In this document: one piece after another, positions 1 to 64,000 of the stretch
Layout of the letters: every line of letters begins with the position of its first letter
Position numbering within the stretch: the stretch's first letter is position 1
DNA from: Solirubrobacteraceae bacterium
GTDB taxonomy: Bacteria; Actinomycetota; Thermoleophilia; Solirubrobacterales; Solirubrobacteraceae
Reading direction: 5' to 3'
Length of the DNA: 64,000 nucleotides
Assembly (NCBI GenBank): GCA_017882445.1
Contig: JADGPK010000002.1
Coordinates: forward strand, 62,001 to 126,000
The notes under the pieces: generated by a model
Told to the model about the DNA's origin: nothing
The model's database searches: none
Seen by the model: the letters and a program-made list of their open reading frames with translations, nothing else
Translations under genes and position numbers: made by a program

Positions 1-765
<765 letters not shown>

Positions 766-945
766 ATTTCCTACTGCGTTTCAACCGCAATCTATGTCGG
801 GCCAGCACGCCGGTGGCACGCCGGAGTGCTGCGCGCGGGACGGCTCCCCCGCTGACCGGGGGGCTAACCCCACCCTTTGCAGCCGACTCGTTAAAACCTG
901 TCGCAGGCCCGTAACCTGCGAGGCCGGCGGGGTAGTCCTCGATGA

Positions 946-1851
946 GTGACACGCCTGGAGCGCAACGTGAACATCGCCGCCGTCGTGATCCCGTTTCTCG
1001 GGGTGATCGCGGCGGCAGCGCTGCTGTGGAACCACTTCCTCGGGCCGCGCGACGTGGCGATCTTCGCCGTCATGTACATCCTCACGGCGGGCGGGGTGAC
1101 CGTGGGCTTCCATCGCCTGCTGACCCACAGGGCGTTCCAGACGCACCCGTGGCTGCGCTACACGCTGGCGGTCCTCGGATCTATGTCGCTGCAGGGCGCG
1201 GTGATCGACTGGGTCGCCGATCACCGCAAGCACCACACGTTCACCGACGAAGAGGGCGACCCGCACAGCCCGCACGCCGGCCGCGGCGCCGGCCTGCGCG
1301 GCGCGCTCGCGGGCCTGTGGCACGCGCACGTCGGCTGGCTGTTTGAGACCCACGGCCAGGCGTCCTCCAAACGGTTCGCCCCCGACCTCGTCGAGGACCC
1401 GATCATGCGGCGCATCAACAAGGGCTTTCCCCTGCTGGCCCTGCTCAGCCTGGCGCTGCCGTTCCTGCTCGGCTTCGCGCTGAGCGGAGGCTCGCTCGTC
1501 GGCGGTGGCCTCAGCGCCCTGCTGTGGGCGGGCCTGGTGCGGATCTTCCTCGTGCACCACATCACCTGGAGCATCAACTCCATCTGCCACTTCTTCGGCA
1601 GCCGCCGCTTCGACACCGACGACGAGTCGACGAACGTCTTCTGGCTGGCCCTGCCGTCGCTGGGCGAGGCCTGGCATCACAACCACCACGCCTTTCCCCA
1701 GTCGGCCTTCCACGGCCTGCGCTGGTACGAGCTCGACCCCTCCGGCTGGCTGATCCTCGGGCTCGAGCGCGCGGGGCTGGCCTGGGATGTCGTCAAGGTG
1801 AGCACCGAGAGCGCCGAGGCGAAGCTGAAGCGCGGTACCGTCTCTGTATGA
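946..1851 (+). CDS. Membrane fatty acid (acyl-CoA) desaturase
   Basis: Membrane di-iron desaturase of 301 aa that inserts a double bond in fatty acyl chains and so sets membrane fluidity. The three histidine boxes of the family are present: HRLLTH (residues 56-61), DHRKHH (about 92-97) and WHHNHH (about 243-248). Hydrophobic segments lie near residues 10-30, 38-55, 75-90 and 165-205. The GTG at 946 sits 7 nt after a TAGTCC -10-like box (933-938), which suggests a leaderless message. An alternative in-frame GTG at 967 follows GGAG. The stop overlaps the next gene's ATG (ATGA), so the two are translationally coupled. Confidence 0.9.
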   Translation: MTRLERNVNIAAVVIPFLGVIAAAALLWNHFLGPRDVAIFAVMYILTAGGVTVGFHRLLTHRAFQTHPWLRYTLAVLGSMSLQGAVIDWVADHRKHHTFTDEEGDPHSPHAGRGAGLRGALAGLWHAHVGWLFETHGQASSKRFAPDLVEDPIMRRINKGFPLLALLSLALPFLLGFALSGGSLVGGGLSALLWAGLVRIFLVHHITWSINSICHFFGSRRFDTDDESTNVFWLALPSLGEAWHHNHHAFPQSAFHGLRWYELDPSGWLILGLERAGLAWDVVKVSTESAEAKLKRGTVSV

Positions 1852-2504
1852 ACTTCCTGCCGACCCAGCCGATCAAGCCCCGGCTGCGCGGCGTATCGCA
1901 CGAGTATGCCTTCTTCGTATCGCTCGCCTGCGGCGTCGCGCTGATCCTCGCCGCTTCCGACGGACGGGCGCGCGTTGCAGCGACGATCTACGCGCTCGCC
2001 GTATCGGGGCTGCTGGGCACGAGCGCCCTGTACCACCGCGTGACCTGGCGACCGAACGCGCGGCGCTGGATGAAGCGGCTCGACCACTCGATGATCTTCG
2101 TGCTGATCGCCGGCACGTACACGCCCGTTGCGCTGCTCGCGCTGAAGGGCGCGCTCTCGACCACGATCCTGATCGTCCTCTGGTCAGGTGCGCTCGGCGG
2201 CGTCGTGTTCAAGCTGGTGTGGATCGACGCGCCCAAGTGGCTGTTCGCGACGGTGTACGTGGTGCTCGGTCTCGTCTCGGCCGCCGTCTTGGGAGAGCTG
2301 CCCGCGGCGATCGGCTGGCTGGGAGTGGCGGGGCTGGCGACCGGCGGCCTGCTGTACGTAGTCGGAGCGGTCATCTACGCGAGCGGCCGACCGAACCCCT
2401 GGCCAAAGGTGTTCGGCTACCACGAGATCTTCCACCTGCTGGTGATCGCGGCGGCTGCGCTGCACTACGCGGTCATCGCCTTCGCCGTGCTGCCGCGCGG
2501 CTGA
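1848..2504 (+). CDS. PAQR / hemolysin III family membrane protein
   Basis: A 218-aa seven-helix membrane protein of the PAQR (hemolysin III, YqfA/TrhA) family. The metal-site pattern of the family is visible: SALYHR in helix 2, LDHSMIFVLIAGTYTP in helix 3, and GYHEIFHLLV in the last helix. Bacterial members are linked to membrane energetics and lipid homeostasis, but the precise reaction is not settled. The ATG overlaps the desaturase stop by 4 nt. Co-expression with a desaturase fits a shared role in membrane fluidity, as proposed for eukaryotic PAQR2; that link is inference. Confidence 0.88.
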   Translation: MNFLPTQPIKPRLRGVSHEYAFFVSLACGVALILAASDGRARVAATIYALAVSGLLGTSALYHRVTWRPNARRWMKRLDHSMIFVLIAGTYTPVALLALKGALSTTILIVLWSGALGGVVFKLVWIDAPKWLFATVYVVLGLVSAAVLGELPAAIGWLGVAGLATGGLLYVVGAVIYASGRPNPWPKVFGYHEIFHLLVIAAAALHYAVIAFAVLPRG

Positions 2505-2512
2505 AGGTTCAC

Positions 2513-3271
2513 TCAGAACAGCGTCCGGCTCGGACACATGCGCGCCAGCGCGCACTCCGGGCAGCTCGGCGAGCGTGCGTGGCAGGTACGCCGTCCGTGG
2601 CGCAGGAGGTTCACGTGCAGCTCGAGCTCCTGTCCGGGAGGGGTGAGGGCGAGCATCTGATCGTGCAGCTCCTCGAACGGCGCCCCCGAGCGGAGCAGCC
2701 CGAGGCGGGCGCCGACCCTGGAGACGTGGGTGTCCACCGGCACATCGCGCAGGCCGTAGGAGAACAGCAGCACGCAGGCGGCCGTCTTGCGACCCACGCC
2801 CGGGAGCGCCGTCAGGTACGCGCGAGCCTGCGCGATCGGCGCACGGGCCAGCCAATCGAGCGACAGCTCGCACGCTGAGCTCCCAGACGCCGCGCGGGGC
2901 CCGGCGGACGCTGGCTGGGGCCCGTCTGAGATCGCGCGCAGGATCGCCTGGATACGAACCGACTTGACCTTCGAGATGCCCCCCGGGCGGATCGCCTCCT
3001 CGACCTCGACCAGCGGCGCGTCGCGCACCTGCTCCCAACTCGGCAGGCGCTCACGCAGGCGCAGGTAGGCGACGTCCCGGTTGCGGTCGTTGGTCGACTG
3101 CGAGAGCACCGTGAGAACGAGTTCGGCGATCGGATCGCCGTGCGGTCGCATCAGCGGAGCGCCATAGACCGCGCGGAGGCGGTCGCGGATCCTCACGACG
3201 CGCGCTCGCGTCGGGCGCTCAAAGGCCGCCGGGAGCTGGCGCGCGTGGCGGCGTGGGGCGGGCGCGGGCAC
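2513..3271 (-). CDS. Endonuclease III-like DNA glycosylase with Fe-S cluster
   Basis: HhH-GPD superfamily base-excision repair glycosylase of about 252 aa. It carries the helix-hairpin-helix LPGVGRKTAACV with the Lys used for Schiff-base/AP-lyase chemistry, then the catalytic Asp in VDTHVSRV. The C-terminal iron-sulfur signature is C-x6-C-x2-C-x5-C (CHARSPSCPECALARMC). An insert of about 20 residues (GPQPASAGPRAASGSSACEL) separates the two halves of the HhH fold. The start is uncertain: the GTG at 3271 is chosen because longer versions run into the divergent hydrolase gene, and an AT-rich TATAC box lies just upstream. The product may be a Nth homologue or a close paralogue. Confidence 0.85.
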   Translation of the reverse strand: MPAPAPRRHARQLPAAFERPTRARVVRIRDRLRAVYGAPLMRPHGDPIAELVLTVLSQSTNDRNRDVAYLRLRERLPSWEQVRDAPLVEVEEAIRPGGISKVKSVRIQAILRAISDGPQPASAGPRAASGSSACELSLDWLARAPIAQARAYLTALPGVGRKTAACVLLFSYGLRDVPVDTHVSRVGARLGLLRSGAPFEELHDQMLALTPPGQELELHVNLLRHGRRTCHARSPSCPECALARMCPSRTLF

Positions 3272-3315
3272 CGCATCACCGTATATGCCGGCCCGCTCAC
3301 CTATATCCTCGGCCG
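3272..3315. promoter_or_regulatory. Short divergent promoter region
   Basis: These 44 bp separate the glycosylase (minus) and hydrolase (plus) starts. They contain two AT-rich boxes, TATAT near 3280 and CTATATCC at 3301-3308. The second sits about 8 nt before the hydrolase ATG. Neither gene has a Shine-Dalgarno sequence, which fits leaderless transcripts in both directions. Confidence 0.4.
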
Positions 3316-4143
3316 ATGGGCGAGGTGAGCGAGCACCGGGCGGAGATCGACGGGCTGCCGATCTTCTGGCGCAGCGCGCCCGCGCCAGCGGGCGCGACGG
3401 CATCCTCAGTGCCGCTGTACCTCCACGGCGTGCCGAGCAGCTCTGATGACTGGCTCGACTTCCTGCGCCTCGGCGGCGGGCTCGCGCCCGACCTTCCGGG
3501 CTTCGGCCGCTCGGGTAAGCCCGGCTCGTTGCACTACACGATCGCCGAGTACGACCGCTTCATCGAGCGCTTCCTGGATGAGGTCGGCGTCGAGCGCGTG
3601 TCGCTGCTCGTGCACGACTGGGGCGCTGTCGGGCTGGCGTTCGCTCAGCGCCTTCCGGAGCGTGTGGAGCGCGTGGCGATCGTCAATGCCGTCCCCTTCC
3701 TGCCGGGGTACCGCTGGCACCGCATGGCGCGCATCTGGCGGACTCCAGGACTGGGAGAGCTGGCGATGGGGACGACCAACCGCTTCACCCTGCGTCTCAT
3801 CTCGCGGGAGTCCAACGCGACGCCGGGCCCGATGCCAGAGGGGTTCCTGGACAGCGTGCTCGACCATTTCGACCAGGGAACCCAGCGCGCGATCCTGCGC
3901 CTGTACCGCAGCTCTCCCTCCGACGTGCTCGCCGCGAGCGGAGAGCACCTGGCGCGGTTGGAGATGCCCGCGCTCATCGCCTGGGGCATGAAGGACCCCT
4001 ACATCCCCAGCCGCTTCGCTCGCGCGTACGCAGACGCACTCCGAGACGCCGAGCTGCTCGAGCTCCCCGACGCAGGCCACTGGCCATGGCTCGATCGTCC
4101 CGATCTCGTCAAGCGGCTGGTGAACTTCCTGAGCGCCGGGTGA
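3316..4143 (+). CDS. Alpha/beta hydrolase, haloalkane dehalogenase/epoxide hydrolase type
   Basis: Cytoplasmic alpha/beta hydrolase of 275 aa. The oxyanion loop is HGVPSSSDDW, the strand-5 motif PDLPGFGRSGKP, and the nucleophile elbow VHDWGAVG places Asp as nucleophile, as in haloalkane dehalogenases and epoxide hydrolases. The catalytic His lies in DAGHWPWLDRP near the C-terminus. The substrate is unknown. The ATG at 3316 is preferred over an upstream in-frame codon because the TATATC box ends 9 nt earlier. The stop overlaps the GTG of the downstream membrane protein gene. Confidence 0.88.
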   Translation: MGEVSEHRAEIDGLPIFWRSAPAPAGATASSVPLYLHGVPSSSDDWLDFLRLGGGLAPDLPGFGRSGKPGSLHYTIAEYDRFIERFLDEVGVERVSLLVHDWGAVGLAFAQRLPERVERVAIVNAVPFLPGYRWHRMARIWRTPGLGELAMGTTNRFTLRLISRESNATPGPMPEGFLDSVLDHFDQGTQRAILRLYRSSPSDVLAASGEHLARLEMPALIAWGMKDPYIPSRFARAYADALRDAELLELPDAGHWPWLDRPDLVKRLVNFLSAG

Positions 4144-5771
4144 GCGAGCGCGGGTCACGCTACGCGCCGCCGGCCTGGACGATCACCGCGGGGCTCGGCC
4201 TCGTCTATCTGATCCTCGCTCCCTCCAGCTCGGACCTCGCCGCAGCGAGCTACCGCAGCAGCCTGTTCGCGCGCACGGGCTTCTCGCTGTGGGACAACTC
4301 CTGGTACGGCGGCCATCACATGCTCGCCTACTCGGTCCTCGCGCCCGCGCTGGGGTCGCTCGTCGGGCCGCGGCTGCTCGCGGCGTTGTCGATGACGGCC
4401 GCCGCCGCGCTGTTCGCCGCGCTGATCGAGGGCCGCTTCCCCGCGCGAGCCACGCGCCTGGCCGCCGCATGGTTCGCGCTCGGCGCCGCCATCGGGCTGC
4501 TCTCCAGCCGCGTGCCGTTCGACCTCGGCCTGGCGATCGGCCTCGGCTCGCTGCTGGCGGCCCAACGCAGGCGCCCGGGCCTCGCGCTCGTGGCCGCGGT
4601 GGTGTGCTCGCTGGCCAGTCCTGTGGCCGGCGCGTTCCTCGCGCTCGCCTTCCTCGCCTGGGGGCTCGCCGGTCCTGAGCGCGCCTGGCCGGGCGGGCTC
4701 ACAGTCGCCGCGCTCGCGCCGATCGCCGTGCTCGCGCTGGCGTTTCCCGAAGGCGGCACCCAGCCGTTTGACGCCTCCGCCTTCTACCCGGCGCTCGCGG
4801 GGGTGCTGCTGATCGGCGCGCTGATCCCATCCGGGCGATCGGCGGCACCATCACCGGAGGCGGTGGTGGGCCGGCGCATGCTGAGGATCGGGACGCTGCT
4901 CTACGCGGTCGCGCTGACCGGCTCCTACGTGCTGGCGACCGCCGTGGGGGGCAACGCCGACCGGCTCGGCGCGCTCGCCGCCGGCCCGGTAGCCGCATGC
5001 GCGCTCGCCGGCGGAGCCGTGGGCGCGCGGCGCGGGCGCCTCCTGCTCGTGCTCGCGCCGTTCCTGCTCTATTGGCAGGTCAACGCGCCCGTCGCGGACT
5101 TCGCCTCCGCGGTGTCCGATCCGGCGGTCAACGCCTCCTACTACTCCCCCCTGCTCGGCGAGCTGCGCGCGCTCGACGTCGGCTATTCGGGGCGCCCTGC
5201 GCGCATCGAGGTGGTGGCCACCGTCGGCCACTGGGAGGCCAGGTGGATCGCCCCGCACGCGATGCTCGCCCGCGGCTGGGAGCGCCAGCTCGACCGCTAC
5301 CGCAACGCCCTCTTCTACGACGAATCGACTCCGCTCACCGCGACGGGCTACCGCGCATGGCTGTCCGATCAGGCTGTCTCGTACGTCGCCCTCCCAGACG
5401 CGCCGCTCGACTACTCCGCCGAATCGGAGGCGCGCCTGCTGCGCGGCCCGGCGCTCGGCTACCTGCACGAAATCTGGCACTCGCCGCACTGGCGCCTGTT
5501 CGCCGTGCTCGGCGCCCGCCCGCTCTCAGACGCGCCCGCGGTCGTGAGCAGCGTGGGCAGCGACTCGCTCACGCTCGACGCGCCGCGCGCGGGCAGCTAC
5601 ACGGTACGGGTGCGCTTCACCCCCTACTGGGCGCTGGCGAGCGGGAGCGGGTGCGTCGCCCGCGCACCGGAAGACTGGACGCAGATCCGCGCGCGCCGGG
5701 CGGGCCGCTTTCACCTCGTCATCCGCTTCTCGCTCGCCCGCCTGTTCAGCCACGGCCCCCGCTGCCGCTGA
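4140..5771 (+). CDS. Large polytopic membrane protein with extracytoplasmic C-terminal domain
   Basis: A protein of 543 aa starting at a GTG that overlaps the preceding stop (GTGA). About ten hydrophobic helices fill residues 10-310. A soluble region of about 230 residues follows, rich in Tyr and Trp (YYSPLL, VGHWEARW, WHSPHWRLF), and probably faces outside. The WDNSWYGGHH segment after the first helix resembles the first periplasmic loop of GT-C-type glycosyltransferases, but no diagnostic catalytic motif could be confirmed. It is similar in design to proteins annotated as 6-pyruvoyl-tetrahydropterin-synthase-related or mannosyltransferase-like. Function unknown. Confidence 0.8.
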   Translation: MSERGSRYAPPAWTITAGLGLVYLILAPSSSDLAAASYRSSLFARTGFSLWDNSWYGGHHMLAYSVLAPALGSLVGPRLLAALSMTAAAALFAALIEGRFPARATRLAAAWFALGAAIGLLSSRVPFDLGLAIGLGSLLAAQRRRPGLALVAAVVCSLASPVAGAFLALAFLAWGLAGPERAWPGGLTVAALAPIAVLALAFPEGGTQPFDASAFYPALAGVLLIGALIPSGRSAAPSPEAVVGRRMLRIGTLLYAVALTGSYVLATAVGGNADRLGALAAGPVAACALAGGAVGARRGRLLLVLAPFLLYWQVNAPVADFASAVSDPAVNASYYSPLLGELRALDVGYSGRPARIEVVATVGHWEARWIAPHAMLARGWERQLDRYRNALFYDESTPLTATGYRAWLSDQAVSYVALPDAPLDYSAESEARLLRGPALGYLHEIWHSPHWRLFAVLGARPLSDAPAVVSSVGSDSLTLDAPRAGSYTVRVRFTPYWALASGSGCVARAPEDWTQIRARRAGRFHLVIRFSLARLFSHGPRCR

Positions 5772-5848
5772 GCGGAAGGTCGCGTGGCGGGCGAGGGCGG
5801 GTCGTGGACGCCGGTGCCCACGACCCACTCTTCGGCTTCGGCCTCGTC

Positions 5849-6142
5849 TCAGCGCTGGGAGACCTGGTAGCAGGCCACGTCGTACTGCGAGTTTTCGTTG
5901 TAGTGCTGCCCGCCGGTGCCTCCTTCTGGGCTGTTGAGTTCGGGCTCGTTGAACGGTGAGCCGGGCGAGGAGGACGCTTTGCCGGGGGCCGTGCCTTCGG
6001 CGGCCTCGATTTTCTGGCACGACTGGCCCGGTTTGCCCGTGCCGCTCGGGTTGGCGGCGGCGAGCGATCCGGCCGGTCCGACCGCCGCGGCGGCGGTAGC
6101 GGCGGCGAGCGACACGAGCGTCGTTGCTATCAGCTTGCGCAT
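5849..6142 (-). CDS. Small secreted protein of unknown function
   Basis: Short protein of 97 aa with a clear signal peptide (RKLIATTLVSLAAATAAAAV), followed by a Gly/Ser/Pro-rich mature chain with two Cys residues (PGQSCQKIEAAEG and DVACYQVSQR) that could form one disulfide. The ATG at 6142 is chosen because AGGAGG lies 6 nt upstream; a longer reading lacks a ribosome site. It is convergent with the membrane protein gene. No known domain was recognised. Confidence 0.7.
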   Translation of the reverse strand: MRKLIATTLVSLAAATAAAAVGPAGSLAAANPSGTGKPGQSCQKIEAAEGTAPGKASSSPGSPFNEPELNSPEGGTGGQHYNENSQYDVACYQVSQR

Positions 6143-6309
6143 GGAGACCTCCTGGGAGTTTGTGCGATGTAGCCAACAAGGACGCGTCACGGCGAGAATC
6201 CTTCCCCGGCGCTCGGAAATCTGCCGATCGGGCCTCGCGAGCGCCCTTCCGGCCCCGCCCGCCCTTCCCGCCCTTCCGGTTGGTGTTCGTGGCCGTTAGT
6301 CTGTTGGCG

Positions 6310-7101
6310 ATGGTCGCCCGCGCTCGTCTCCTGCAGGCGCGTGTCCTGCCCCGCGGCTGGCTGGACGCGCTGCGGCAGGTCTCGCTCTTCGCCTCCGCCT
6401 ACGTCGCCTACCGGCTCGTGCGGGGACTGGTCGAGGGCAACGCCAACGCAGCCTTCGCCCACGCGCGCGACCTGATCTCGCTCGAGCGCACGCTGCACCT
6501 GTTCGTCGAGCCCTCGATCCAGGCCTGGGCGTCAGGCAGCCACTTCGTGATCCTGCTCGCCAGCTGGCTGTACGTCAACGCACAGGGGTCGGTGACGATC
6601 GCTGCGCTGCTGTACCTGTACCTGCGCCACAACAGCAACTTCTACTTCGTGCGCAACATGTTCATGATCGCGATGGCCATCGCACTGGTCGGCTACGTGG
6701 TCTTCCCCACCGCCCCGCCGCGCTTCATGCCCGAGTGGGGCTTCATCGACACCGTCTCGGACTTCACGCCGGTGAACGTCTCCCACACGAGCGCCTCGAT
6801 GAGCGCCCTGTTCAACCCCTACGCCGCCGTCCCCTCGATGCACGTGGCGTTCGCCCTGATGATCGGCTGGCCGCTCGCGCGGCTGGCGCGCAGGCGGATC
6901 GTGAGCGTCCTGTGGCTGCTCTACCCGTTCGTGATGAGCTTCGTGATCGTGGTTACCGCCAACCACTTCATCGTCGACGCGCTGCTCGGGGCGCTCACCG
7001 CAGGCGCCTCTGCCTACGGCGCCAAACGGCTCGCTCGCGCGCGGCCCGGCGTATGGCGCTTCTCGACCGTCTCGCCCGCTCGGCTCACCGCGAGCGGCTA
7101 G
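6310..7101 (+). CDS. PAP2 superfamily membrane phosphatase (inositolphosphotransferase-like)
   Basis: Membrane protein of 263 aa with the PAP2_3/Aur1-like layout. Six hydrophobic segments carry the phosphatase motifs VPSMHVAF (about residues 175-182) and ANHFIVD (about 216-222), which supply the catalytic His residues and Asp on the outer face. The family hydrolyses or transfers phosphate on lipid phosphates. It starts 7 nt after a TAGTCT box (6297-6302), so it is probably leaderless. It stands just upstream of a CDP-alcohol phosphotransferase and inositol-3-phosphate synthase. Removal of phosphate from phosphatidylinositol phosphate is an attractive but unproven role. Confidence 0.85.
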   Translation: MVARARLLQARVLPRGWLDALRQVSLFASAYVAYRLVRGLVEGNANAAFAHARDLISLERTLHLFVEPSIQAWASGSHFVILLASWLYVNAQGSVTIAALLYLYLRHNSNFYFVRNMFMIAMAIALVGYVVFPTAPPRFMPEWGFIDTVSDFTPVNVSHTSASMSALFNPYAAVPSMHVAFALMIGWPLARLARRRIVSVLWLLYPFVMSFVIVVTANHFIVDALLGALTAGASAYGAKRLARARPGVWRFSTVSPARLTASG

Positions 7102-7120
7102 AGGACGGCCGAGCAAGACG

Positions 7121-7786
7121 ATGGCCCCCAGGCAGTCCGCGTCCTCCCGGCGCAGGAACCGCAGCGCCCACCGCTCCACCGGACGGCGCGTCCGCGCCCC
7201 GATCGGTGCAGGTGAGCGGCGGGAGCTGGTGCGCAACCGGCTGATCGAGTCGCGGCTCACGCCCAACACGATCTCGATGACCGGTCTCGCGCTGAACGTG
7301 CTGGCGGCGGTGCTCGTGTGGGAACGGCTCTTCTTCGTCGGCGGCGTCGCGTTCATCGTCGGCTCGATCATGGACACGCTCGATGGCCGCTACTCGCGCA
7401 TGTCGGGCAAGGGCACGCCGTTCGGAGCGTTCCTGGACTCGACGCTCGACCGCATCGAGGAGGGCATCGTGCTGACGGCCGTGGCCGGCTACTTCGCGCT
7501 GCACGGCAACCGCGAAGCGGCCGCCGCGGTGGTGGTCGCGGTGCTGGCTTCGCTGATGGTCAGCTACACCCGCGCGCGCGCCGAGGCGCTGGGGGTGGAG
7601 TGCAAGGTCGGGATCGCCACCCGGCCGGTGCGCGTGGTGATCCTGTCGATCGGCCTCGTGTTCGCCAGAGGCGCCTCGCTCGGGAACTTCGAGCTGCTCG
7701 AGCCGGCCGTCTACGTGCTGGCGGCGCTCAGCGTGATCACCGTTGCACAGCGCATCCGACACGTTCGCCACGAGCTCTCGGTGTGA
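7121..7786 (+). CDS. CDP-alcohol phosphatidyltransferase, probable phosphatidylinositol-phosphate synthase
   Basis: Integral membrane enzyme of 221 aa that joins an alcohol to a CDP-diacylglycerol. The CDP-OH-P signature is present: MDTLDGRYSR, then x8-G-x3-D-x3-D (GAFLDSTLD). The usual DG-x2-AR is DGRYSR, with Ser replacing Ala. The C-terminal VSYTRARAEALGV is typical of actinobacterial PgsA-type PIP synthases. The inositol-3-phosphate synthase gene follows, which points to inositol phosphate as the acceptor. The N-terminal 25 residues are Arg-rich and cytoplasmic. The gene starts 19 nt after the PAP2 gene and is likely in one operon with it. Confidence 0.88.
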   Translation: MAPRQSASSRRRNRSAHRSTGRRVRAPIGAGERRELVRNRLIESRLTPNTISMTGLALNVLAAVLVWERLFFVGGVAFIVGSIMDTLDGRYSRMSGKGTPFGAFLDSTLDRIEEGIVLTAVAGYFALHGNREAAAAVVVAVLASLMVSYTRARAEALGVECKVGIATRPVRVVILSIGLVFARGASLGNFELLEPAVYVLAALSVITVAQRIRHVRHELSV

Positions 7787-7930
7787 CCTTGGTCCCCCGG
7801 CGGAGTAGTCTCTTGCGGCGGAGCGGACGGATATGCAGTCCCTCCTTTAACCGCCACACCTGAGAAGCCGGCCCAGGCCCCGAGGCTCTCTTCACCCGGC
7901 CTTCGCACCCTCACAAAGGACATCTCACAC
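7787..7930 (+). promoter_or_regulatory. Leader region of inositol-3-phosphate synthase gene
   Basis: A 144-bp gap. A TAGTCT box near 7805-7810 resembles the -10 boxes seen elsewhere in the window, so the synthase may have its own promoter and a leader of about 110 nt. An AAAGGA ribosome-like site lies at about 7914-7919. No riboswitch fold was recognised. Confidence 0.3.
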
Positions 7931-9241
7931 GTGATCACGGAGCACTCAAACGGCGGCGCCCGCAGCAACGGCGTGGCCTCCACAAATGGCGCCGGGCGCT
8001 ACCAGTCCGAGAAGGTGCGCGTCGCCGTCATCGGCGTCGGCAACTGCGCGTCGGCCTTCGTCCAGGGAATCCACTACTACCGCGACGCCGACCCGGACGA
8101 GCGCGTCCCCGGCCTGATGCACGTAGACCTCGGCGGCTACCACGTCCGCGACATCGAGTTCACGGCCGCGTTCGACATCGACGCCGCCAAGGTCGGCAAG
8201 GACCTGGGCGAAGCGATCTGGGCGGGACAGAACAACACGATCAAGTTCGCCCAGGGCGCGCGGGCGGTGCCGAAGAAATTGGGCGTGCCGGTATACCGCG
8301 GCATGACCCACGACGGCCTCGGCAAGTACCTCAAGGAGAAGATCACCAAGGCGCCCGGCGAGACCGCAGACATCGTGAAGATCCTCAGGGATACCCACAC
8401 CGACGTGGTCGTCTCCTACCTTCCCGTCGGCTCCGAGCAGGCGACCAAGTGGTATGTCGAGCAGGTGCTCGAGGCGGGCTGCGGCTTCGTCAACTGCATT
8501 CCCGTGTTCATCGCCCGCGAGGACTACTGGGACAAGCGCTTCAAGAAGGCGGGGCTGCCGATCGTGGGCGACGACATCAAGTCCCAGGTCGGCGCCACGA
8601 TCGTGCACCGCACGCTCGCCCGCCTGTTCGCCGACCGGGGCGTTGAGATCGAGCGCACCTCGCAGCTGAACGTCGGCGGCAACATGGACTTCTACAACAT
8701 GCTCGAGCGTGAGCGGCTGGAGTCCAAGAAGATCTCCAAGACCAACGCGGTGACCTCGATCATGGATCACGAGTTGCCGGCCGGCGACATCCACGTCGGG
8801 CCCTCAGACTACGTGCCGTGGCTGACCGACCGCAAGTGGGCACACATCCGCGTCGAGGGTCAGGCGTTTGGCGACGTGCCGCTGAACGTCGAGCTGAAGC
8901 TCGAGGTGTGGGACTCGCCGAACTCGGCCGGAATCGTCATCGACGCGGTGCGCTGCTGCAAGCTCGCGCTCAACCACGGGGTCAGCGGACAGCTCGACGG
9001 TCCGTCCTCCTACCTGATGAAGTCGCCGCACAACCAGCGCCCCGACGAGCAGGCCCACCGGGACACCGAGAAGTTCATCGCCGCCTACGCCGGGCGGCCG
9101 GGCACGGGCGCGAAGACGGGCGCACGCGCCGGGACGGCGGGCACGGCGGCGGCGCGCGCGAAGAAAGCGGGCAAGGCGGCGGCGCGCGTGAAGAAGCCGA
9201 CCGGGGCACGGGCGGCGGTCAGGACGCGGGCCGCCGAGTAG
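7931..9241 (+). CDS. ino1: Inositol-3-phosphate synthase (Ino1/MIPS)
   Basis: Converts glucose 6-phosphate to 1D-myo-inositol 3-phosphate with NAD, the first step to phosphatidylinositol and mycothiol. The protein has 436 aa. The Rossmann motif [15 protein letters not shown] is at about residues 34-48, and family blocks [23 protein letters not shown] and [10 protein letters not shown] follow. Bacterial enzymes of this type usually end near residue 370-385. Here a tail of about 50 residues made of Ala, Lys, Arg, Gly and Thr follows and resembles histone H1-like tails. The start is the GTG at 7931. The first 25 residues ([16 protein letters not shown]) are low-complexity. Confidence 0.95.
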
Positions 9242-9284
9242 CCGCTGCACCGAGGCTTGGACACGGGCCGGGTAACGTGGAGCG

Positions 9285-10721
9285 ATGAGCGAGTCGTTCT
9301 CCATAGCCCACGTGACCCCCTACCCGTGGGAGGCCGAGAACGAAGTCAACGCCCACGTCAGCCGGATCGCGACAGACCTGTCGCGGCGCGGGCACCGCGT
9401 GCTGGTGCTCGCGCCGTTTCGTTCGCAGGAGCAGGTGCGCTCCTCGCGCAAGGCGCTGCGCGCCGCCCGCGGCGAGCCGCAGAGCCTGCTCGAGGGAACC
9501 GATCGCGGCAGCCCGCGGGTTCTCGCCGTCGGCGAGGTGCTCGACCTCGCCGGCGCTGGGAGGCGCCGGCCGCCGGCGCTGCCGATCGACGTGGCGCGGA
9601 CGGTCGAGGAACTGCTCAACACCGTCGAGCTCGACTTCGTGCACGTGCACGAGCCCTTCGCGCCCAGCACCTCCAACGCCGCGCTGCGCCACTCCAGGGC
9701 GCTCAACGTGGGCTCCTTCCACTCCTCCGCCGAGCGCCTGCTCTCGACGCTCGTGGCCCGCCGCTTCGTGGAGAGCTTCTTCGGTCGACTGGACGCCCGC
9801 ACCGCGAGCCTCGCGGCCACCGCCGAGCTGATGGACCGCTACTTCCCCGGCGACTACAGCCTGGTGGCAGACGGAGAGGGCGCTGCGGCGGAACTCGAGC
9901 AGATCTACCGCCGCCTCGCCGCCCGCCGCCACTCAACCGACGGGCACACCGGCCTGCGCAAGCGGCTGGCGGCGCGGCCGCTGATCGATGTGGACCTGCA
10001 CATGCACACCGATCATTCGAACGACTGCGCCACGCCTGTCGAGGTGCTGCTGGCGACGGCGCGCGAACAGGGCCTCGGCGCGATCGCGGTGACCGACCAC
10101 AACGAGATCTCGGGGGCGCTGGAGGCACGCGCTCAGGCCGAAGGATTCGGTCCCCACCCACCCTTGAAGGTGATCGTGGCCGAGGAGGTCAAGACGGCCA
10201 GCCAGGGGGAGGTGATCGGGCTGTTCATCGAGGAGAAGATCCCCCGGGGTCTCACCCTCCAGGAGACGGTCGCCGAGATCAAGCGCCAGGGCGGACTGGT
10301 GTATGTGCCGCATCCGTTCGACCGGATGCACTCGGTGCCCGACTACGAGCACCTGCAGAAGATCATCGAGGACATCGACGCGATCGAGGTCTTCAATCCG
10401 CGCGTGGCGATCGGAGCATTCAACGAAGAGGCGGTGCGGTTCGCAGCCAAGTACAGGATCGTCGCCGGAGCGGGCTCTGACTCCCACGTGCCCCAGGGCC
10501 TCGGCTCGGTGCGGATCCGGATGCACGACTTCGACGGTCCGCAAGAGTTCCTGCAGTCGCTGCGCGACGCCGACATCCTCACGCGGCCCTCCTCCCTGCT
10601 GTACGTGCAGGCGCTGAAGTTCCTGCAGACGCGGGCCACCCCGGCGGCCGCTCAGCGTGCGAGCAAGGCGCGCCGGCTGAGGCGCCTGGGCCGGGCGCAG
10701 GGCGGCGGCGGACGACGATAG
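9285..10721 (+). CDS. Fusion of a GT4 N-terminal (acceptor) domain with a PHP phosphoesterase domain
   Basis: A protein of 478 aa in two parts. Residues 1-215 look like the N-terminal Rossmann half of family-4 glycosyltransferases (SIAHVTPYPW, SRRGHRVLVLAP, FVHVHEPFAPSTS, LNVGSFHSSAERLL), with no nucleotide-sugar-binding half after it. Residues 233-460 are a PHP domain: DLHMHTDHSNDCATP, VTDHNEIS, VAEEVKT, YVPHPFDRMH and GAGSDSHVPQ supply the metal-binding His and Asp residues. PHP domains hydrolyse phosphate esters. A Lys/Arg-rich tail closes the chain. GGAG lies 7 nt before the ATG. The position after inositol-3-phosphate synthase suggests action on an inositol-containing lipid or sugar phosphate, which is inference. 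Confidence 0.8.
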   Translation: MSESFSIAHVTPYPWEAENEVNAHVSRIATDLSRRGHRVLVLAPFRSQEQVRSSRKALRAARGEPQSLLEGTDRGSPRVLAVGEVLDLAGAGRRRPPALPIDVARTVEELLNTVELDFVHVHEPFAPSTSNAALRHSRALNVGSFHSSAERLLSTLVARRFVESFFGRLDARTASLAATAELMDRYFPGDYSLVADGEGAAAELEQIYRRLAARRHSTDGHTGLRKRLAARPLIDVDLHMHTDHSNDCATPVEVLLATAREQGLGAIAVTDHNEISGALEARAQAEGFGPHPPLKVIVAEEVKTASQGEVIGLFIEEKIPRGLTLQETVAEIKRQGGLVYVPHPFDRMHSVPDYEHLQKIIEDIDAIEVFNPRVAIGAFNEEAVRFAAKYRIVAGAGSDSHVPQGLGSVRIRMHDFDGPQEFLQSLRDADILTRPSSLLYVQALKFLQTRATPAAAQRASKARRLRRLGRAQGGGGRR

Positions 10722-10794
10722 GGACCCACCGACCCCGCAAGTACTGATGCACCGTCAAGGACAAGACGACACCCCGTCTAATCCATCGGGGTCG

Positions 10795-11400
10795 ATGCCT
10801 GTGACCGATGACGAGATCCGCGAGAAGTACCTCGAGCGCGCCATCCGTGAGCTGAACACGCTCACGCGCGAGCTGCAGGCCTGCACGCACTGCCCGCGCG
10901 GCAACCTGATGCCGGTGCTCGGCTCAGGGCATCCGCAGGCGGACATCATGATGCTGAAGCACTCGCCGCTGCCGTCGGAGATCGAGGAGGGCGTAGCCTT
11001 CTACGGGCGTTCGGGAAGCGCGCTGATGAAGTCGCTGAAGCGACTGTCGATCGATCCGCTGTCCGTGTACGGCACGCTCTGCGTCAAGTGTCCCCTCAGC
11101 GACGTCTCGCTCGCCGACTTCGCCTGCGTGGCCAGGGTCGTCGAGGAGTTTGCGATCGTGCAGCCGAAGATCGTGGTCGTCATGGGCTCAGAGGCGCTGG
11201 CTACGCTCGAGGAGATGGACATCCCGCTGGCGCGCCCGCTGCAGGCGAGGCTGGGCGAGATCCAGCAGCTGACGCCGACGATCGACGCGCTGTACGTGCC
11301 CAACATCGATGAGTCGCTCGACGAGCAGTCGGCCAAGCGCTCGTTCTGGGCCGCGTTCCGCGTGCTGGGCGACTGGTACTCAGCGCAGCCTCCGTATTAG
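10795..11400 (+). CDS. Uracil-DNA glycosylase superfamily protein (family 4/5-like, divergent active site)
   Basis: A protein of 201 aa with the layout of Fe-S uracil-DNA glycosylases. An N-terminal ACTHCPRG supplies two Cys, and YGTLCVKCP plus DFACVARVV supply further Cys for a possible 4Fe-4S cluster. The segment FYGRSGSALMKSLKRL corresponds to the GRPFVGRAG-type helix. The catalytic GE-x-PG motif and the terminal HPS motif are not intact: KHSPLPSE and VPNIDES stand in their places. The protein may therefore have another substrate or no glycosylase activity. The start at 10795 lies 12 nt after TCTAAT (10777-10782). Confidence 0.72.
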   Translation: MPVTDDEIREKYLERAIRELNTLTRELQACTHCPRGNLMPVLGSGHPQADIMMLKHSPLPSEIEEGVAFYGRSGSALMKSLKRLSIDPLSVYGTLCVKCPLSDVSLADFACVARVVEEFAIVQPKIVVVMGSEALATLEEMDIPLARPLQARLGEIQQLTPTIDALYVPNIDESLDEQSAKRSFWAAFRVLGDWYSAQPPY

Positions 11401-11403
11401 TAG

Positions 11404-12342
11404 TCAGACGGTGAGCACGATCTTGCCGAGCTTGCCGCCCGCAGCGAAGCGCTCGTAGGCGGCGGCGGCCTCGTCCAGCGGGAAGGTCTCCGCGACCGGC
11501 ACGCGCACGGCGCCTGAGTCGAACAGGGGGAGCGCCTCGCGCTCGAGCAGGCGCGCGGCGAGGGCCTTCTCCTCAAGCGGGCGCGCGCGCAGGGTGGAGC
11601 CGTGGATGCGCGCGCGCTTGCCCATCAGCGCGAGCAGGTTCAGCTCGCCCTTGGCCCCCGCCGAGACGCCGATCACCGCGATGCGCCCGCCGCCGGCGAG
11701 CGCCTGGAGGTTCTCCGCCAGGTTGGGGGCGCCGACGAGCTCGAGGATGACATCGAACGGCCCGTAATCGGAGAAGCCCTCCGGCGCGATCACCTCGGCG
11801 CCGAGCTCTGCGACCTGCGCGCGCAGCTCCTCGCTGCGGACGGTCGCGGTCACCTGCGCGCCAGCGGCCCGCGCGAGCTGGATCGCAGCGGTGCCCACGC
11901 CACCGGCGCCTCCGTGCACCAGCAGGCGCTCGCCGGGGCGCAGCTCGGCCTGCGTGAACACGGCGTCGTGCGCCGTGGTGAAAACCTCGGGCAGCCCGCC
12001 CGCCGCCGCCCAGTCGAGCGCGCCGGGCACGGGCATCAGCTGGCGCTCGTGGACGGTGGCCAGCTCCGCCTGGCCGCCGCCGCCGACGATCGCCATCACG
12101 CGGTCACCGATCGCAAAGCGCTCCGCACCTGCTCCGAGCGCCGCCACCTCGCCCGCCAGCTCGAGGCCGGGGATGTCCTTGGGCGAGCCCGCCGGAGCCG
12201 GGTAGAGCCCGCGCCGCTGCAGCATGTCGGCGCCGTTCAGTCCGGCCGCGCGAACGCTGATGAGCACCTCCCCCGCGCCCGGGACCGGATCGGGGTGCTC
12301 CTCGATCACGAGCTCGTTGTCGCGAATGGTCACCGCGCGCAC
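11404..12342 (-). CDS. NADPH:quinone oxidoreductase (zinc-less medium-chain dehydrogenase)
   Basis: Cytoplasmic MDR-family reductase of 312 aa. It has the GroES-like N-terminal domain (GEVLISVRAAGLNGADMLQRRG), the VHGGAGGVGTAAIQLAR nucleotide-binding turn, and IAVIGVSAGAKGELNL typical of quinone oxidoreductase/PIG3 proteins. No structural-zinc Cys cluster is present. The GTG at 12342 is chosen because TAGGGT (12355-12350) ends 7 nt earlier on the minus strand. This box overlaps the stop codon of the methyltransferase upstream, so the gene may be read both from the operon and from its own start. Confidence 0.88.
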   Translation of the reverse strand: MRAVTIRDNELVIEEHPDPVPGAGEVLISVRAAGLNGADMLQRRGLYPAPAGSPKDIPGLELAGEVAALGAGAERFAIGDRVMAIVGGGGQAELATVHERQLMPVPGALDWAAAGGLPEVFTTAHDAVFTQAELRPGERLLVHGGAGGVGTAAIQLARAAGAQVTATVRSEELRAQVAELGAEVIAPEGFSDYGPFDVILELVGAPNLAENLQALAGGGRIAVIGVSAGAKGELNLLALMGKRARIHGSTLRARPLEEKALAARLLEREALPLFDSGAVRVPVAETFPLDEAAAAYERFAAGGKLGKIVLTV

Positions 12343-12352
12343 GAGGCCAACC

Positions 12353-13918
12353 CTACTGCTCGCTGGGCGCCTCGATGCGCCGGCCATCGTCCCGCTCGAA
12401 CAGGGCGACGCACTCGATGTGGTGGGTCTGGGGAAACATGTCCACGGGGCGCACCTTGCGCAGGACCCAGCCGGCCTCGACGAGTTCGGCGGCGTTCGGC
12501 GCGAGCGTGGTGGGGTTGCAGGAGACGTACACGATGCGCTTGGGCGAGGAGTCGATGACGCGGTGGACGACCTTCTTGGAGAGGCCCGCGCGGGGAGGGT
12601 CGAGGACGATCACATCCGGCCGGCCGGCCCGCTCGAGCAGCTCGGGCAGCGCCGTGCGAGTGTCGCCGGCGAAGAAGTGAACGTTGGTGATCTCGTTGCG
12701 ACGCGCGCCCGCTATCGCGTCGGCTACAGCCTGCTCGACGAGCTCGATCCCCCACAGCTCACCGGCTCTCGGCGCGAGGGTGAGCGAGATCGTGCCGATG
12801 CCCGAATAGAGGTCATACACGCGCTCCCAGCCCTCCAGGGCGGCGTATTCGGCGACGATCCCGTAGAGCAGCTCGGCCATCTCGGTGTTGGTCTGGAAGA
12901 ACGCGTCAGAGGAGATGCGCAGGTCGAGCTCGCCCAGCCGCTCGGGGAGCTCTGAGTCCCCCCACACGAGCTCCGTCTCGCCGCCCTGGGTCGTCTCGGC
13001 GAGGCTGCGCGAGCGCGTCCACAGCACCCCCGAGAGGCTCTCGCCGAGCGCCTCGCTGAGCGCCCCCGCCAGCGAGCCCGCCTCGAGCTCGCCCTCGGTG
13101 GTCACGATGCGGATCTGCAGCTTGCCCGTGCGGCGGCCTTCGCGCACGACCAGGTTGCGCAGGCATGCGCGCCCGTCGGCGCCCGGTCGGGTTCGCGTGT
13201 CGCGCGCGTGCCCTCCACGCGGGCCGCGGCTGCGGTCCCACGCTCTGAGCCCCTCCGAACGGCACCAGTCGAGCGCGACCCTCCGCGCGAGATTTCCCTG
13301 CTCGCTGGCCAGCATGCAGTCCTCGATCGGGGCCACGCTGTTGCCGCCGGCGGGCGCGTGGAACCCGCACACCAACTCCCCCCCGCCCTCGCCGTCGCCG
13401 TCGCCGTCGCCGAACGAGTACTCGAGCTTGTTGCGGTAGCGCCACTGCTCGAGCGCCGGGACGATCTCTTCGAGCTCGAAGCCGTCGAGCCTGCCGATCC
13501 GCCGCAGCGCCTCGTCGACCTGCGCGCTCTTGATCTCCAGCTGGCGCTCGTACGGGATCACCTGCCAGGGCACTCCCGGATGGTCCGCGGTCGCAGGCAA
13601 CCGCTCCGGGCTGGGGGTCAGGACCTCGAGCGTGCGGGCGTGGGCGTAGCTGCGCTTGCGCTTGTGGACGACCGCGCGCACGCGATCGCCGGGGATGGCG
13701 CCGGCGACGAACACCACGTAGCCGCCGTCGCCCAGGCGCGCCACACCCTCACCGCCGAACGCCAGCGAGTCGATCTCGAGCTCCAGCTCGTCCCCCCGTT
13801 GCGGACGAGGCGCGGTGTCGGGCGTGGCGTCCGAGACGGTGTCGGGCGTTGCGTCGGCGGCGGCGTCGGATGCAGCGTCGAAGCCGGTGTCGGGCGTGGC
13901 GTCGGGGCCGGGGTTCAC
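12353..13918 (-). CDS. TrmA/RlmD-type class I RNA m5U methyltransferase
   Basis: SAM-dependent RNA uracil-5 methyltransferase of 521 aa. A TRAM RNA-binding domain (about residues 38-95) is followed by the methyltransferase domain with YDLYSGIGTISLTLA for SAM binding, VIVLDPPRAGL, and the catalytic Cys in YVSCNPTTLAPNAAEL. The Fe-S cysteines of RlmD are only partly evident, so the exact target base is open. Residues 3-33 are a low-complexity TPDT/ASDA repeat encoded by a tandem DNA repeat (13812-13915). The GTG start overlaps the argF stop (GTGA), so it is coupled to argF. Confidence 0.9.
   Translation of the reverse strand: MNPGPDATPDTGFDAASDAAADATPDTVSDATPDTAPRPQRGDELELEIDSLAFGGEGVARLGDGGYVVFVAGAIPGDRVRAVVHKRKRSYAHARTLEVLTPSPERLPATADHPGVPWQVIPYERQLEIKSAQVDEALRRIGRLDGFELEEIVPALEQWRYRNKLEYSFGDGDGDGEGGGELVCGFHAPAGGNSVAPIEDCMLASEQGNLARRVALDWCRSEGLRAWDRSRGPRGGHARDTRTRPGADGRACLRNLVVREGRRTGKLQIRIVTTEGELEAGSLAGALSEALGESLSGVLWTRSRSLAETTQGGETELVWGDSELPERLGELDLRISSDAFFQTNTEMAELLYGIVAEYAALEGWERVYDLYSGIGTISLTLAPRAGELWGIELVEQAVADAIAGARRNEITNVHFFAGDTRTALPELLERAGRPDVIVLDPPRAGLSKKVVHRVIDSSPKRIVYVSCNPTTLAPNAAELVEAGWVLRKVRPVDMFPQTHHIECVALFERDDGRRIEAPSEQ
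13812..13915. repeat. Degenerate tandem repeat within methyltransferase N-terminus
   Basis: Units built on gtgtcgggcgtggcgtc recur at least three times, with variants between them, in about 100 bp. They encode repeated TPDT and SDA peptides ahead of the TRAM domain, and probably arose by slippage. Confidence 0.6.
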
Positions 13919-14820
13919 GCGGGCGCCACGAGCAGCTCGAGCAGGGCCTTCTGGGCGTGGCGACGGTTCTCGGCCTGATCCCAGATGCGCTGGCGCGGGC
14001 CGTAGAGGACCTCGGCCGATATCTCCTCGCCGGGATGCGCGGGCAGGTCGTGCATCGCGAAGGCGCCCGCGGCGGCTGCGTCGAGCAGGGCGTCGTCGAC
14101 GCGGTAGGCCGCGAGCGCCGTGCGGCGCTCCTCGGCGGCGCTCTCGTCGCCCATGCTCACCCACACGTCGGTGTACACCGCGCAGGCATCCTTGACGGCC
14201 TCATAGGGATCGTCGTGCAGCGTCACCAGACCCTTCGCGCCGGCGGGCAGCGAGAGGTCGTCCTCGAGCGAGTAGCCCTCGGGCGAGGCCACCGCGACGT
14301 GCATCCCCTCGAGCGTCCCCAGCACGGCGAGCGAGCGGGCCACGTTGTTGCCGTCGCCCACGTAGGCCACGTGCAGGCCGTCGAGCGCGCCGTAGGCCTC
14401 GCGCAGCGTCAGCAGGTCGGCGAGCGCCTGGCACGGGTGATGGCGCGCGCTGAGCATGTTGATGACCGGCACGGCGCTGTGGGCCGCGAGCTCCTCGATC
14501 GTGGCGTCGTCGCCCGTGCGCAGCCCGATCGCGGCCACGTGGCGCGACAGCACCAGGGCGGTGTCGCGCAGGGCCTCGCCGCGCGAGATCTGCATCTCGC
14601 CGGAGCGCAGCACGACGGGGTGGCCGCCCAGCTCGTGGACGCCGACCTCGAAGGAGACGCGCGTGCGGGTGGAGGGCTTCTGGAAGATCAGCGCGACGCT
14701 CGCGCCGGCGAGCGCGCTCGAGGACAGCGGCGAGCGCTTCAGCTCGAGCGCGCGGTCCAAGAGGACGTCCAGCTCGGCTGCCGTCAGCTCTGCTCCGGTG
14801 AGGAAATGTCGTGGCGTCAT
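13915..14820 (-). CDS. argF: Ornithine carbamoyltransferase
   Basis: Makes citrulline from ornithine and carbamoyl phosphate in arginine synthesis. The protein has 301 aa. The carbamoyl-phosphate loop KPSTRTRVSFE, HPCQALADLLT and DVWVSMGDE are canonical. The ornithine/catalytic segment reads MHDLPAHPGEE where most enzymes have HCLPAHRGEE, so the conserved Cys and Arg are replaced by Asp and Pro. The ATG at 14820 lies 10 nt after TAGACT (14836-14831) and gives a typical N-terminus; a start 30 nt upstream would be ahead of that box. It is first gene of a minus-strand operon with the RNA methyltransferase and quinone reductase. No other arginine genes are in the window. Confidence 0.9.
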   Translation of the reverse strand: MTPRHFLTGAELTAAELDVLLDRALELKRSPLSSSALAGASVALIFQKPSTRTRVSFEVGVHELGGHPVVLRSGEMQISRGEALRDTALVLSRHVAAIGLRTGDDATIEELAAHSAVPVINMLSARHHPCQALADLLTLREAYGALDGLHVAYVGDGNNVARSLAVLGTLEGMHVAVASPEGYSLEDDLSLPAGAKGLVTLHDDPYEAVKDACAVYTDVWVSMGDESAAEERRTALAAYRVDDALLDAAAAGAFAMHDLPAHPGEEISAEVLYGPRQRIWDQAENRRHAQKALLELLVAPA

Positions 14821-14994
14821 CGAAGCGGTGAGTCTAGGAGGTGTGGCCATCGGCGCCGTTCGCGGAGGCGATGCCCTGGCCGTCGGCGCCCTGCGCGGGA
14901 GCCGGCACCCAGGCAGGCGGCCGCCGTGCGACCGCGAAGATCTCGGTATGCGATGGTCCAGCTACACGAACTTGCCGAGAGAGGATCGCCATTC

Positions 14995-15438
14995 ATGAGA
15001 CGACCCACCACCACTCTGATCGTCATCTGCGCGCTGACCCTGACGGCCGGCTGCGGATCGTCGAGCAACTCCGCGAGCAGCCCGCCGGCGACCACATCGT
15101 CGAGCGCCGCCGTGGGCCTGAAAGCGAACACGACGCCCCACTACGCCTCTCCACCGGCCTCCGCGCAGGTGCAGAGCGGCGTCGTCCAGATCGCCTACCG
15201 CAACATCTCGATCAGCCCGGATGCGCTCAAGGTCAAGGTCGGCAGCACGATCAGGTGGACCAACTACGACTCCGTCGAACACAACGTGACCAGTAAGGAA
15301 GGACCGCAGCGGTTCGCCTCAAAGCAGCTCGGCGAAAACGCGACGTTCGAAGTCAAGCTCACCAGGCCGGGCGTGATCCACTATCAGTGCACGATCCACC
15401 CCACGACGATGAACGGCACGATCGAGGTCGTGAAGTGA
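14995..15438 (+). CDS. Plastocyanin/cupredoxin-like lipoprotein
   Basis: Exported copper protein of 147 aa. A signal peptide ends in the lipobox LTAGC, then a Ser/Ala/Thr linker, then a cupredoxin fold of about 95 residues. Type 1 copper ligands fit His in SVEHNVTS and the cluster YQCTIHPTTM (Cys, His, Met). It should carry electrons or bind copper at the outer membrane face. The ATG at 14995 follows GAGAGGA by about 9 nt. It stands alone between argF and the thiamine genes. Confidence 0.88.
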   Translation: MRRPTTTLIVICALTLTAGCGSSSNSASSPPATTSSSAAVGLKANTTPHYASPPASAQVQSGVVQIAYRNISISPDALKVKVGSTIRWTNYDSVEHNVTSKEGPQRFASKQLGENATFEVKLTRPGVIHYQCTIHPTTMNGTIEVVK

Positions 15439-15451
15439 CCGAGGCCGGCGG

Positions 15452-16528
<1,077 letters not shown>

Positions 16529-16532
<4 letters not shown>

Positions 16533-17788
16533 GGGACAGCCCCCACCGGGGCACTGCTCGCGCGAGCGGGACTGTCGGGATCCGACATGAAGCGAGTAGG
16601 CGCGCAGATGGACAGCAGCGCGGACAGCGACAGCTCCTCCTCGCCTTGCGCCGGCGCGTGCGCCGGTCCGTGCTCCGGCGCGGCGGGGGCGGACGGATCG
16701 GCGCCTTCGAGCACCGCCACGACCATCTCGGCCGTGAGCGGGGCGAGCAGGATGCCGTTGCGGTAGTGACCGGTCGCCCATGTCAGGCCCGGCACCCCGG
16801 ACGGGCCGACCGCGGGGGCGTTGTCCGGCGTGCCGGGGCGAAATCCGACCGACAGCTCCTCGATCTCGAGCTCTGAGATGCCCGGCAGCACTTCATTGGT
16901 GTGGCGCAGCAGCTCGTACACGCCGCCGACGCTCGGCTGCGCTGCGAAGCCCCGCTCTTCGACGGTCGCGCCGAGGACATAGCGCCCGTCGGCGCGCGGA
17001 ACCATGTAGCCGCCGTCGAAGCGCACAGCCCGCTGCAGCAGCCCCGGCCCGGCGGGGTCGCGCAGGCGCAGGATCTGGCCCTTGACCGGCCGCACGGGCA
17101 CACGCGCGCCGGCGGGCACGCCTTCTATCCCGTCGCTCCACGGCCCCGCGGCGAGCACGACCTGCTTCACCGACACGCGCTCGCCGTCCGCGAGGCTCAC
17201 GCCGCTCACGCGCCCTGAATCGAGTTCTATCCGTGCCACCGGCGCGTGCTCGCGCACGTTCACCCCGACCGCCGCGCATGCGATCCGCAGCGCCGCGAGG
17301 ACGAGCCGCGGGTCGACCGAGTGGTCGTCCGGCACTTCCAGCGCCAGCCGCATCGTCGGAGCCAGCGCCGGCTCGCGCTCGCGCGCCTGGCTCGGACGCA
17401 ACCGCTCGACCCGCAGTCCGAGCGAGACGCGAAAGGCCAGCTGGCGCTCGAGCTCGCGCGCGCGGTCCTCGTCCCCGGCGAGCAGCAGCATGCCGATCCG
17501 CATCAGGCCGACCTCTAGGCCGGCCACCTCTTCGAGCTCGGATGCGAACGCCGGCCACAGCTCCGCTGAGCGCAACCCGAGGTCGAGCTGACGTCGTCCC
17601 GCCGCGCCGAACTCGACCTCCGAGACGGGCGCCAACATGCCCGCTGCGACATGAGACGTGGCCTGCCCGGTGGCGTCGCGCTCGAGCACCGTCACCGTCA
17701 TCCCGCGCGCACACGCGCGCCAGGCGACGGACAAGCCGATGATGCCGCCTCCGACCACCACCACGTCGACTCGCTGCTTGTCGGCCAT
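16529..17788 (-). CDS. thiO: Glycine oxidase ThiO
   Basis: FAD-dependent oxidase (DAO family, 419 aa) that makes dehydroglycine for the thiazole ring. The dinucleotide motif VVVVGGGIIGLSVAWRA is near the N-terminus; GMLAPVSEVEF, GQILRLRD and WATGHYRNGILLAPLTA are family blocks. After about residue 370 there is a Pro/Ala-rich C-terminal extension not usual in ThiO. The ATG at 17788 is chosen because TAGCAT (17801-17796) lies 7 nt upstream; a further upstream ATG would precede the box. First gene of the minus thi operon. Confidence 0.92.
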
Positions 17789-17872
17789 GCGCCTGATGCT
17801 ATCCCGCGCCCGTGGCAAGCATGTCCCGCCACCGTGGCAAGCACTGTCGCGGGCGTGCCAGACTCAGAGCCG
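17789..17872. promoter_or_regulatory. Divergent thiO/thiE promoter with direct repeats
   Basis: An 84-bp region between thiamine genes. Minus box TAGCAT (17801-17796) serves thiO and plus box CAGACT (17859-17864) serves thiE, each 7-8 nt from the ATG. Two direct repeats CGTGGCAAGCA lie at 17811-17821 and 17833-17843, 22 bp apart, about two helical turns. No TPP riboswitch core is present and there is no leader long enough to hold one. Confidence 0.5.
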
Positions 17873-18562
17873 ATGGCGATGACCGACCCAGGCTCCGACC
17901 GAGCGGAGATCGAGCGACGCGCGCGACTCACCGCCGCGCGCCTCTACCTCGTCTGTCCGCCCACACCCGGGCTCCCGGCCCTGCTGCGCAGCGCGATCGC
18001 CGGTGGCGTGGACATCGTGCAGCTGCGCGACAAGCACCTCTCAGACGACGAGCTCGCGGCGTCCGCCGGCGCCGCGAGCTCGCTGTGCGAGCAGCTCGGA
18101 GCGCTGCTGATCGTCAACGACCGCCCGCTGGTGGCGCGCGAGGCGGGCGCCGACGGGGTTCACGTCGGGCAGGACGACATGGACGTGGCCGAGGTGCGAG
18201 CGCTGCTCGGCCCCGACATGCTGATCGGGCTGTCGACCCATGCGCCCGCTGAGATCGATGCGGCCGACCCCGCCGTGGTCGACTACATCGGCGTGGGTCC
18301 GATCCACCAGACCCCCACCAAGCCCGGGCGTCCGGCCGTGGGCCTCGAGCTGATCCGCTACGCCGCGTCCCATGCCCGGGTGCCGTTCTTCGCGATCGGG
18401 GGACTGCGCGCGGACAATCTAACCGAGGCGCTCGACGCGGGCGCCTCGCGCGTATGCGTGCTGCGGGCCATCGCCGCCGCCGAGGATCCCGAGACCGCGG
18501 CACGAGCGCTTTCAGAGCAGCTCGCGGCCCGCCCTCCGCGCCCCTTGGGGTCCTTCAGTTGA
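17873..18562 (+). CDS. thiE: Thiamine phosphate synthase ThiE
   Basis: Couples the thiazole and pyrimidine phosphates to thiamine phosphate. TIM-barrel protein of 229 aa. Family blocks are intact: VDIVQLRDKHLSD, LLIVNDRPLVA, GVHVGQDDM, YIGVGPIHQTPTKPGRPAVG and FFAIGGLRADN. The ATG at 17873 lies 8 nt after the CAGACT box, so the message is likely leaderless. The stop overlaps a TTG start of the next gene. Divergent from thiO-thiS-thiG, so the two halves of the pathway can be controlled from one region. Confidence 0.95.
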   Translation: MAMTDPGSDRAEIERRARLTAARLYLVCPPTPGLPALLRSAIAGGVDIVQLRDKHLSDDELAASAGAASSLCEQLGALLIVNDRPLVAREAGADGVHVGQDDMDVAEVRALLGPDMLIGLSTHAPAEIDAADPAVVDYIGVGPIHQTPTKPGRPAVGLELIRYAASHARVPFFAIGGLRADNLTEALDAGASRVCVLRAIAAAEDPETAARALSEQLAARPPRPLGSFS

Positions 18563-19047
18563 GCAGCCACAGCGGCGAGGAAGCGGACGGACCAGCGGGC
18601 GACGGCGCGCGACGCGACCGCGCGGAGATCGATGAGCGGGCGCGCGCCGGCCTCGAGCCGCTCGGCCCGCACGAGCGCCCGCCGGCGCTGCTCGCCGCCA
18701 TCGGCGTCTGCGCCCTCTTGGCAGTCGGTGTGATGGTGGGCGCCCTGACCGTGCACGACCTCGCCCGCCGCGGAGGCTCCCTGCCCGGCGCCGTCTTCCT
18801 CGCCGCGATATTCGCGCTGCTCGCGCAGGGCATGTACCGTCGCCGCTACTGGGCCGTCCTCGGCTGCGAGGCGCTGCTCGCCTTTCAGATCCTCGTGACA
18901 TCGCTCGCGCTGGTGGTCGCATCGACGCTCGCCGCGGCGGGCGCGTGCCTGCTCAGCATCGGGCTCGGAGGCTGGCTGTTCTGGAAGCTGGTGCGCGTGA
19001 TGGGTCGGATCCAGGCGGGTGAACGCCGCGACCGTCAGGCCTCCTGA
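18559..19047 (+). CDS. Four-helix membrane protein of unknown function
   Basis: A protein of 162 aa. A charged N-terminal region (about 40 residues) is followed by four hydrophobic segments (about 44-64, 75-90, 98-118, 120-140) and a basic C-terminus (RIQAGERRDRQAS). The TTG start overlaps the thiE stop (TTGA), which fits the coupled style of the region, and no ATG or GTG is available nearby. No family was recognised; a link to thiamine transport is suggested only by position. Confidence 0.65.
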   Translation: MSSHSGEEADGPAGDGARRDRAEIDERARAGLEPLGPHERPPALLAAIGVCALLAVGVMVGALTVHDLARRGGSLPGAVFLAAIFALLAQGMYRRRYWAVLGCEALLAFQILVTSLALVVASTLAAAGACLLSIGLGGWLFWKLVRVMGRIQAGERRDRQAS

Positions 19048-19078
19048 CAGCGAGCCGGCCGCATCCCCACCGCTTCGA

Positions 19079-19092
19079 TAGGCTCAGGCCAG
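19079..19092 (+). promoter_or_regulatory. -10 box and leaderless start of the lpd operon
   Basis: TAGGCT at 19079-19084 lies 8 nt before the lpd ATG, with no ribosome site between them. This is the expected promoter of the whole lpd-to-lipA operon. Confidence 0.5.
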
Positions 19093-20463
19093 ATGGCCGA
19101 GACCTCCTATGACTGCATAGTCATCGGCTCCGGACCCGGGGGCTACGTCGCTGCGATTCGTGCCGCCCAGCTCGGCCGCAAGACGGCTGTCGTGGAGCGC
19201 GACAAGGTCGGCGGGCGCTGCCTGAACTACGCCTGCATCCCCGCCAAGGCCGTCCTGCGCTCGGCCGATCTCCTGTCCGAGATCCGCGACTCCGAGGAGT
19301 TCGGGCTGAAGGTCAGCGGCGTGGAGGTCGACTACGCCGCCGTCCAGGCGCGCCGCGAGAAGGTCGTCTCCACGCTCACATCGGGCGTCGACGGGTTGCT
19401 CAAGAAAAACAAGATCGATCTGATCGAGGGCGACGCTGCGCTGACCGCCGAGGGCGCCGTGCGCGTCGGCGAGGAGGTGATCGCGGCGGAGAGCGTGATC
19501 CTCGCCACGGGCTCGGTCCCGCGACCGATTCCGGGCGTCGAGTTCGGCGGGCGCGTGATCGGGACCGAGCAGGCCTGGGCGCTGCCCGTGCTGCCCGCTC
19601 GCCTGGCGGTCGTAGGCGCCGGGGCATCCGGCGCCGAGATCGCATCCGGCTTCGCCCGCCTGGGCAGCGAGGTGCTGCTGCTCGAGGCGCTCGACCGCGT
19701 GCTCCCGACCGAGGACTCAGACATCTCACGGCTGGTCGAGCGCGGCCTGAAGCGGCAGGGAATCGACGTGCAGACCGGCACCCCCGTCACGGACGTGAGC
19801 TCGGGCAAGGACAGCGTGACGTTCTCCTATGGCTCCAGCTCCGCCGAGGTCGACTATCTGGTGATCGCAGCCGGCCGCGGCGCCGACGTCGACGGACTCG
19901 GCCTCGCCGAGGCGGGCGTCGAGCTCGATGACCGCGGCCTGGTGAAGGTGGACGGCGCCCTGCGCACGTCGCGCAAGGGCGTCTACGCGATCGGCGATCT
20001 CGTCCAGGGTCCGGCCCTCGCCCACAAGGCCTCTGAGGAGGGGATCATCGCCGCCGAGGACATCGCGGGCCTCGAGACCCATCCGATCTCCTACGTGGAC
20101 ATCCCACGCGCCACCTTCTGCACCCCCAACGTCGGCTCCTTCGGCCTCACCGAGGCCCAGGCCCGTGAGCAGGGCCACGACGTCGTGGTCGGCAAGGTGC
20201 CCTACGGCGCGGTGGGCGGCGGCACCGTCTACGGCGACCGCACGGGGCTTGTCAAGATCGTCGGCGAGAGCACCTACGGCGAGCTGCTCGGCGGGCACAT
20301 CGTGGGCTCGCGCGCCACCGAGCTGATCCAGGAGCTGGTCAACGTGCGCGCGCTCGAGGGCGGCTTCGGAGAGGTGGCCAGGATCATCCACGGCCACCCC
20401 ACCCTGTCGGAGGCTGTGATGGAGGCCGCGCGCGCCGCCGACGGCTGGCTCATCCACGGTTGA
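19093..20463 (+). CDS. lpdA: Dihydrolipoamide dehydrogenase (E3)
   Basis: FAD/NAD flavoprotein of 456 aa that reoxidises the lipoyl arm of 2-oxoacid dehydrogenase complexes. The FAD motif IGSGPGGYVAAIRAAQ opens the chain. The redox disulfide lies in GGRCLNYACIPAKA (C-x4-C; the common form is GGTCLNVGCIPSKA). The NAD motif is VVGAGASGAEIASGFARLG, and the catalytic pair is in HGHPTLSEAV. It heads an operon with E1, E2 and the lipoylation enzymes. Confidence 0.95.
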   Translation: MAETSYDCIVIGSGPGGYVAAIRAAQLGRKTAVVERDKVGGRCLNYACIPAKAVLRSADLLSEIRDSEEFGLKVSGVEVDYAAVQARREKVVSTLTSGVDGLLKKNKIDLIEGDAALTAEGAVRVGEEVIAAESVILATGSVPRPIPGVEFGGRVIGTEQAWALPVLPARLAVVGAGASGAEIASGFARLGSEVLLLEALDRVLPTEDSDISRLVERGLKRQGIDVQTGTPVTDVSSGKDSVTFSYGSSSAEVDYLVIAAGRGADVDGLGLAEAGVELDDRGLVKVDGALRTSRKGVYAIGDLVQGPALAHKASEEGIIAAEDIAGLETHPISYVDIPRATFCTPNVGSFGLTEAQAREQGHDVVVGKVPYGAVGGGTVYGDRTGLVKIVGESTYGELLGGHIVGSRATELIQELVNVRALEGGFGEVARIIHGHPTLSEAVMEAARAADGWLIHG

Positions 20464-20482
20464 CCCACCCTCCCCGAGGACG

Positions 20483-21079
20483 GTGTCCTTGACCGCTGCC
20501 TGTTTCTACTTCGACCTCGCCAGTCCCCTGGCCTACCTCGCCGCCGAGCGCGTGCTGGGAGTGCTCGACGGCCCCGCCGAGTGGCAGCCGGTGCTCGCGC
20601 GCGAGCTGCCGGGCGCGGAGAGCTTCACCGCGTTTCGCTGCGAGCAGGAGAGCGCGGTCTTCCGTTCCGAGCTCGCCCGTCGCGCCCAGGAGCTCGGGCT
20701 GCAGCCGCTGCGCTGGCCTGACCCCTTCCCGTTTGACAGCTCGCTGGCGATGCGCGTCGCCACCTACGCCAAGTCGATCGGCCGCGTGGTCCCCTTCGCG
20801 CAGGCGGCGTACCGCCAGGCGTTCGCCGGCGGGCGCTCTCTGGCGGATCCAGACTTCGTGCTGATAGCCGCGGCGGCGTGCGAGATGCATCCGGCCGCCG
20901 TGCTGCGCGGCGCCGAGCTGCGGTCGGTGGCGGAGCAGCTCGACGCCTGCACCGCCGCCGCGGCCGCCGGCGGGGTCACCGACGTCCCCGCCGTGCTCGT
21001 CGCCGGACGGGTGTTCCACGGCGAGCGGGCGCTCGAGGAGGCCCGCGCCCACATGCACGCAGAGCGGGTCCGGCGATGA
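20483..21079 (+). CDS. DsbA-family / 2-hydroxychromene-2-carboxylate isomerase-like protein
   Basis: A protein of 198 aa with the thioredoxin-like DsbA fold used by HCCA isomerases and kappa-class GSTs. The start CFYFDLASPLAYLAAERV matches the family FYFDFxSPYAYLA motif with Ser as the active residue, and VTDVPAVLVAGRVFHG is the cis-Pro loop. The CxxC of true DsbA is absent. GAGGAC lies just before the GTG start. It lies between E3 and E1 genes and may handle a thiol or quinone intermediate; its substrate is unknown. Confidence 0.8.
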   Translation: MSLTAACFYFDLASPLAYLAAERVLGVLDGPAEWQPVLARELPGAESFTAFRCEQESAVFRSELARRAQELGLQPLRWPDPFPFDSSLAMRVATYAKSIGRVVPFAQAAYRQAFAGGRSLADPDFVLIAAAACEMHPAAVLRGAELRSVAEQLDACTAAAAAGGVTDVPAVLVAGRVFHGERALEEARAHMHAERVRR

Positions 21080-21315
21080 GAGCCAAGCACGCCTACAGGC
21101 TGATCGTCACGCGCGGCGGACGGGCGCCCGCGCTGCTCGCCGACGCGACCCGGGTGGACCACATCGAGGTCGTCGAGATCGACAGCGGTGAAGCGGTGCT
21201 GTTCTGGGACCGGCCCCCTCAGGCCGCCTCGAAGCTCGCACGGGCGCTGCGCGCCGACCTCGCGCAGCTGAACGCCGAGGAGTTCATCGCGCGCTGGAGT
21301 ACCGTGGAGCTCTGA
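21076..21315 (+). CDS. Small conserved-looking protein in the 2-oxoacid dehydrogenase operon
   Basis: A protein of 79 aa tightly coupled on both sides: its ATG overlaps the preceding stop (ATGA) and its stop overlaps the E1 alpha ATG (TGATG). It starts with a basic beta-like segment (KHAYRLIVTRGG), then an acidic segment (VEVVEIDSGEAVLFWD-like) and a helix (SKLARALRADLAQLNAEEF). No signal peptide or membrane segment. Family unknown. Confidence 0.75.
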   Translation: MRAKHAYRLIVTRGGRAPALLADATRVDHIEVVEIDSGEAVLFWDRPPQAASKLARALRADLAQLNAEEFIARWSTVEL

Positions 21316-22460
21316 TGGGCACCCTTCCCGCACCTGACCTTGCGCGCGAGTGGCTGACCACGATGACGCTCATCCGCCGCTTCGAGGAGCGGGCGGGCGA
21401 GATGTACGCGCGGGCGAAGATCGGCGGGTTCCTGCACCTGTCGATCGGCGAGGAGGCCACGATCGTGGGCAGCGCCAGAGCGCTGCGCGACAGCGACTAC
21501 CTGATCTCCACCTATCGCTCCCACGGCCACGCCCTCGTGCGCGGAACGCCGCCCGAGAAGGTGATGGCCGAGCTGTTCGGACGGGTCGACGGCTGCTCGG
21601 GCGGTCGCGGCGGATCGATGCACATGTTCGACCTCGCCAACCGCTTCATGGGCGGCTACGGGATCGTAGGCGGCAACCTGCCGATCGCCGCCGGGATCGC
21701 GCTGGCCAGCGACTACCGGGGCTCGGATGAGGTGACCCTCTGCACGTTCGGCGACGGCGCCTCCAACCAGGGCACCTTCGGCGAGACGCTCAACCTCGCC
21801 GCGCTGTGGAAGCTACCGGTGGTCTTCATGGTGACCAACAACCAGTTCGGCATGGGCACAGCGCTGCGACGGCATTCGGCTGTGACGGACCTTCAGCGCA
21901 AGGGCGAGAGCCTCGGCGTCCCGGGCATGCGCTGCGACGGCATGGACATCCTCGACACCCACGCGGTCCTCGTCGAGGCCGTGCAACGCGTGCGGGAGGA
22001 CCGCCGACCGGTGTTGGTGGAGGCCGTGACCTACCGCTTTCGCGGCCACTCGATGGCCGACCCCGAGCAGTACCGGACCAAGGCGGAGGTGGCCCACTGG
22101 CAGGAGCGTGACCCGATCCCCGCGTTCGCCGGACTGCTCGTCCGCGAGGGCGTGATCGACGCGGCCGAGCCGCAGCGGATCGACGCCGAGGCGCTCGCAC
22201 GGGTCGACGCGGCTGTGGCGTTCGCCGAGGACTCGCCCTTCCCGGCCCCCGAGTCGCTGTACGACGACGTCTACGTGCTCGGCCCGGAGGTGCGCGGCTG
22301 GTATTCGATGCCCACCAGCGAGGAGACCGCCAACCCGCCGTATGCGGGCGCCGAGACCGGTCAATCGGCTGAGGCGATGAACGACGAAATTCCCCAGCGG
22401 CTCACCCATGCGCTGGCGGCCGGCGAGGACTCAGGCGAAGGCCCCGCGGGGGACTCCTGA
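21315..22460 (+). CDS. pdhA: 2-oxoacid (pyruvate) dehydrogenase E1 component, alpha subunit
   Basis: ThDP-dependent decarboxylase subunit of 381 aa. ThDP-binding motif GDGASNQGTFGETLNLAALWKLP (GDG-x~25-NN) ends at VTNNQFGMGT. SMHMFDLANRFMGGYGIVGGN is the E1-alpha signature loop, and the phosphorylation-loop-like YRFRGHSMADPEQYRTKAE is present. These features suit pyruvate dehydrogenase best, but a branched-chain substrate cannot be excluded. The C-terminal 30 residues are low-complexity acidic. Coupled to E1 beta by TGATG. Confidence 0.92.
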   Translation: MGTLPAPDLAREWLTTMTLIRRFEERAGEMYARAKIGGFLHLSIGEEATIVGSARALRDSDYLISTYRSHGHALVRGTPPEKVMAELFGRVDGCSGGRGGSMHMFDLANRFMGGYGIVGGNLPIAAGIALASDYRGSDEVTLCTFGDGASNQGTFGETLNLAALWKLPVVFMVTNNQFGMGTALRRHSAVTDLQRKGESLGVPGMRCDGMDILDTHAVLVEAVQRVREDRRPVLVEAVTYRFRGHSMADPEQYRTKAEVAHWQERDPIPAFAGLLVREGVIDAAEPQRIDAEALARVDAAVAFAEDSPFPAPESLYDDVYVLGPEVRGWYSMPTSEETANPPYAGAETGQSAEAMNDEIPQRLTHALAAGEDSGEGPAGDS

Positions 22461-23500
22461 TGGCCCAGATGCGCTATCGCGAGGCGCTGAACGCCGCGCT
22501 GCGCGAGGAGCTGGCGCGCGACGAGCGCGTCATTCTGATGGGCGAGGACATCGGGGTCTTCGGGGGCGCCTTCAAGGTCACCGACGGCCTGCTCGAGCAG
22601 TTCGGCGAGCGTCGTGTGCGCGACACGCCGATCTCCGAGAACACGATCGTCGGGGTCGGCGTGGGCGCCGCGATGACCGGCCTGCGGCCCGTGGTCGAGC
22701 TGATGACGATCAACTTCGCGCTGCTCGCCTTCGACCAGATCGTCAACCACGCGGCGCACATCCACTACATGTTCGGCGGCCAGGTGAGCGTCCCCCTGGT
22801 CGTGCGCATGCCCCAGGGCGCCGGGCACCAGCTCGGGCCGACCCACTCGCACTGCCTGGAGGCGATGTTCCTTCACGTCCCCGGGCTGCTCGTGGCCGTC
22901 CCCGCCACGGCCGCTGACGCAAAGGGCCTGCTCAAGAGCGCCATCCGCGAGGAGAACCCGGTGATCTTCATCGAGCACGAGTCCCTCTACGGCGTGCGCG
23001 GCGAGGTGCCCGAGGACGAGGATCACGTGGTCCACTTCGGCCTGGCCCGCGTGGCGCGCGAGGGATCGGATGTGACGATCGTGGGCGTCTCGCGGATGGC
23101 CGTCACCGCCGAGCGCGCCGCCGAGACCCTCGCCGCCGAGCACGGCGTGCAGGCGGAGGTGATCGACCCGCGCACCCTGCGCCCGCTCGACCTCGACACG
23201 ATCCTCGCCTCGGTGCGCAAGACCAACCACTGCGTGATCGTCGAGGAGGGCTGGCCCCACGGCGGCGTCGGCGCGAACCTCGCTGCGCTCGTCGGCGAAC
23301 AGGCCTTCGACGACCTGGACGCGCCCGTTCAGCGCGTCACCGGGGCCGACGTGCCGATGCCCTACTCCAAGCCTCTAGAGGACATCGCCTACCCGCACGA
23401 GCCGCACATCGTCCACGCGGCGCTTGCCGCCCTGAACCTCGCGCCGCGCACGGGGGCCTCGTCCGGAACCCCGGCGACGCCCCGTCGGGCGGCGCGATGA
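22460..23500 (+). CDS. pdhB: 2-oxoacid (pyruvate) dehydrogenase E1 component, beta subunit
   Basis: A protein of 346 aa, partner of E1 alpha. It starts MRYREALNAALREELARDERV, with GEDIGVFGGAFKVT and DTPISENTIVGVGVGAAMTGLRP as family blocks. The transketolase C-terminal domain includes VIDPRTLRPLDLDTI and EEGWPHGGVGANLAAL. The stop overlaps the E2 ATG by 4 nt. Together with E1 alpha it forms the alpha2-beta2 E1 of the complex. Confidence 0.93.
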   Translation: MAQMRYREALNAALREELARDERVILMGEDIGVFGGAFKVTDGLLEQFGERRVRDTPISENTIVGVGVGAAMTGLRPVVELMTINFALLAFDQIVNHAAHIHYMFGGQVSVPLVVRMPQGAGHQLGPTHSHCLEAMFLHVPGLLVAVPATAADAKGLLKSAIREENPVIFIEHESLYGVRGEVPEDEDHVVHFGLARVAREGSDVTIVGVSRMAVTAERAAETLAAEHGVQAEVIDPRTLRPLDLDTILASVRKTNHCVIVEEGWPHGGVGANLAALVGEQAFDDLDAPVQRVTGADVPMPYSKPLEDIAYPHEPHIVHAALAALNLAPRTGASSGTPATPRRAAR

Positions 23501-24828
23501 CCGACATCGTCATGCCCCGCCTGTCGGACACGATGGAGGAGGGAACGATCCTGCGCTGGCTGAAGGCGAACGGCGAGCAGGTCGCACGCGGCGAGGATCT
23601 CGCCGAGATCGAGACCGACAAGGCGACGATGACCTACCAGTCAGACGTGGATGGCATCCTGCGCATCCTCGTCGCCGAGGGCGCCACCCTGGCGGTCGGG
23701 GAGCCGATCGCCCGCGTGGGGGCGCCCGGGGAGCAGGACGCGAGCGACGCGTCGCAGCCCGATGCGAGCGCGGTGTCCCAGCCCGACGTGCACGCGGCCG
23801 GCGAGCCCCGAGAGCAGGCAGGCGGGCACGACGGCGACGCGCAGGCGGCCGGCGACGGGGGCCCTGCTGTCACCCCCGCTGGACCCGAGGGTGAGCGCGT
23901 CAGGGCCTCCCCGCTGGCAAGGCGCATCGCGCGTGAGAGCGGAGTCGAGCTGCACGGCCTCAGCGGCAGCGGCCCGGGCGGGCGGATCGTCAAGGCGGAC
24001 GTGCTCGGAGCCGCGGGGTCCGGCTCCGGGGCCGCTGCTCGCCAAGCGCCCGGCGGTCCCCTCTCCGCGGCGGTTGCGCCGGAGGCGCAGGAGGACGTGA
24101 TGACGGCCAAGGGTCAGACCACGAGCGTTGAGCTGTCGCGCACGCAGCAGACGATCGCACGGCGCATGGCCGAGTCAAAGGCCACGATCCCCGACTTCTC
24201 CCTGCAGATCGAGGTCGACATGGAGGCGTGCGTGAAGCTCCGCGGCGAGCTCAAGGGGCTCTCTCACGCCGAGGCCGGCGAGCAGGGTGCGCCCTGGCAC
24301 GGCGGGGCGCCGACGTACAACGACATGGTGATCAAGGCCTGCGCGCTGGCGCTGCGCGAGTACCCGCGCGCCAACGGCAGCTATCGCGACGGGCGCCTGG
24401 CGCTGCACTCGCGCATCAACGTCGGCGTGGCGGTCGCCGCCGAGGACGCGCTCGTTGTGCCCACGGTGTTCGACGCCGAGGAGAAGTCCCTCGGTGAGAT
24501 AGCGCGCGAGACGCGCGCTCTCGCCGAGCGGGTTCGCGCCCATACGATCACCCCGCCCGAGCTCGGCGGCGGGACGTTCACCATCTCCAACCTCGGGATG
24601 TACGGCGTGGCGAGCTTCACCGCAATCATCAACCCGCCGCAGGCGGGCATCCTGTCCGTCGGCTCGCTCGCGCCGCGGGCGGTGGTGCACGAGGGGGCGG
24701 TTCTCGCGCGCAACATGATGACCCTGACGCTCGTATGCGACCACCGCATCCTGTACGGCGCCGAAGCGGCGCAGTTCCTCGCCCGCATTCGCGAGCTGCT
24801 GCAGACGCCCTCCGCGCTCACGCTGTGA
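23497..24828 (+). CDS. pdhC: 2-oxoacid dehydrogenase E2 acyltransferase
   Basis: Lipoyl acyltransferase of 443 aa. One lipoyl domain (residues 1-78, lipoyl Lys in IETDKATMTY) is followed by an Ala/Gly/Asp-rich linker, a peripheral-subunit-binding domain (about 130-165, ASPLARRIARESGVEL) and the catalytic core from about 205. The active-site motif is DHRILYGA. Most bacterial E2 enzymes have DHRxxDG, so the Asp is Tyr here, as I recall for plastid and cyanobacterial pyruvate dehydrogenase E2. A GNAT gene overlaps its stop by GTGA. Confidence 0.93.
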   Translation: MTDIVMPRLSDTMEEGTILRWLKANGEQVARGEDLAEIETDKATMTYQSDVDGILRILVAEGATLAVGEPIARVGAPGEQDASDASQPDASAVSQPDVHAAGEPREQAGGHDGDAQAAGDGGPAVTPAGPEGERVRASPLARRIARESGVELHGLSGSGPGGRIVKADVLGAAGSGSGAAARQAPGGPLSAAVAPEAQEDVMTAKGQTTSVELSRTQQTIARRMAESKATIPDFSLQIEVDMEACVKLRGELKGLSHAEAGEQGAPWHGGAPTYNDMVIKACALALREYPRANGSYRDGRLALHSRINVGVAVAAEDALVVPTVFDAEEKSLGEIARETRALAERVRAHTITPPELGGGTFTISNLGMYGVASFTAIINPPQAGILSVGSLAPRAVVHEGAVLARNMMTLTLVCDHRILYGAEAAQFLARIRELLQTPSALTL

Positions 24829-25403
24829 GAGCGGAGCTGACGCTCGGCCTGCCGGGCGGTCGCTGTCTGCGTCCCCTGCAGGAGGCGGACGCGGACGAGC
24901 TGCACGCGCTGATCGAGCGCAACCGCGACGAGCTGGCCAGGTGGATGCAGTGGGCCCAGGAGCAAACGCCCGCGGACACGCTCGCGTTCATCAAGCGGTC
25001 GCTCGCAAGGGAGGCCGACAACCACGCCCTGCAGCGGGCGATCGTCGCCGATGAGCGCATCGCCGGGGTGCTCGGCCTGCGCGAGATCGACTGGGCGAAC
25101 CGCTGCGCCGAGATCAGCTACTGGCTGGACGAAGGCCATCAGGGGCAGGGCATCATGACCTCGGCGCTCGCCGCGCTCGTCCGCCATGCCTTCGACGAGC
25201 AGCGTCTGAACCGGCTCGAGATCCGCGCCGACGTCGAGAACGCCCCCAGTCGCGCGCTCGCCGAGCGGCTCGGCTTTCGCTATGAGGGAACCCTGCGCCA
25301 GGCCTATCGAGTCACCGCCGCGCGCTACTCCGACGACGCCGTCTACTCGATGCTCGCGGCCGACCGGGCTCAGCCCGGCGCTAGGCTGGATGAGAGCAGA
25401 TGA
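24825..25403 (+). CDS. GNAT family N-acetyltransferase (RimJ/RimL type)
   Basis: Acetyl-CoA-dependent acetyltransferase of 192 aa. Motif A for CoA binding reads YWLDEGHQGQGIMTSALAAL, and RLEIRADVENAPSRALAERLGFRYEG is the typical C-terminal part of RimL-type enzymes. The GTG overlaps the E2 stop, and the next ATG overlaps its own stop, so it is embedded between E2 and lipB. Its target is unknown. Confidence 0.87.
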   Translation: MRAELTLGLPGGRCLRPLQEADADELHALIERNRDELARWMQWAQEQTPADTLAFIKRSLAREADNHALQRAIVADERIAGVLGLREIDWANRCAEISYWLDEGHQGQGIMTSALAALVRHAFDEQRLNRLEIRADVENAPSRALAERLGFRYEGTLRQAYRVTAARYSDDAVYSMLAADRAQPGARLDESR

Positions 25404-26185
25404 GCAATCTCGGCAGCGAGCACTCCAGAGACGAGTTGTGGGTGTGCCAGCTCGGCACGCTGCCCTACGTGCACGCGCTCGCCATCCAGGAGCAGGTTCG
25501 CGAGCGCCGGCTGGCCGGCGAAGTGCCCGACACGCTGCTGCTGCTCGAGCACCCGCCGGTGTACACGCGCGGACGGCGCTCGCGCGACGACGAGCTGCCG
25601 CTCGGCGAGGACTTCTATCGCGCACAGGGCATCGAGGTCATCGCGACCGACCGCGGCGGGCGGATCACCTACCACGGCCCCGGTCAGCTCATCGGCTACC
25701 CGATCATGTGCATCGAGGACATCGCGCGCTACCTGCGCACGATGGAAGACGCGATCATCGCGGCGCTGTCCGATGAAGGCGTGCGTGGGCGCTCGCGCCA
25801 CGAGGAGGGCATCGACTACACCGGCGTGTGGGTGGGCGAGCGCAAGATCGCCTCGATCGGCGTGCACGTCTCGCGCGGCGTGACCACCCACGGCTTCGCC
25901 GTGAACGTCGAGGTCGACCTCGAGCCGTTCTCCTGGGTCGTCGCCTGCGGCCTGCCCGACGTCTCGATGACCTCGCTGGAGCGCGAGCTCGCGCCGGCCG
26001 CGACGACGGGCATGGGCTGCATGCGCAGGCGGATGGCCTTCCACTTCTGTCAAGCGCACGGACGCCGCCAGCGCCTGGTCTCAGCGCGGCGCCTGGGTAT
26101 CGGCACGACGAACGCCGCCGGGCTCGCGGTGAAGCGAGCCCCAATGGATCCCGTCCACACCGTGGGAGAGGCGATCCCCACATGA
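25400..26185 (+). CDS. lipB: Octanoyl-[ACP]:protein transferase LipB
   Basis: Moves octanoate from acyl carrier protein to lipoyl domains such as that of E2 here. The protein has 261 aa. RGGRITYHGPGQLIGYP is the family signature, with Lys in GERKIASIGVHVSRG and the catalytic Cys in ACGLPDVSMTS. A C-terminal tail of about 40 residues beyond the usual fold (LVSARRLGIGTTNAAG) is added. ATGA overlaps join it to the genes on both sides. Confidence 0.95.
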   Translation: MSNLGSEHSRDELWVCQLGTLPYVHALAIQEQVRERRLAGEVPDTLLLLEHPPVYTRGRRSRDDELPLGEDFYRAQGIEVIATDRGGRITYHGPGQLIGYPIMCIEDIARYLRTMEDAIIAALSDEGVRGRSRHEEGIDYTGVWVGERKIASIGVHVSRGVTTHGFAVNVEVDLEPFSWVVACGLPDVSMTSLERELAPAATTGMGCMRRRMAFHFCQAHGRRQRLVSARRLGIGTTNAAGLAVKRAPMDPVHTVGEAIPT

Positions 26186-27147
26186 GCGCCACGCGTTCCC
26201 GTTCCAACCCCGGGGGGATGGACGTGCTCAGCGTCCTGGGCCCGGACGTGCGACCGCTGCGCGAGCGCAAGCCGCCCTGGTTCAAGGTGCCGCCGCCCGG
26301 GGGCGAGCGCTACCGCGAGCTGACCGCGCTGATCGAAGAGGAGAACCTGCACACGGTCTGCCAGGAGGCCGCCTGTCCCAACGTCGGCGAGTGCTGGGAG
26401 CGGGGCACCGCCACGTTCATGATCCTCGGCGACACCTGCACCCGGCGGTGCGGCTTCTGCAACGTCAAGACCGGCAAGCCGACTTGGGACGATCCGCTGG
26501 AGCCCGCCCGTGTCGCGCGCTCGATCGCGCGCATGGGCCTGCGCCACGCGGTCATCACGTCGGTCGACCGCGACGACCTCCCCGACAAGGGAGCCGCGGC
26601 CTTCGTGGGCGTGATCCGCCAGATTCGCCGCCAGGCGCCCGGCTGCCAGATCGAGGTGCTCACCCCGGACTTCCAGGGACAGGAGATGCCGCTGGCGAAG
26701 GTGATCGCCGAGCGCCCCGATGTCTTCAGCCACAACGTCGAGGTCGTGCCCCGCCTGTATCCGATCGCCCGTCGCGGCTCGGAGTTCGAGCGCTCCTGCC
26801 GCGTGCTGCGTCTCGCCGGCGAGCTCGGCGAGGGCGAGGTGGTCACGAAGTCCGGGCTGATGGTCGGCCTCGGCGAGACCCACGAGGAGATGCTCGACAC
26901 GTTCGCCGCGCTGCGCGAGAACGGCGTCGGAGTGCTCACCGTAGGGCAGTATCTGCGCCCCTCTGAGCGTCACCTGCCGGTGGTGCGCTACTGGCACCCC
27001 GACGAGTTCTCAGAGCTGGAACGCGCCGCGCTCGAGCTCGGCTTCGACCATTGCGCGGCGGGTCCGCTCGTGCGCTCCTCCTACCACGCCGACGAGCACG
27101 TCCCGCAGCCGCGCGCCGGCGTCGGACCGCTGGCCGCGCGGTCATAG
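26182..27147 (+). CDS. lipA: Lipoyl synthase LipA
   Basis: Radical SAM enzyme of 321 aa that inserts two sulfurs into octanoyl groups. The auxiliary cluster motif is CQEAACPNVGEC, the radical SAM motif CTRRCGFC, and the C-terminal RSSYHA completes the auxiliary cluster ligands. The ATG overlaps the lipB stop. Last gene of the lpd-pdh-lip operon; a 59-bp gap separates it from the rhomboid gene. Confidence 0.97.
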   Translation: MSATRSRSNPGGMDVLSVLGPDVRPLRERKPPWFKVPPPGGERYRELTALIEEENLHTVCQEAACPNVGECWERGTATFMILGDTCTRRCGFCNVKTGKPTWDDPLEPARVARSIARMGLRHAVITSVDRDDLPDKGAAAFVGVIRQIRRQAPGCQIEVLTPDFQGQEMPLAKVIAERPDVFSHNVEVVPRLYPIARRGSEFERSCRVLRLAGELGEGEVVTKSGLMVGLGETHEEMLDTFAALRENGVGVLTVGQYLRPSERHLPVVRYWHPDEFSELERAALELGFDHCAAGPLVRSSYHADEHVPQPRAGVGPLAARS

Positions 27148-27206
27148 CACCCTCCGGCTCAGGCGGGGTCGGGCTCTGACGCGCTCTCGCCCGTTCCGGG
27201 CCCGCG

Positions 27207-28004
27207 ATGTTTCCCCTCAAAGACAACATCCCGCTCGCACGGTTTCCGCTCGTGACGATCGCGCTGGTGGCGATCAACGTGATCGCCTACCTGCTCGAGA
27301 TACGCCACGGGGGAAGCCTGCTCGGGGGACCCGCCGACAGCGTTGCGGTCCACTACGGAGCGATCCCCTACGAGCTCACGCACTCCGGCGAGCATTGCGA
27401 CCTGGTCACGGTCCAGGGCGTCGAAGGCGTGCTGAGCACGATCGCCTGCCAGGGCCGGCCCGGCGTCGTCGGGAGCCCCGCAGCGCAGCCGGCGACGTGG
27501 GAGACGGTGTTCACCTCCATGTTCCTCCACGGCAGCTTCCTGCACATCTTCGGGAACATGCTCTTCCTCGCCATCTTCGGCCCGACCGTCGAGGACGCGA
27601 TGGGGCGCCTGCGCTTTCCGGCCTTCTACCTGCTTGGCGGGCTCGTCGCGCTCGCCGCCCAGGTGGTGGTCGACCCCAACTCGACCGGTCCCACGCTCGG
27701 CGCCTCCGGCGCGATCGCGGCCGTGCTCGGCGGCTACATCCTGCTGTATCCCCGCGCGCGCATCCTCACCCTTGTCTTCATCGTCTTCTTCGTCACGATC
27801 ATCGAGGTCCCGGCGCTGGTGCTGCTCGGCTTCTGGTTTTTGGAGCAGCTCTACTTCGGCGTGGCCGGTCTCGCCGGGCCGGTGGGCGGCGGGGAAGGCA
27901 TCGCCTACTTCGCGCATGTCGGCGGCTTTGGCTTCGGCCTGCTCGCGATCCGGCTGTTCGTCGCCCGCCGCCCGCGGACCCAGCCGCCGCTGCGGGTGTA
28001 CTAG
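27207..28004 (+). CDS. Rhomboid family intramembrane serine protease
   Basis: Polytopic membrane protease of 265 aa. The catalytic Ser is in TLGASGAIAAVLGGY and the His in FAHVGGFGFGL; the conserved HGSFLHIFGNMLFLAIFGPTVED loop precedes helix 2. Six hydrophobic segments can be counted. A loop of about 50 residues between helix 1 and the HG motif holds two Cys. Substrates unknown. A small membrane protein gene follows 31 nt later. Confidence 0.9.
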   Translation: MFPLKDNIPLARFPLVTIALVAINVIAYLLEIRHGGSLLGGPADSVAVHYGAIPYELTHSGEHCDLVTVQGVEGVLSTIACQGRPGVVGSPAAQPATWETVFTSMFLHGSFLHIFGNMLFLAIFGPTVEDAMGRLRFPAFYLLGGLVALAAQVVVDPNSTGPTLGASGAIAAVLGGYILLYPRARILTLVFIVFFVTIIEVPALVLLGFWFLEQLYFGVAGLAGPVGGGEGIAYFAHVGGFGFGLLAIRLFVARRPRTQPPLRVY

Positions 28005-28035
28005 GGGCGATGGCCGTGCGCTCGAGAACCGTCAC

Positions 28036-28209
28036 ATGAGACGCAGGGCGGTCCTGACCCTGGCACTCGTGTTCATCGCCGGCTTCGCCTTCCTCACCTA
28101 CCGCGCGCTGGCCGAACAGGGAGTTACAGTCGCAGGACTGCTGTCGGTGTTCATCCTCCTGCTGCTCGGCATCGGGATCATCGGCGCGTTGCGCAACCCT
28201 CCACGTTGA
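28036..28209 (+). CDS. Two-helix small membrane protein
   Basis: A protein of 57 aa: a basic start (RRRAVL), a first helix (about 5-22), a short loop and a second helix (VAGLLSVFILLLLGIGIIGAL), and a short tail. The next gene's TTG overlaps its stop. No known family; coding is supported by GC-rich third positions and by its coupled position between rhomboid and carboxypeptidase genes. Confidence 0.65.
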   Translation: MRRRAVLTLALVFIAGFAFLTYRALAEQGVTVAGLLSVFILLLLGIGIIGALRNPPR

Positions 28210-29306
28210 GCATGAGCACCTCGCCCTTCATGACCCCCGATGAGAGTCGCCAGCGGCGCGAGCTCGCCGCCCAGCGCCGGCGTCGACGGCGCGGACGCCT
28301 GGCCATCGCCGGCGGCCTCGGCCTCGCGGTCCTCGCGGCGATCGCCGGGGCGATGACGTTCGCCGGCCGCTCGAACGGCAGCCGCCACGACCCCTCGCGC
28401 GTGGCGGGCGCCGGACACGCCAAGGGCGCCGCGGCGCCGGCGCTCTCCCCGGCCGGGATCGCCCTGGCGAAGCCCCCCCTGGCGCTGACCGGGATCTCCA
28501 CGCCCGTGCAGGATCCCGTCCGGCTGGCCTTCCACGCTCCGCCGCGAGCGGGTCTGCTGTTCAACCTCGCCACCGGCCGGGTCCTGTGGCAGCGCAACGC
28601 CTACACCCGCCTGCCGATCGCGAGTCTGACCAAGATGATGACCGCGCTCGTCACCGTCCAGTCGGCCGCCCCGAACAAGCTCGTGCTCGTCACCAGGCAG
28701 GCGGTCGCCGAGGGCGGGTCCAAGGTCGGCGTGCTTCCGCTCGGCAGGCACGTGCGCCTGGAGAGCATGCTCTACGGCCTGATGCTCCCGTCGGGAAACG
28801 ACGCCGCCGTAGCGCTCGCACAGAGCGTCGCGGGCGGCATCAGCCAGTTCGTCGTGCGCATGAACGAAGAGGCCGCCAGGCTGGGGCTGGGCTGCACGCG
28901 TTACTCCTCGCCGTCCGGCTTCTACGATGAGGGCAACTTCTCATGCCCGGCCGATCTGGCCGTGCTGGCCCACGTCGACCTCGCGCAGCCTCGCATCGCG
29001 AGGGTCGTCCACACCTATTCGGCCGTCATCCCGTTCCCGATCAAGGGCGGCAAGCTCTACCTCTACAACAACAACCCCCTGCTGATCTACCGCTACCCCG
29101 GCGTGAGCGGCCTGAAGACCGGCTACACGCTTGCGGCCGGCCGCTGCCTGGTCGCGACCGCGCAACGCGACGGGGTGCAGCTCGGCGTCGTGCTGCTCAA
29201 TTCCCAAGACCCGGGCACGCAGGCCCGCCAGCTGCTGGACCGGGGCTTCGCCGGCGTCTACCACCTGCCTGCCGTGCCCGAGCCGCCGATTCCCGCCGGC
29301 GCCTGA
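28206..29306 (+). CDS. D-alanyl-D-alanine carboxypeptidase (penicillin-binding protein, S11 type)
   Basis: Trims peptidoglycan stem peptides outside the membrane. The protein has 366 aa. An Arg-rich cytoplasmic start is followed by one membrane anchor (about residues 35-55) and a linker. The three active-site motifs are S-x2-K in PIASLTKMMTAL, S-x-N in LPSGNDAAVAL, and K-T-G in GLKTGYTLAAG. The TTG at 28206 overlaps the previous stop; the ATG at 28212 is an alternative start two codons later. Confidence 0.92.
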   Translation: MSMSTSPFMTPDESRQRRELAAQRRRRRRGRLAIAGGLGLAVLAAIAGAMTFAGRSNGSRHDPSRVAGAGHAKGAAAPALSPAGIALAKPPLALTGISTPVQDPVRLAFHAPPRAGLLFNLATGRVLWQRNAYTRLPIASLTKMMTALVTVQSAAPNKLVLVTRQAVAEGGSKVGVLPLGRHVRLESMLYGLMLPSGNDAAVALAQSVAGGISQFVVRMNEEAARLGLGCTRYSSPSGFYDEGNFSCPADLAVLAHVDLAQPRIARVVHTYSAVIPFPIKGGKLYLYNNNPLLIYRYPGVSGLKTGYTLAAGRCLVATAQRDGVQLGVVLLNSQDPGTQARQLLDRGFAGVYHLPAVPEPPIPAGA

Positions 29307-29406
29307 GCTCGGACTCGGGGCCAGGACCCCCCTTCGCCGTATGCCCGCGGGGGGGGGCTGTAGCGACGCTCCCGCTCATCGTGGGGTACCGTTCGCGGTT
29401 ATAGAT

Positions 29407-29420
29407 TGACTGGTCAGTCA
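29407..29420. promoter_or_regulatory. TetR-type operator palindrome
   Basis: TGACTGGTCAGTCA is an inverted repeat with two 6-bp arms around a GT centre, of the kind bound by TetR/FadR-type regulators of fatty acid or steroid breakdown. It lies 16 nt before the acyl-CoA dehydrogenase GTG and next to an AT-rich TTATAGATTG segment that may be the -10 box. No tetR gene is nearby. Confidence 0.6.
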
Positions 29421-29435
29421 GCCAAAGGAGAAGAC

Positions 29436-30653
29436 GTGGATCTCGACGACACACCCGAGCAGGCCGCCTATCGCGCCCAGACGCGGGCGTGGCTGGAGGA
29501 GCACAAGTCCGAAGCGCCAGTGCTGCGGGGTCCGGGAGCGCTCAAGGACGAGGCGGAGATCCTGGCGGCGCGCCGCGCCTGGCAGGGCAGGCTCGCGGAG
29601 GCCGGGCTCGCGGGTGTGACCTGGCCGAAGGAGTACGGCGGTCAGGGCCTCGGTCCGATCGAGCAGGTGCTGTCCAACCAGGAGATCGCCCGCGCGAAAG
29701 TTCCCGGCATCCTCGACGCGATCGGCGTCGGCATGCTCGGGCCCACGATCATCGCCCACGGCTCGGAGGAGCAGAAGTCGCGCTACCTCGGACCGATGCT
29801 CCACGGCGACGAGGTCTGGTGCCAGCTCTTCTCCGAGCCCGCCGCCGGCTCGGATCTCGCGGCCGTGCAGGCCCGCGCACGCCTGCAGGACGACGGCAGC
29901 TGGCGGCTGACCGGGCAGAAGGTGTGGACCACCAACGCCCACTTCGCCTCATACGGTCTGCTGCTCGCGCGAACCGACGCGGACGTGCCCAAGCACAAGG
30001 GCCTGACGATGTTCATCGTGCCGATGGACGCCGAGGGCGTCACCGTGCGCGGCCTGCGCCAGATCTCCGGCGAGGCGGAGTTCAACGAGGTCTTCTTCGA
30101 CGACGTCGCGCTGGACTCAGGCGCGGTCGTCGGCGGCGTCGGCAACGGCTGGGGCACGGCGCTCACGACCCTGATGTTCGAGCGTGTCACGATCGGCCTC
30201 GGCAGCGAGGGGTTGGGTTACAACTCGGCCCGCTTCGCCGCGGCCATCGCCGGCGACGAGCACGCCCGCCGCGACCCCGAGGTGCGCCACCAGCTGGGTG
30301 AGATCGCAAGCGAGCTGCTCGCGGTCAGGTTCACCGGCTACAGGACGCTGACGGCGCTGCAGAAGGGCCAGATCCCCGGTCCGGAGGCCGGCCTGGCGAA
30401 GGTCACGATCGTCAGCGCCGCGATCAAGGCCGGTGACCTGATCGCCGACGTGCTCGGCCCCGACGCGCTGCTCGAGGACAGCGAGTGGGCGTACATGATC
30501 TCGTTCCTCCCCGGCCTGAAGTCGGCGGGCGGGACCGAGGAGATCCTCCGGAACACGGTCGGCGAGCGCGTTCTCGGACTACCCCCGGAGCCACGTCTGG
30601 ACAAGGGCATCCCCTTCTCTGAGCTGCGTTCCAAGGAAGGAGCGACGGTATGA
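29436..30653 (+). CDS. Acyl-CoA dehydrogenase, first subunit of a pair
   Basis: FAD-dependent acyl-CoA dehydrogenase of 405 aa. Core blocks include TWPKEYGGQGLGPIEQ, LFSEPAAGSDLAAVQ, GQKVWTTNAHFASYGLLLARTD and the C-terminal AGGTEEILRNTVGERVLGLP. The GTG at 29436 is preferred because AAAGGAG lies 5 nt upstream; a TTG at 29406 would place the operator inside the coding region. The gene is coupled by ATGA to a second, shorter dehydrogenase. Such pairs form alpha2-beta2 enzymes in steroid side-chain degradation, for example FadE28-FadE29; the substrate here is unknown. Confidence 0.9.
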   Translation: MDLDDTPEQAAYRAQTRAWLEEHKSEAPVLRGPGALKDEAEILAARRAWQGRLAEAGLAGVTWPKEYGGQGLGPIEQVLSNQEIARAKVPGILDAIGVGMLGPTIIAHGSEEQKSRYLGPMLHGDEVWCQLFSEPAAGSDLAAVQARARLQDDGSWRLTGQKVWTTNAHFASYGLLLARTDADVPKHKGLTMFIVPMDAEGVTVRGLRQISGEAEFNEVFFDDVALDSGAVVGGVGNGWGTALTTLMFERVTIGLGSEGLGYNSARFAAAIAGDEHARRDPEVRHQLGEIASELLAVRFTGYRTLTALQKGQIPGPEAGLAKVTIVSAAIKAGDLIADVLGPDALLEDSEWAYMISFLPGLKSAGGTEEILRNTVGERVLGLPPEPRLDKGIPFSELRSKEGATV

Positions 30654-31807
30654 ACCTGGCCCTTTCAGACGAGCAGGTGTTCCTGCGCGAGGCGGCGCGC
30701 GGCGCGCTGTCGCGATTCAAGACGCTCGAGGCCGCCCGCGCGGCGCTCAACGGCGAGAAGGACGCGCTGCCGGACCTGTGGGCGGTCGCCAAGGAGGCCG
30801 GCTGGCCCGGCCTCTTGATCGACGAGTCCCACGGCGGCGCCGGGCTCGACGCCTTCGACGCCATGCTCGTGCTCGGCGAGTGCGGCCGTGTGATCGCCGG
30901 GATCTCGCTGCTCGGACACCTCCCGGCGACCGCGATCCTGAACGACGCGCCGGGCGGCGCGCCGCTGCTCTCCGAGCTGGCGAGCGGCGAGCGACGCGCC
31001 GCCTACCTGCCGGTCTGCCCGCCGGACGATCTGGTGAATGAGTGGTCTGTCGATCCCGCGCACGGGAGCGAGCGTCTGCCCGCCCCGAGCGCGGTCAGCG
31101 ACGGTGCAGGAGTGCGCGTCAGCGGCGAGCTGTCGTTCGTACCCGACGCCCCCGGCGCCGACCTGCTCGTGGGGGTCGCGATCCTCGACGGGCCGCGCCA
31201 ACCGGGTTGCAAGCCCGTGGGGGTCGCGATCGAGGCGGACGCCACGGGAGTCTCCGTGCAGGCCCTCCAGCGCTATGACTCCACGCGCTCGCTCGGTCAC
31301 CTATCGCTGAAGGACGCTCCCGCCACCGTGCTCGACACCCCCGCGGAGGCGCTCGCGGGTGCCTGGTATCTCGCACAGGCGCTGATCGCCGCCGAGTCGC
31401 TCGGCAGCGTCGAGACGGCTCTGGACGTCTCGGTCGCCTACGCCAAGGAGCGCCACACGTTCGGTCGCGCGATCGGCTCCTACCAGGCCGTCAAGCACAG
31501 CCTCACCGAGGTGCTGCGCCAGCTCGAGAACGGGCGCTCGCTGCTCTACTACGCCGGTTGGGCGCGTCACGGCGGCCCGCAGGAGTTCCCGCTCGCCGCC
31601 AGCGCCGCCCGTTCGGTCGCGTCTCGTGCGCTCGACCAGGCCGCCCGCACGATGATCTCCGTCCACGGCGGCATCGGCGCCACGTGGGAGCACGACGCGC
31701 CGCTGTACTTCCGTCGCGCGCAGCTCTCGCGACGCCTGCTCGGTGGCACCGCCCTGGCGACCGACCGGGTCGCCGGCGAGGTGATCGCAGAGGCGGACGC
31801 GGCCTAG
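30650..31807 (+). CDS. Acyl-CoA dehydrogenase, second subunit of a pair
   Basis: A protein of 385 aa of the divergent acyl-CoA dehydrogenase class found as the partner in heteromeric enzymes. It starts NLALSDEQVFLREAARGAL, has AWYLAQALIAAESLGS and AYAKERHTFGRAIGSYQAVKH, and ends with HGGIGATWEHDAPLYFRRA. Such partners often lack one of the FAD or catalytic elements and function only as a heteromer. The ATG overlaps the first dehydrogenase stop, and its own end overlaps the convergent gene by 4 bp. Confidence 0.9.
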   Translation: MNLALSDEQVFLREAARGALSRFKTLEAARAALNGEKDALPDLWAVAKEAGWPGLLIDESHGGAGLDAFDAMLVLGECGRVIAGISLLGHLPATAILNDAPGGAPLLSELASGERRAAYLPVCPPDDLVNEWSVDPAHGSERLPAPSAVSDGAGVRVSGELSFVPDAPGADLLVGVAILDGPRQPGCKPVGVAIEADATGVSVQALQRYDSTRSLGHLSLKDAPATVLDTPAEALAGAWYLAQALIAAESLGSVETALDVSVAYAKERHTFGRAIGSYQAVKHSLTEVLRQLENGRSLLYYAGWARHGGPQEFPLAASAARSVASRALDQAARTMISVHGGIGATWEHDAPLYFRRAQLSRRLLGGTALATDRVAGEVIAEADAA

Positions 31808-32712
31808 CGGAGCGCGGCGAGGACCGGTGCTCCGTAGGCGGCGTGAACTGCGGCGAACAGCGCCGGCTGCACGCCGCAGTTGATGCAGAACCCGCTCTGG
31901 GACCAGCCGATCGCGCGTGCGATCACCTCATCGGCGTACGTCACGCCGGTGGCGTCGTGGCCGTAGTAGTCATACGCGGCGACCCACGCCGAGCCGTCGA
32001 GCGCGTAGCCCGCACCGTCCGCTGAGAGCAGGTGGGCGGCGGCCATGATCGCGTCGAAGTCGTCGTAGATCGACGGGTGCGTCGAGGTCATGTGATCGTA
32101 GGCGGCGGGGCGCCGGGCGTAGATGTAGGAGTCGCTGACGAGGCTCCAGGTCGAGACCGGGCCGTTGGTGACGTTGAACTGCATCGGCCCGCCGCAGCAG
32201 TGGGCGAAGTTCAGGCCGTGGTAGGTGCTGGGCGCCGTGGAGAACGCCGTCTCCTGCATGTGAATCGACGCCAGCAGCAGCCAGTTGACGCCGAACGTGC
32301 TCTGAGCCATGGCGTAGACGGGGTAGAAGCCTTCCATCCACGCTGTGGCGACATGCGCCTGCGTGGCCGCGGCGAAGCGCCTCGCGTCGGCGCTCTGCTG
32401 CGCGGGGGAGGGCCTCGCGAGAATCGCCGCGCGCGGAAGTGCTGTCGCGATCGCGGAGCTGCTCGCGCCCGGCACGGGGGTCGCGGCGGAGACCAATACC
32501 GCCGGGGGCGCCTGCGAGGAGGTTCGGTCGAGCGCCCCGCCGAGCGCGGCCGCCAGCACGGCCAGGCCGACCGCGCCGATCGAGCAGGCGAGCAGCCAGG
32601 CCCGCCGTTCCGAGCGCGGGGCCGGCGGCGGGGCAAAGGCGCTCGCGGGCGGATCGGGCGCGCTCATCGCCGTCTCGCGGACCCGGGGTAGTGCTTGCTC
32701 GGTGATGGACAT
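31804..32712 (-). CDS. Membrane-anchored lytic transglycosylase-like protein
   Basis: A protein of 302 aa. A Pro/Ala-rich cytoplasmic start and one membrane anchor (about 42-62) precede an extracytoplasmic linker. The C-terminal 190 residues resemble the lysozyme/SLT fold: NWLLLASIHMQETAFS supplies a candidate catalytic Glu, and LNFAHCCGGPMQFNVT resembles the G-x-MQ-x-x motif of transglycosylases. Two Cys pairs (HCCGG, FCINCG) could form disulfides. It probably cuts or binds peptidoglycan. The ATG at 32712 is chosen from the TATCGG box about 8 nt upstream. Confidence 0.72.
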   Translation of the reverse strand: MSITEQALPRVRETAMSAPDPPASAFAPPPAPRSERRAWLLACSIGAVGLAVLAAALGGALDRTSSQAPPAVLVSAATPVPGASSSAIATALPRAAILARPSPAQQSADARRFAAATQAHVATAWMEGFYPVYAMAQSTFGVNWLLLASIHMQETAFSTAPSTYHGLNFAHCCGGPMQFNVTNGPVSTWSLVSDSYIYARRPAAYDHMTSTHPSIYDDFDAIMAAAHLLSADGAGYALDGSAWVAAYDYYGHDATGVTYADEVIARAIGWSQSGFCINCGVQPALFAAVHAAYGAPVLAALR

Positions 32713-32744
32713 CAGCCGATACAACGGTACCCAGTGACGGCGGC

Positions 32745-33623
32745 TCACACGCCGAGAACGCGCCGCACGAGCCGGTCCAGGACATGGTCGGGCAAGAGGC
32801 GCCGGGCGATCAGCATCGCCCGGGCGTCCCTGCCGACGACATAGCGGGCTCGCATGCGCGACGAGGTGAGCGCCCGTTCGATCGTCTCGGCCACGGTCTC
32901 CGGCGCGATGCCGCGACGCGCGGTCTCGCGCAGCACCTTGTCCATCGCCGCCGGCACCTTCCCGTACTGCGCCTGCAGCTCGGCCGGGATGGTGACGCGC
33001 AGGTTCCGAGCGCGGCTCTTGTCCCAGATCGGCGTCGCCACCGAGCCCGGCTCGACGAGCGCGACCTGGACCTCGGAGCTGTGCAGCTCCACGCGCAGAG
33101 CGTCGCCGAACGCCTCTATCGCGTGCTTGGAGGCGGCGTAGGGGGCGGTGAAGGCCATCGCCACGCGCCCGCCGATCGACGATACGAACACGATCCGACC
33201 GCCGGCGCGGCGCAGCGCCGGCAGCATCGCCTGCGTGACGGCGATCTGGGCGAACACGTTGACGTCGAACTGCCTGCGCAGATCCTCCGGCGAGATCAGC
33301 TCGAGCGGACCGCCCACGCCGATCCCCGCGTTGTTGACGAGCGCGTCGAGCCCGCCGTGCTCGGCGCCCGCGACCCGAGCGCTCTCCTCTTCCACCCGCA
33401 CGAGGGCCTGGGCGATCTGGGCGGCGTCGGTGATGTCAAGCTCCACCGGGATCACACGCCCGGCGGTTCCCCCCTCCGCGAGGCCGTCACCGGCGGCCGC
33501 GGCGGCGGAATCGGACATCGGCGAGCGCACGCCCGCGAGCACCGTCCAACCCTTCCCCGCCAGCCTCAGCGCGGTGGCACGCCCGATTCCCGTGGAGGCA
33601 CCGGTGATCAGGGCGATTGGCAT
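32745..33623 (-). CDS. Short-chain dehydrogenase/reductase
   Basis: Classical SDR of 292 aa. The cofactor motif is ITGASTGIGRATAL, NNAGIGVGG follows, and the catalytic residues are Ser in VFVSSIGGR and Y-x3-K in YAASKHAIEAFG. An insert of about 20 residues rich in Ala and Gly follows the second strand. Closest in layout to oxidoreductases with a long C-terminal part (MRARYVVGRDARAM). Substrate unknown. Confidence 0.88.
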   Translation of the reverse strand: MPIALITGASTGIGRATALRLAGKGWTVLAGVRSPMSDSAAAAAGDGLAEGGTAGRVIPVELDITDAAQIAQALVRVEEESARVAGAEHGGLDALVNNAGIGVGGPLELISPEDLRRQFDVNVFAQIAVTQAMLPALRRAGGRIVFVSSIGGRVAMAFTAPYAASKHAIEAFGDALRVELHSSEVQVALVEPGSVATPIWDKSRARNLRVTIPAELQAQYGKVPAAMDKVLRETARRGIAPETVAETIERALTSSRMRARYVVGRDARAMLIARRLLPDHVLDRLVRRVLGV

Positions 33624-33684
33624 GGGCCCACCGTATCCAACGCCGCCACGGGCGAGAGCGCCGCGCGCACCGTTAACCGGCCGT

Positions 33685-33698
33685 TAGGGTCATCTTCG
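33685..33698 (+). promoter_or_regulatory. TAGGGT -10 box of a leaderless lipoprotein gene
   Basis: TAGGGT at 33685-33690 lies 8 nt before the ATG, with no Shine-Dalgarno sequence in between. Confidence 0.5.
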
Positions 33699-34973
33699 AT
33701 GGTTCACCGTGTGCGCATACGTCTATCCGCCACGCGCGCGACGGGCGTGCTTGCGCTCATGGCCGTGCTCGCCGGCTGCGGGTCGACCCTGAAAGGCGGC
33801 CAAGCCGCGAACGGTGCACAGCAGGCCTCCTCGTCGATGAGCTGTCCCGCGACGGTGCTCGACGCGCTGGGCAAGGTGCTGAGGCGGGTCTACCACGAGG
33901 GCATCTCCAGCGAAAGGACCGGGGCCGCCCGTTACCTGATCGCCGCCTCGGTTCCGCTGCGCGAAGCGGTGATCAAGGGCGACGCGACCGCCGCGACCGC
34001 CGCCGCGCGGGCGCTGGTGGCGAACGGGCACATGACGAACCTGCGGGTGATGAGCGGCCCGCGCATCCTGGCCGACGTCGGCGGCCCGGCTCTGACGCCG
34101 CTGCGTGGAACGCTGGTCGGACCGGGCGGCGTCCCGATCGGCAGCTACGTCACGAGCGTGTGGTCCGACAGCGGGTTCGTCCAGGAGGGTGACGGCGTCG
34201 CCGAGGGACTCGTCGCCCTGCGGGCGAAGGGGCGCAGCATCGGGGGCTCGTTCGCGCTTGCGCCTGGACCGCTTGCGTCGCGAGGCACACTCACGCACGG
34301 ACACGACCTCTACCAGTACACCTCGTTCGCTGCCGAAGCCTTCCCCGCGGGCGCGCTGCGCATCTACCTGCTCAGACCCGTCAGCTCGACCACCGCCCTG
34401 TGCGGACACTCAGGCGAAGACACGACCGTCAACACGATCAGCCGCGTGGCAAGCCGGATCTACGCCGCCGAGGCCGGCGGCCGCACGCTGACCCAGGTCC
34501 AGCGCGTGCAGCGCGACCAACCACTGCTCAGCGCCGTGGCGCGCCGTGACCCCGTCGCCACGAAGCTGGCCGTCGAAGGCCTGCTCAACCAACACATCGT
34601 GCGCCTGCGCGTGAGCGCCGCAGGGAAGCTGCTCGCCGACGTGGGCGGCCCCTACGTGCTGGCGCCCGTGAGCGGCCAGCTGCGGCTCGCCGGGCGCACG
34701 ATTGGCAGCTTCGTGTTGTCGATCCAGGACGACGAGGGCTACCTGCGGCTGGCCAAGCGGCTCGCCGGCGTGAAGGTGCTCATGTATATGAATCCCACCC
34801 ACCCGAAGCTCGTCAAGAACAGTCTCGGCGCGGCGCCCGGAACGGTGCCGGACAGCGGTCGCTATCAGAATCTCGGGCGCCACTTCCGCGTGTTCACCAT
34901 CCACGCCAAGGCCTTCCCGACGGGGCCGCTGCTGATCCGGGTGCTGATCCCGATCCCCTACCTCTACCAGTAG
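33699..34973 (+). CDS. Lipoprotein with two tandem Cache-like domains
   Basis: Exported protein of 424 aa. A signal peptide ends in the lipobox VLAGC. Two homologous halves follow (about 60-235 and 245-424). Each has a helix with alternating Ala, then LRVMSGPRILADVGGP or LRVSAAGKLLADVGGP, then PIGSYVTSVWSD or TIGSFVLSIQDD, and ends in a FPAGALRIYLL or FPTGPLLIRVL strand. The LADVGGP segment followed by a glycine-turn and S-x-Q/W-D strand resembles the PDC/Cache sensor fold. It probably binds a small ligand outside the cell; no signalling partner is adjacent. Confidence 0.75.
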   Translation: MVHRVRIRLSATRATGVLALMAVLAGCGSTLKGGQAANGAQQASSSMSCPATVLDALGKVLRRVYHEGISSERTGAARYLIAASVPLREAVIKGDATAATAAARALVANGHMTNLRVMSGPRILADVGGPALTPLRGTLVGPGGVPIGSYVTSVWSDSGFVQEGDGVAEGLVALRAKGRSIGGSFALAPGPLASRGTLTHGHDLYQYTSFAAEAFPAGALRIYLLRPVSSTTALCGHSGEDTTVNTISRVASRIYAAEAGGRTLTQVQRVQRDQPLLSAVARRDPVATKLAVEGLLNQHIVRLRVSAAGKLLADVGGPYVLAPVSGQLRLAGRTIGSFVLSIQDDEGYLRLAKRLAGVKVLMYMNPTHPKLVKNSLGAAPGTVPDSGRYQNLGRHFRVFTIHAKAFPTGPLLIRVLIPIPYLYQ

Positions 34974-34977
34974 GCGC

Positions 34978-36093
34978 TCAGGCGAGCGCGAGAGCCTGGT
35001 GCTTGGCGCTCAACGCCTCCTGGAGCTCGGCGAAGGAGGCCGCGAATTTCTGGACGCCGTCGCGCTCGAGCGTATCGGTGAGATCGTCGTAGTCGACGCC
35101 CGCGCTCTTCAGATCGTCGAGCAGCCGGCGCGCGTCCTCTACGCCGCTCCGCAGCCGCACCTCTGGGCTCCCGTGGTCCTGATAGGCCTTGATCGTCTCC
35201 TCGGGCATCGTGTCGACCGTGTCGGGCCCGAGCAGGTCCTCGACGTACATCGTGTCGGGGTAGGCCGGGTTCTTGGTTGAGGTGGACGCCCACAGCACCC
35301 GCTGGGGCGTGGCGCCCTTGCCGGCCAGGTACTCCCAGCGCGGGCCCGCGAACGCCTCCAGGTAATGGTCGTAGGCGACCTTCGCGTTGGCCACCGCGAG
35401 CTTGCCCTTCAGCTCGTCGTGGCCGCCGATCTCATCCAGGCGCCGGTCCCCCTCCGTGTCGATCCTCGAGACGAAGAAGCTCGCCACCGAGGCGACTCCG
35501 CTCGGGTCGCCTCCCTCGGCGATGAGCCGCTCGAGCCCGCGCAGGTAGGACTCGGCGACCTCCGCGTAGCGGCGCAGCGAGAAGATGAGCGTCACGTTGA
35601 TCGAGCGGCCCTTTGCCACCACGTCCTCGATCGCCGCCAGCCCTGGCCTCGTGGCGGGGATCTTCACCATCAGGTTGGGACGGTCGACGGACTCGTGCAG
35701 GCGCATGGCCTCGCGGAAGGTCTCGAGCGTGTCATACGCCAGCCTCGGGTCGACCTCCAGCGAGACGTATCCGTCGCGTCCGTGCCCTCCGTCCCACACT
35801 CCACGGAAGACGTCGCACGCCTCCGCGATGTCCCGCTCGGCGAGCGCCCAGAACGTCTCGGAGACGTCGCTGCCCTGTGCCGCCAGCTCGTGTATCTGCT
35901 CGTCGTAGACATCGCCCGCCGTCATCGCCTTCTGCAAGATCGTCGGGTTCGACGTCGCGCCCACCACCGCGTAATCGTCGATCAGCTCCTTGAGATGTCC
36001 GCCCCGGATCGACTCGCGTGAGAGGAAGTCCACCCACACGCTCTGCCCGAGGGCCGACAGGCGTTGCAGGGGTGGGAGTGCATCGGCGGGCAT
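34978..36093 (-). CDS. tal: Transaldolase
   Basis: Pentose phosphate pathway enzyme of 371 aa that moves a dihydroxyacetone unit. SVWVDFLSRESI, VGATSNPTILQKA, the Schiff-base Lys in NLMVKIPATRPG, NVTLIFSLRRYAEV and LWASTSTKNPAYPD are all present. This is the longer actinobacterial transaldolase class. TAAGGAG lies 6 nt before the ATG. It follows the transketolase gene by 9 nt on the same strand. Confidence 0.95.
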   Translation of the reverse strand: MPADALPPLQRLSALGQSVWVDFLSRESIRGGHLKELIDDYAVVGATSNPTILQKAMTAGDVYDEQIHELAAQGSDVSETFWALAERDIAEACDVFRGVWDGGHGRDGYVSLEVDPRLAYDTLETFREAMRLHESVDRPNLMVKIPATRPGLAAIEDVVAKGRSINVTLIFSLRRYAEVAESYLRGLERLIAEGGDPSGVASVASFFVSRIDTEGDRRLDEIGGHDELKGKLAVANAKVAYDHYLEAFAGPRWEYLAGKGATPQRVLWASTSTKNPAYPDTMYVEDLLGPDTVDTMPEETIKAYQDHGSPEVRLRSGVEDARRLLDDLKSAGVDYDDLTDTLERDGVQKFAASFAELQEALSAKHQALALA

Positions 36094-36102
36094 CGTGTCT
36101 CC

Positions 36103-38160
36103 TTAGGGTCTCGAGTCGAGCAGCGCTCGCGCACGCGCGGCGATGTTCTCGGCGGTGAAGCCGAGCTCGGTGAGCACCGTAGTGCCTGGCGCGGACGCGC
36201 CGAAGCGCTCGAGACCGAGCACGTCGCCGTCGCTGCCGACCCACTTCCACCAGCTCATGCTCACCCCGGGCTCAACCGCCAGGCGGGCGGTCGTCTCGCG
36301 GGGGAGGACCTCGTCGCGGTACTCCTTTGGCTGCGCTTCGAACAGCTCCATGCAGGGCATCGACACGACCCGCACGCAGCTGCCCTCGCCGGCCAGCGTC
36401 TGTGCGGCCGCGAGCGTCGGCCCCACCTCGGCGCCGGTGGCGATGAGGATCAGCTCGGGGCTCGCGGCGGACTCCCACAGCACATACGCGCCGCGCTCGA
36501 GCCCCTCGGCGCTCGCGTTCTGATCGCGGTCGAGCACGGTGATGTTCTGACGCGAGAGCAGCAGGGCGACCGGCCCATCCTCGCGCTCCAGCGCGACTCG
36601 CCAGGCCACCGAGGTCTCGTTGGCGTCGCCCGGGCGGATGACCCACAGTCGGGGGATGGCGCGCAGCGCCGCGTAGTGCTCGACCGGTTGATGGGTCGGA
36701 CCGTCCTCGCCGAGCGCGACCGAGTCATGCGTCCACACCCAGAGCACCGGCAGCCCCATGAGGGCCGACAGGCGAACCGAGGGACGCATGTAGTCGGAGA
36801 AGATCAAGAACGTCGAGCCGTACGGCTTGACGATGCCGCCGTGAGCGCTCGCGCCGTTGACGATCGCGCCCATCGCGTGCTCGCGGATCCCGAACGGGAC
36901 GTTGCGCCCGGCGTGCACGCGGGAGAACTCGCCCCCGCCCTCGAACAGCGTCTTGGTCGACTCGACCAGGTCGGCCGCGCCGCCCATCATCGTCGGTGCG
37001 AACTCCGCGAACGCGGCCATCACCTTCTGGCCCGCCGAGCGGGTGGCGAGCTGCTCGCCGGCCTTGAAGCGCGGCAGGACCTCACGCCAGCCGTCGCGCA
37101 GGCGCCCGGACCATGCCCGATCCCAATCCTCGGCCATCTGCGGGAAGTCCTCGCGCCACTGCCCGAAGCGACGCTGCCATTCCTCCTGCGCCGAGGCGCC
37201 GCTCGCCAGCAGCGACATGTGCTCGTAGACGCGCTCATCGACCGAGAAGGTGCGCTCGGGGTCGAAGCCCATGACCCGCTTTGCGGCGCGGACCTCGTCT
37301 TCGCCCAGCGGCGCTCCATGCGCCTTTGAGGTGTCGACGGCGTTCGGCGCCGGGTAGGCGATGTGCGAGCGGATCGCGATGAACGAGGGCCGCTCGGTTT
37401 CATCGCGCGCGGCCGCGATCGCGGACTGCAGAGCCTCAACGTCCTCGGAGTCCTCCACCCGCTGGACGTGCCAGCCGTCGGCCTGGAGGCGGGCCGGATG
37501 GTTCTCGCCGTCGAAGGAGATCGACGTGGTTCCGTCGATCGTGATGTGGTTGTCGTCGTAGCAGACGATCAGCTTGCCCAGCCCGAAATGCCCGGCGATC
37601 GACGCCGCCTCCTGGCTGATGCCCTCCATCAGATCGCCGTCCGAGCAGATCGCGTAGACGTGGTGGTCGACCACCTCGCGGCCGGGACGGTTGAAGCGAT
37701 CGGCCAGGAAGCGCTCGGCCATCGCCATGCCAACCGCGTTGCCGAGACCCTGCCCGAGCGGCCCGGTCGTGACCTCGATCCCGGGCGTGTGACCACGCTC
37801 GGGATGCCCCGGCGTGCGTGAACCCCACTGGCGGAACCGCTTGAGATCGTCGAGTCCCAGCTCGTAGCCTGAGAGATGGAGCAGCGAGTACTGCAGCACG
37901 CAGGCGTGGCCCGCGCTGAGAACGAAGCGGTCGCGGTCCGGCCAGTCGGTGCCCCGTGGGTTCACGCGCAGGAAGCGCTTGAACAGGACGTAGGCGAGCG
38001 GCGCCAGGGCCATGGCGGTGCCCGGGTGCCCGGAGTTGGCCTTCTGCACCGCGTCCATCGAAAGGCCGCGGATCGTGTTGATCGAGAGGCTCTCGACATC
38101 GGGCGCTCCGGAGGTGCCCTCCAGGGCCTCAGCGCCCCTCGATTGACTCGTGGCTGGCAT
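36103..38160 (-). CDS. tkt: Transketolase
   Basis: ThDP enzyme of 685 aa that moves two-carbon ketol units in the pentose phosphate pathway. [17 protein letters not shown] and [16 protein letters not shown] (ThDP-binding), [13 protein letters not shown] in the middle domain, and [19 protein letters not shown] are intact. The ATG lies 9 nt after TAGGAT (38175-38170), so it is probably leaderless and divergent from the hydrolase gene. It is cotranscribed with tal. Confidence 0.97.
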
Positions 38161-38205
38161 TCCTCCCCGATCCTAGCGGCGCCGGGACGCTAAAGTCGCG
38201 GGATC

Positions 38206-39204
38206 GTGTCAGAGCAGTTCTGCGACGTCGGCCGGGGCATCACCCTATGCTACGAGACCTTCGGCGATCCGTCGGATCCGACGGCGCTGCTGGTCATGGG
38301 GCTCGGCACCCAGATGGTCGCCTGGCAGGAGGACTTCTGCCAGCGGCTCGCCGCCGACGGCCTCCACGTGGTCCGCTTCGACAACCGCGACATCGGACGC
38401 TCGACCCATCTGCAGGGGCGCCCCCCGACGATCCCCCAGCTGCTGCTGCGCTCCAAGCGCGCCGCCCGCTACACGCTCGCCGACATGGCCGACGACGCCG
38501 CCGGGCTCCTGCGGGCGCTGGAGCTCGCACCCGCGCACGTGATCGGAGCGTCGATGGGCGGCATGATCGCCCAGACCCTCGCTGCGCGCCACCCGCGAAG
38601 CGTGCGCTCGCTCGTCTCGATCATGTCCAGCACGGGCAGCCTGCGGAGCGGGCAGCCGTCGCTGCGCGTCTACGCGACCTTCCTGCGGCGCCCCCCGCGC
38701 GAGCGCGATGCCTACGTGGCGCACATGGAGCGCCTGTTCACAGCGATCGGGTCTCGCGGTCTTCCACGCGATCTCGACGATATCCGCGCCCTGGCGAGGA
38801 TGAGCTATGAACGCGACCACGACCCCGACGGTCCGGGGCGCCAGCTGGCAGCGATCCTCGCCTCAGGCGACCGCACGGCCGAGTTGCGGAGGATCACCGC
38901 GCCCACGCTCGTGATCCACGGCACCGCCGATCCCCTCGTCTCACCCTCGGGCGGGCGGGCGACGGCACGAGCGATCCCCGCGGCCGAGCTCATGACGATC
39001 GCGGGCATGGGCCACGACCTGCCCCGAGCGGTGTGGCCGAGATTGATCGACGCGATCTCAGAGCACGCCCGGACGGCGGGCGCGCGCGGCGAGAATGGCC
39101 TATCCCCGCAGACCCCCCCTCTCTTCGGGCCTGCAGGGATAGGCGCCCCCGCCTCGGTCGCTCCTCCTGAGTCCGCTCTACGGTCGCCGGCTGTAAGCCC
39201 GTAG
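38206..39204 (+). CDS. Alpha/beta hydrolase with extended C-terminus
   Basis: Serine hydrolase of 332 aa. The oxyanion region is VMGLGTQMVAWQ, the nucleophile elbow GASMGGMIAQTLA, the acid HGTADPLVS, and the catalytic His GMGHDLPRAVW. Homologues normally end soon after the last helix (RLIDAISEHA, about residue 285). Here about 46 further low-complexity Pro/Ala residues follow and cover a strong inverted repeat (39098-39144). Reading through a terminator-like hairpin is a likely explanation for this tail. The GTG lies 9 nt after TAAAGT (38191-38196). Confidence 0.87.
   Translation: MSEQFCDVGRGITLCYETFGDPSDPTALLVMGLGTQMVAWQEDFCQRLAADGLHVVRFDNRDIGRSTHLQGRPPTIPQLLLRSKRAARYTLADMADDAAGLLRALELAPAHVIGASMGGMIAQTLAARHPRSVRSLVSIMSSTGSLRSGQPSLRVYATFLRRPPRERDAYVAHMERLFTAIGSRGLPRDLDDIRALARMSYERDHDPDGPGRQLAAILASGDRTAELRRITAPTLVIHGTADPLVSPSGGRATARAIPAAELMTIAGMGHDLPRAVWPRLIDAISEHARTAGARGENGLSPQTPPLFGPAGIGAPASVAPPESALRSPAVSP
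39098..39144. terminator. Strong inverted repeat at the 3' end of the hydrolase gene
   Basis: GCCTATCCC-c-GCAG and CTGC-a-GGGATAGGC form 14-nt arms with one mismatch around a 19-nt loop. It can fold on either strand. No clear T-run follows, so function as a terminator is likely but not certain. Confidence 0.5.
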
Positions 39205-39369
39205 ACCGGCCATGGAGTGCGTGCGTGCGCTCTCGCACAGGCATGCGTGCGGCTTGACCCGCACCAGCCAGTGAAGGTCGTGACGGCAGTGGGAGCGGCG
39301 GTACGGCCAGCGACCGTGCAGACCCCGCAGCATCCGCTGCTCGTGGCAGCTGAACACCCTCATCTCCAT
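39178..39369 (-). CDS. Possible small Cys/His-rich protein
   Basis: A 63-aa reading frame with about 84% G or C at third codon positions. It has four Cys and several His residues (FSCHEQR, SHCRHDLHW, HACLCES) and many Arg residues, and may bind a metal or nucleic acid. Two ATG codons (39369 and 39363) are available; an AGGGG run upstream is a weak ribosome site. It overlaps the end of the hydrolase gene on the other strand by 27 bp. No family recognised; it may be a chance frame. Confidence 0.3.
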   Translation of the reverse strand: MEMRVFSCHEQRMLRGLHGRWPYRRSHCRHDLHWLVRVKPHACLCESARTHSMAGLRAYSRRP

Positions 39370-39508
39370 CAGCGCGCCACCCCTGTCCCCTCGCCCGCAC
39401 GGTCCCCGCCGGCGAGCATGTATCCGTTTGACCGATGGCCGATCCGGCCAACGCCCGAGATCAACTTCGGCCGAAGCGACTCAGCCGGTGGGGGGGTGAG
39501 GGCGGGGC

Positions 39509-39658
39509 GTTGCAAGCACCCGGCTGAAGGGTGCTCGCTCGCTTCTCGGTCTCGCATCCTGCTTGACCCAAAGCCCATGTTCCGGCCCTTTCCATCCCTT
39601 TCCGAAGACCTCGCCCATCCGGTTCCCAATCCCAGATGACCGAGGAGCGATCCCGCTC
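39509..39658 (-). ncRNA. Putative purine-rich structured RNA
   Basis: Downstream of a sigma70-like promoter on the minus strand lies about 150 nt without a convincing reading frame, rich in GGGA and GGAAAG runs. Predicted helices are GGAGCG/CGCTCC near the 5' end, a closing helix CTCGGTC/GACCGAG (39644-39638 with 39551-39545), CATCTGG/CCGGATG inside it, and a 10-bp 3' hairpin (39538-39529 with 39521-39512). Two helices use G-U pairs that exist only in the minus-strand RNA. The sequence does not match the RNase P, 4.5S, tmRNA or 6S cores that I know. The 3' end is uncertain. Confidence 0.4.
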
Positions 39659-39663
39659 CCAGA

Positions 39664-39694
39664 CATATAAATCATGCTTTACGCAGAAAGTCAA
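39664..39694 (-). promoter_or_regulatory. Sigma70-like promoter of the putative RNA
   Basis: On the minus strand TTGACT (39694-39689) is followed after 17-19 nt by an AT-rich TTTATATG segment (39672-39664). This is close to the classical -35/-10 layout and is rare in this window. It points away from the tRNA-like gene toward lower coordinates. Confidence 0.5.
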
Positions 39695-39725
39695 GCCCCG
39701 GGCTCAGTGGAAGTATGCGAGAACG

Positions 39726-39749
39726 CCGGCACCGCGAAGCGGTGCCGCA
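39726..39749. terminator. GC-rich hairpin downstream of the tRNA-like gene
   Basis: GGCACCG and CGGTGCC pair around a CGAAG-type loop. It lies about 95 nt past the 3' end of the tRNA-like gene and may end its transcript. No T-run follows. Confidence 0.4.
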
Positions 39750-39840
39750 GGGGGAGAGATCAGGGCGCGGGAAGCTTCGTGGAGCTGCGCATCGCCGGAC
39801 GCGAGCCGGCTGCGAACGAAGCTGCTCGGGGGAGAGGGAA

Positions 39841-39936
39841 TGCGCCCGGAGGGAATCGAACCCTCGGCCTGCGGCTTGAAAGACCGCTGCTCTTTGGCTC
39901 CCCGAAGAGAACCGTTGACCACTGAGCTACGGGCGC
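39841..39936 (-). tRNA. tRNA-like gene with anticodon UUC (Glu) and a hairpin insertion in the D-loop
   Basis: The cloverleaf is complete on the minus strand: acceptor GCGCCCG/CGGGCGC, D-stem GCTC/GAGC, anticodon stem GCGGT/GCCGC with loop CTTTCAA (anticodon UUC), variable loop AGGCC, and T-arm GAGGG-TTCGATT-CCCTC. CCA is not encoded. The length is 96 nt instead of about 75. The D-loop has 31 nt, because about 21 nt are inserted after AGTGGTCAA and fold into a 7-bp helix GGTTCTC/GGGAGCC capped by TTCG. D-stem C11-G24 and the five-nt variable loop do not match usual tRNA-Glu identity. Decoding function is therefore uncertain. Confidence 0.75.
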
Positions 39937-39983
39937 GCGCTTTTGATGTCTGACCGACTCGACGTTCTGCCGAGCAGCCTATT

Positions 39984-40814
39984 CTAAGCAGGCTCGCCGC
40001 GCAGGCCGAACACCCGCCGTGAGTTTCCCGCGAGGTAGAGCCCGCGTGTCTCCTCGTCGAGACCCAGCTCGTCCAGGCCCTCGAGCGCTCGCGCGGGGAG
40101 GATCATGGGGTAGTTGCTCCCGAACAGGACCTTGCGGCGTCCGCTGCGGGTCTTCATGTAGGAGACCAGCTCGGCGGGCAGGCGCCTGGTGGTGTAGGCC
40201 GAGGTGTCGATGAAGACGTTCTCGTGCTTGCGTGCGACCGCGATCATCTCCTCGGTCCAGGGATAGCCGATGTGCCCGCCCACGATGACCAGCTCGGGGA
40301 AGTCCAGGGCGATCTGATCGACGTAGGGGATCGGCCGCCCGGTCTCCGACGGACGCAGCGGACCGGTGTGGCCGACCTGCGTGCAGAACGGCACGCCGAG
40401 TTCGACGCAGGCGGCGTACAGCGGGTAGTAGCGGCGGTCGGTCGGCGGGGCTTCCCACAGCCACGGAAGCATGCGCAGCCCGATCAGGCCGAGCTCGTTC
40501 ACGCAGCGGCGCAGCTCCCTCACCGCGTCCATCGGCCTGTCGAGTCCCACGGCCGCCATGCCCGCGAAGCGATCGGGGTGCGCCCGCACCCACCCGGCGA
40601 CCTCGTCGTTTGAGATCAGGGCGCCCTCCCGCGGAGCGTGCCAGGCCGTCAGCAGGCCGAAGCCCACGCCCGCGCCATCCATCGCCTGGACGGTCGCCCC
40701 GATCGGCACCTCTCCCTCGGGCACCTCGCCGCCGGTCCAGCGGCGCAGCGACTCGAACATGTCGTGCTCCAGAAAGCGCCGGGTCGGATGCTGCATCCAA
40801 GCATCGACGATCAT
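39984..40814 (-). CDS. Amidohydrolase-2 (ACMSD-like) family protein with altered metal site
   Basis: TIM-barrel protein of 276 aa related to ACMSD and other decarboxylase-type amidohydrolases. LIGLRMLPWLWEAPP, VGHTGPLRPSETGRPIPYVDQIA, VIVGGHIGYPWTEEM and NVFIDTSAYTTRRLP are recognisable blocks. The N-terminal HxH metal motif is absent (VDAWMQHP). The C-terminal motif, commonly FGSDYP, reads FGSNYPM, so the usual Asp is Asn. The chemistry may thus differ from that of typical members, although I recall DAWMQHP-type members in other actinobacteria. The tRNA-like gene follows on the same strand. Confidence 0.82.
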   Translation of the reverse strand: MIVDAWMQHPTRRFLEHDMFESLRRWTGGEVPEGEVPIGATVQAMDGAGVGFGLLTAWHAPREGALISNDEVAGWVRAHPDRFAGMAAVGLDRPMDAVRELRRCVNELGLIGLRMLPWLWEAPPTDRRYYPLYAACVELGVPFCTQVGHTGPLRPSETGRPIPYVDQIALDFPELVIVGGHIGYPWTEEMIAVARKHENVFIDTSAYTTRRLPAELVSYMKTRSGRRKVLFGSNYPMILPARALEGLDELGLDEETRGLYLAGNSRRVFGLRGEPA

Positions 40815-40854
40815 TGCGACAGACTCCCAGAATCGCTCCCCGCCCGGCCCACCG

Positions 40855-41808
40855 CTAGGGGGCCCGTTCGACGATCGCGTCGGGGGGCAGCGCGCTCCTC
40901 GGCACGCCGATGCCCTCGCACAGGCGCACGCACGGCACGTACACCGCCCTGTAGCCCAGCAGCTCGGGGATCGTGACGATCCGGTAGCCGCGCGCGCGCA
41001 GCGCGGCGATGATTCCCGGGTAGGCCGCGAGCGTCTGCGCGCGAAAGCCGCCGCCGTCGTGGGAGATGATGATCGAGCCGGGCTGCACCTGGGCCAGCAC
41101 GCGCCGCCTTATCGTCGCGCTGCCCGGCAGCGTGTAGTCGCTCGGGTCGACGTTCCAGAGGACCGTCGAGAGGCCCAGCGATCGAGCGGTCCGCAGGACC
41201 GCTCGATCGTATGCGCCGTACGGCGGGCGGAACACGCACGGCCTGTAGCCGGTCAGCGAGCGGATCGCGCCGATCGTCTCGAGGAGCTGACCGCGCACGC
41301 CGCCGGTCGAGGTGAGATAGGGATGCGTGAACGTGTGATCGCCGAGCACGTCGCCGTCGCGCAGCTCTCGCAGCAGCGTCGGCCTGAACGCGGCGCCCAG
41401 CTGCCTGCCGATCACGAAGAAGGTGGCATGTGCGCGGCTGCGCTCGAGCATCGCGACGAAGGCCGGGGTGTCGGCGGCGGGTCCGTCGTCGAAACCGATC
41501 GCCACCGCGCGAACGCGCGGGCCGTGCCGGTAGGCGATGGTCCCGCGGCTGCTGCAGCCGACGATGCGGTAGCGGGCAGCGACGCGCCCGAAGGACGGCG
41601 GGACGGCGGGGACCGATGGGCCTGCAGGGAACGAGGAGAAGACAGGGCTCAGGGAGACGCCGGGGAACGAGGACACGGCGGGAGGCGCGGAGCCGAAGCG
41701 GCTCCTCGCACCACTGCCGAGGACCTGCGTGGCCATGGCCAGGAACAACACCAGCGCCAACCCCGCGAGCGGCGTCCGGGCCCTCCGGGCTGCGTCCGGC
41801 GAGAACAT
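40855..41808 (-). CDS. Exported polysaccharide deacetylase (NodB domain)
   Basis: Carbohydrate esterase 4 protein of about 317 aa. An Arg-rich start and a hydrophobic signal or anchor (PLAGLALVLFLAMATQVLG) lead to a Pro/Ser-rich linker and the NodB domain. Motif 1 is IGFDDGP, motif 2 the metal pair in HTFTHPY, motif 3 RPPYGAYD, and ISHDGGG supplies the catalytic His. It should remove acetyl groups from chitin-like or peptidoglycan sugars. The ATG at 41808 is chosen to give a normal signal peptide; an ATG at 41877 in frame is possible. Confidence 0.88.
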   Translation of the reverse strand: MFSPDAARRARTPLAGLALVLFLAMATQVLGSGARSRFGSAPPAVSSFPGVSLSPVFSSFPAGPSVPAVPPSFGRVAARYRIVGCSSRGTIAYRHGPRVRAVAIGFDDGPAADTPAFVAMLERSRAHATFFVIGRQLGAAFRPTLLRELRDGDVLGDHTFTHPYLTSTGGVRGQLLETIGAIRSLTGYRPCVFRPPYGAYDRAVLRTARSLGLSTVLWNVDPSDYTLPGSATIRRRVLAQVQPGSIIISHDGGGFRAQTLAAYPGIIAALRARGYRIVTIPELLGYRAVYVPCVRLCEGIGVPRSALPPDAIVERAP

Positions 41809-41897
41809 CCTTGGCCATCGCCCGCCATCTCCGCTCTGACGAGAGACGAGGCGCACCCGCAGCACGATATCGAGCATCGGGGCACCGGCGCTCGGGG

Positions 41898-41909
41898 TAG
41901 GGTGCGCCG
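41898..41909 (+). promoter_or_regulatory. TAGGGT -10 box of glpK
   Basis: TAGGGT at 41898-41903 is followed by 6 nt and the glpK ATG. No ribosome site fits in this space, so the message should be leaderless. Confidence 0.5.
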
Positions 41910-43406
41910 ATGAGCGGGTATGTGGCGGCGATCGACCAGGGGACGACGAGCACGCGGCTGATCCTGTTCGACGCCGACGGCCGTATCGCGGCTGTCGACC
42001 AGCGTGAGCACGAGCAGATCCACCCCCGCGCGGGCTGGGTCGAGCACGACGTCGGCGAGGTGTGGCGCCGCACGCGGGAGGTGATCGACGGCGCGCTCCG
42101 GGCCGCGGATGCGCAGGCGGGCGATGTGGCTGCGGTCGGGATCACCAACCAGCGCGAGACGGCGGTCGTGTGGGACAGGGAGACGGGCGAGCCGGTGCAC
42201 AACGCGATCGTCTGGCAGGACACGCGCACCGACGCGCTCGTGCGCGAGCTCGCGGGAGATCAGGGACTCGACCGTCTGCGCGACCGCGTCGGGCTACCGC
42301 TGTCCACCTACTTCTCCGGCCCGAAGATCACCTGGATCCTCGACAACGTGCCCGGTGCGCGCGAGCGGGCCGAGAACGGCGAACTGGCCTTCGGGAACAT
42401 GGACACGTGGGTGCTCTGGAACCTCACGGGAGGACCACGTGGGGGCGTCCACGCAACCGACGTGACCAACGCGAGCCGCACGATGCTCATGGATCTGCGG
42501 ACGCTCGAATGGCACGATCCGAGCCTGAGCCTGATGGGCATCCCTCCCAGCATGCTCCCGCAGATCCGCTCCTCCAGCGAGATCTACGGCGAGGTGGCCG
42601 GCACCGCCCTCGCCGGGCGCCCGGTCGCCGGCATCCTCGGCGACCAGCAGGCCGCGCTGTTCGGCCAGACCTGCTTCGAGCGGGGCGAGGCCAAGAGCAC
42701 GTACGGCACGGGCTCGTTCCTGCTCGTCAACACGGGCGAGGAGATCGTGCGCTGCGAGCAGCTGATCACCAGCGTCGCCGCGAAGATCGGCGACGCGCCG
42801 ACCACCTACGTGCTCGAGGGATCGATCGCGGTCACCGGCGCGGCCGTCCAGTGGCTGCGCGACCAGATCGGTCTGATCCGCACGGCAGCGGAGGTCGAGC
42901 AGCTGGCGGAGACCGTCAAGGACAACGGCGGGGTGTACTTCGTGCCCGCCTTCTCCGGTCTGTTCGCCCCCTATTGGCGAGATGACGCCCGCGGGGTGAT
43001 CGTCGGGCTGACCGCATACGCCCGCGCGGGCCACATCGCCAGGGCGGTCCTGGAGGCGACGGCCTGGCAGACCCGGGAGGTCCTCGACGCGGCCAACTCG
43101 GTCGCCGAGATCCCGCTCGCCGAGCTGAAGGTCGACGGCGGCATGACCGCGAACGAGTTGCTCATGCAGTTCCAGGCCGACGTGCTCGGGATCCCCGTGA
43201 TCCGCCCGAAGGTGACCGAGACCACCGCGCTCGGCGCCGCCTTCGCGGCCGGCCTGGCGGTCGGCTTCTGGCAGGACGAGGCCGACCTGCGCGAGCGCTG
43301 GTCACAGGACCGGCGCTGGGAGCCGCAGATGGAGGAGCGGCGGCGCGAGCGCGAGTACGCACAGTGGAAGAAGGCGGTCACCCGCTCCTTCGACTGGGTC
43401 GGGTAG
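41910..43406 (+). CDS. glpK: Glycerol kinase
   Basis: Phosphorylates glycerol with ATP in the cytoplasm. FGGY-family kinase of 498 aa. [16 protein letters not shown] opens the phosphate-binding fold. [36 protein letters not shown] and [19 protein letters not shown] are family signatures. The start is fixed by the TAGGGT box. No glpF or glpD gene is adjacent, so the gene stands alone between a deacetylase and an alcohol dehydrogenase. Confidence 0.96.
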
Positions 43407-43447
43407 GCCGCCCGCGGCGCAGGGACCGCCGGGGCGCGACGCGGCCC

Positions 43448-44482
43448 TCAGGGCGTCAGAACGATCTTCAGCGCTTCGCGGCGGTCATAGACGGCGTAGG
43501 CCTCGGGCGCTTCCTCGAGCTTCATGTGGTGGGTGACGAGCGCCGAGGGGTCCAGCACGCCGGCCGAGAGCATCGCGAGCACCCGGTCGACGTGGCGGAG
43601 CACGTTGGCCTGCCCGCCGCGCAGCGTCAGCGACTTGAGCCACAGCAGCCCCATGTGGACCTCGGCGCGCTCGGCGTAGACGCCGATGCACTGGATGGAC
43701 CCGCATGCTCGCGTCAGGCGGATCGCGCTCTCCAGGACCTTGGGGTCGCCGACCGCGTCGATGCTCACGTCGACGCCGCGGTCTTCGGTCGCCGCGCGCA
43801 CGGCCGCGCGGACGTCCTGCTCACCGAGGTGAAGGGGCTCCGCACCGAAGGACTCCGCGACGCTCAGGCGCTCGGGCACCGTGTCGATCGCGAACACGTG
43901 CGCCGCGCCGGCGGCCCGCGCGGCCTGCACTGCGCACAGCCCCACCGGTCCGAGCCCGAGAACGGCCGCGACGTCCCCGGGCCTCAGCCCGCTGGAGTCG
44001 ACGGCGTGGAAGCCCGTACCCATGACGTCTCCGGCGAACAGCGCCACGTCGCTGCTCATGCCCTCGGGGAGGAGCCGCAGCACGAGGTCGGCGTGCGGAA
44101 CGAGCGCCATCTCGGCCTGGGTGCCCTGCAGCGACCCGAGCGTGGCCCCGTGGCCGAACGTGCGTGATTCCAGGCAGCGGTGATAGAGACCGCGCCTGCA
44201 GAAGTAGCAGCTCCCGCACGCCGTCTGAAAGCAGCCGATGACGCGGTCGCCGACCGCCACGCGCGAAACCGCCTCGCCCGCCGCCACGACGGTGCCCACG
44301 TACTCGTGGCCGATCGTGAAGCCGGGCTCGACCTGAACGCGGCCGTGGAAGATGTGCAGGTCCGAGCCACACACGCCCGTGGCCTCGATCCGCACGATCG
44401 CGTCCTCGGGATCGAGGAGCTCCGGCTCGGGACGGTCCTCGACGCTCACCACACCGGGCGCCTGGAAGGTGACTGCTCTCAT
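43448..44482 (-). CDS. Zinc-dependent medium-chain alcohol dehydrogenase
   Basis: MDR-family dehydrogenase of 344 aa. The catalytic zinc site is in GVCGSDLHIFHG and GHEYVGTV. The structural-zinc cysteines are spread in CFQTACGSCYFCRRGLYHRC. The nucleotide turn is VLGLGPVGLCAVQAARAAG. Closest to glutathione-independent formaldehyde or threonine-type dehydrogenases. The ATG at 44482 lies 10 nt after TAGGGT (44498-44493); the upstream in-frame GTG overlaps that box and is rejected. Confidence 0.9.
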   Translation of the reverse strand: MRAVTFQAPGVVSVEDRPEPELLDPEDAIVRIEATGVCGSDLHIFHGRVQVEPGFTIGHEYVGTVVAAGEAVSRVAVGDRVIGCFQTACGSCYFCRRGLYHRCLESRTFGHGATLGSLQGTQAEMALVPHADLVLRLLPEGMSSDVALFAGDVMGTGFHAVDSSGLRPGDVAAVLGLGPVGLCAVQAARAAGAAHVFAIDTVPERLSVAESFGAEPLHLGEQDVRAAVRAATEDRGVDVSIDAVGDPKVLESAIRLTRACGSIQCIGVYAERAEVHMGLLWLKSLTLRGGQANVLRHVDRVLAMLSAGVLDPSALVTHHMKLEEAPEAYAVYDRREALKIVLTP

Positions 44483-44587
44483 GGCTGACGCCACCCTACC
44501 GATAGGACACCGTCGGGCACCTCACCCACTAGCATCACGACCACCGGTGGAGGGTCAACTCTCCGCGACGAAACGAGGAGGCTCGAG

Positions 44588-45076
44588 GTGGCTACCCACC
44601 TGGAGGAGATCGAGGTCGGGGCAAGCTTCCAGACGGCCAGGCGCACCGTGACGGAGGCCGACATCGTCGCCTTCGCGGGTGTCTCCGGGGACTTCAACCC
44701 GCTGCACGTCGACGAGGTCTTCGCGCGCGAGGAGACGCCCTTCGGAGGGCGAATCGCCCACGGCCCGCTCGTCCTGTCGATGAGCTACGGCATGGCGAGC
44801 GTCCGCGACGGGTGGAAGATCCTCGCGCTGGCCGAATGCCGGCGCCGCTTCCGCTCGCCGGTGTATCCCGGGGACACCGTGTGGGCCGTCTTTGAGGTTC
44901 TCGAGACCCGCGCCAGCCGCTCCCGCCCGGGTGTCGGCTTCGTGACGCTCGCGGTGCAGATCCACAGCGATCGCGGCGAGATCGTCCAGGACGGCCAGGA
45001 CGTGCTGATGGTGGCGAGCCGCGCCGGCGCAGCTCAGGCGGAGTCTGGAACGCTCTCGGAGCCGGGAACGCTCTGA
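44588..45076 (+). CDS. MaoC-like (R)-enoyl-CoA hydratase
   Basis: Hotdog-fold dehydratase of 162 aa. The hydratase-2 motif with catalytic Asp and His is clear in FAGVSGDFNPLHVDEVFA, followed by GGRIAHGPLVLSMSYG. GAGGAGG lies about 8 nt before the GTG start. It probably hydrates enoyl-CoA in fatty acid breakdown. Its last 43 bp overlap the end of the carbonic anhydrase gene on the other strand. Confidence 0.88.
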   Translation: MATHLEEIEVGASFQTARRTVTEADIVAFAGVSGDFNPLHVDEVFAREETPFGGRIAHGPLVLSMSYGMASVRDGWKILALAECRRRFRSPVYPGDTVWAVFEVLETRASRSRPGVGFVTLAVQIHSDRGEIVQDGQDVLMVASRAGAAQAESGTLSEPGTL

Positions 45077-45570
45077 ACCTCGCGCACAGCGCCGGTCTCG
45101 GGATCGAAGACGAAGCCCCTGATGTGGTCGCGCGCGCGCAGCTCGCGGCTGGAGCGCAGCCGGGCGAGGCCGTGGCGAAGGGTCGCCTCGACGTCGTCGA
45201 AGGCGCCCAGCCGCCACGTGGGCAGGACGCCGTCGGCCGCGAGGGCCTGTGCGAACGCGTCCTCGGAGGCGCCGTGCAGACCACAGCCGTCGTGCATGAG
45301 CACGACGATCTCCTCGGTCCCGAGCAGCCGCTGGGAGGCGCTGAGGGAGCGGATCGCGTCGTCGGTGACCAGCCCGCCGGCGTTGCGGATGATGTGGGCG
45401 TCGCCGCGCTCGAGGCCCAGCATCGGAAAGAGGTCGATCCGGGTGTCCATGCAGGCCAGCACCGCCACCTTCCGCCGCGGGCGCGGGCTGAGCCCGGGCG
45501 CGGCCAGATCCCTCATCCGTGTCGCCGCGATCGCGAGCATCTGATCGGCGTTGAGCATTCGCGTGTCCAC
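45034..45570 (-). CDS. Beta-class carbonic anhydrase
   Basis: Interconverts CO2 and bicarbonate. The protein has 178 aa. Zinc ligands are Cys in LACMDTRID (with the Asp-Arg dyad) and His/Cys in MHDGCGL, the pattern of short actinobacterial beta-CAs. AHIIRNAGGLVTDDAIRSL is the family block. The GTG at 45570 is 8 nt after a TAGCCC sequence; an ATG at 45558 is also possible. It follows the hydrolase gene by 11 nt. Confidence 0.88.
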   Translation of the reverse strand: MDTRMLNADQMLAIAATRMRDLAAPGLSPRPRRKVAVLACMDTRIDLFPMLGLERGDAHIIRNAGGLVTDDAIRSLSASQRLLGTEEIVVLMHDGCGLHGASEDAFAQALAADGVLPTWRLGAFDDVEATLRHGLARLRSSRELRARDHIRGFVFDPETGAVREVQSVPGSESVPDSA

Positions 45571-45581
45571 TGCGCGGGGGG

Positions 45582-46319
45582 CTAGACGTCGAGCACGCGA
45601 TCGAGCACGCGGTAGACGGCGGGGTGCACCGACATCCCGCAGTGGCTCGAATCGACCTCGACCTGCTCGGCATGCGGGTCCAGGCACGCACGCCAGTCGA
45701 CGATGCCATCGCTGCGCGAGTGGATCGCCACGGCGGCCATGCCGGGCGCCAGGGGACTCGACAGGTGCTCCCGGAAGCTCTCACAGCACGCGCCATCCCG
45801 GCACCTGGTCGAGAACACCCCGGGCAACCCCAGATCCCCGAGGCGCGCGAGCCAGCGCACGGTGCTCAGCACCGGAGCGGACACGGCGAGCGAATCGCAG
45901 ACGGGCGAGCCGAGCATGACGAGTCCGGCGACGCGCTCGGGATCACGAACGGCCAGGGCGCGGGCCAGCGCTCCGCCCCGACTCTGCCCGACGAGCACGA
46001 CCGGGCGCCCGCAATCTGACGCGAGCTCCGCCAGCTGGCCCTGCAGCCGGGCGACGCTCCGCCCGGCGCAGTCGACGTTGGCGAGCATGCCGCTCATCGC
46101 GACGCGATGCCCACGACGCCGCAGCCAGTGCCTCATCATCGTCAGGGATGCATCGCCGGCCATGAACCCGGGGATCAGCAGCACCGGGGGCGCATCTTCT
46201 CGCCGGTGCACCTGCCGCAGGGCGCGATCGGCCAACAGCCGGACGAGCTCGCCGCTGTAGCGCAGCTCCCCCCACAGGGGAGCCACCGGCGGTGCTGCCA
46301 CGCTGGCCTCGGAAACCAT
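45582..46319 (-). CDS. Alpha/beta hydrolase (lipase-like)
   Basis: A protein of 245 aa. VLLIPGFMAGDASL begins the fold, VGQSRGGALARALA is the nucleophile elbow with Ser, and HSRSDGIVDW and SSHCGMSVHPAVYRVLD give candidate Asp and His. A segment with three Cys (TRCRDGACCESF) is unusual. It is probably an esterase or lipase; no signal peptide is visible. The ATG lies 9 nt from TACTCT, which overlaps the promoter of the divergent SDR. Confidence 0.83.
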   Translation of the reverse strand: MVSEASVAAPPVAPLWGELRYSGELVRLLADRALRQVHRREDAPPVLLIPGFMAGDASLTMMRHWLRRRGHRVAMSGMLANVDCAGRSVARLQGQLAELASDCGRPVVLVGQSRGGALARALAVRDPERVAGLVMLGSPVCDSLAVSAPVLSTVRWLARLGDLGLPGVFSTRCRDGACCESFREHLSSPLAPGMAAVAIHSRSDGIVDWRACLDPHAEQVEVDSSHCGMSVHPAVYRVLDRVLDV

Positions 46320-46327
46320 GGTTGACG

Positions 46328-46334
46328 TAGAGTA
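46328..46334. promoter_or_regulatory. Shared bidirectional -10 element
   Basis: The sequence TAGAGTA reads TAGAGT on the plus strand, 6 nt before the SDR GTG (46340), and TACTCT on the minus strand, 9 nt before the hydrolase ATG (46319). Only 20 bp separate the two starts, so one near-symmetric box may serve both directions. Confidence 0.5.
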
Positions 46335-46339
46335 GCCTC

Positions 46340-47140
46340 GTGGAGCTCGCCGACAGGCATGTTGTGGTCACCGGCGGGGCCGGTGGCATCGGGCGGGCGC
46401 TCATCAGGCGGTTCTCCGCCGAGGGGGCGCGCGCGCTCGTCGTGGCCGATCGCGACCTCGACCACGCGCGGTCTGTGGCCCGAGAGGTCGACGGTCTCGC
46501 CGTCGAGCTCGACGCCGGCCGCGAGGACAGCGTCCGTGCGCTCATCGCCGAGGCGACGAGCGCAAACGGACCGATCGACATCTTCATCTCGAACGCCGGC
46601 GTCCCCGGAGCGATGGGCGGCCCGGAGGCCGACGACGACGCCTGGGATGAGGCCTGGCGGGTCAACGTGATGGCGCACGTGTGGGCGGCTCGCGCGCTGT
46701 TGCCGGAGATGGTCGAGCGCCGCGACGGATACCTGATCAACACCGCGTCGGCCGCCGGGCTGCTGACCCAGGTGTCGGCCCTCGTCTACAGCGTCACCAA
46801 GCACGCGGCCGTGTCGCTGGCCGAGTGGCTGGCGATCGAGTACGGCGACTCCGGTGTCCACGTGTCCTGCATCTGCCCGCAGGGTGTGCGCACGCCGATG
46901 CTCGACCTCGCGATGGAGGACCCCGCCGGCGCGGCGGCGTTGACGGCCGGCGGGCTGATCGAACCCGAGGACGTGGCAGACGCCGTGGTGGCCGGCATCC
47001 GCGACGAGCGCGTGCTGATCCTCCCCCATGAGAACGTCGCGCAGTTCCTGGCGCTGAAGGGGTCCGACACGGAGCGTTGGATCAAGGGCATGCGCCGGCT
47101 GGTGCGCGAGGCCCGCTCGACGCCGACCGAGAACGCCTAG
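46340..47140 (+). CDS. Short-chain dehydrogenase/reductase
   Basis: Classical SDR of 266 aa. VVTGGAGGIGRALIRRF binds the cofactor; the Asp after the second strand (VVADRDLDHARS) suggests NAD preference. NAGVPGAMGG, NTASAAGLLTQ and Y-x3-K in YSVTKHAAVSLAE form the active site. The GTG start is fixed by the TAGAGT box 6 nt upstream. Its end overlaps the convergent MBL-fold gene by 4 bp. Confidence 0.88.
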   Translation: MELADRHVVVTGGAGGIGRALIRRFSAEGARALVVADRDLDHARSVAREVDGLAVELDAGREDSVRALIAEATSANGPIDIFISNAGVPGAMGGPEADDDAWDEAWRVNVMAHVWAARALLPEMVERRDGYLINTASAAGLLTQVSALVYSVTKHAAVSLAEWLAIEYGDSGVHVSCICPQGVRTPMLDLAMEDPAGAAALTAGGLIEPEDVADAVVAGIRDERVLILPHENVAQFLALKGSDTERWIKGMRRLVREARSTPTENA

Positions 47141-47961
47141 TGTGACGGGAGCGTCGCGGGGTCGTGCGAGCAGATCAGCTCGACCTCCTCGGAGTGGCGC
47201 TCGGCGAGCTCGCGTAGGCGCTCGCGGTTCTGCAGGCGCTTGGAGCGGTCAACCTGGTCGAACGCCCCGAAGGCGCGCAGGCCGGCCGGGCTGTGAGGTG
47301 GGCTCTGCACCTCGCCGTGATGGAAGTAGGCGTCGCCGCAGTGCAGCAGCCAGCCATCGGGCCGTCTCACCGCGACGCCCGTGTGCCCGAACGTGTGACC
47401 GGGCAGCGGGATCAGCAGGATCTCCGCGTCGCTCCCCGGCAGGATCCGCACGCTGTCGAATCCGAACCATTGCTCGCCGTCGACGCCGTGCTCGACCCAG
47501 CGTGGACCGTGGGCCCAGTGGGCGGCGACGTAACGCATCCGTTCGCGCCAGCCCGGGTTCATCGCGGCCTCGAGCTCGCGGCCGAGCAGGTGCACCTCGG
47601 CGTCCGGGAAGTCCGGCAGGCCGCCGGCATGGTCCAGATCGAGGTGCGTCGTGATGACGTGACGCACGTCACCGGGCTGGAAGCCCAACGCGCGGATCTG
47701 CGAGATCGCCGTCTCGGCGGCGTCCAGCCGTGGTCGGACCACGGTCGTGAACGCGAGGCCGAGCTGGCGCGGCGTGCGTGTGTCCTCGATGCCGAAGCCG
47801 GTGTCGAGCAGGACGAGCCCTTCGGCGCCCTCGATCAGCAGGCAATGGCAGACGAGCCGTGCGGGGGCCAGCAGTCCGCCCGCCCCGACGAGCAGGCGCG
47901 CCCCGCGCGGACACATCGTGCCGCAGTTGAGGTGGTGGATCGCGCGTGGAGAGGTGTTCAC
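47137..47961 (-). CDS. Metallo-beta-lactamase-fold hydrolase (lactonase-like)
   Basis: A protein of 274 aa. The two-metal site is given by THLDLDHAGG, LPGHTFGHTG (His), LHCGDAYFH (Asp) and SHDPAT (His). The layout resembles acyl-homoserine-lactone lactonases and related enzymes. The N-terminal segment holds Cys-rich NCGTMCPRG. The GTG at 47961 is the start. Substrate unknown. Confidence 0.87.
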   Translation of the reverse strand: MNTSPRAIHHLNCGTMCPRGARLLVGAGGLLAPARLVCHCLLIEGAEGLVLLDTGFGIEDTRTPRQLGLAFTTVVRPRLDAAETAISQIRALGFQPGDVRHVITTHLDLDHAGGLPDFPDAEVHLLGRELEAAMNPGWRERMRYVAAHWAHGPRWVEHGVDGEQWFGFDSVRILPGSDAEILLIPLPGHTFGHTGVAVRRPDGWLLHCGDAYFHHGEVQSPPHSPAGLRAFGAFDQVDRSKRLQNRERLRELAERHSEEVELICSHDPATLPSH

Positions 47962-47984
47962 AACAGCGGTCCCATGCGATCCGG

Positions 47985-48173
47985 CTACGCGGCTGCCGGT
48001 TGCGGCGCCGCTCCCTCACCGCCCGCAACATCGCCGGCGTGGATGTTCTCGTTGACGTCCGGCGGGCCCGCCTCGAGCAGGAGAACCTGGACATCGGGGT
48101 CTTCACTGAGCCGGTTGGCGAGCACGCACCCCGCCGACCCCGCACCCACGATCACGTAGTCGAACACGCTCAT
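47985..48173 (-). pseudogene. Remnant of a GMC oxidoreductase (N-terminal FAD motif only)
   Basis: The 62 residues match the very start of choline dehydrogenase/GMC oxidoreductases: [22 protein letters not shown], then [15 protein letters not shown]. The usual 500-aa protein is cut off after this point by an unrelated Gly/Ala-rich tail and a stop. An intact strong ribosome site (GGAGGGAG) precedes the ATG, so the fragment may still be translated. No further GMC sequence is seen before the MBL gene, which points to a deletion. Confidence 0.75.
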
Positions 48174-48254
48174 GGCTCCCTCCTCGCCGGTTGGCCTCCT
48201 CCCGATCAACGTGTTGCGACGACCAGTTGAGCCCGCCGAACGCGCTTCCGTGGA

Positions 48255-48296
48255 GATGAGAGATCTCTATTGGAGCGCATAGGCTCAGCTTAGGTG
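48255..48296 (+). promoter_or_regulatory. Upstream element shared with the 59.4-kb region
   Basis: This 42-bp stretch matches 59397-59438 at 28 of 42 positions without gaps. The shared skeleton is ATGAGA, CTCTAT, then AGGCT-n-AG-n-TTAG-n-T. It contains the palindrome AGAGATCTCT (48259-48268) and ends about 12 nt before the ATG at 48308. It may be a promoter or a regulator-binding site. Confidence 0.5.
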
Positions 48297-48307
48297 CGCT
48301 GCACAAG

Positions 48308-49052
48308 ATGGTGAATCTTCGCAACGTCCAAGAACTGGGATGATCGCGTCGCCGCAGCCGAGCTGATCGCACGCGGCGCGGGGTTCCGAGCCCTGCGCGA
48401 CCGAGTCGTCGAGCTTGCAGAGCCGCAGGCGGACGACACGGTGCTCGACGTCGGCGCGGGCACCGGTCTGCTGTCGCTGGCGTTCGCCGAGTACACCGCG
48501 CAAGTGTGGGCGATCGACAGCTCGCGCGCGATGTGCGAATACCTGCGCGTCAAGGCAGCGAGCGCGGGGCTGCGCAACATCGAGACTGCGTATGCGTCCG
48601 CCGTGAGCCTTCCCCTCGTCGACTCGAGCGTCGACATCGTGGTTTCCAACTACTGCCTGCACGAGCTGCGCAACGCGGACAAGCATCGGGCTCTCGATGA
48701 GGCCTTCCGCGTGCTGAAGCCGGGTGGCCGGCTGGTGATCGGCGACATGATGTTCTCGCTCAACCCGCTTCAGGGCCGCGACCGTCGCGTGGTCGCCGGC
48801 AAGCTGCGCACGCTGGCCGCTCGAGGGCTGCCGGGCATGTGGCGGTTGCTGAAGAACGCCGTGCGCCTGCTCACCGGCCGCTGGGAGTATCCCGCCAACG
48901 AGGCCTGGTGGCAGCAGGCGCTGCAGCGGGCGGGGTTCCGGGACTCGAGGATCGAGATCCTCGCCCACGAGGGCGGCATCGCCGTGGCGCATGTGCCCGC
49001 CATGAGCACAGCGCCCGCTCCTACGCCGCAGTCAGCAGCCAGCTTGAGGTGA
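48308..49052 (+). CDS. SAM-dependent methyltransferase with a disrupted 5' end
   Basis: Class I methyltransferase of the UbiE/arsM-like type. DTVLDVGAGTGLLSLAF is motif I, ASAVSLPLVDSSVDIVVSNY and AFRVLKPGGRLVIGDM are later motifs. The C-terminal part (KNAVRLLTGRWEYPANEAWWQQALQRAGF) binds substrate. The open frame extends upstream to a stop at 48312-48314 and reads KNWDDRVAAAELIARG, which looks native, yet has no start codon before 48441. The ATG at 48308 opens another frame that stops at 48341. A one-base frameshift near 48330-48341, a +1 recoding event or a sequencing error would join the two. If none holds, translation begins at the GTG at 48441 and lacks the N-terminal helix. Confidence 0.65.
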
Positions 49053-49058
49053 AAAGCC

Positions 49059-50192
49059 TCAGGGCTGGGCGAGCATGGTCGCCGTTCCGGGCACGTTTCC
49101 GATCGAGGCGAGTCGCTGCGACGCTTCGGGGCGGTGCTTGAGGTAACCGTCGAAGAACGCGGTCGTCACGCGCTCGACGATCCCGAGCTGGGGTTCCTGA
49201 TAGGAGTACGGTGGCAGGTGTTTGGCCCCGAGCAAGCGGAGCAGGAACTTCGGACGTGACGCGACGCTGAAGAACGCATTGGTGTCACTCGGCGGGTTGA
49301 TCGTGTCGGCGGTTCCCTGCGTGGCGAGCAGCGGCGGACCGCCCGCGGGAAAGATGAACGGGCCCGCCGCCGGTATCTCGGCACCCGACAGGATCACCGC
49401 GGCGTTCACGCGTGGGTCGCGATAGGAGGGATCGTAGGCGACCGCGAGGGCCGTGTCGCCGCCGTCGGATTGGCCTGAGACCGCGATGCTCGCCGGATCG
49501 ATGAGCCCGGCAAAGGGTCCGGAGCTCGCGCTGCTCGCCTGCAGCATCTGCGAGATGACGAACCTCATGTCAGCCGGCTGGTTGGTCAGATCTGACTCCT
49601 CAGGCCCGCCGGGAGCATCGGCGTTCTCCAGTGGGAACACGGGCGCCGCCACGACATAGCCGGCCCGTGCCCAGCTCTCGAGCAGGCGCCGGTAGAGCGT
49701 TGGCGTGACGTCGAAGCCGTGTCCGAAGATGACGAGCGGGAACGGTCCGGCGGCGCGCGCCGCCGGCGCATCGAGCAGGTCCGTGCGGCCCGCGGATCCG
49801 AGCGCCGGATAGCGGACATAGGTGAGCAGCGGACGTGGCTCGGTCGTCCCATCGGGAAGCGCGATCGTGCGGCTGGAGTCGACGAGCCGCAGTACGCGCA
49901 GGCCGACCGCGAACGGGGAGGGCGGCGCCTTGACGCCGTGGTGCCCGCCTTCGGTGGGGCTCGGGCTCGTGGTCCCGGACGCGCGGCCGTGCGTCCTCGC
50001 GCCACCGCCCGCCATCGCGAAGGTGAGCCCGGTGGCCGTCGCCACGATCACGAACAGCCCGAAGGCCATGAGACGCTGGCGCCGGATGACGCGCCTGCGC
50101 CGGGCCCGCTCGCGCTCCCGCTCAGCGGCGCCTGTCCGAGCCGGCCCCGTCAACACGCTCTCAGCACGTTCCCGAATAGACCGACCTGCCAC
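49059..50192 (-). CDS. Membrane-anchored alpha/beta hydrolase (PAF-acetylhydrolase/chlorophyllase-like)
   Basis: A protein of up to 377 aa. A very basic N-terminus (ERERERARRRRVIRRQR) and one membrane anchor lead to an exported hydrolase domain: LVIFGHGFDVTPTLY is the oxyanion region, VSGQSDGGDTAL the nucleophile elbow, TQGTADTINPPSD the acid, and GAKHLPPY the His. Such enzymes cleave esters, including polyester-like substrates, outside the cell. The GTG at 50192 overlaps the upstream gene by 32 bp; a GTG at 50153 would avoid this overlap. Confidence 0.8.
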   Translation of the reverse strand: MAGRSIRERAESVLTGPARTGAAERERERARRRRVIRRQRLMAFGLFVIVATATGLTFAMAGGGARTHGRASGTTSPSPTEGGHHGVKAPPSPFAVGLRVLRLVDSSRTIALPDGTTEPRPLLTYVRYPALGSAGRTDLLDAPAARAAGPFPLVIFGHGFDVTPTLYRRLLESWARAGYVVAAPVFPLENADAPGGPEESDLTNQPADMRFVISQMLQASSASSGPFAGLIDPASIAVSGQSDGGDTALAVAYDPSYRDPRVNAAVILSGAEIPAAGPFIFPAGGPPLLATQGTADTINPPSDTNAFFSVASRPKFLLRLLGAKHLPPYSYQEPQLGIVERVTTAFFDGYLKHRPEASQRLASIGNVPGTATMLAQP

Positions 50193-50919
50193 GGCCGACG
50201 GCCGGTTCGTCGACCCTGCCCGAATCGGTCGACCTCAGGATCGCGCCCAGGTGCACGACGTACCAGACGCCTCGCCAGGAGATCATCGAGGCGATCCCGA
50301 ACGAGCGGATCCGGCCGTGCTCGCGATAGACGACGCGAGCGTTGGGGACCTCGTAGTAGCCGGCGCGGTTGTAGCAGACGCCGGGTGGGACCCAGTGGCC
50401 GTAGCCCGAGGGCACATCCACCGCGACGAGCTGTGCTTGCGCGGCGTCGCCGCCCAGCAGAGCGTGCGCGGCGGCGAGGTCCAGACGGTAGTCGTGCACC
50501 AGGCGGTTGCTCCAATCGGAGCCTGCCCCGGCGATCGCCTTCAGCTGGATGTAGGCGCCCTTCGGGAAGAACGCGGCCTCGGCCGGAACGAGTGAATCAC
50601 GCACGATGCCTGCCCACAGCGAGGCCATCAGCGACCTGAAATACGGGCTCTGAGCCGACGGATAGACATGCGTCTGCGGCAGCGACCCCGGCGAGGGACG
50701 GCCTGGCGACGGCGTCGTGGCAGAGCTTGCGGCGGCGCCCCGATCGAGCGCGCGCGGTCGCGCGCGGTCTGGCCCCTGTGCCGCACGCCACGCGAACGCC
50801 CCGGAGCGCGGCCGCGCGGAGGGCGACCCGCCGCTGACTCCGGCGACGAACAGCAACGCCACCACGGCAACCACCGCGATGGCCACCGGGAAAGGACCTG
50901 AGCGATGGCTGGAGGTCAT
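50161..50919 (-). CDS. Exported protein of unknown function
   Basis: A protein of 252 aa with an N-terminal membrane anchor (PVAIAVVAVVALLFVAGVSG), a Ser/Pro/Arg-rich linker, and a C-terminal domain of about 150 residues with many aromatic residues (YFRSLMASLWAGIV, GSDWSNRLVHDYRLDL, GYGHWVPPGVCYNR, SWRGVWYVVHLG) and two Cys. The ATG at 50919 follows GAGGACGG. No family recognised. It overlaps the start of the hydrolase gene downstream. Confidence 0.65.
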   Translation of the reverse strand: MTSSHRSGPFPVAIAVVAVVALLFVAGVSGGSPSARPRSGAFAWRAAQGPDRARPRALDRGAAASSATTPSPGRPSPGSLPQTHVYPSAQSPYFRSLMASLWAGIVRDSLVPAEAAFFPKGAYIQLKAIAGAGSDWSNRLVHDYRLDLAAAHALLGGDAAQAQLVAVDVPSGYGHWVPPGVCYNRAGYYEVPNARVVYREHGRIRSFGIASMISWRGVWYVVHLGAILRSTDSGRVDEPAVGRGRSVYSGTC

Positions 50920-51016
50920 GATCCGTCCTCGAATGTATCTCAGAGAAGCGCAATGTTGATCAGGATGAGTCACGATGATCATGGCCATGAGAGCGTTCTC
51001 ACCGGGTGTTTAGCTG

Positions 51017-52042
51017 ATGCGTAGGCGAGCGAGGGTCAATCTGTTGATGCTGCGAGCCGCCCAGGCAGTGCACACGCGCAGGCGGCTCGGCCTGCTGGCG
51101 GCTGTTGCCACGCTCGCCGCCGCCTGTACCTACCTCAGCGTGGGCGTCGGACGGTCCGAGACCCGCCCGCCACGTGGCGTGAACGCGGTGGCGCGCCTGC
51201 AGCGCATCGACGCTAGGACGGCGAGGTACTCCGCGCAGGCTCCCCTGCCGGTCCCACCGCGACTGCGCGTGACCGCGCCGGTGCACGCTACGGTGAGCTG
51301 GACGACGGTGGCGCAGGTTCGCGGACAGTCCGCCGCATGGCTCGCGCAGCGCTCGGGAGTGACGCTCATGCGCTTCGACCAGAGGCTCGTGCACCTCACG
51401 CTTCACGCCGGCTCTAGCGACGGCGGCACGAGCGGCTGGGCATACGGCGACCGGATCTCCCCGCGGGAGATACACCTCATCCTCGCCGCCTTCAACGGCG
51501 GCTTCAAGCTCACCTACCGCGATGTCGGCTTCACCTCAGGCGGTCATGTGGCGGTCGCGCTCAAGGCCGGCCTGGCGTCGATCGTGACCTACACCGACGG
51601 GACGACCGACATCGGCGCGTGGCGGGCGGGCGTTCCGAATACACACAAGGCGATCTTCTCGGTGTTGCAGAACCAGCGGCTGCTCGTGGATCGAGGCGTA
51701 GCCGCGGCGAGCGTCTCGAGCTGCATCATCGCCTGCTGGGGTGAAACGATCGGCTCGCGCACATCTGTCGCCCGCTCAGGCCTGGGCGTCACGGCGAGCG
51801 GTCAGCTCGTCTGGGCCGCCGGCGAGGAACTCCGCCCCGCCGAGCTCGCGTCGGCTCTGATCGCCGCCGGCGCCGTGCGCGCGATCGAGCTCGACATCAA
51901 CCCGTTCTGGGTCGCCGGCTACCTCTACGTCCATCATCCGAGCGGTCCTTCAGCGGTACCCGTCGTGCCCGCTCAACACGGCATCGCCGGCGAGCTGCTC
52001 GAACCGTCCTCCCGTGACTTTTTGGCGATCGTCGCGAACTGA
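51017..52042 (+). CDS. Exported phosphodiester glycosidase family (NAGPA/DUF2233-like) protein
   Basis: A protein of 341 aa. A basic start and a hydrophobic segment (LGLLAAVATLAAACTYLSVG) export it. The C-terminal 200 residues carry the NAGPA-like blocks: LAAFNGGFKLTYRDVGF, RSGLGVTASGQLVWAAG and AIELDINPFWVAGYL. Related enzymes remove GlcNAc from phosphodiesters or modify surface polysaccharides. The CIIACWG segment could hold a disulfide. The true substrate is unknown. Confidence 0.75.
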   Translation: MRRRARVNLLMLRAAQAVHTRRRLGLLAAVATLAAACTYLSVGVGRSETRPPRGVNAVARLQRIDARTARYSAQAPLPVPPRLRVTAPVHATVSWTTVAQVRGQSAAWLAQRSGVTLMRFDQRLVHLTLHAGSSDGGTSGWAYGDRISPREIHLILAAFNGGFKLTYRDVGFTSGGHVAVALKAGLASIVTYTDGTTDIGAWRAGVPNTHKAIFSVLQNQRLLVDRGVAAASVSSCIIACWGETIGSRTSVARSGLGVTASGQLVWAAGEELRPAELASALIAAGAVRAIELDINPFWVAGYLYVHHPSGPSAVPVVPAQHGIAGELLEPSSRDFLAIVAN

Positions 52043-52151
52043 GCAGCCCGGCCCGGGCAGCGGCGCGGACAGCGCAGCCGGCCGTCCCCGATGCGGCTTT
52101 CCGCTGACTGTCCCCATCCTCGTATCGCAAGAGATACCGTCGTATCGGTCC

Positions 52152-53372
52152 TCAACCCAGCAGCGGCGCGAGCCGGAGCGCGACGAGCAGCTCGGTCATC
52201 CGCGGCTGGATCGGGTGGCCGAGGCGATCCTCGATCGCCTTCACCCGGTTGGTGACGGTGTTCTCGTGTATGCCCAGCCGCCTGGCCGTGCGCCGCGGGC
52301 TAAGCCCCTCCTCGAGATAGACACGCAGCGTCGCCGCCAGGCGCCGCGCGTCGCCGTCGTGTGCGGCGATCGAGCCGAGCTCGGCGGCCACGAACGTCCG
52401 TGCCCGGTCGAGGTCGCTGCTGGCCAACGCGGCCACGGCGGTCGCTGCGTAGGAAACGATCGAACCGGCGCGGCTAGCGGACAGACGAGCGACGCGACGA
52501 GCGTCGAGCGCCTCCTGGTGGCTGCGGCGGAACCCCTCCAGCCCGGCGCCGGGCGACCCGATCGCGACGAGCGCCCCGGCGAGCGCCCGTCGCGGCGCCC
52601 GCCCGCCGATCAGCGTCGACTCCTCACCGCCATCGACCCAGCCGGCCACGAGGCTGCCTCGTAGCGGCACGATCAGACGGTCGCGCCCGCGCAGCGCAGC
52701 CGCGACCGCCGCGGCCGCGCGCTCGATCGCCCCCGGATCGCTCGACGCTGTGTCGGACGCCGCGTCTGGCGCCCATACGACGAACGCCGTATGCACGTGC
52801 GCCAGGTCGTAGCGCAGCGTCCGGCCGGCGGCGAGGAGATCACCCTGCTCGCCGGCGAGCAGCGCGCGGACCGTGTCTGCCTGGACGGCGGCGGTCGTCC
52901 GCACCCAACGCTCGCGCTCCTCGGCCCAGCGCCGGACGAGGCCGCCGTCGAGCGTGCGCACGAACGCGAACGTCGAAGCCGCCGACTCCTGCACGACCTG
53001 CGCGACGTCCGCCGGATCGTCGAGGGTGGCGCGGACGTCCGTGACCCACCGTTCGAAGAACGTCGCCTGACCGATGTGGTACGAGCGCAGCAGCACGTCG
53101 AGCGGCAGTCCGCTGCGGACCAGGTCACGGGCGAACGCGATCGCCGCATCGGGGGGCTCGACGTCGGTCAGCGGCTGCTCGTGGACGACGCGGTCGATGA
53201 ACAGCGTCACGACGCTCTCGGTGCTCGCGTACGTGCCGCGGGCCACCTCCTCGTCCGCGTGGAGCTCCGGCAGCTCCCGGTGGATCGCGGCCGTCATCTC
53301 GGTCGCAATCGCCGGCGCCCACTGGGGGTCCGCGGCGTAGCGCAGGACCAGGTCTCGCATCGTCACGGGCAT
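52152..53372 (-). CDS. PucR/CdaR-type transcriptional regulator
   Basis: DNA-binding regulator of 406 aa. The C-terminal PucR helix-turn-helix is LRVYLEEGLSPRRTARRLGIHENTVTNRVKAIEDRLG, and a GGDEF-like/CdaR middle region precedes it. The N-terminal 180 residues (RDLVRSGLPLDVLLRSYHIGQATFFERW) form the RsbRD-like sensing part. The ATG lies about 8 nt after CATAATGG. It is divergent from the acetone-carboxylase-like genes, with palindromes of half-site TCCAC between, and is the probable regulator of that operon and of itself. Confidence 0.88.
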   Translation of the reverse strand: MPVTMRDLVLRYAADPQWAPAIATEMTAAIHRELPELHADEEVARGTYASTESVVTLFIDRVVHEQPLTDVEPPDAAIAFARDLVRSGLPLDVLLRSYHIGQATFFERWVTDVRATLDDPADVAQVVQESAASTFAFVRTLDGGLVRRWAEERERWVRTTAAVQADTVRALLAGEQGDLLAAGRTLRYDLAHVHTAFVVWAPDAASDTASSDPGAIERAAAAVAAALRGRDRLIVPLRGSLVAGWVDGGEESTLIGGRAPRRALAGALVAIGSPGAGLEGFRRSHQEALDARRVARLSASRAGSIVSYAATAVAALASSDLDRARTFVAAELGSIAAHDGDARRLAATLRVYLEEGLSPRRTARRLGIHENTVTNRVKAIEDRLGHPIQPRMTELLVALRLAPLLG

Positions 53373-53391
53373 CGCACCATTATGGGCCGGT

Positions 53392-53482
53392 TGTGGACTT
53401 TCCACATCCGGGGGCTCCCCGGATCTCGACCGTCCACCTGGACACCGCTCCTCGTCGGAACTAGGCTCTGCGCAAGTCCACA
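53392..53482. promoter_or_regulatory. Cluster of TCCAC/GTGGA palindromes between regulator and carboxylase operon
   Basis: TGTGGA-CTT-TCCACA (53392-53406) is a perfect 6-bp inverted repeat. GTCCA-CC-TGGAC (53432-53443) is a second, and a half-site GTCCACA lies at 53476-53482. A TAGGCT -10 box (53462-53467) of the plus operon lies among them. Confidence 0.6.
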
Positions 53483-53502
53483 GCGAACGAAGGGTGAGAA
53501 CA

Positions 53503-55671
53503 GTGAATCGCACGCCGAGAGTGCTGGCGATCGACGCGGGCGGCACGATGACCGACACCTTCATCGTCGACGAGCGTGGCTCGTTCGTGGTGGGCAAGGC
53601 GCAGACGACTCCCGAGGACGAGTCGATCGGCTTCATCGCCTCAGCGCGCGACGCGCTGGGGCAGTGGGACTCGACGCCCGAGGAGGGCTTCCCGGCGATC
53701 GTGTCGGGGATCTACTCGGGAACGGCGATGATCAACCGGCTGCTGCAACGCCAGGGGCTGAGGATCGGCTGCATCGTCAACGCCGGCCACGAGGACTACC
53801 TGAGGCTCGAGCGCGGCGTCCAGACCCACCTCGGCTTCTCCTACGCCGACCGCCTGCACCTGGCGACCCACTTCCACAACGAGCCGCTCGTCCCGCGCGA
53901 GCGGATGAAGGGCGTGCGTGGCCGCATCGACGTGTTCGGGGATGAGGTCCTGCCGCTACGCGAGCAGGATGCGTGCGAGGCGGCGATCGAGCTGCTCGAC
54001 GACGGGGTGGAAGGCATCGTCATCTCGCTGCTGTTCTCCTACCGCAACGCCGGGCATGAGATCCGCGTGGCGGAGATCGTCGAGCGCGAGAAGGCCAAGC
54101 GCGGCATCAACGGCGCGGTCCCGGTCTTCCTCTCCTCCGAGCTCTACCCGATGCGCCGCGACCTGCCGCGACTGAACTCCACCGTGATCGAGGCCTACGC
54201 CGCGGAGCCCTCGCGCACCAGCCTGAAGGCGGTACGCGAGGTGACCAAGGCGCACGGCGCCCCCTTCGAGCTGCGCGTCATGGCTGCGCACGGCGGCACG
54301 ATCTCGATCGAGGCGAAGGAGCTGGGGCGAACGCTCGTCTCCGGCCCGGTCGGCGGCGTGGTCGGCGGACAGGCGCTCGCGCAACGCATGGGGTTGCGCA
54401 ACGTCCTGTGCACCGACATCGGGGGCACCTCGTTCGATATCGCGCTGATCACCGACGGGCGCTTCGAGATCACCCAGACGCCCGACATCGCGAAATTCGT
54501 CCTGAACATCCCGCTCGTCCGGATCGATTCGATCGGCGCCGGAACCGGGTCGTTCGTGCGCGTCAACCCCAACTCGAACCGGCCAGAGCTCGGGCCCGAC
54601 TCGGCGGGGTCGCGAATCGGGGTGTGCTGGCCGGAGGGCGGCACCGACACGGTGTCGGTCACCGACCTGAACCTCGTGCTCGGGCGACTGAACCCTGACT
54701 ACTTCCTCGGCGGCGAAGTCGAGCTGGACGTCGAGCTCGCGCGCGCGGCGATCGAGCGGCAGATCGCGCGGCCGCTCGGCCTGGAGGTCGACGCGGCCGC
54801 AGCGGGCGTCATCGAGCTGTTCGAGCAGACGCTCAAGAACGAGGCGGTCGGACGGATCCTCGGCAAGGGCTACTCGCCCGCCGACTACACGCTCCTGTGC
54901 TACGGCGGCGGCGGCCCGCTCCACGTCGCCGGCTACACCGACGGGGTCACCTACAGCGAGGTGCTGGTGCCCGCCTGGGCAGCGGGGTTCTCGGCGTTCG
55001 GCTGCGCCTGCGCCGACTACGACTACCGCTATGACCAGACGGTGGACATGCCGCTGCTGCCGAGCTTCGGCGAGCCGGAAAGGGCGGGCATCGGGGGCAT
55101 GATCACGGCCGCCTGGCTCGGCCTGCAGGACCGCGTCGCCCAGGAGTTCGCCAAGTCGGGGATCGGTCGCGAGAGCATTCGCTTCACGCACGCAGTGCGG
55201 ATGCAGTACTACGGCCAGCTCAACGACATCGAGTTCGTCTCACCGCACGCAGCACTCGGGGACGCAGCGCAGGTGAACGACCTCATCGACACCTTCGAGG
55301 ACGCCTACGCGAAGATGTTCGCGTCCTCGGCCCGCTCGCCGGAGTTCGGCTACCTGGTCACCCACGTGATCGTCCACGGGACGGTGGACGTGGAGAAGCC
55401 CGCGCTGCCGCAGCTCCCCGAAGAGCCGGGCAAGCCGCCGCTCAAGGCGTCCAGACCGGTCCACTGGGGCCGCGCCAGCCGGGACGAGTACGTCGAGACC
55501 GAGATCTTCCAGCTCGAGTCGGTCGGAGCCGGCAACTCGATCGAGGGCCCGGCGATCGTCGAGCACTCGGCGACCACCTTTGCGATACCGCCCGGACGCC
55601 GAGCGAAGCTCGACAAGCACCACATCTTCCACCTCACGAACACGGAGGGATCCACCCATGGCGATCGTTGA
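53503..55671 (+). CDS. Hydantoinase/acetone carboxylase beta-subunit-like protein
   Basis: ATP-using HyuA-family protein of 722 aa. The phosphate loops are LAIDAGGTMTDTFIVDE at the start and CTDIGGTSFDIALITDG in the middle; SGPVGGVVGGQALAQ and LLCYGGGGPLHVAGY are further family blocks. With the next gene, which carries alpha and gamma regions, it matches the acetone carboxylase set, which converts acetone, bicarbonate and ATP to acetoacetate. The GTG at 53503 is preferred over 53494, because AAGGGTGAG is spaced correctly only for the former. Its 3' end overlaps the next ATG by 14 bp. Confidence 0.88.
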   Translation: MNRTPRVLAIDAGGTMTDTFIVDERGSFVVGKAQTTPEDESIGFIASARDALGQWDSTPEEGFPAIVSGIYSGTAMINRLLQRQGLRIGCIVNAGHEDYLRLERGVQTHLGFSYADRLHLATHFHNEPLVPRERMKGVRGRIDVFGDEVLPLREQDACEAAIELLDDGVEGIVISLLFSYRNAGHEIRVAEIVEREKAKRGINGAVPVFLSSELYPMRRDLPRLNSTVIEAYAAEPSRTSLKAVREVTKAHGAPFELRVMAAHGGTISIEAKELGRTLVSGPVGGVVGGQALAQRMGLRNVLCTDIGGTSFDIALITDGRFEITQTPDIAKFVLNIPLVRIDSIGAGTGSFVRVNPNSNRPELGPDSAGSRIGVCWPEGGTDTVSVTDLNLVLGRLNPDYFLGGEVELDVELARAAIERQIARPLGLEVDAAAAGVIELFEQTLKNEAVGRILGKGYSPADYTLLCYGGGGPLHVAGYTDGVTYSEVLVPAWAAGFSAFGCACADYDYRYDQTVDMPLLPSFGEPERAGIGGMITAAWLGLQDRVAQEFAKSGIGRESIRFTHAVRMQYYGQLNDIEFVSPHAALGDAAQVNDLIDTFEDAYAKMFASSARSPEFGYLVTHVIVHGTVDVEKPALPQLPEEPGKPPLKASRPVHWGRASRDEYVETEIFQLESVGAGNSIEGPAIVEHSATTFAIPPGRRAKLDKHHIFHLTNTEGSTHGDR

Positions 55672-58450
55672 CGCAACACGTCAGCCCGGGACAGACCGGT
55701 CGGGGATCGGCTGGGATGGCAAGCGACTGGACGAGATGCTCGCCGAGTCCGAGCGCCTGTTCGCGGACACCGGCCACTACGGCGGCCTGTACGAGCTCGA
55801 GCTGATGGCCTCAGACCCGATCGGCTACGAGAAGCTCTTCTCCCGCATCCGCGGCGGGCTGGTCTCGGCACGGGAGACGGCGCTGAACATCTCGGCCTCG
55901 CCGATCGTGCGCGAGCTGGGCGAGCTGTGCTTCGCCCTCTACACGCCCGAGGGCGACTCGCTCGCCCTGTCCACGGGGATCATCGTCCACGTCCACACGA
56001 TGTCCGACGCGATCAAGTGGATGGTCCGCAACGGCTACGAGGACAACCCGAGCGTCAGGCCGGGAGACATCTTCGCCAACAACGACCCCACGATCGGCGA
56101 CGTGCACAACGCCGACGTGCAGACGTTCGTGCCGATCTTCTGGGAGGGCGAGCTGGTGGCCTGGGCGGGCGGCGTCACCCACGTCCTCGACATCGGCGCG
56201 AGCACGCCGGGCGGCGTCCCGGTCGGGCCGACCATGCGCTATGAGGACGGCATCGATCTGCCGTGCATGAAGATCGGCGAGCACGACGAACTGGCGAGGT
56301 GGCACCTCGAGCGCTGCAAGAAGCGCACCCGCGCCTCGGTGTACTACCTGCTCGACGAGCGCACCCGACTGGCCGGCTGCCACATGATCCGCCAGGCGGT
56401 CGAGCGGATCCTCCTCGAGGAGGGCGTCGACCGCTTCAAGCGCTTCAGCCGCGAGGTCATCGAGGAGGGCCGGCGGTCGTTCAAGTCGCGCATCCGCGAG
56501 ATGACGATCCCCGGGCGCTATCGCTCCCCCACCGGGTTCGACGGGGAGTTCGCCGACAAGGAGCAGCTCCCGGCGCGCGCGCGCCGGGACATCATCATGC
56601 ACTCCCCCTTCGAGGTGCGGATCGGCGGCGATGGCACCTACGAGCTCGACTACGACGGCTGCTCGGCGTGGGGCTGGCACTCGATGAACTGCACGCCGTC
56701 GGGGATGCAGGGAGCGATCTGGGTGATGTTCACCCAGACGCTGATCTGCAACGACAAGGTCAACGACGGCGCGTACTTCGCGATCGAGACCAACTTCCCC
56801 GAGGGCACGATCGCCAACCTCGGCGACGCAGAGGGCTCGACCGCGATCGCCTGGGCATTCCTGCAACCGTCGTTCACCGGCTTCCCGCGCACGATCTCCC
56901 GGGCGCTGCAGGCCCGCGGCTTCATCGAGGAGGTGCTGGCCGCGTACTCGGTGTCGGGCAACGTGCAGCAGGGCGGCGGGATCGACCAGTACGGCAGCTC
57001 CTCGGCGATCATGAACTTCGAGATCTCGGCGCAGGGCATGGGCGCGAAGTACGTGCTCGACGGAACCGACTACTGCGCCGCGATGTTCAACCCCGAGGGC
57101 GACATGGGCGACGTCGAGATGTGGGAGCTGATCTCCCCGTTCGTGTACCTCTCGCGGCGGGTCAAGGCATCATCCGGCGGCTCTGGGCGCCATCGGGGAG
57201 GGTCGAGCTTCGAGTCGCTGTTCATGGTCAACAAGACGCCGTTCTGGGAGCTCCAGAACATCGGCACCGGACGCGTGCTGTCATCCTCGGGGCTGTTCGG
57301 CGGCTACCCGGGCGCGACCGCCTACATACACAACATCCACGGCGCCGACCTGATCGAGCGTGCCCACCGCGGAGAGGCCTACCCGGTCGCCGACGGCGAC
57401 TTCGAGAGCCCCGCGCTGATGGAGATCCAGGGCAGCTCGCGCGACTACAAGCGCGACGGGCTCACACTGCTCGAGCCTTTCTCCAACGGGGACCTCTATC
57501 TCAGTGTGATGAAGGGCGGCGCGGGCCTCGGCGACCCGCTGCTGCGGCCGGTCGAGGCGGTCCGGCGGGACGTGCAGGAGGGCCACCTGCTCCCCCGCTT
57601 CGCCGAGTCGGTCTACGGCATCTCCGACCGCGACGCGTTCCGCCGCCGCCGGCTCGAGCGGGCGATCCCGGTACGCGACTGGGTGGTGGCCGAGCGCGAG
57701 CGGATCCTGGCCCAGGACTTCGTCGAGCCGGTCAAGGTGATGTACGCGGAGTCGATGCGACTGTCGCCGCGATGGGCGGCGGAGTACCGCGGGTTCTGGG
57801 ATCTGCCGGAGGACTTCGACTACGACGTAGCCACGCCGACCGTCGCGGTCGAGCGCTCGCAGCCGGGCAAGCTCCACCCCGACGAGGCCGCCGACGCGTT
57901 CCTTGCCGCATCGGATCCGCGACCCGGCGAAGACGGCGTCCTCGCCGCGACCGGAGGCAAGCTGGACGTCGACACGCTCGCGGCGCTGCTCGACGAGAAG
58001 CTGTCCCGGCGCGAGGTGAAGGACATCCAGTCCGGCTACAAGGACTCAGATCGGTTCGAGAAGTGGGTCGCGGTGCTCCAGGGGCGCGCCTCCTACGATG
58101 AGGAGATCGTGCTGCCGGCGGGCGAGGGGATGAACATCGTCCGCCGCCGATCCGATGGGCAGCTCGTCTACCGCTGTGACTGCGGGCACGACTTCTGTGC
58201 GCACAACCGCAACTGGAAGATGGACGCCGTGGTCCACGTGCGCGAGACCGAGGACGCGCTGCTCGAGGTCTACCCGAAGATGGGCGGACCGGACCCGAAG
58301 CTCCAGCAGATCCGCGAGTACTACTGCCCCACGTGCGCACGCCAGCTCGAGGTGGAGGCGCTCCAGCCCGGCTATCCGGTCGTGCACGAGTTCCTCCCCG
58401 ACGTCGAGGGCTTCTACCGGGGATGGCTGGGGCGGGAGGTGCCGGCGTAG
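55658..58450 (+). CDS. Acetone carboxylase-like alpha subunit fused to gamma subunit
   Basis: A protein of 930 aa. Residues 1 to about 740 are a HyuB/acetone carboxylase alpha-type domain (GELCFALYTPEGDSLALSTG, GDIFANNDPTIGDVHNADVQ, GVTHVLDIGASTPGG). After a linker the last 160 residues match the small zinc-binding gamma subunit: VYRCDCGHDFCAHNRNWK, EYYCPTCARQLEVEA and YPVVHEFLPDVEGFYRGWLG. In the known Xanthobacter-type enzymes gamma is a separate chain of about 170 aa, so this is a natural fusion. GGAGGGA lies 8 nt before the ATG. The true ketone or hydantoin substrate is unproven. Confidence 0.85.
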   Translation: MAIVDATRQPGTDRSGIGWDGKRLDEMLAESERLFADTGHYGGLYELELMASDPIGYEKLFSRIRGGLVSARETALNISASPIVRELGELCFALYTPEGDSLALSTGIIVHVHTMSDAIKWMVRNGYEDNPSVRPGDIFANNDPTIGDVHNADVQTFVPIFWEGELVAWAGGVTHVLDIGASTPGGVPVGPTMRYEDGIDLPCMKIGEHDELARWHLERCKKRTRASVYYLLDERTRLAGCHMIRQAVERILLEEGVDRFKRFSREVIEEGRRSFKSRIREMTIPGRYRSPTGFDGEFADKEQLPARARRDIIMHSPFEVRIGGDGTYELDYDGCSAWGWHSMNCTPSGMQGAIWVMFTQTLICNDKVNDGAYFAIETNFPEGTIANLGDAEGSTAIAWAFLQPSFTGFPRTISRALQARGFIEEVLAAYSVSGNVQQGGGIDQYGSSSAIMNFEISAQGMGAKYVLDGTDYCAAMFNPEGDMGDVEMWELISPFVYLSRRVKASSGGSGRHRGGSSFESLFMVNKTPFWELQNIGTGRVLSSSGLFGGYPGATAYIHNIHGADLIERAHRGEAYPVADGDFESPALMEIQGSSRDYKRDGLTLLEPFSNGDLYLSVMKGGAGLGDPLLRPVEAVRRDVQEGHLLPRFAESVYGISDRDAFRRRRLERAIPVRDWVVAERERILAQDFVEPVKVMYAESMRLSPRWAAEYRGFWDLPEDFDYDVATPTVAVERSQPGKLHPDEAADAFLAASDPRPGEDGVLAATGGKLDVDTLAALLDEKLSRREVKDIQSGYKDSDRFEKWVAVLQGRASYDEEIVLPAGEGMNIVRRRSDGQLVYRCDCGHDFCAHNRNWKMDAVVHVRETEDALLEVYPKMGGPDPKLQQIREYYCPTCARQLEVEALQPGYPVVHEFLPDVEGFYRGWLGREVPA

Positions 58451-58500
58451 GCCGAAGCGCCGGCGCCGGCGACGCTCCCCACGTCAGGCGGTCGCTGAGC

Positions 58501-59346
58501 ATGTGCCGTCTGTTCGGCATGAGCGCCGGGGAGCATCCGGCCCGGGCGACGTTCTGGCTGCTCGACGCACCTGACAGCCTTGCCGCCCAGAGCCATCGCG
58601 AGCCCGACGGCACCGGCGTGGGCTGGTTTGACGGCGAGGGCGCGCCGCATGTCAGCAAGCAGCCGATCGCCGCCTACGGCGACCTCGAGTTCGCTCGCGA
58701 GTCGCGGGAGGTCTGCTCGAGGACGTTCGTGGCCCACGTCCGCTTCGCCTCGACCGGCGCATTGGATCTGCGCAACACCCACCCCTTCCAGCAGGATGGG
58801 CGGCTGTTCGCCCACAACGGCGTGATCCAGGGCCTGGCGGCGCTCGACGCCCACCTCGGCGACGCTCGGCGGCTGGTTGAGGGAGACACGGACTCCGAGC
58901 GCTTGTTTGCCCTGATCACACGGGAGATCGCCGCGCGGGACGGGGATGTGGGTGGGGGCATCGAGGCGGCCTGCACGTGGGTGGCGGAGAACGTTCCCCT
59001 TTTTGCCATCAACTTCGTGCTCGCGACGGATGACAAGCTGTGGGCCCTGCGCTATCCGAACACCCACCCCCTCTACCTGTTGGAGCGCCAACCGGGTGCG
59101 CCGCTGGAGCACTCGAGCAAACTCGGAAGCCGCGTGCACTCGCCGGAGGGGACCGACCGCGCGTTCGCGGTGATCGCGAGCGAGTGCATGGATGCAGATC
59201 GCGGCTGGGAGCTGCTCGCCTCAGGCGAGCTCATCGAGATCGGTCATACGCTCGAGGTTCGCCGCCGGGTCATCCTCGAGCACCCGCCGGCGCAGCCGCT
59301 CACTCTGAGCGATCTCGACACCGAAGCACGCGCCTCGCAGTCCTGA
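58501..59346 (+). CDS. Class II glutamine amidotransferase (YafJ-like)
   Basis: Ntn-hydrolase of 281 aa. The nucleophile Cys2 follows the initiator Met (MCRLFGMSAGEHP). PDGTGVGWFDG, FVAHVRFASTGALDLRNTHPF and LFAHNGVIQGL complete the glutamine-binding fold. No partner domain is fused. It probably releases ammonia from glutamine or an amide; the acceptor is unknown. It lies 50 nt after the carboxylase gene on the same strand. Confidence 0.88.
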   Translation: MCRLFGMSAGEHPARATFWLLDAPDSLAAQSHREPDGTGVGWFDGEGAPHVSKQPIAAYGDLEFARESREVCSRTFVAHVRFASTGALDLRNTHPFQQDGRLFAHNGVIQGLAALDAHLGDARRLVEGDTDSERLFALITREIAARDGDVGGGIEAACTWVAENVPLFAINFVLATDDKLWALRYPNTHPLYLLERQPGAPLEHSSKLGSRVHSPEGTDRAFAVIASECMDADRGWELLASGELIEIGHTLEVRRRVILEHPPAQPLTLSDLDTEARASQS

Positions 59347-59396
59347 TCGCACCTTCAAACGCGCTGGAGGCCTGGTGCGCGAGCTCACGTTTCATA

Positions 59397-59438
59397 TATG
59401 AGAACACTCTATCGATGCCCTAAGGCTGAGTTTAGATC
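59397..59438 (+). promoter_or_regulatory. Upstream element shared with the 48.3-kb region
   Basis: It matches 48255-48296 at 28 of 42 positions without gaps. It ends in TTTAGATC and lies about 58 nt before the small secreted protein's ATG in an AT-richer stretch. Probably a promoter or regulator-binding site. Confidence 0.5.
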
Positions 59439-59495
59439 GAGAGCTCACTATTACCTCCGCATAGCAGTCTGTCACCCAACAGCAGGAGGTCGTGA

Positions 59496-59717
59496 ATGAC
59501 ATCAGCAAGACGATTTGCCTCGGTAGCCGTCACCACCGCGATTGCGCTCGGAAGCGTCAGTGTTCCGGCTATGGCGACTACAACGCATTGGTCGAAATCG
59601 CAGTGTCAGTCCTATGAGAAAGGGTTTCTGAAGAGAAACCACCACGCCAACAAGACACGCAAGGCCACAGCCAACAAGGTGCTGAAGGGTCAGGGCTGCT
59701 CAGTTCGGATCAAATAG
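59496..59717 (+). CDS. Small secreted basic protein
   Basis: A protein of 73 aa. A signal peptide (RRFASVAVTTAIALGSVSVPAMA) leads to a mature chain of about 46 residues, rich in Lys, His and Asn, with two Cys (QCQSYEKG and GQGCSVRIK) for one disulfide. Base composition is clearly more AT-rich than the neighbours. AGGAGG lies 7 nt before the ATG. It has its own promoter element and strong terminators, so it is a single-gene unit. Whether it is an antimicrobial or a cell-wall-binding peptide cannot be told from sequence. Confidence 0.75.
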   Translation: MTSARRFASVAVTTAIALGSVSVPAMATTTHWSKSQCQSYEKGFLKRNHHANKTRKATANKVLKGQGCSVRIK

Positions 59718-59724
59718 ACGTAAA

Positions 59725-59773
59725 CCCGCGCGAGCCCGCGTCACACCCGCGGTTTCACCTTCGCTCGCGCGGG
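59725..59773 (+). terminator. GC-rich hairpin after the small secreted protein gene
   Basis: CCCGCGCGAGC and GCTCGCGCGGG form an 11-bp helix around 27 nt, starting 8 nt after the stop codon. The loop contains a second small helix CCGCG/CGCGG. Confidence 0.6.
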
Positions 59774-59812
59774 AGCTTCACTCTCCATAAGAGGCACCCC
59801 CTCCTCCCCCAA

Positions 59813-59841
59813 GACCAGAGCCACACAGTGTGGCTCTGGTC
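59813..59841 (+). terminator. Strong intrinsic-type terminator
   Basis: GACCAGAGCCAC and GTGGCTCTGGTC form a perfect 12-bp helix with loop ACAGT, followed by a T-containing GTCGTTCATCTTCT tail. This is the clearest terminator in the window. Confidence 0.75.
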
Positions 59842-59908
59842 GTCGTTCATCTTCTGAGCCTTTCGCGCGGCCGTCAGCCGAGCGACGCGCGGCACGAGCG
59901 GTGGGCGC

Positions 59909-59920
59909 TAGGCTGATGGG
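59909..59920 (+). promoter_or_regulatory. TAGGCT -10 box of the DUF5996-like gene
   Basis: TAGGCT at 59909-59914 is followed by 6 nt and the ATG at 59921, with no ribosome site between them. Confidence 0.5.
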
Positions 59921-60829
59921 ATGCCGACGCTTTCCTACGAGGAGTGGAGTGCGACGTGCGACACGCTGCACGCGCACACGCAGGTCCTCGGCAAGCTGGC
60001 GGTTGCACTCGCCCCACCGGAGCCGCAGCTCCAGCACGCGGCGCTACGCCTGACGGCACGTGGGTGGGAGACCGCTCCGCTCGCGGCACCCGACCGCTCG
60101 GGAGCATTCGTGGTGGCGCTCGACCTGCGAAGCCACGAGGCCGTGATCGAGCACAGCGCCGGTCAGGTGCGGCACGTGGCGCTCTGCCCCGACAGACCCG
60201 TCGGCGCGGTCACACGCGAGGTGCTCGCGGGCGTGCGCGCCCTCGCGGGCGCTGTCGAGATCGACACGAGGCCGCAGGAGGTGCCCTGGAGCGTGGCGCT
60301 CGATGAGGATGACGAGCACGCCCGTTATGACCCTGACCAGGTCGCTGCCTACTTCGCGGCGGCCACCCGCGCGGCACTCGTCCTTGCGGCCTTCCGCGCG
60401 CCGTTCCGAGGGCGCTCGACGCCGGTGAACGCATGGTGGGGCTCCTTCGACCTCGCGGTGAGCCTCTTCTCCGGGCTCCCCGCCGACCCCCCGACGGACG
60501 ACTTCATCATGCGCAACGCCATGGATGCGCAGGAGGTCGCCGTCGGCTGGTGGCCAGGTGACGCGCGGTATGGCAGGCCCGCCTTCTACGCCTACGCGCA
60601 TCCGGCGCCCGAGGGATTTGCGGCGGCTTCGCTCTCACCACCAGCCGCGCGCTGGGAGGAGGCGCTCGGCGAGTACATCCTCGACTGGGACGACGTTCTC
60701 CTCGGCCCGGACCCGCACGCGACGGGTCTCGAGTTCGCCCACTCGGCCTTTCGCCATGCCTGCGCGGTGTGCGACTGGGATCCTGCGCTCGCCGCCAGCG
60801 CCGAGGGGGTCCCGCCGCCGGTCGTGTAG
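59921..60829 (+). CDS. DUF5996-like protein of unknown function
   Basis: A protein of 302 aa. It starts LSYEEWSATCDTLHAHTQVLGK and has VNAWWGSFDLAVSLFSG and EVAVGWWPGDARYGRPAFYAYAHP, a pattern I recall from DUF5996 proteins. No signal peptide or membrane segment. Function unknown; it is leaderless from its TAGGCT box. A broken cupin gene follows 12 nt later and may once have been cotranscribed. Confidence 0.75.
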   Translation: MPTLSYEEWSATCDTLHAHTQVLGKLAVALAPPEPQLQHAALRLTARGWETAPLAAPDRSGAFVVALDLRSHEAVIEHSAGQVRHVALCPDRPVGAVTREVLAGVRALAGAVEIDTRPQEVPWSVALDEDDEHARYDPDQVAAYFAAATRAALVLAAFRAPFRGRSTPVNAWWGSFDLAVSLFSGLPADPPTDDFIMRNAMDAQEVAVGWWPGDARYGRPAFYAYAHPAPEGFAAASLSPPAARWEEALGEYILDWDDVLLGPDPHATGLEFAHSAFRHACAVCDWDPALAASAEGVPPPVV

Positions 60830-60841
60830 CGTCCGCGGTGG

Positions 60842-61361
60842 GTGAGGATCGCCAATCTCCACGAGAGCGCGGCGTGCACACGCTCCGTGGCGGCGCCGGC
60901 GGGCTCGACGTGCTCGCCTTCGGCGAGCGACGCGATCCCGCCCTCACGGCCCTTCCCCGCGCGGGCGTGGCGTGGTCGTTTCCGCGCTGGTTCGAGCTTG
61001 GCGATGGCGATCCGCCGTTCGCTCGCGAGGCCGCGGTCGGACCGCCGGAGTGTCCGCCTCCGCTGCAGGAGCGCCCGGCGAACGTGATCGCATTGAGCGA
61101 TGTTCCGGCGATCTTCGACGGCCGGGCGCGTCTCCTCGGCAAGTCGGCGGGCGCCTCGAGAACGGGCCTCAACCACGTCGTGCTGGCGCCCGGAGGACAG
61201 GGCGCGCCCCCCCACTGCCACTCCCAGGAGGAGGAGGCCTGGCCTACGGCACGCGCGAGTCAAACGACATGTGCTTCTATCCACAGTCCGGGCGGGTGTC
61301 GCTACGCGGCCTCGGTATCGCGCTGCGCTCTCCAGAGATCGACTACCTGCCGGACCTCTAG
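60842..61361 (+). pseudogene. Bicupin protein gene with two internal deletions
   Basis: Pieces of a two-domain cupin are joined in different frames. VRIANLHES-like start at 60842 breaks off and another frame resumes at HTLRGGAGGLDVLAFGERRD, running through PRAGVAWSFPRWFELG and TGLNHVVLAPGGQGAP to HCHSQEEEA. It then jumps to a third frame with LAYGTRESNDMCFYPQSG and ends EIDYLPDL. Each cupin barrel thus lacks its central strands. The gene can no longer make an intact product. The original substrate is unknown. Confidence 0.7.
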
Positions 61362-61409
61362 GCAAGGCCGGCCGCGGCGGCCGGACCTTTAGGCGCGGCC
61401 GGCCACGGC
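61352..61409. repeat. Imperfect 27-bp direct repeat at the pseudogene end
   Basis: Two 27-bp copies (61352-61378 and 61383-61409) differ at 4 positions. The motif is ggacctYtaggc then ggccggcc. The first copy contains the pseudogene stop codon, so it arose by local duplication. The rest of the space to 61507 holds nothing else recognised. Confidence 0.6.
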
Positions 61410-61507
61410 GACGCCGAGCGCGTGCCTGGCGGCGAGCGGCACGAGCGGATAGACCTCGCGCAGCGGCGCGCGGGGCTATGCCGCAGCCTTCACGCGGAGA
61501 CCACGGA

Positions 61508-61523
61508 TATAGTCGCGATCGAG
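61508..61523 (+). promoter_or_regulatory. TATAGT -10 box of the NADP oxidoreductase gene
   Basis: TATAGT at 61508-61513 lies 10 nt before the ATG at 61524, and no ribosome site is present. Confidence 0.5.
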
Positions 61524-62537
61524 ATGAGCCCCGTCAACCATCAGGTGCGCCTCGCCGCCCGTCCGTCCGGCCTGCCGCGGCCCTCTGACTGGGACCTCAC
61601 CGTGCAGGACATCCCGACTCCCGCTGCCGGGGAGTTCGTGGTGGCGATCTCTCACCTCTCGCTGGACCCTGCGATGCGCGGATGGATGAACGCAGGGGCG
61701 TCATACATCGAGCCGGTTGAGATCGGCGACGTCATGCGCGCCGGCGCGGTCGGGCGCGTGAGCGCCTCCCAGCACCCGGGCTTCGCTGTGGGCGACCACG
61801 TGTACGGCAACTTCGGAGTCCAGGAGTACGCCCTCTCGGACGGCAAGGGCGTGATCAAGATCGATCCGTCGCTCGCACCGTTGCCCACGTACCTCGGCAC
61901 GCTCGGGATGACTGGCATGACCGCGTACTTCGGGCTGCTCGAGGTGGGCGCCCTGAAGGAGGGAGATACGGTCGTCGTCTCGGGCGCCGCAGGCGCGGTC
62001 GGCAGCGTGGTGGGGCAGATCGCCAAGATCAAGGGCGCTCGTGTGATCGGTATCGCCGGCGGCGAGGAGAAGTGTCGCTGGCTTGTGGACGAGCTGGGCT
62101 TCGACGCTGCGATCGACTACAAGGCCCAGGACGTGCGGCGTGCCCTGCGCGAGGACGCACCGGACGGTGTCGACGTGTACTTCGACAACGTCGGCGGCGA
62201 CATCCTGGACGCGGTGCTGACCCGCCTGGCTCGCGGTGCGCGCATCGTCATCTGCGGGGCGGTCTCGCAGTACAACGCCACCGACGGAGTGCGCGGGCCC
62301 AACAACTACCTCTCGCTGCTCGTAGCGCGCGCGTCGATGACCGGCATGGTCGTGTTCGACTACGCGGCTCGCTACGGCGAGGCCGCCGCCGAGCTCGCCG
62401 GCTGGCTTCGCGACGGCCGGCTGATCTCGCGTGAGGACATCGTGGACGGGGGCGTCAACGCATTCCCCGACGCGCTGCTCAAGCTCTTCTCGGGCGAGAA
62501 CACGGGCAAGCTCGTGCTCCGCGTCGGCTCGGACTGA
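61524..62537 (+). CDS. NADP-dependent oxidoreductase (leukotriene B4 dehydrogenase/CurA type)
   Basis: Medium-chain reductase of 337 aa without zinc. LSLDPAMRGWMNAGASYIEPV is the CurA/PTGR signature near the N-terminus, GMTGMTAYFGLLEVG and VSGAAGAVGSVVGQIAKIKG form the cofactor site, and YFDNVGGDILDAVL follows. It reduces alpha,beta-unsaturated ketones or aldehydes with NADPH. The start is set by the TATAGT box. Confidence 0.92.
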   Translation: MSPVNHQVRLAARPSGLPRPSDWDLTVQDIPTPAAGEFVVAISHLSLDPAMRGWMNAGASYIEPVEIGDVMRAGAVGRVSASQHPGFAVGDHVYGNFGVQEYALSDGKGVIKIDPSLAPLPTYLGTLGMTGMTAYFGLLEVGALKEGDTVVVSGAAGAVGSVVGQIAKIKGARVIGIAGGEEKCRWLVDELGFDAAIDYKAQDVRRALREDAPDGVDVYFDNVGGDILDAVLTRLARGARIVICGAVSQYNATDGVRGPNNYLSLLVARASMTGMVVFDYAARYGEAAAELAGWLRDGRLISREDIVDGGVNAFPDALLKLFSGENTGKLVLRVGSD

Positions 62538-62625
62538 GCGTCACCGCGTCGCGACGGCCTGGGCGCACGCCTGGGCGGCCGGGGGGCGCTCAAGCCTGAG
62601 GCGTCAACCTGCCGATGCCGTTCAC

Positions 62626-62754
62626 ATGGTCCGTCCCATCTTGCTACTGCGTCGTCCCATCGCGCTGGTGGTCGCGATAGTGGCCGTCACCGACGTGGCC
62701 TACCGAATCATCGTGCGCGAGCAGTTGCGACGCGTGCTGGGAATCGAACACTGA
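62626..62754 (+). CDS. Possible one-helix small membrane protein
   Basis: A 42-aa frame with basic start (RPILLLRRP), one hydrophobic helix (IALVVAIVAVTDVAYRI) and an Arg-rich end. No clear ribosome site; codon bias is GC-rich. It lies between two enzymes on the same strand. Could be a chance frame. Confidence 0.4.
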   Translation: MVRPILLLRRPIALVVAIVAVTDVAYRIIVREQLRRVLGIEH

Positions 62755-62794
62755 GGTTCCACCTCGCGGACGCGACGGCGTATCGTTGCGGTCC

Positions 62795-63688
62795 GTGCCC
62801 GAGCGTCGCATCGCCACGAACGGAATCGCGCTTGGAGTGCTCGACGAGGGCGAGGGGCCCCTCGTCGTCCTGTGCCACGGGTTCCCGGAGCTGGCCTTCT
62901 CGTGGCGCCATCAGGTCCCGGCGCTGAGGAGCGCGGGCTTCCGCGTGGTGGCGCCGGACATGCGCGGCTACGGCGCCAGCTCGGCGCCTGCCGAGATCGA
63001 GGCCTATGACGTGGTCTCTCTCTGCGGCGACCTCTGCGGCCTGCTCGACGCCCTGGGCGAGGAGTCCGCGATCTTCGTGGGGCACGACTGGGGCGCGAAC
63101 GTCGTGTGGCAGCTCGCGGTCCTTGACCCGACACGCGTGCGAGCCGTTGCCGGGCTGAGCGTTCCCTTCGCGCCGCGCGCTCCGGCGGCGCCGCTGGAGA
63201 TCCTGCGCCGCCACATCGGCGAGGACTTCTACATCGTGTGGTTCCAAGAGCCGGGCGTGGCCGACGCGGCGCTGGCCCGCGACGTGCGCCGGACGCTGAG
63301 CACCTCCCGCGTGTGGACCGCGCAGTGGGCCCAGGAGACGGACCCGTCGCCGCCGCGGCGCCCGCCGTGGCTGTCCGCGCAGGAGCTGGACGTCTACGTC
63401 GAGGCCTTTGAGCGCACGGGCTTCACGGGCGGCCTGAACTGGTACCGCAACATCGACCGCAACTGGGAGCTCACGGCATCTGTGGCCGAGCGGCGCGTGG
63501 AACAGCCCGCCCTCTTCCTCACCGGCGAGCTCGACCCGGTGCGCAGCTTCATGCCCGCGGAGGCGATGCGCGGCTGGGTGACGGACCTGCGCGAGGAGAT
63601 CGTCGTGCCCGGAGCGGGACACTGGGTGCAGCAGCAGGAGCCCGAGGCCGTGAACGCCGCGCTGCTCGGCTTCCTCGGCGGCCTCTGA
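62795..63688 (+). CDS. Alpha/beta hydrolase, epoxide hydrolase type
   Basis: A protein of 297 aa. CHGFPELAFSWRHQ is the oxyanion loop, VGHDWGANVVWQLA places Asp as nucleophile, and VPGAGHWVQQQEPE holds the His. NWYRNIDRNWE supplies a Tyr that, with another cap Tyr, activates the epoxide in soluble epoxide hydrolases. The GTG at 62795 lies 8 nt after TATCGT (62781-62786). Substrate unknown. Confidence 0.9.
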   Translation: MPERRIATNGIALGVLDEGEGPLVVLCHGFPELAFSWRHQVPALRSAGFRVVAPDMRGYGASSAPAEIEAYDVVSLCGDLCGLLDALGEESAIFVGHDWGANVVWQLAVLDPTRVRAVAGLSVPFAPRAPAAPLEILRRHIGEDFYIVWFQEPGVADAALARDVRRTLSTSRVWTAQWAQETDPSPPRRPPWLSAQELDVYVEAFERTGFTGGLNWYRNIDRNWELTASVAERRVEQPALFLTGELDPVRSFMPAEAMRGWVTDLREEIVVPGAGHWVQQQEPEAVNAALLGFLGGL

Positions 63689-63694
63689 GCTGGC

Positions 63695-64000
63695 TCAACC
63701 CGATGGATTCGCGCAGGGCAGACGAGCGAGCAGCGCGCGATAACGGTTCATGTCGGCATGGTTCCAGTCCGAGTGGGTCTGATGCTTGAACGCCGGAACC
63801 AGGTCGCGGTGGTAGGGCGAGGACAGGCTCTCGTTGTGCCCGATGACGTTCTTCAGCGAGATGGCGAAGGTGCAGCGCAACCAGCGGGTGAGCCTCAGCG
63901 ACGCCGCCATCTGCGCTCGGTTGGAGAGGATGGCCTGATCTGAGAAGCCGACATTCTCGATCCCGATGGCGGTCCAGTTCAGGCCGGTGGTGTGCCGGCA
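63695..64000 (-). CDS. N-acetylmuramoyl-L-alanine amidase, C-terminal part (window edge)
   Basis: The final 101 residues of a peptidoglycan amidase with the PGRP/amidase-2 fold. LNWTAIGIENVGFSD is the core strand, followed by IGHNESLSSPYHRDLV with a zinc-binding His, and KHQTHSDWNHADM near the end. The N-terminal part lies beyond the window. It cuts the bond between muramic acid and the peptide. It is convergent with the epoxide hydrolase gene. Confidence 0.85.
   Translation of the reverse strand, partial: CRHTTGLNWTAIGIENVGFSDQAILSNRAQMAASLRLTRWLRCTFAISLKNVIGHNESLSSPYHRDLVPAFKHQTHSDWNHADMNRYRALLARLPCANPSG

What the first reader, a model, noticed from the sequence alone, without database searches (positions are those of the whole stretch)
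39841..39936. tRNA-like gene with a stable hairpin inserted in the D-loop
All four arms of a tRNA are intact and anticodon UUC is read, but the D-loop is 31 nt because about 21 nt folding into a 7-bp helix with a TTCG cap are inserted. D-stem and variable loop do not fit normal tRNA-Glu identity. It could be a second, specialised Glu-type tRNA, for example a donor for tRNA-dependent biosynthesis, a processed insertion, or a tRNA-derived regulator.
Basis: partly seen in the sequence, partly recalled or inferred. Interest (0 to 1): 0.75.

Follow-up and report, generated by a model that had tools for sequence, protein, structure and literature searches.

The report
Five-armed tRNA replaces normal glutamate tRNA
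Three genera of uncultured soil bacteria appear to have lost the normal transfer RNA that reads the glutamate codon GAA and to rely on an oddly built one with an extra hairpin arm, a type of RNA also carried by viruses, although nobody has yet shown it working in a cell.

Summary
Window 39936-39841 (-) encodes a complete tRNA, anticodon UUC (Rfam tRNA, 66 bits), whose 31-nt D-loop contains a 7-bp UUCG-capped hairpin. The same gene is in 35 of 39 genomes of three Solirubrobacterales genera (g1; g41, g43) in two families. All seven hairpin pairs change on both sides with 96% of cells paired, so the hairpin is under selection.

It is not a second, specialised tRNA-Glu. In 22 near-complete carrier genomes it is the only UUC tRNA found; the ordinary tRNA-Glu(UUC), present in all 11 control relatives, is missing, while tRNA-Glu(CUC) remains. 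GAA still means glutamate. So it most likely is the sole GAA decoder, although it lacks the U11-A24, U13-G22:A46 and no-47 identity elements of E. coli tRNA-Glu and its body resembles tRNA-Arg. Carriers have one glutamyl-tRNA synthetase and no GlnRS.

Related D-hairpin UUC tRNAs occur on 13 IMG/VR viral contigs; in two arrays of about 29 tRNAs it fills the otherwise empty UUC slot. The synthetase tree needs two separate acquisitions. Spread by phages and escape from tRNA-cutting nucleases is plausible but untested. No expression or charging data exist.

The parts
39841..39936 (-). D-hairpin tRNA(UUC), 96 nt, no encoded CCA, A73
   Evidence: Rfam RF00005 66.2 bits; 35 of 39 genomes of three genera
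39930..39936 (-). acceptor stem 5' strand (GCGCCCG); pairs with 39842-39848
   Evidence: 100% paired in 21 sequences, 4 of 7 pairs with changes on both sides
39924..39927 (-). D-stem 5' strand (GCUC); pairs with 39889-39892 (GAGC)
   Evidence: invariant in 21 sequences
39893..39923 (-). 31-nt D-loop, with A14, G15, G18, G19 and A21 kept
   Evidence: sequence; conserved AGUGGU...A flanks
39894..39917 (-). 24-nt insertion between U20 and A21 (CAAC-GGUUCUC-UUCG-GGGAGCC-AA)
   Evidence: sequence; cmscan insertion
39896..39913 (-). inserted hairpin: 7-bp stem (39907-39913 with 39896-39902), UUCG loop 39903-39906
   Evidence: all 7 pairs have changes on both sides, 95.9% of cells paired
39871..39887 (-). 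anticodon arm (GCGGU CUUUCAA GCCGC)
   Evidence: 98.1% paired, 5 of 5 pairs covary
39878..39880 (-). anticodon UUC, followed by A37
   Evidence: sequence; CUUUCAA invariant in 21 aligned sequences
39849..39865 (-). T-arm with UUCGAUU loop
   Evidence: 100% paired, 4 of 5 pairs covary
39981..39986 (-). putative -10 element UAGAAU (in TGCTTAGAATAG), about 45 nt upstream
   Evidence: TTAGA(A/T)TA-like element at similar distance upstream of several other g1 copies; inference

Best explanation
This is the organism's tRNA-Glu(UUC): the only tRNA able to read GAA codons, charged with glutamate by the single, non-discriminating GluRS. It does not have the body of the usual tRNA-Glu(UUC) but a different, tRNA-Arg-like class I body that carries UUC and an extra (fifth) hairpin arm growing out of the variable part of the D-loop at the outer elbow. 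It has displaced the ancestral gene in three genera. The hairpin most likely stays in the mature tRNA. Shown by sequence: structure, conservation, covariation, absence of any other UUC tRNA, GAA = Glu, one GluRS, presence in viral tRNA arrays. Inferred: expression, charging with Glu, hairpin retention, and the reason for the hairpin (favoured: a changed elbow and D-arm surface that escapes tRNA-targeting nucleases or toxins, the type being spread by phages).
For: tRNA fold 66 bits. Own genome: about 44 other distinct tRNAs, Glu-CUC among them but no other UUC. 22 near-complete carrier genomes: every real UUC tRNA is the D-hairpin type or a 3' fragment of it; 11/11 control genomes have a canonical tRNA-Glu(UUC). 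GAA aligns to Glu in 71% of 221 conserved positions versus 62% for GAG. Present in 21/24 g1, 11/12 g41, 3/3 g43 genomes, the four misses being 58-78% complete; in no other genus of the order or of the 128 genera sampled in the class. Hairpin covaries. One gltX, no glnS, gatB present. Viral contigs L359 and L372: arrays with Glu-CUC where the D-hairpin tRNA is the only UUC.
Against: No expression, charging or tRNA-seq data. It lacks U11-A24, U13-G22:A46 and the missing position 47, major GluRS determinants in E. coli (PMC9976931), and no GluRS residue is shared only by carrier lineages. Nearly all genomes are MAGs, so absence of the canonical gene rests on repeated absence. The hairpin could still be removed by an unknown processing step. 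Viral D-hairpin tRNAs with other anticodons exist (CCU, UGC), so the fold is not strictly tied to glutamate.
Confidence: 0.8

Rival explanations
1. The hairpin is a GluRS identity element or an antideterminant against ArgRS and others, needed because the body is not a tRNA-Glu body, rather than a means of nuclease escape.
For: The body is closest to tRNA-Arg in the same genome (54-55 of 72 positions, identical first 18 nt to Arg-CCG) and lacks canonical Glu D-arm elements; the hairpin is kept in every Glu-type copy.
Against: Hairpin sequence varies freely (only pairing is kept); no carrier-specific GluRS residues; viral D-hairpin tRNAs with CCU and UGC anticodons exist.
Confidence: 0.3
2. The insertion is a tiny intron or processed spacer that is cut out, leaving a 72-nt tRNA.
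For: Without the 24 nt a normal-sized tRNA results.
Against: Far too small for a self-splicing intron; bacteria lack the archaeal-type tRNA splicing endonuclease (general knowledge); both the stem pairing and the flanks (CAA...AA) are conserved.
Confidence: 0.07
3. A decaying tRNA gene or a mobile-element-borne tRNA relic without function.
For: 3' fragments of the gene recur nearby in several genomes, as at integration sites.
Against: Arms and hairpin covary across 21 sequences; no other GAA decoder was found; promoter-like elements upstream.
Confidence: 0.03
4. An extra tRNA-Glu for a side pathway (for example tetrapyrrole synthesis) or for regulation, with GAA read by another tRNA.
For: Unusual body; Glu-tRNA is used outside translation in many bacteria (general knowledge).
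Against: No other UUC tRNA was found in 22 near-complete genomes, and the remaining tRNA-Glu has CUC, which should read only GAG. Dual use cannot be excluded.
Confidence: 0.06

Closest known systems
Canonical bacterial tRNA-Glu(UUC)
   Same: Anticodon U34-U35-C36, A37, G1-C72; same decoding role by inference
   Different: Relatives have GCCCCCAUGGUGUA...-type genes with U11-A24, U13-G22 and 4-nt variable loop; here C11-G24, C13-G22, 5-nt variable loop, plus D-loop hairpin
tRNA-Arg(CCG/ACG) of the same genome
   Same: Identical acceptor stem and first 18 nt (CCG), same D-stem
   Different: Anticodon UUC, no C35 and no A20 (Arg determinants, general knowledge), 24-nt insertion
Alloacceptor tRNA remoulding / anticodon shifts (metazoan mitochondria PMC4783518; eukaryotes PMC3923123)
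   Same: A tRNA closer to another alloacceptor takes over an anticodon and the ancestral gene is lost
   Different: Bacterial chromosome, with a new structural arm, apparently twice, and shared with viruses
Phage tRNAs that evade tRNA-targeting defences (PMC10264068, PMC11555353, PMC12409363)
   Same: Altered tRNA carried in phage tRNA arrays; AriB is modelled to contact D-loop U16-U17
   Different: Described escapes are base changes near the cleavage site, not an added arm; no nuclease identified here
tRNA-Sec and other non-canonical tRNAs (PMC7609411)
   Same: Departure in the D-arm used for special recognition
   Different: tRNA-Sec lengthens the D-stem and shortens the D-loop; none of the passages read describes a hairpin within the D-loop

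Membership tests
Elongator tRNA (Rfam RF00005) | Four-arm cloverleaf with conserved tertiary-core residues | tested here: met
   66.2 bits end to end; U8, A14, G15-C48, G18, G19, T54-T55-C56, A58 present; arms covary
Elongator tRNA (Rfam RF00005) | Transcribed, CCA-added and used on the ribosome | not testable with these tools
   no RNA data
tRNA-Glu(UUC) by function | Anticodon UUC and sole reader of GAA, with GAA = Glu | tested here: met
   (comparative evidence only)
tRNA-Glu(UUC) by function | Charged with glutamate | not testable with these tools
   inferred from GAA = Glu
Canonical tRNA-Glu by descent/identity set | U11-A24, U13-G22:A46, no residue 47 (E. coli set, PMC9976931) | tested here: not met
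   C11-G24, C13-G22, five-nucleotide variable loop AGGCC
Canonical tRNA-Glu by descent/identity set | U34, U35, C36, A37 and G1-C72 | tested here: met
   sequence
Intron-containing tRNA | Known group I or II intron, or BHB-type insert | tested here: not met
   24 nt only; Rfam reports only tRNA in the window
Alloacceptor-remoulded tRNA | Ancestral same-anticodon gene lost | tested here: met
Alloacceptor-remoulded tRNA | Descends from a tRNA of another alloacceptor family | tested here: inconclusive
   Arg-like body by pairwise identity only, no tree
Defence-evading phage tRNA | Resists a tRNA-targeting nuclease | not testable with these tools
   viral occurrence only

The most novel reading that the evidence does not exclude
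A five-armed tRNA-Glu that evolved in a phage-host arms race: phages carried it as a nuclease- or toxin-resistant replacement, and it twice displaced the essential chromosomal tRNA-Glu(UUC) of soil Solirubrobacterales, which now decode every GAA with it through a GluRS that does not need the usual D-arm identity set.
Probability: 0.3. Interest if true: 0.9.

Novelty: new variant of a known kind. Interest (0 to 1): 0.78.

Why it matters
A housekeeping tRNA is among the most conserved parts of a cell. Here a structurally unusual one has apparently replaced an essential isoacceptor in three genera, in two separate events, and the same type travels in viral tRNA arrays. If confirmed it shows that a bacterial ribosome, EF-Tu and GluRS accept an additional arm at the elbow, gives a natural case of tRNA takeover in bacteria, offers a scaffold for orthogonal tRNAs, and makes the question why phages carry tRNAs directly testable. 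ARAGORN misreads or skips it, so such tRNAs may be under-reported.

Tried and rejected
BLAST with one canonical gene proved too insensitive for family f3 (it missed U32-type genes later found by pattern), so a pattern covering all UUC tRNAs was used and the doubtful hits were re-read. A dedicated second GluRS: rejected, one gltX in carriers. Parallel GluRS changes in the two carrier lineages: none. Co-transfer of GluRS with the tRNA: rejected, the GluRS tree follows taxonomy. GAA reassignment: rejected. Annotated phage records: only 3' halves of other tRNAs match. Literature searches for D-loop insertions, Solirubrobacter tRNAs and non-canonical tRNAs found no description; most subscription papers are not held, so this is weak evidence of novelty.

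Full report
Observation. The reverse strand of 39841-39936 reads GCGCCCG UA GCUC AGUGGU-CAAC-GGUUCUC-UUCG-GGGAGCC-AA-A GAGC A GCGGU CUUUCAA GCCGC AGGCC GAGGG UUCGAUU CCCUC CGGGCGC A. cmscan matches RF00005 end to end at 66.2 bits, E 3.4e-12, treating the middle of the D-loop as insertion. ARAGORN reports tRNA-??? with anticodon GGAG at a misplaced position. The fold is more stable than all 200 shuffles. The single-sequence MFE pairs the D-loop somewhat differently from the 7-bp hairpin, but the covariation below supports the hairpin. The D-loop is 31 nt; the extra 24 nt sit between U20 and A21.

Conservation. BLAST finds 82-98% identical copies over the full length in most genomes of the same genus. 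A pattern demanding a D-loop at least 10 nt too long plus UUC finds it in 35 of 232 genomes of the order: 21 of 24 in genus g1 (the window's genus, family f1), 11 of 12 in g41 and 3 of 3 in g43 (both family f3); the four genomes of these genera without it are 58-78% complete MAGs. A version without the anticodon, over 399 genomes and 128 genera of the class, again finds only these three genera. A scan of about 85,000 species genomes gives 38 contigs, mostly labelled Solirubrobacterales, Solirubrobacteraceae, Thermoleophilia or Actinobacteria/Actinomycetota; three carry other labels (Chlamydiae, whose contig length equals a g1 contig; Alphaproteobacteria; Acidimicrobiaceae), probably naming or binning errors. 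These scans need TAGCTCA...GAGC, so more divergent relatives could be missed.

The hairpin is selected. In 21 distinct sequences from hosts and viruses, all seven hairpin pairs have changes on both sides and 95.9% of cells pair; for the whole structure 20 of 28 pairs have changes on both sides (shuffles 10.0 +/- 1.3), covariation score 0.496 against 0.165 in shuffles and at most 0.116 when slid. RNAalifold, without being told, draws the same hairpin except one pair. The fifth pair is not a standard pair in six sequences. The sequence itself is free (GGUUCUC/GGGAGCC, GGGUCCC/GGGGCCC, UCCAACC/GGGUGGA, GGGCUUU/GAGGCCC), the flanks CAA...AA are nearly fixed.

It is the only UUC tRNA. The window's genome (about 95% complete) has about 44 other distinct tRNAs: tRNA-Glu(CUC) is canonical; no other tRNA bears UUC. 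A BLAST with the canonical gene of a sister genus finds it only outside the three genera. Because that search missed U32-type genes in family f3, every UUC anticodon-plus-T-loop was sought in 22 carrier genomes (20 of them at least 90% complete, two 87-89%) and 11 controls: all controls have a canonical tRNA-Glu(UUC); in carriers the only tRNAs are the D-hairpin type or its 3' fragments, and the doubtful hits were fetched and are not other tRNAs. Other genera of f1, f3 and f2 carry the canonical gene.

GAA means Glu. In window and G009 genes aligned with G184 (a genome with the canonical tRNA), GAA faces Glu in 71% of 221 well-aligned positions, GAG in 62% of 1254; GAA makes up 14% of Glu codons. 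CUC should read only GAG (established decoding rules). So the D-hairpin tRNA must read GAA and, since GAA = Glu, must carry Glu. This last step is inference.

Charging problem. In E. coli the strong determinants are U34, U35, C36, A37; U11-A24, U13-G22:A46 and lack of 47 are major ones (PMC9976931). The first set is present, the second absent. The body is closest to tRNA-Arg of the same genome (55, 54 and 55 of 72), a similarity, not a demonstrated descent. Carrier genomes have one GluRS (gene missing or split over contigs in a few incomplete MAGs; a second, short gltX-like gene in G014), no GlnRS above cut-off, and GatB, so the GluRS is taken to be non-discriminating. No GluRS column separates carriers from non-carriers.

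Evolution. On the GluRS tree, g1 groups with its family and g41 plus g43 with theirs; the carrier label needs two changes, also when only well-supported branches count. Two gains, or one gain and a transfer, fit. Viral contigs supply a possible vehicle: 12 IMG/VR contigs carry D-hairpin UUC tRNAs (L353 is the least typical, and L360 and L364 carry the same sequence), a thirteenth (L372) has U32; cmscan confirms those tested. L359 (29 other tRNAs called by ARAGORN) and L372 (28 others) include Glu-CUC and no other UUC. Neighbouring genes include phage-type helicase, DNA methyltransferase, ribonucleotide reductase, ParB-like and tail proteins. Two viral contigs carry a D-hairpin tRNA with anticodon CCU and one with UGC. 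Hosts of these viruses are unknown.

Why a hairpin? Position 20 lies at the outer elbow, where an extra helix can project without breaking the D-loop/T-loop contact (established tRNA structure). Phage tRNAs are proposed to resist host tRNA nucleases by changes near the anticodon (PMC10264068), and AriB of PARIS is modelled to touch D-loop U16-U17, with U16C impairing cleavage (PMC12409363). A hairpin there could spoil such recognition. This is the favoured but untested reason (about 0.35-0.4); a synthetase identity or anti-identity role is the main rival (0.3).

Verdict. Real, conserved, structurally unusual, and by comparison the essential GAA-decoding tRNA of three genera. New variant of a known kind: it is a tRNA, but I know of no described bacterial elongator tRNA with a conserved hairpin arm in the D-loop, and the open-access searches found none.

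Noticed in passing
L399 1945-2018 and 18933-18959; L402 1651-1724 and 7625-7651; L400 1577-1603 and 2685-2711; L171; G012:C70:48052; G200:C208:17002: 3' halves of the D-hairpin tRNA recur, in several genomes in direct orientation 1-17 kb from the gene, as at attachment sites of integrating elements; stretches between the copies hold defence-type genes (DruA, HerA with NurA-like, DUF4143/PDC-S01, GmrSD_N) and AbiEii lies just beyond one. No integrase was recognised by a simple motif search.
   Followed up: partly
L365 2151-2248, L366 3503-3600 (anticodon CCU); L369 2235-2329 (anticodon UGC): Viral D-hairpin tRNAs with Arg and Ala anticodons, so the fold is not confined to UUC.
   Followed up: no
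G205:C7:25923 and G205:C32:10278: One g43 genome carries two different D-hairpin UUC tRNAs.
   Followed up: no
L372 5452-5539 and 6699-7089: Viral contig with about 29 tRNAs also has a tRNA-Sec and a tmRNA match.
   Followed up: no
g1, g41, g43 genomes: The short second gltX-like gene (GluQ-RS length) of many relatives is missing in most carrier genomes (exception G014); some non-carriers lack it too.
   Followed up: no
   Followed up: yes
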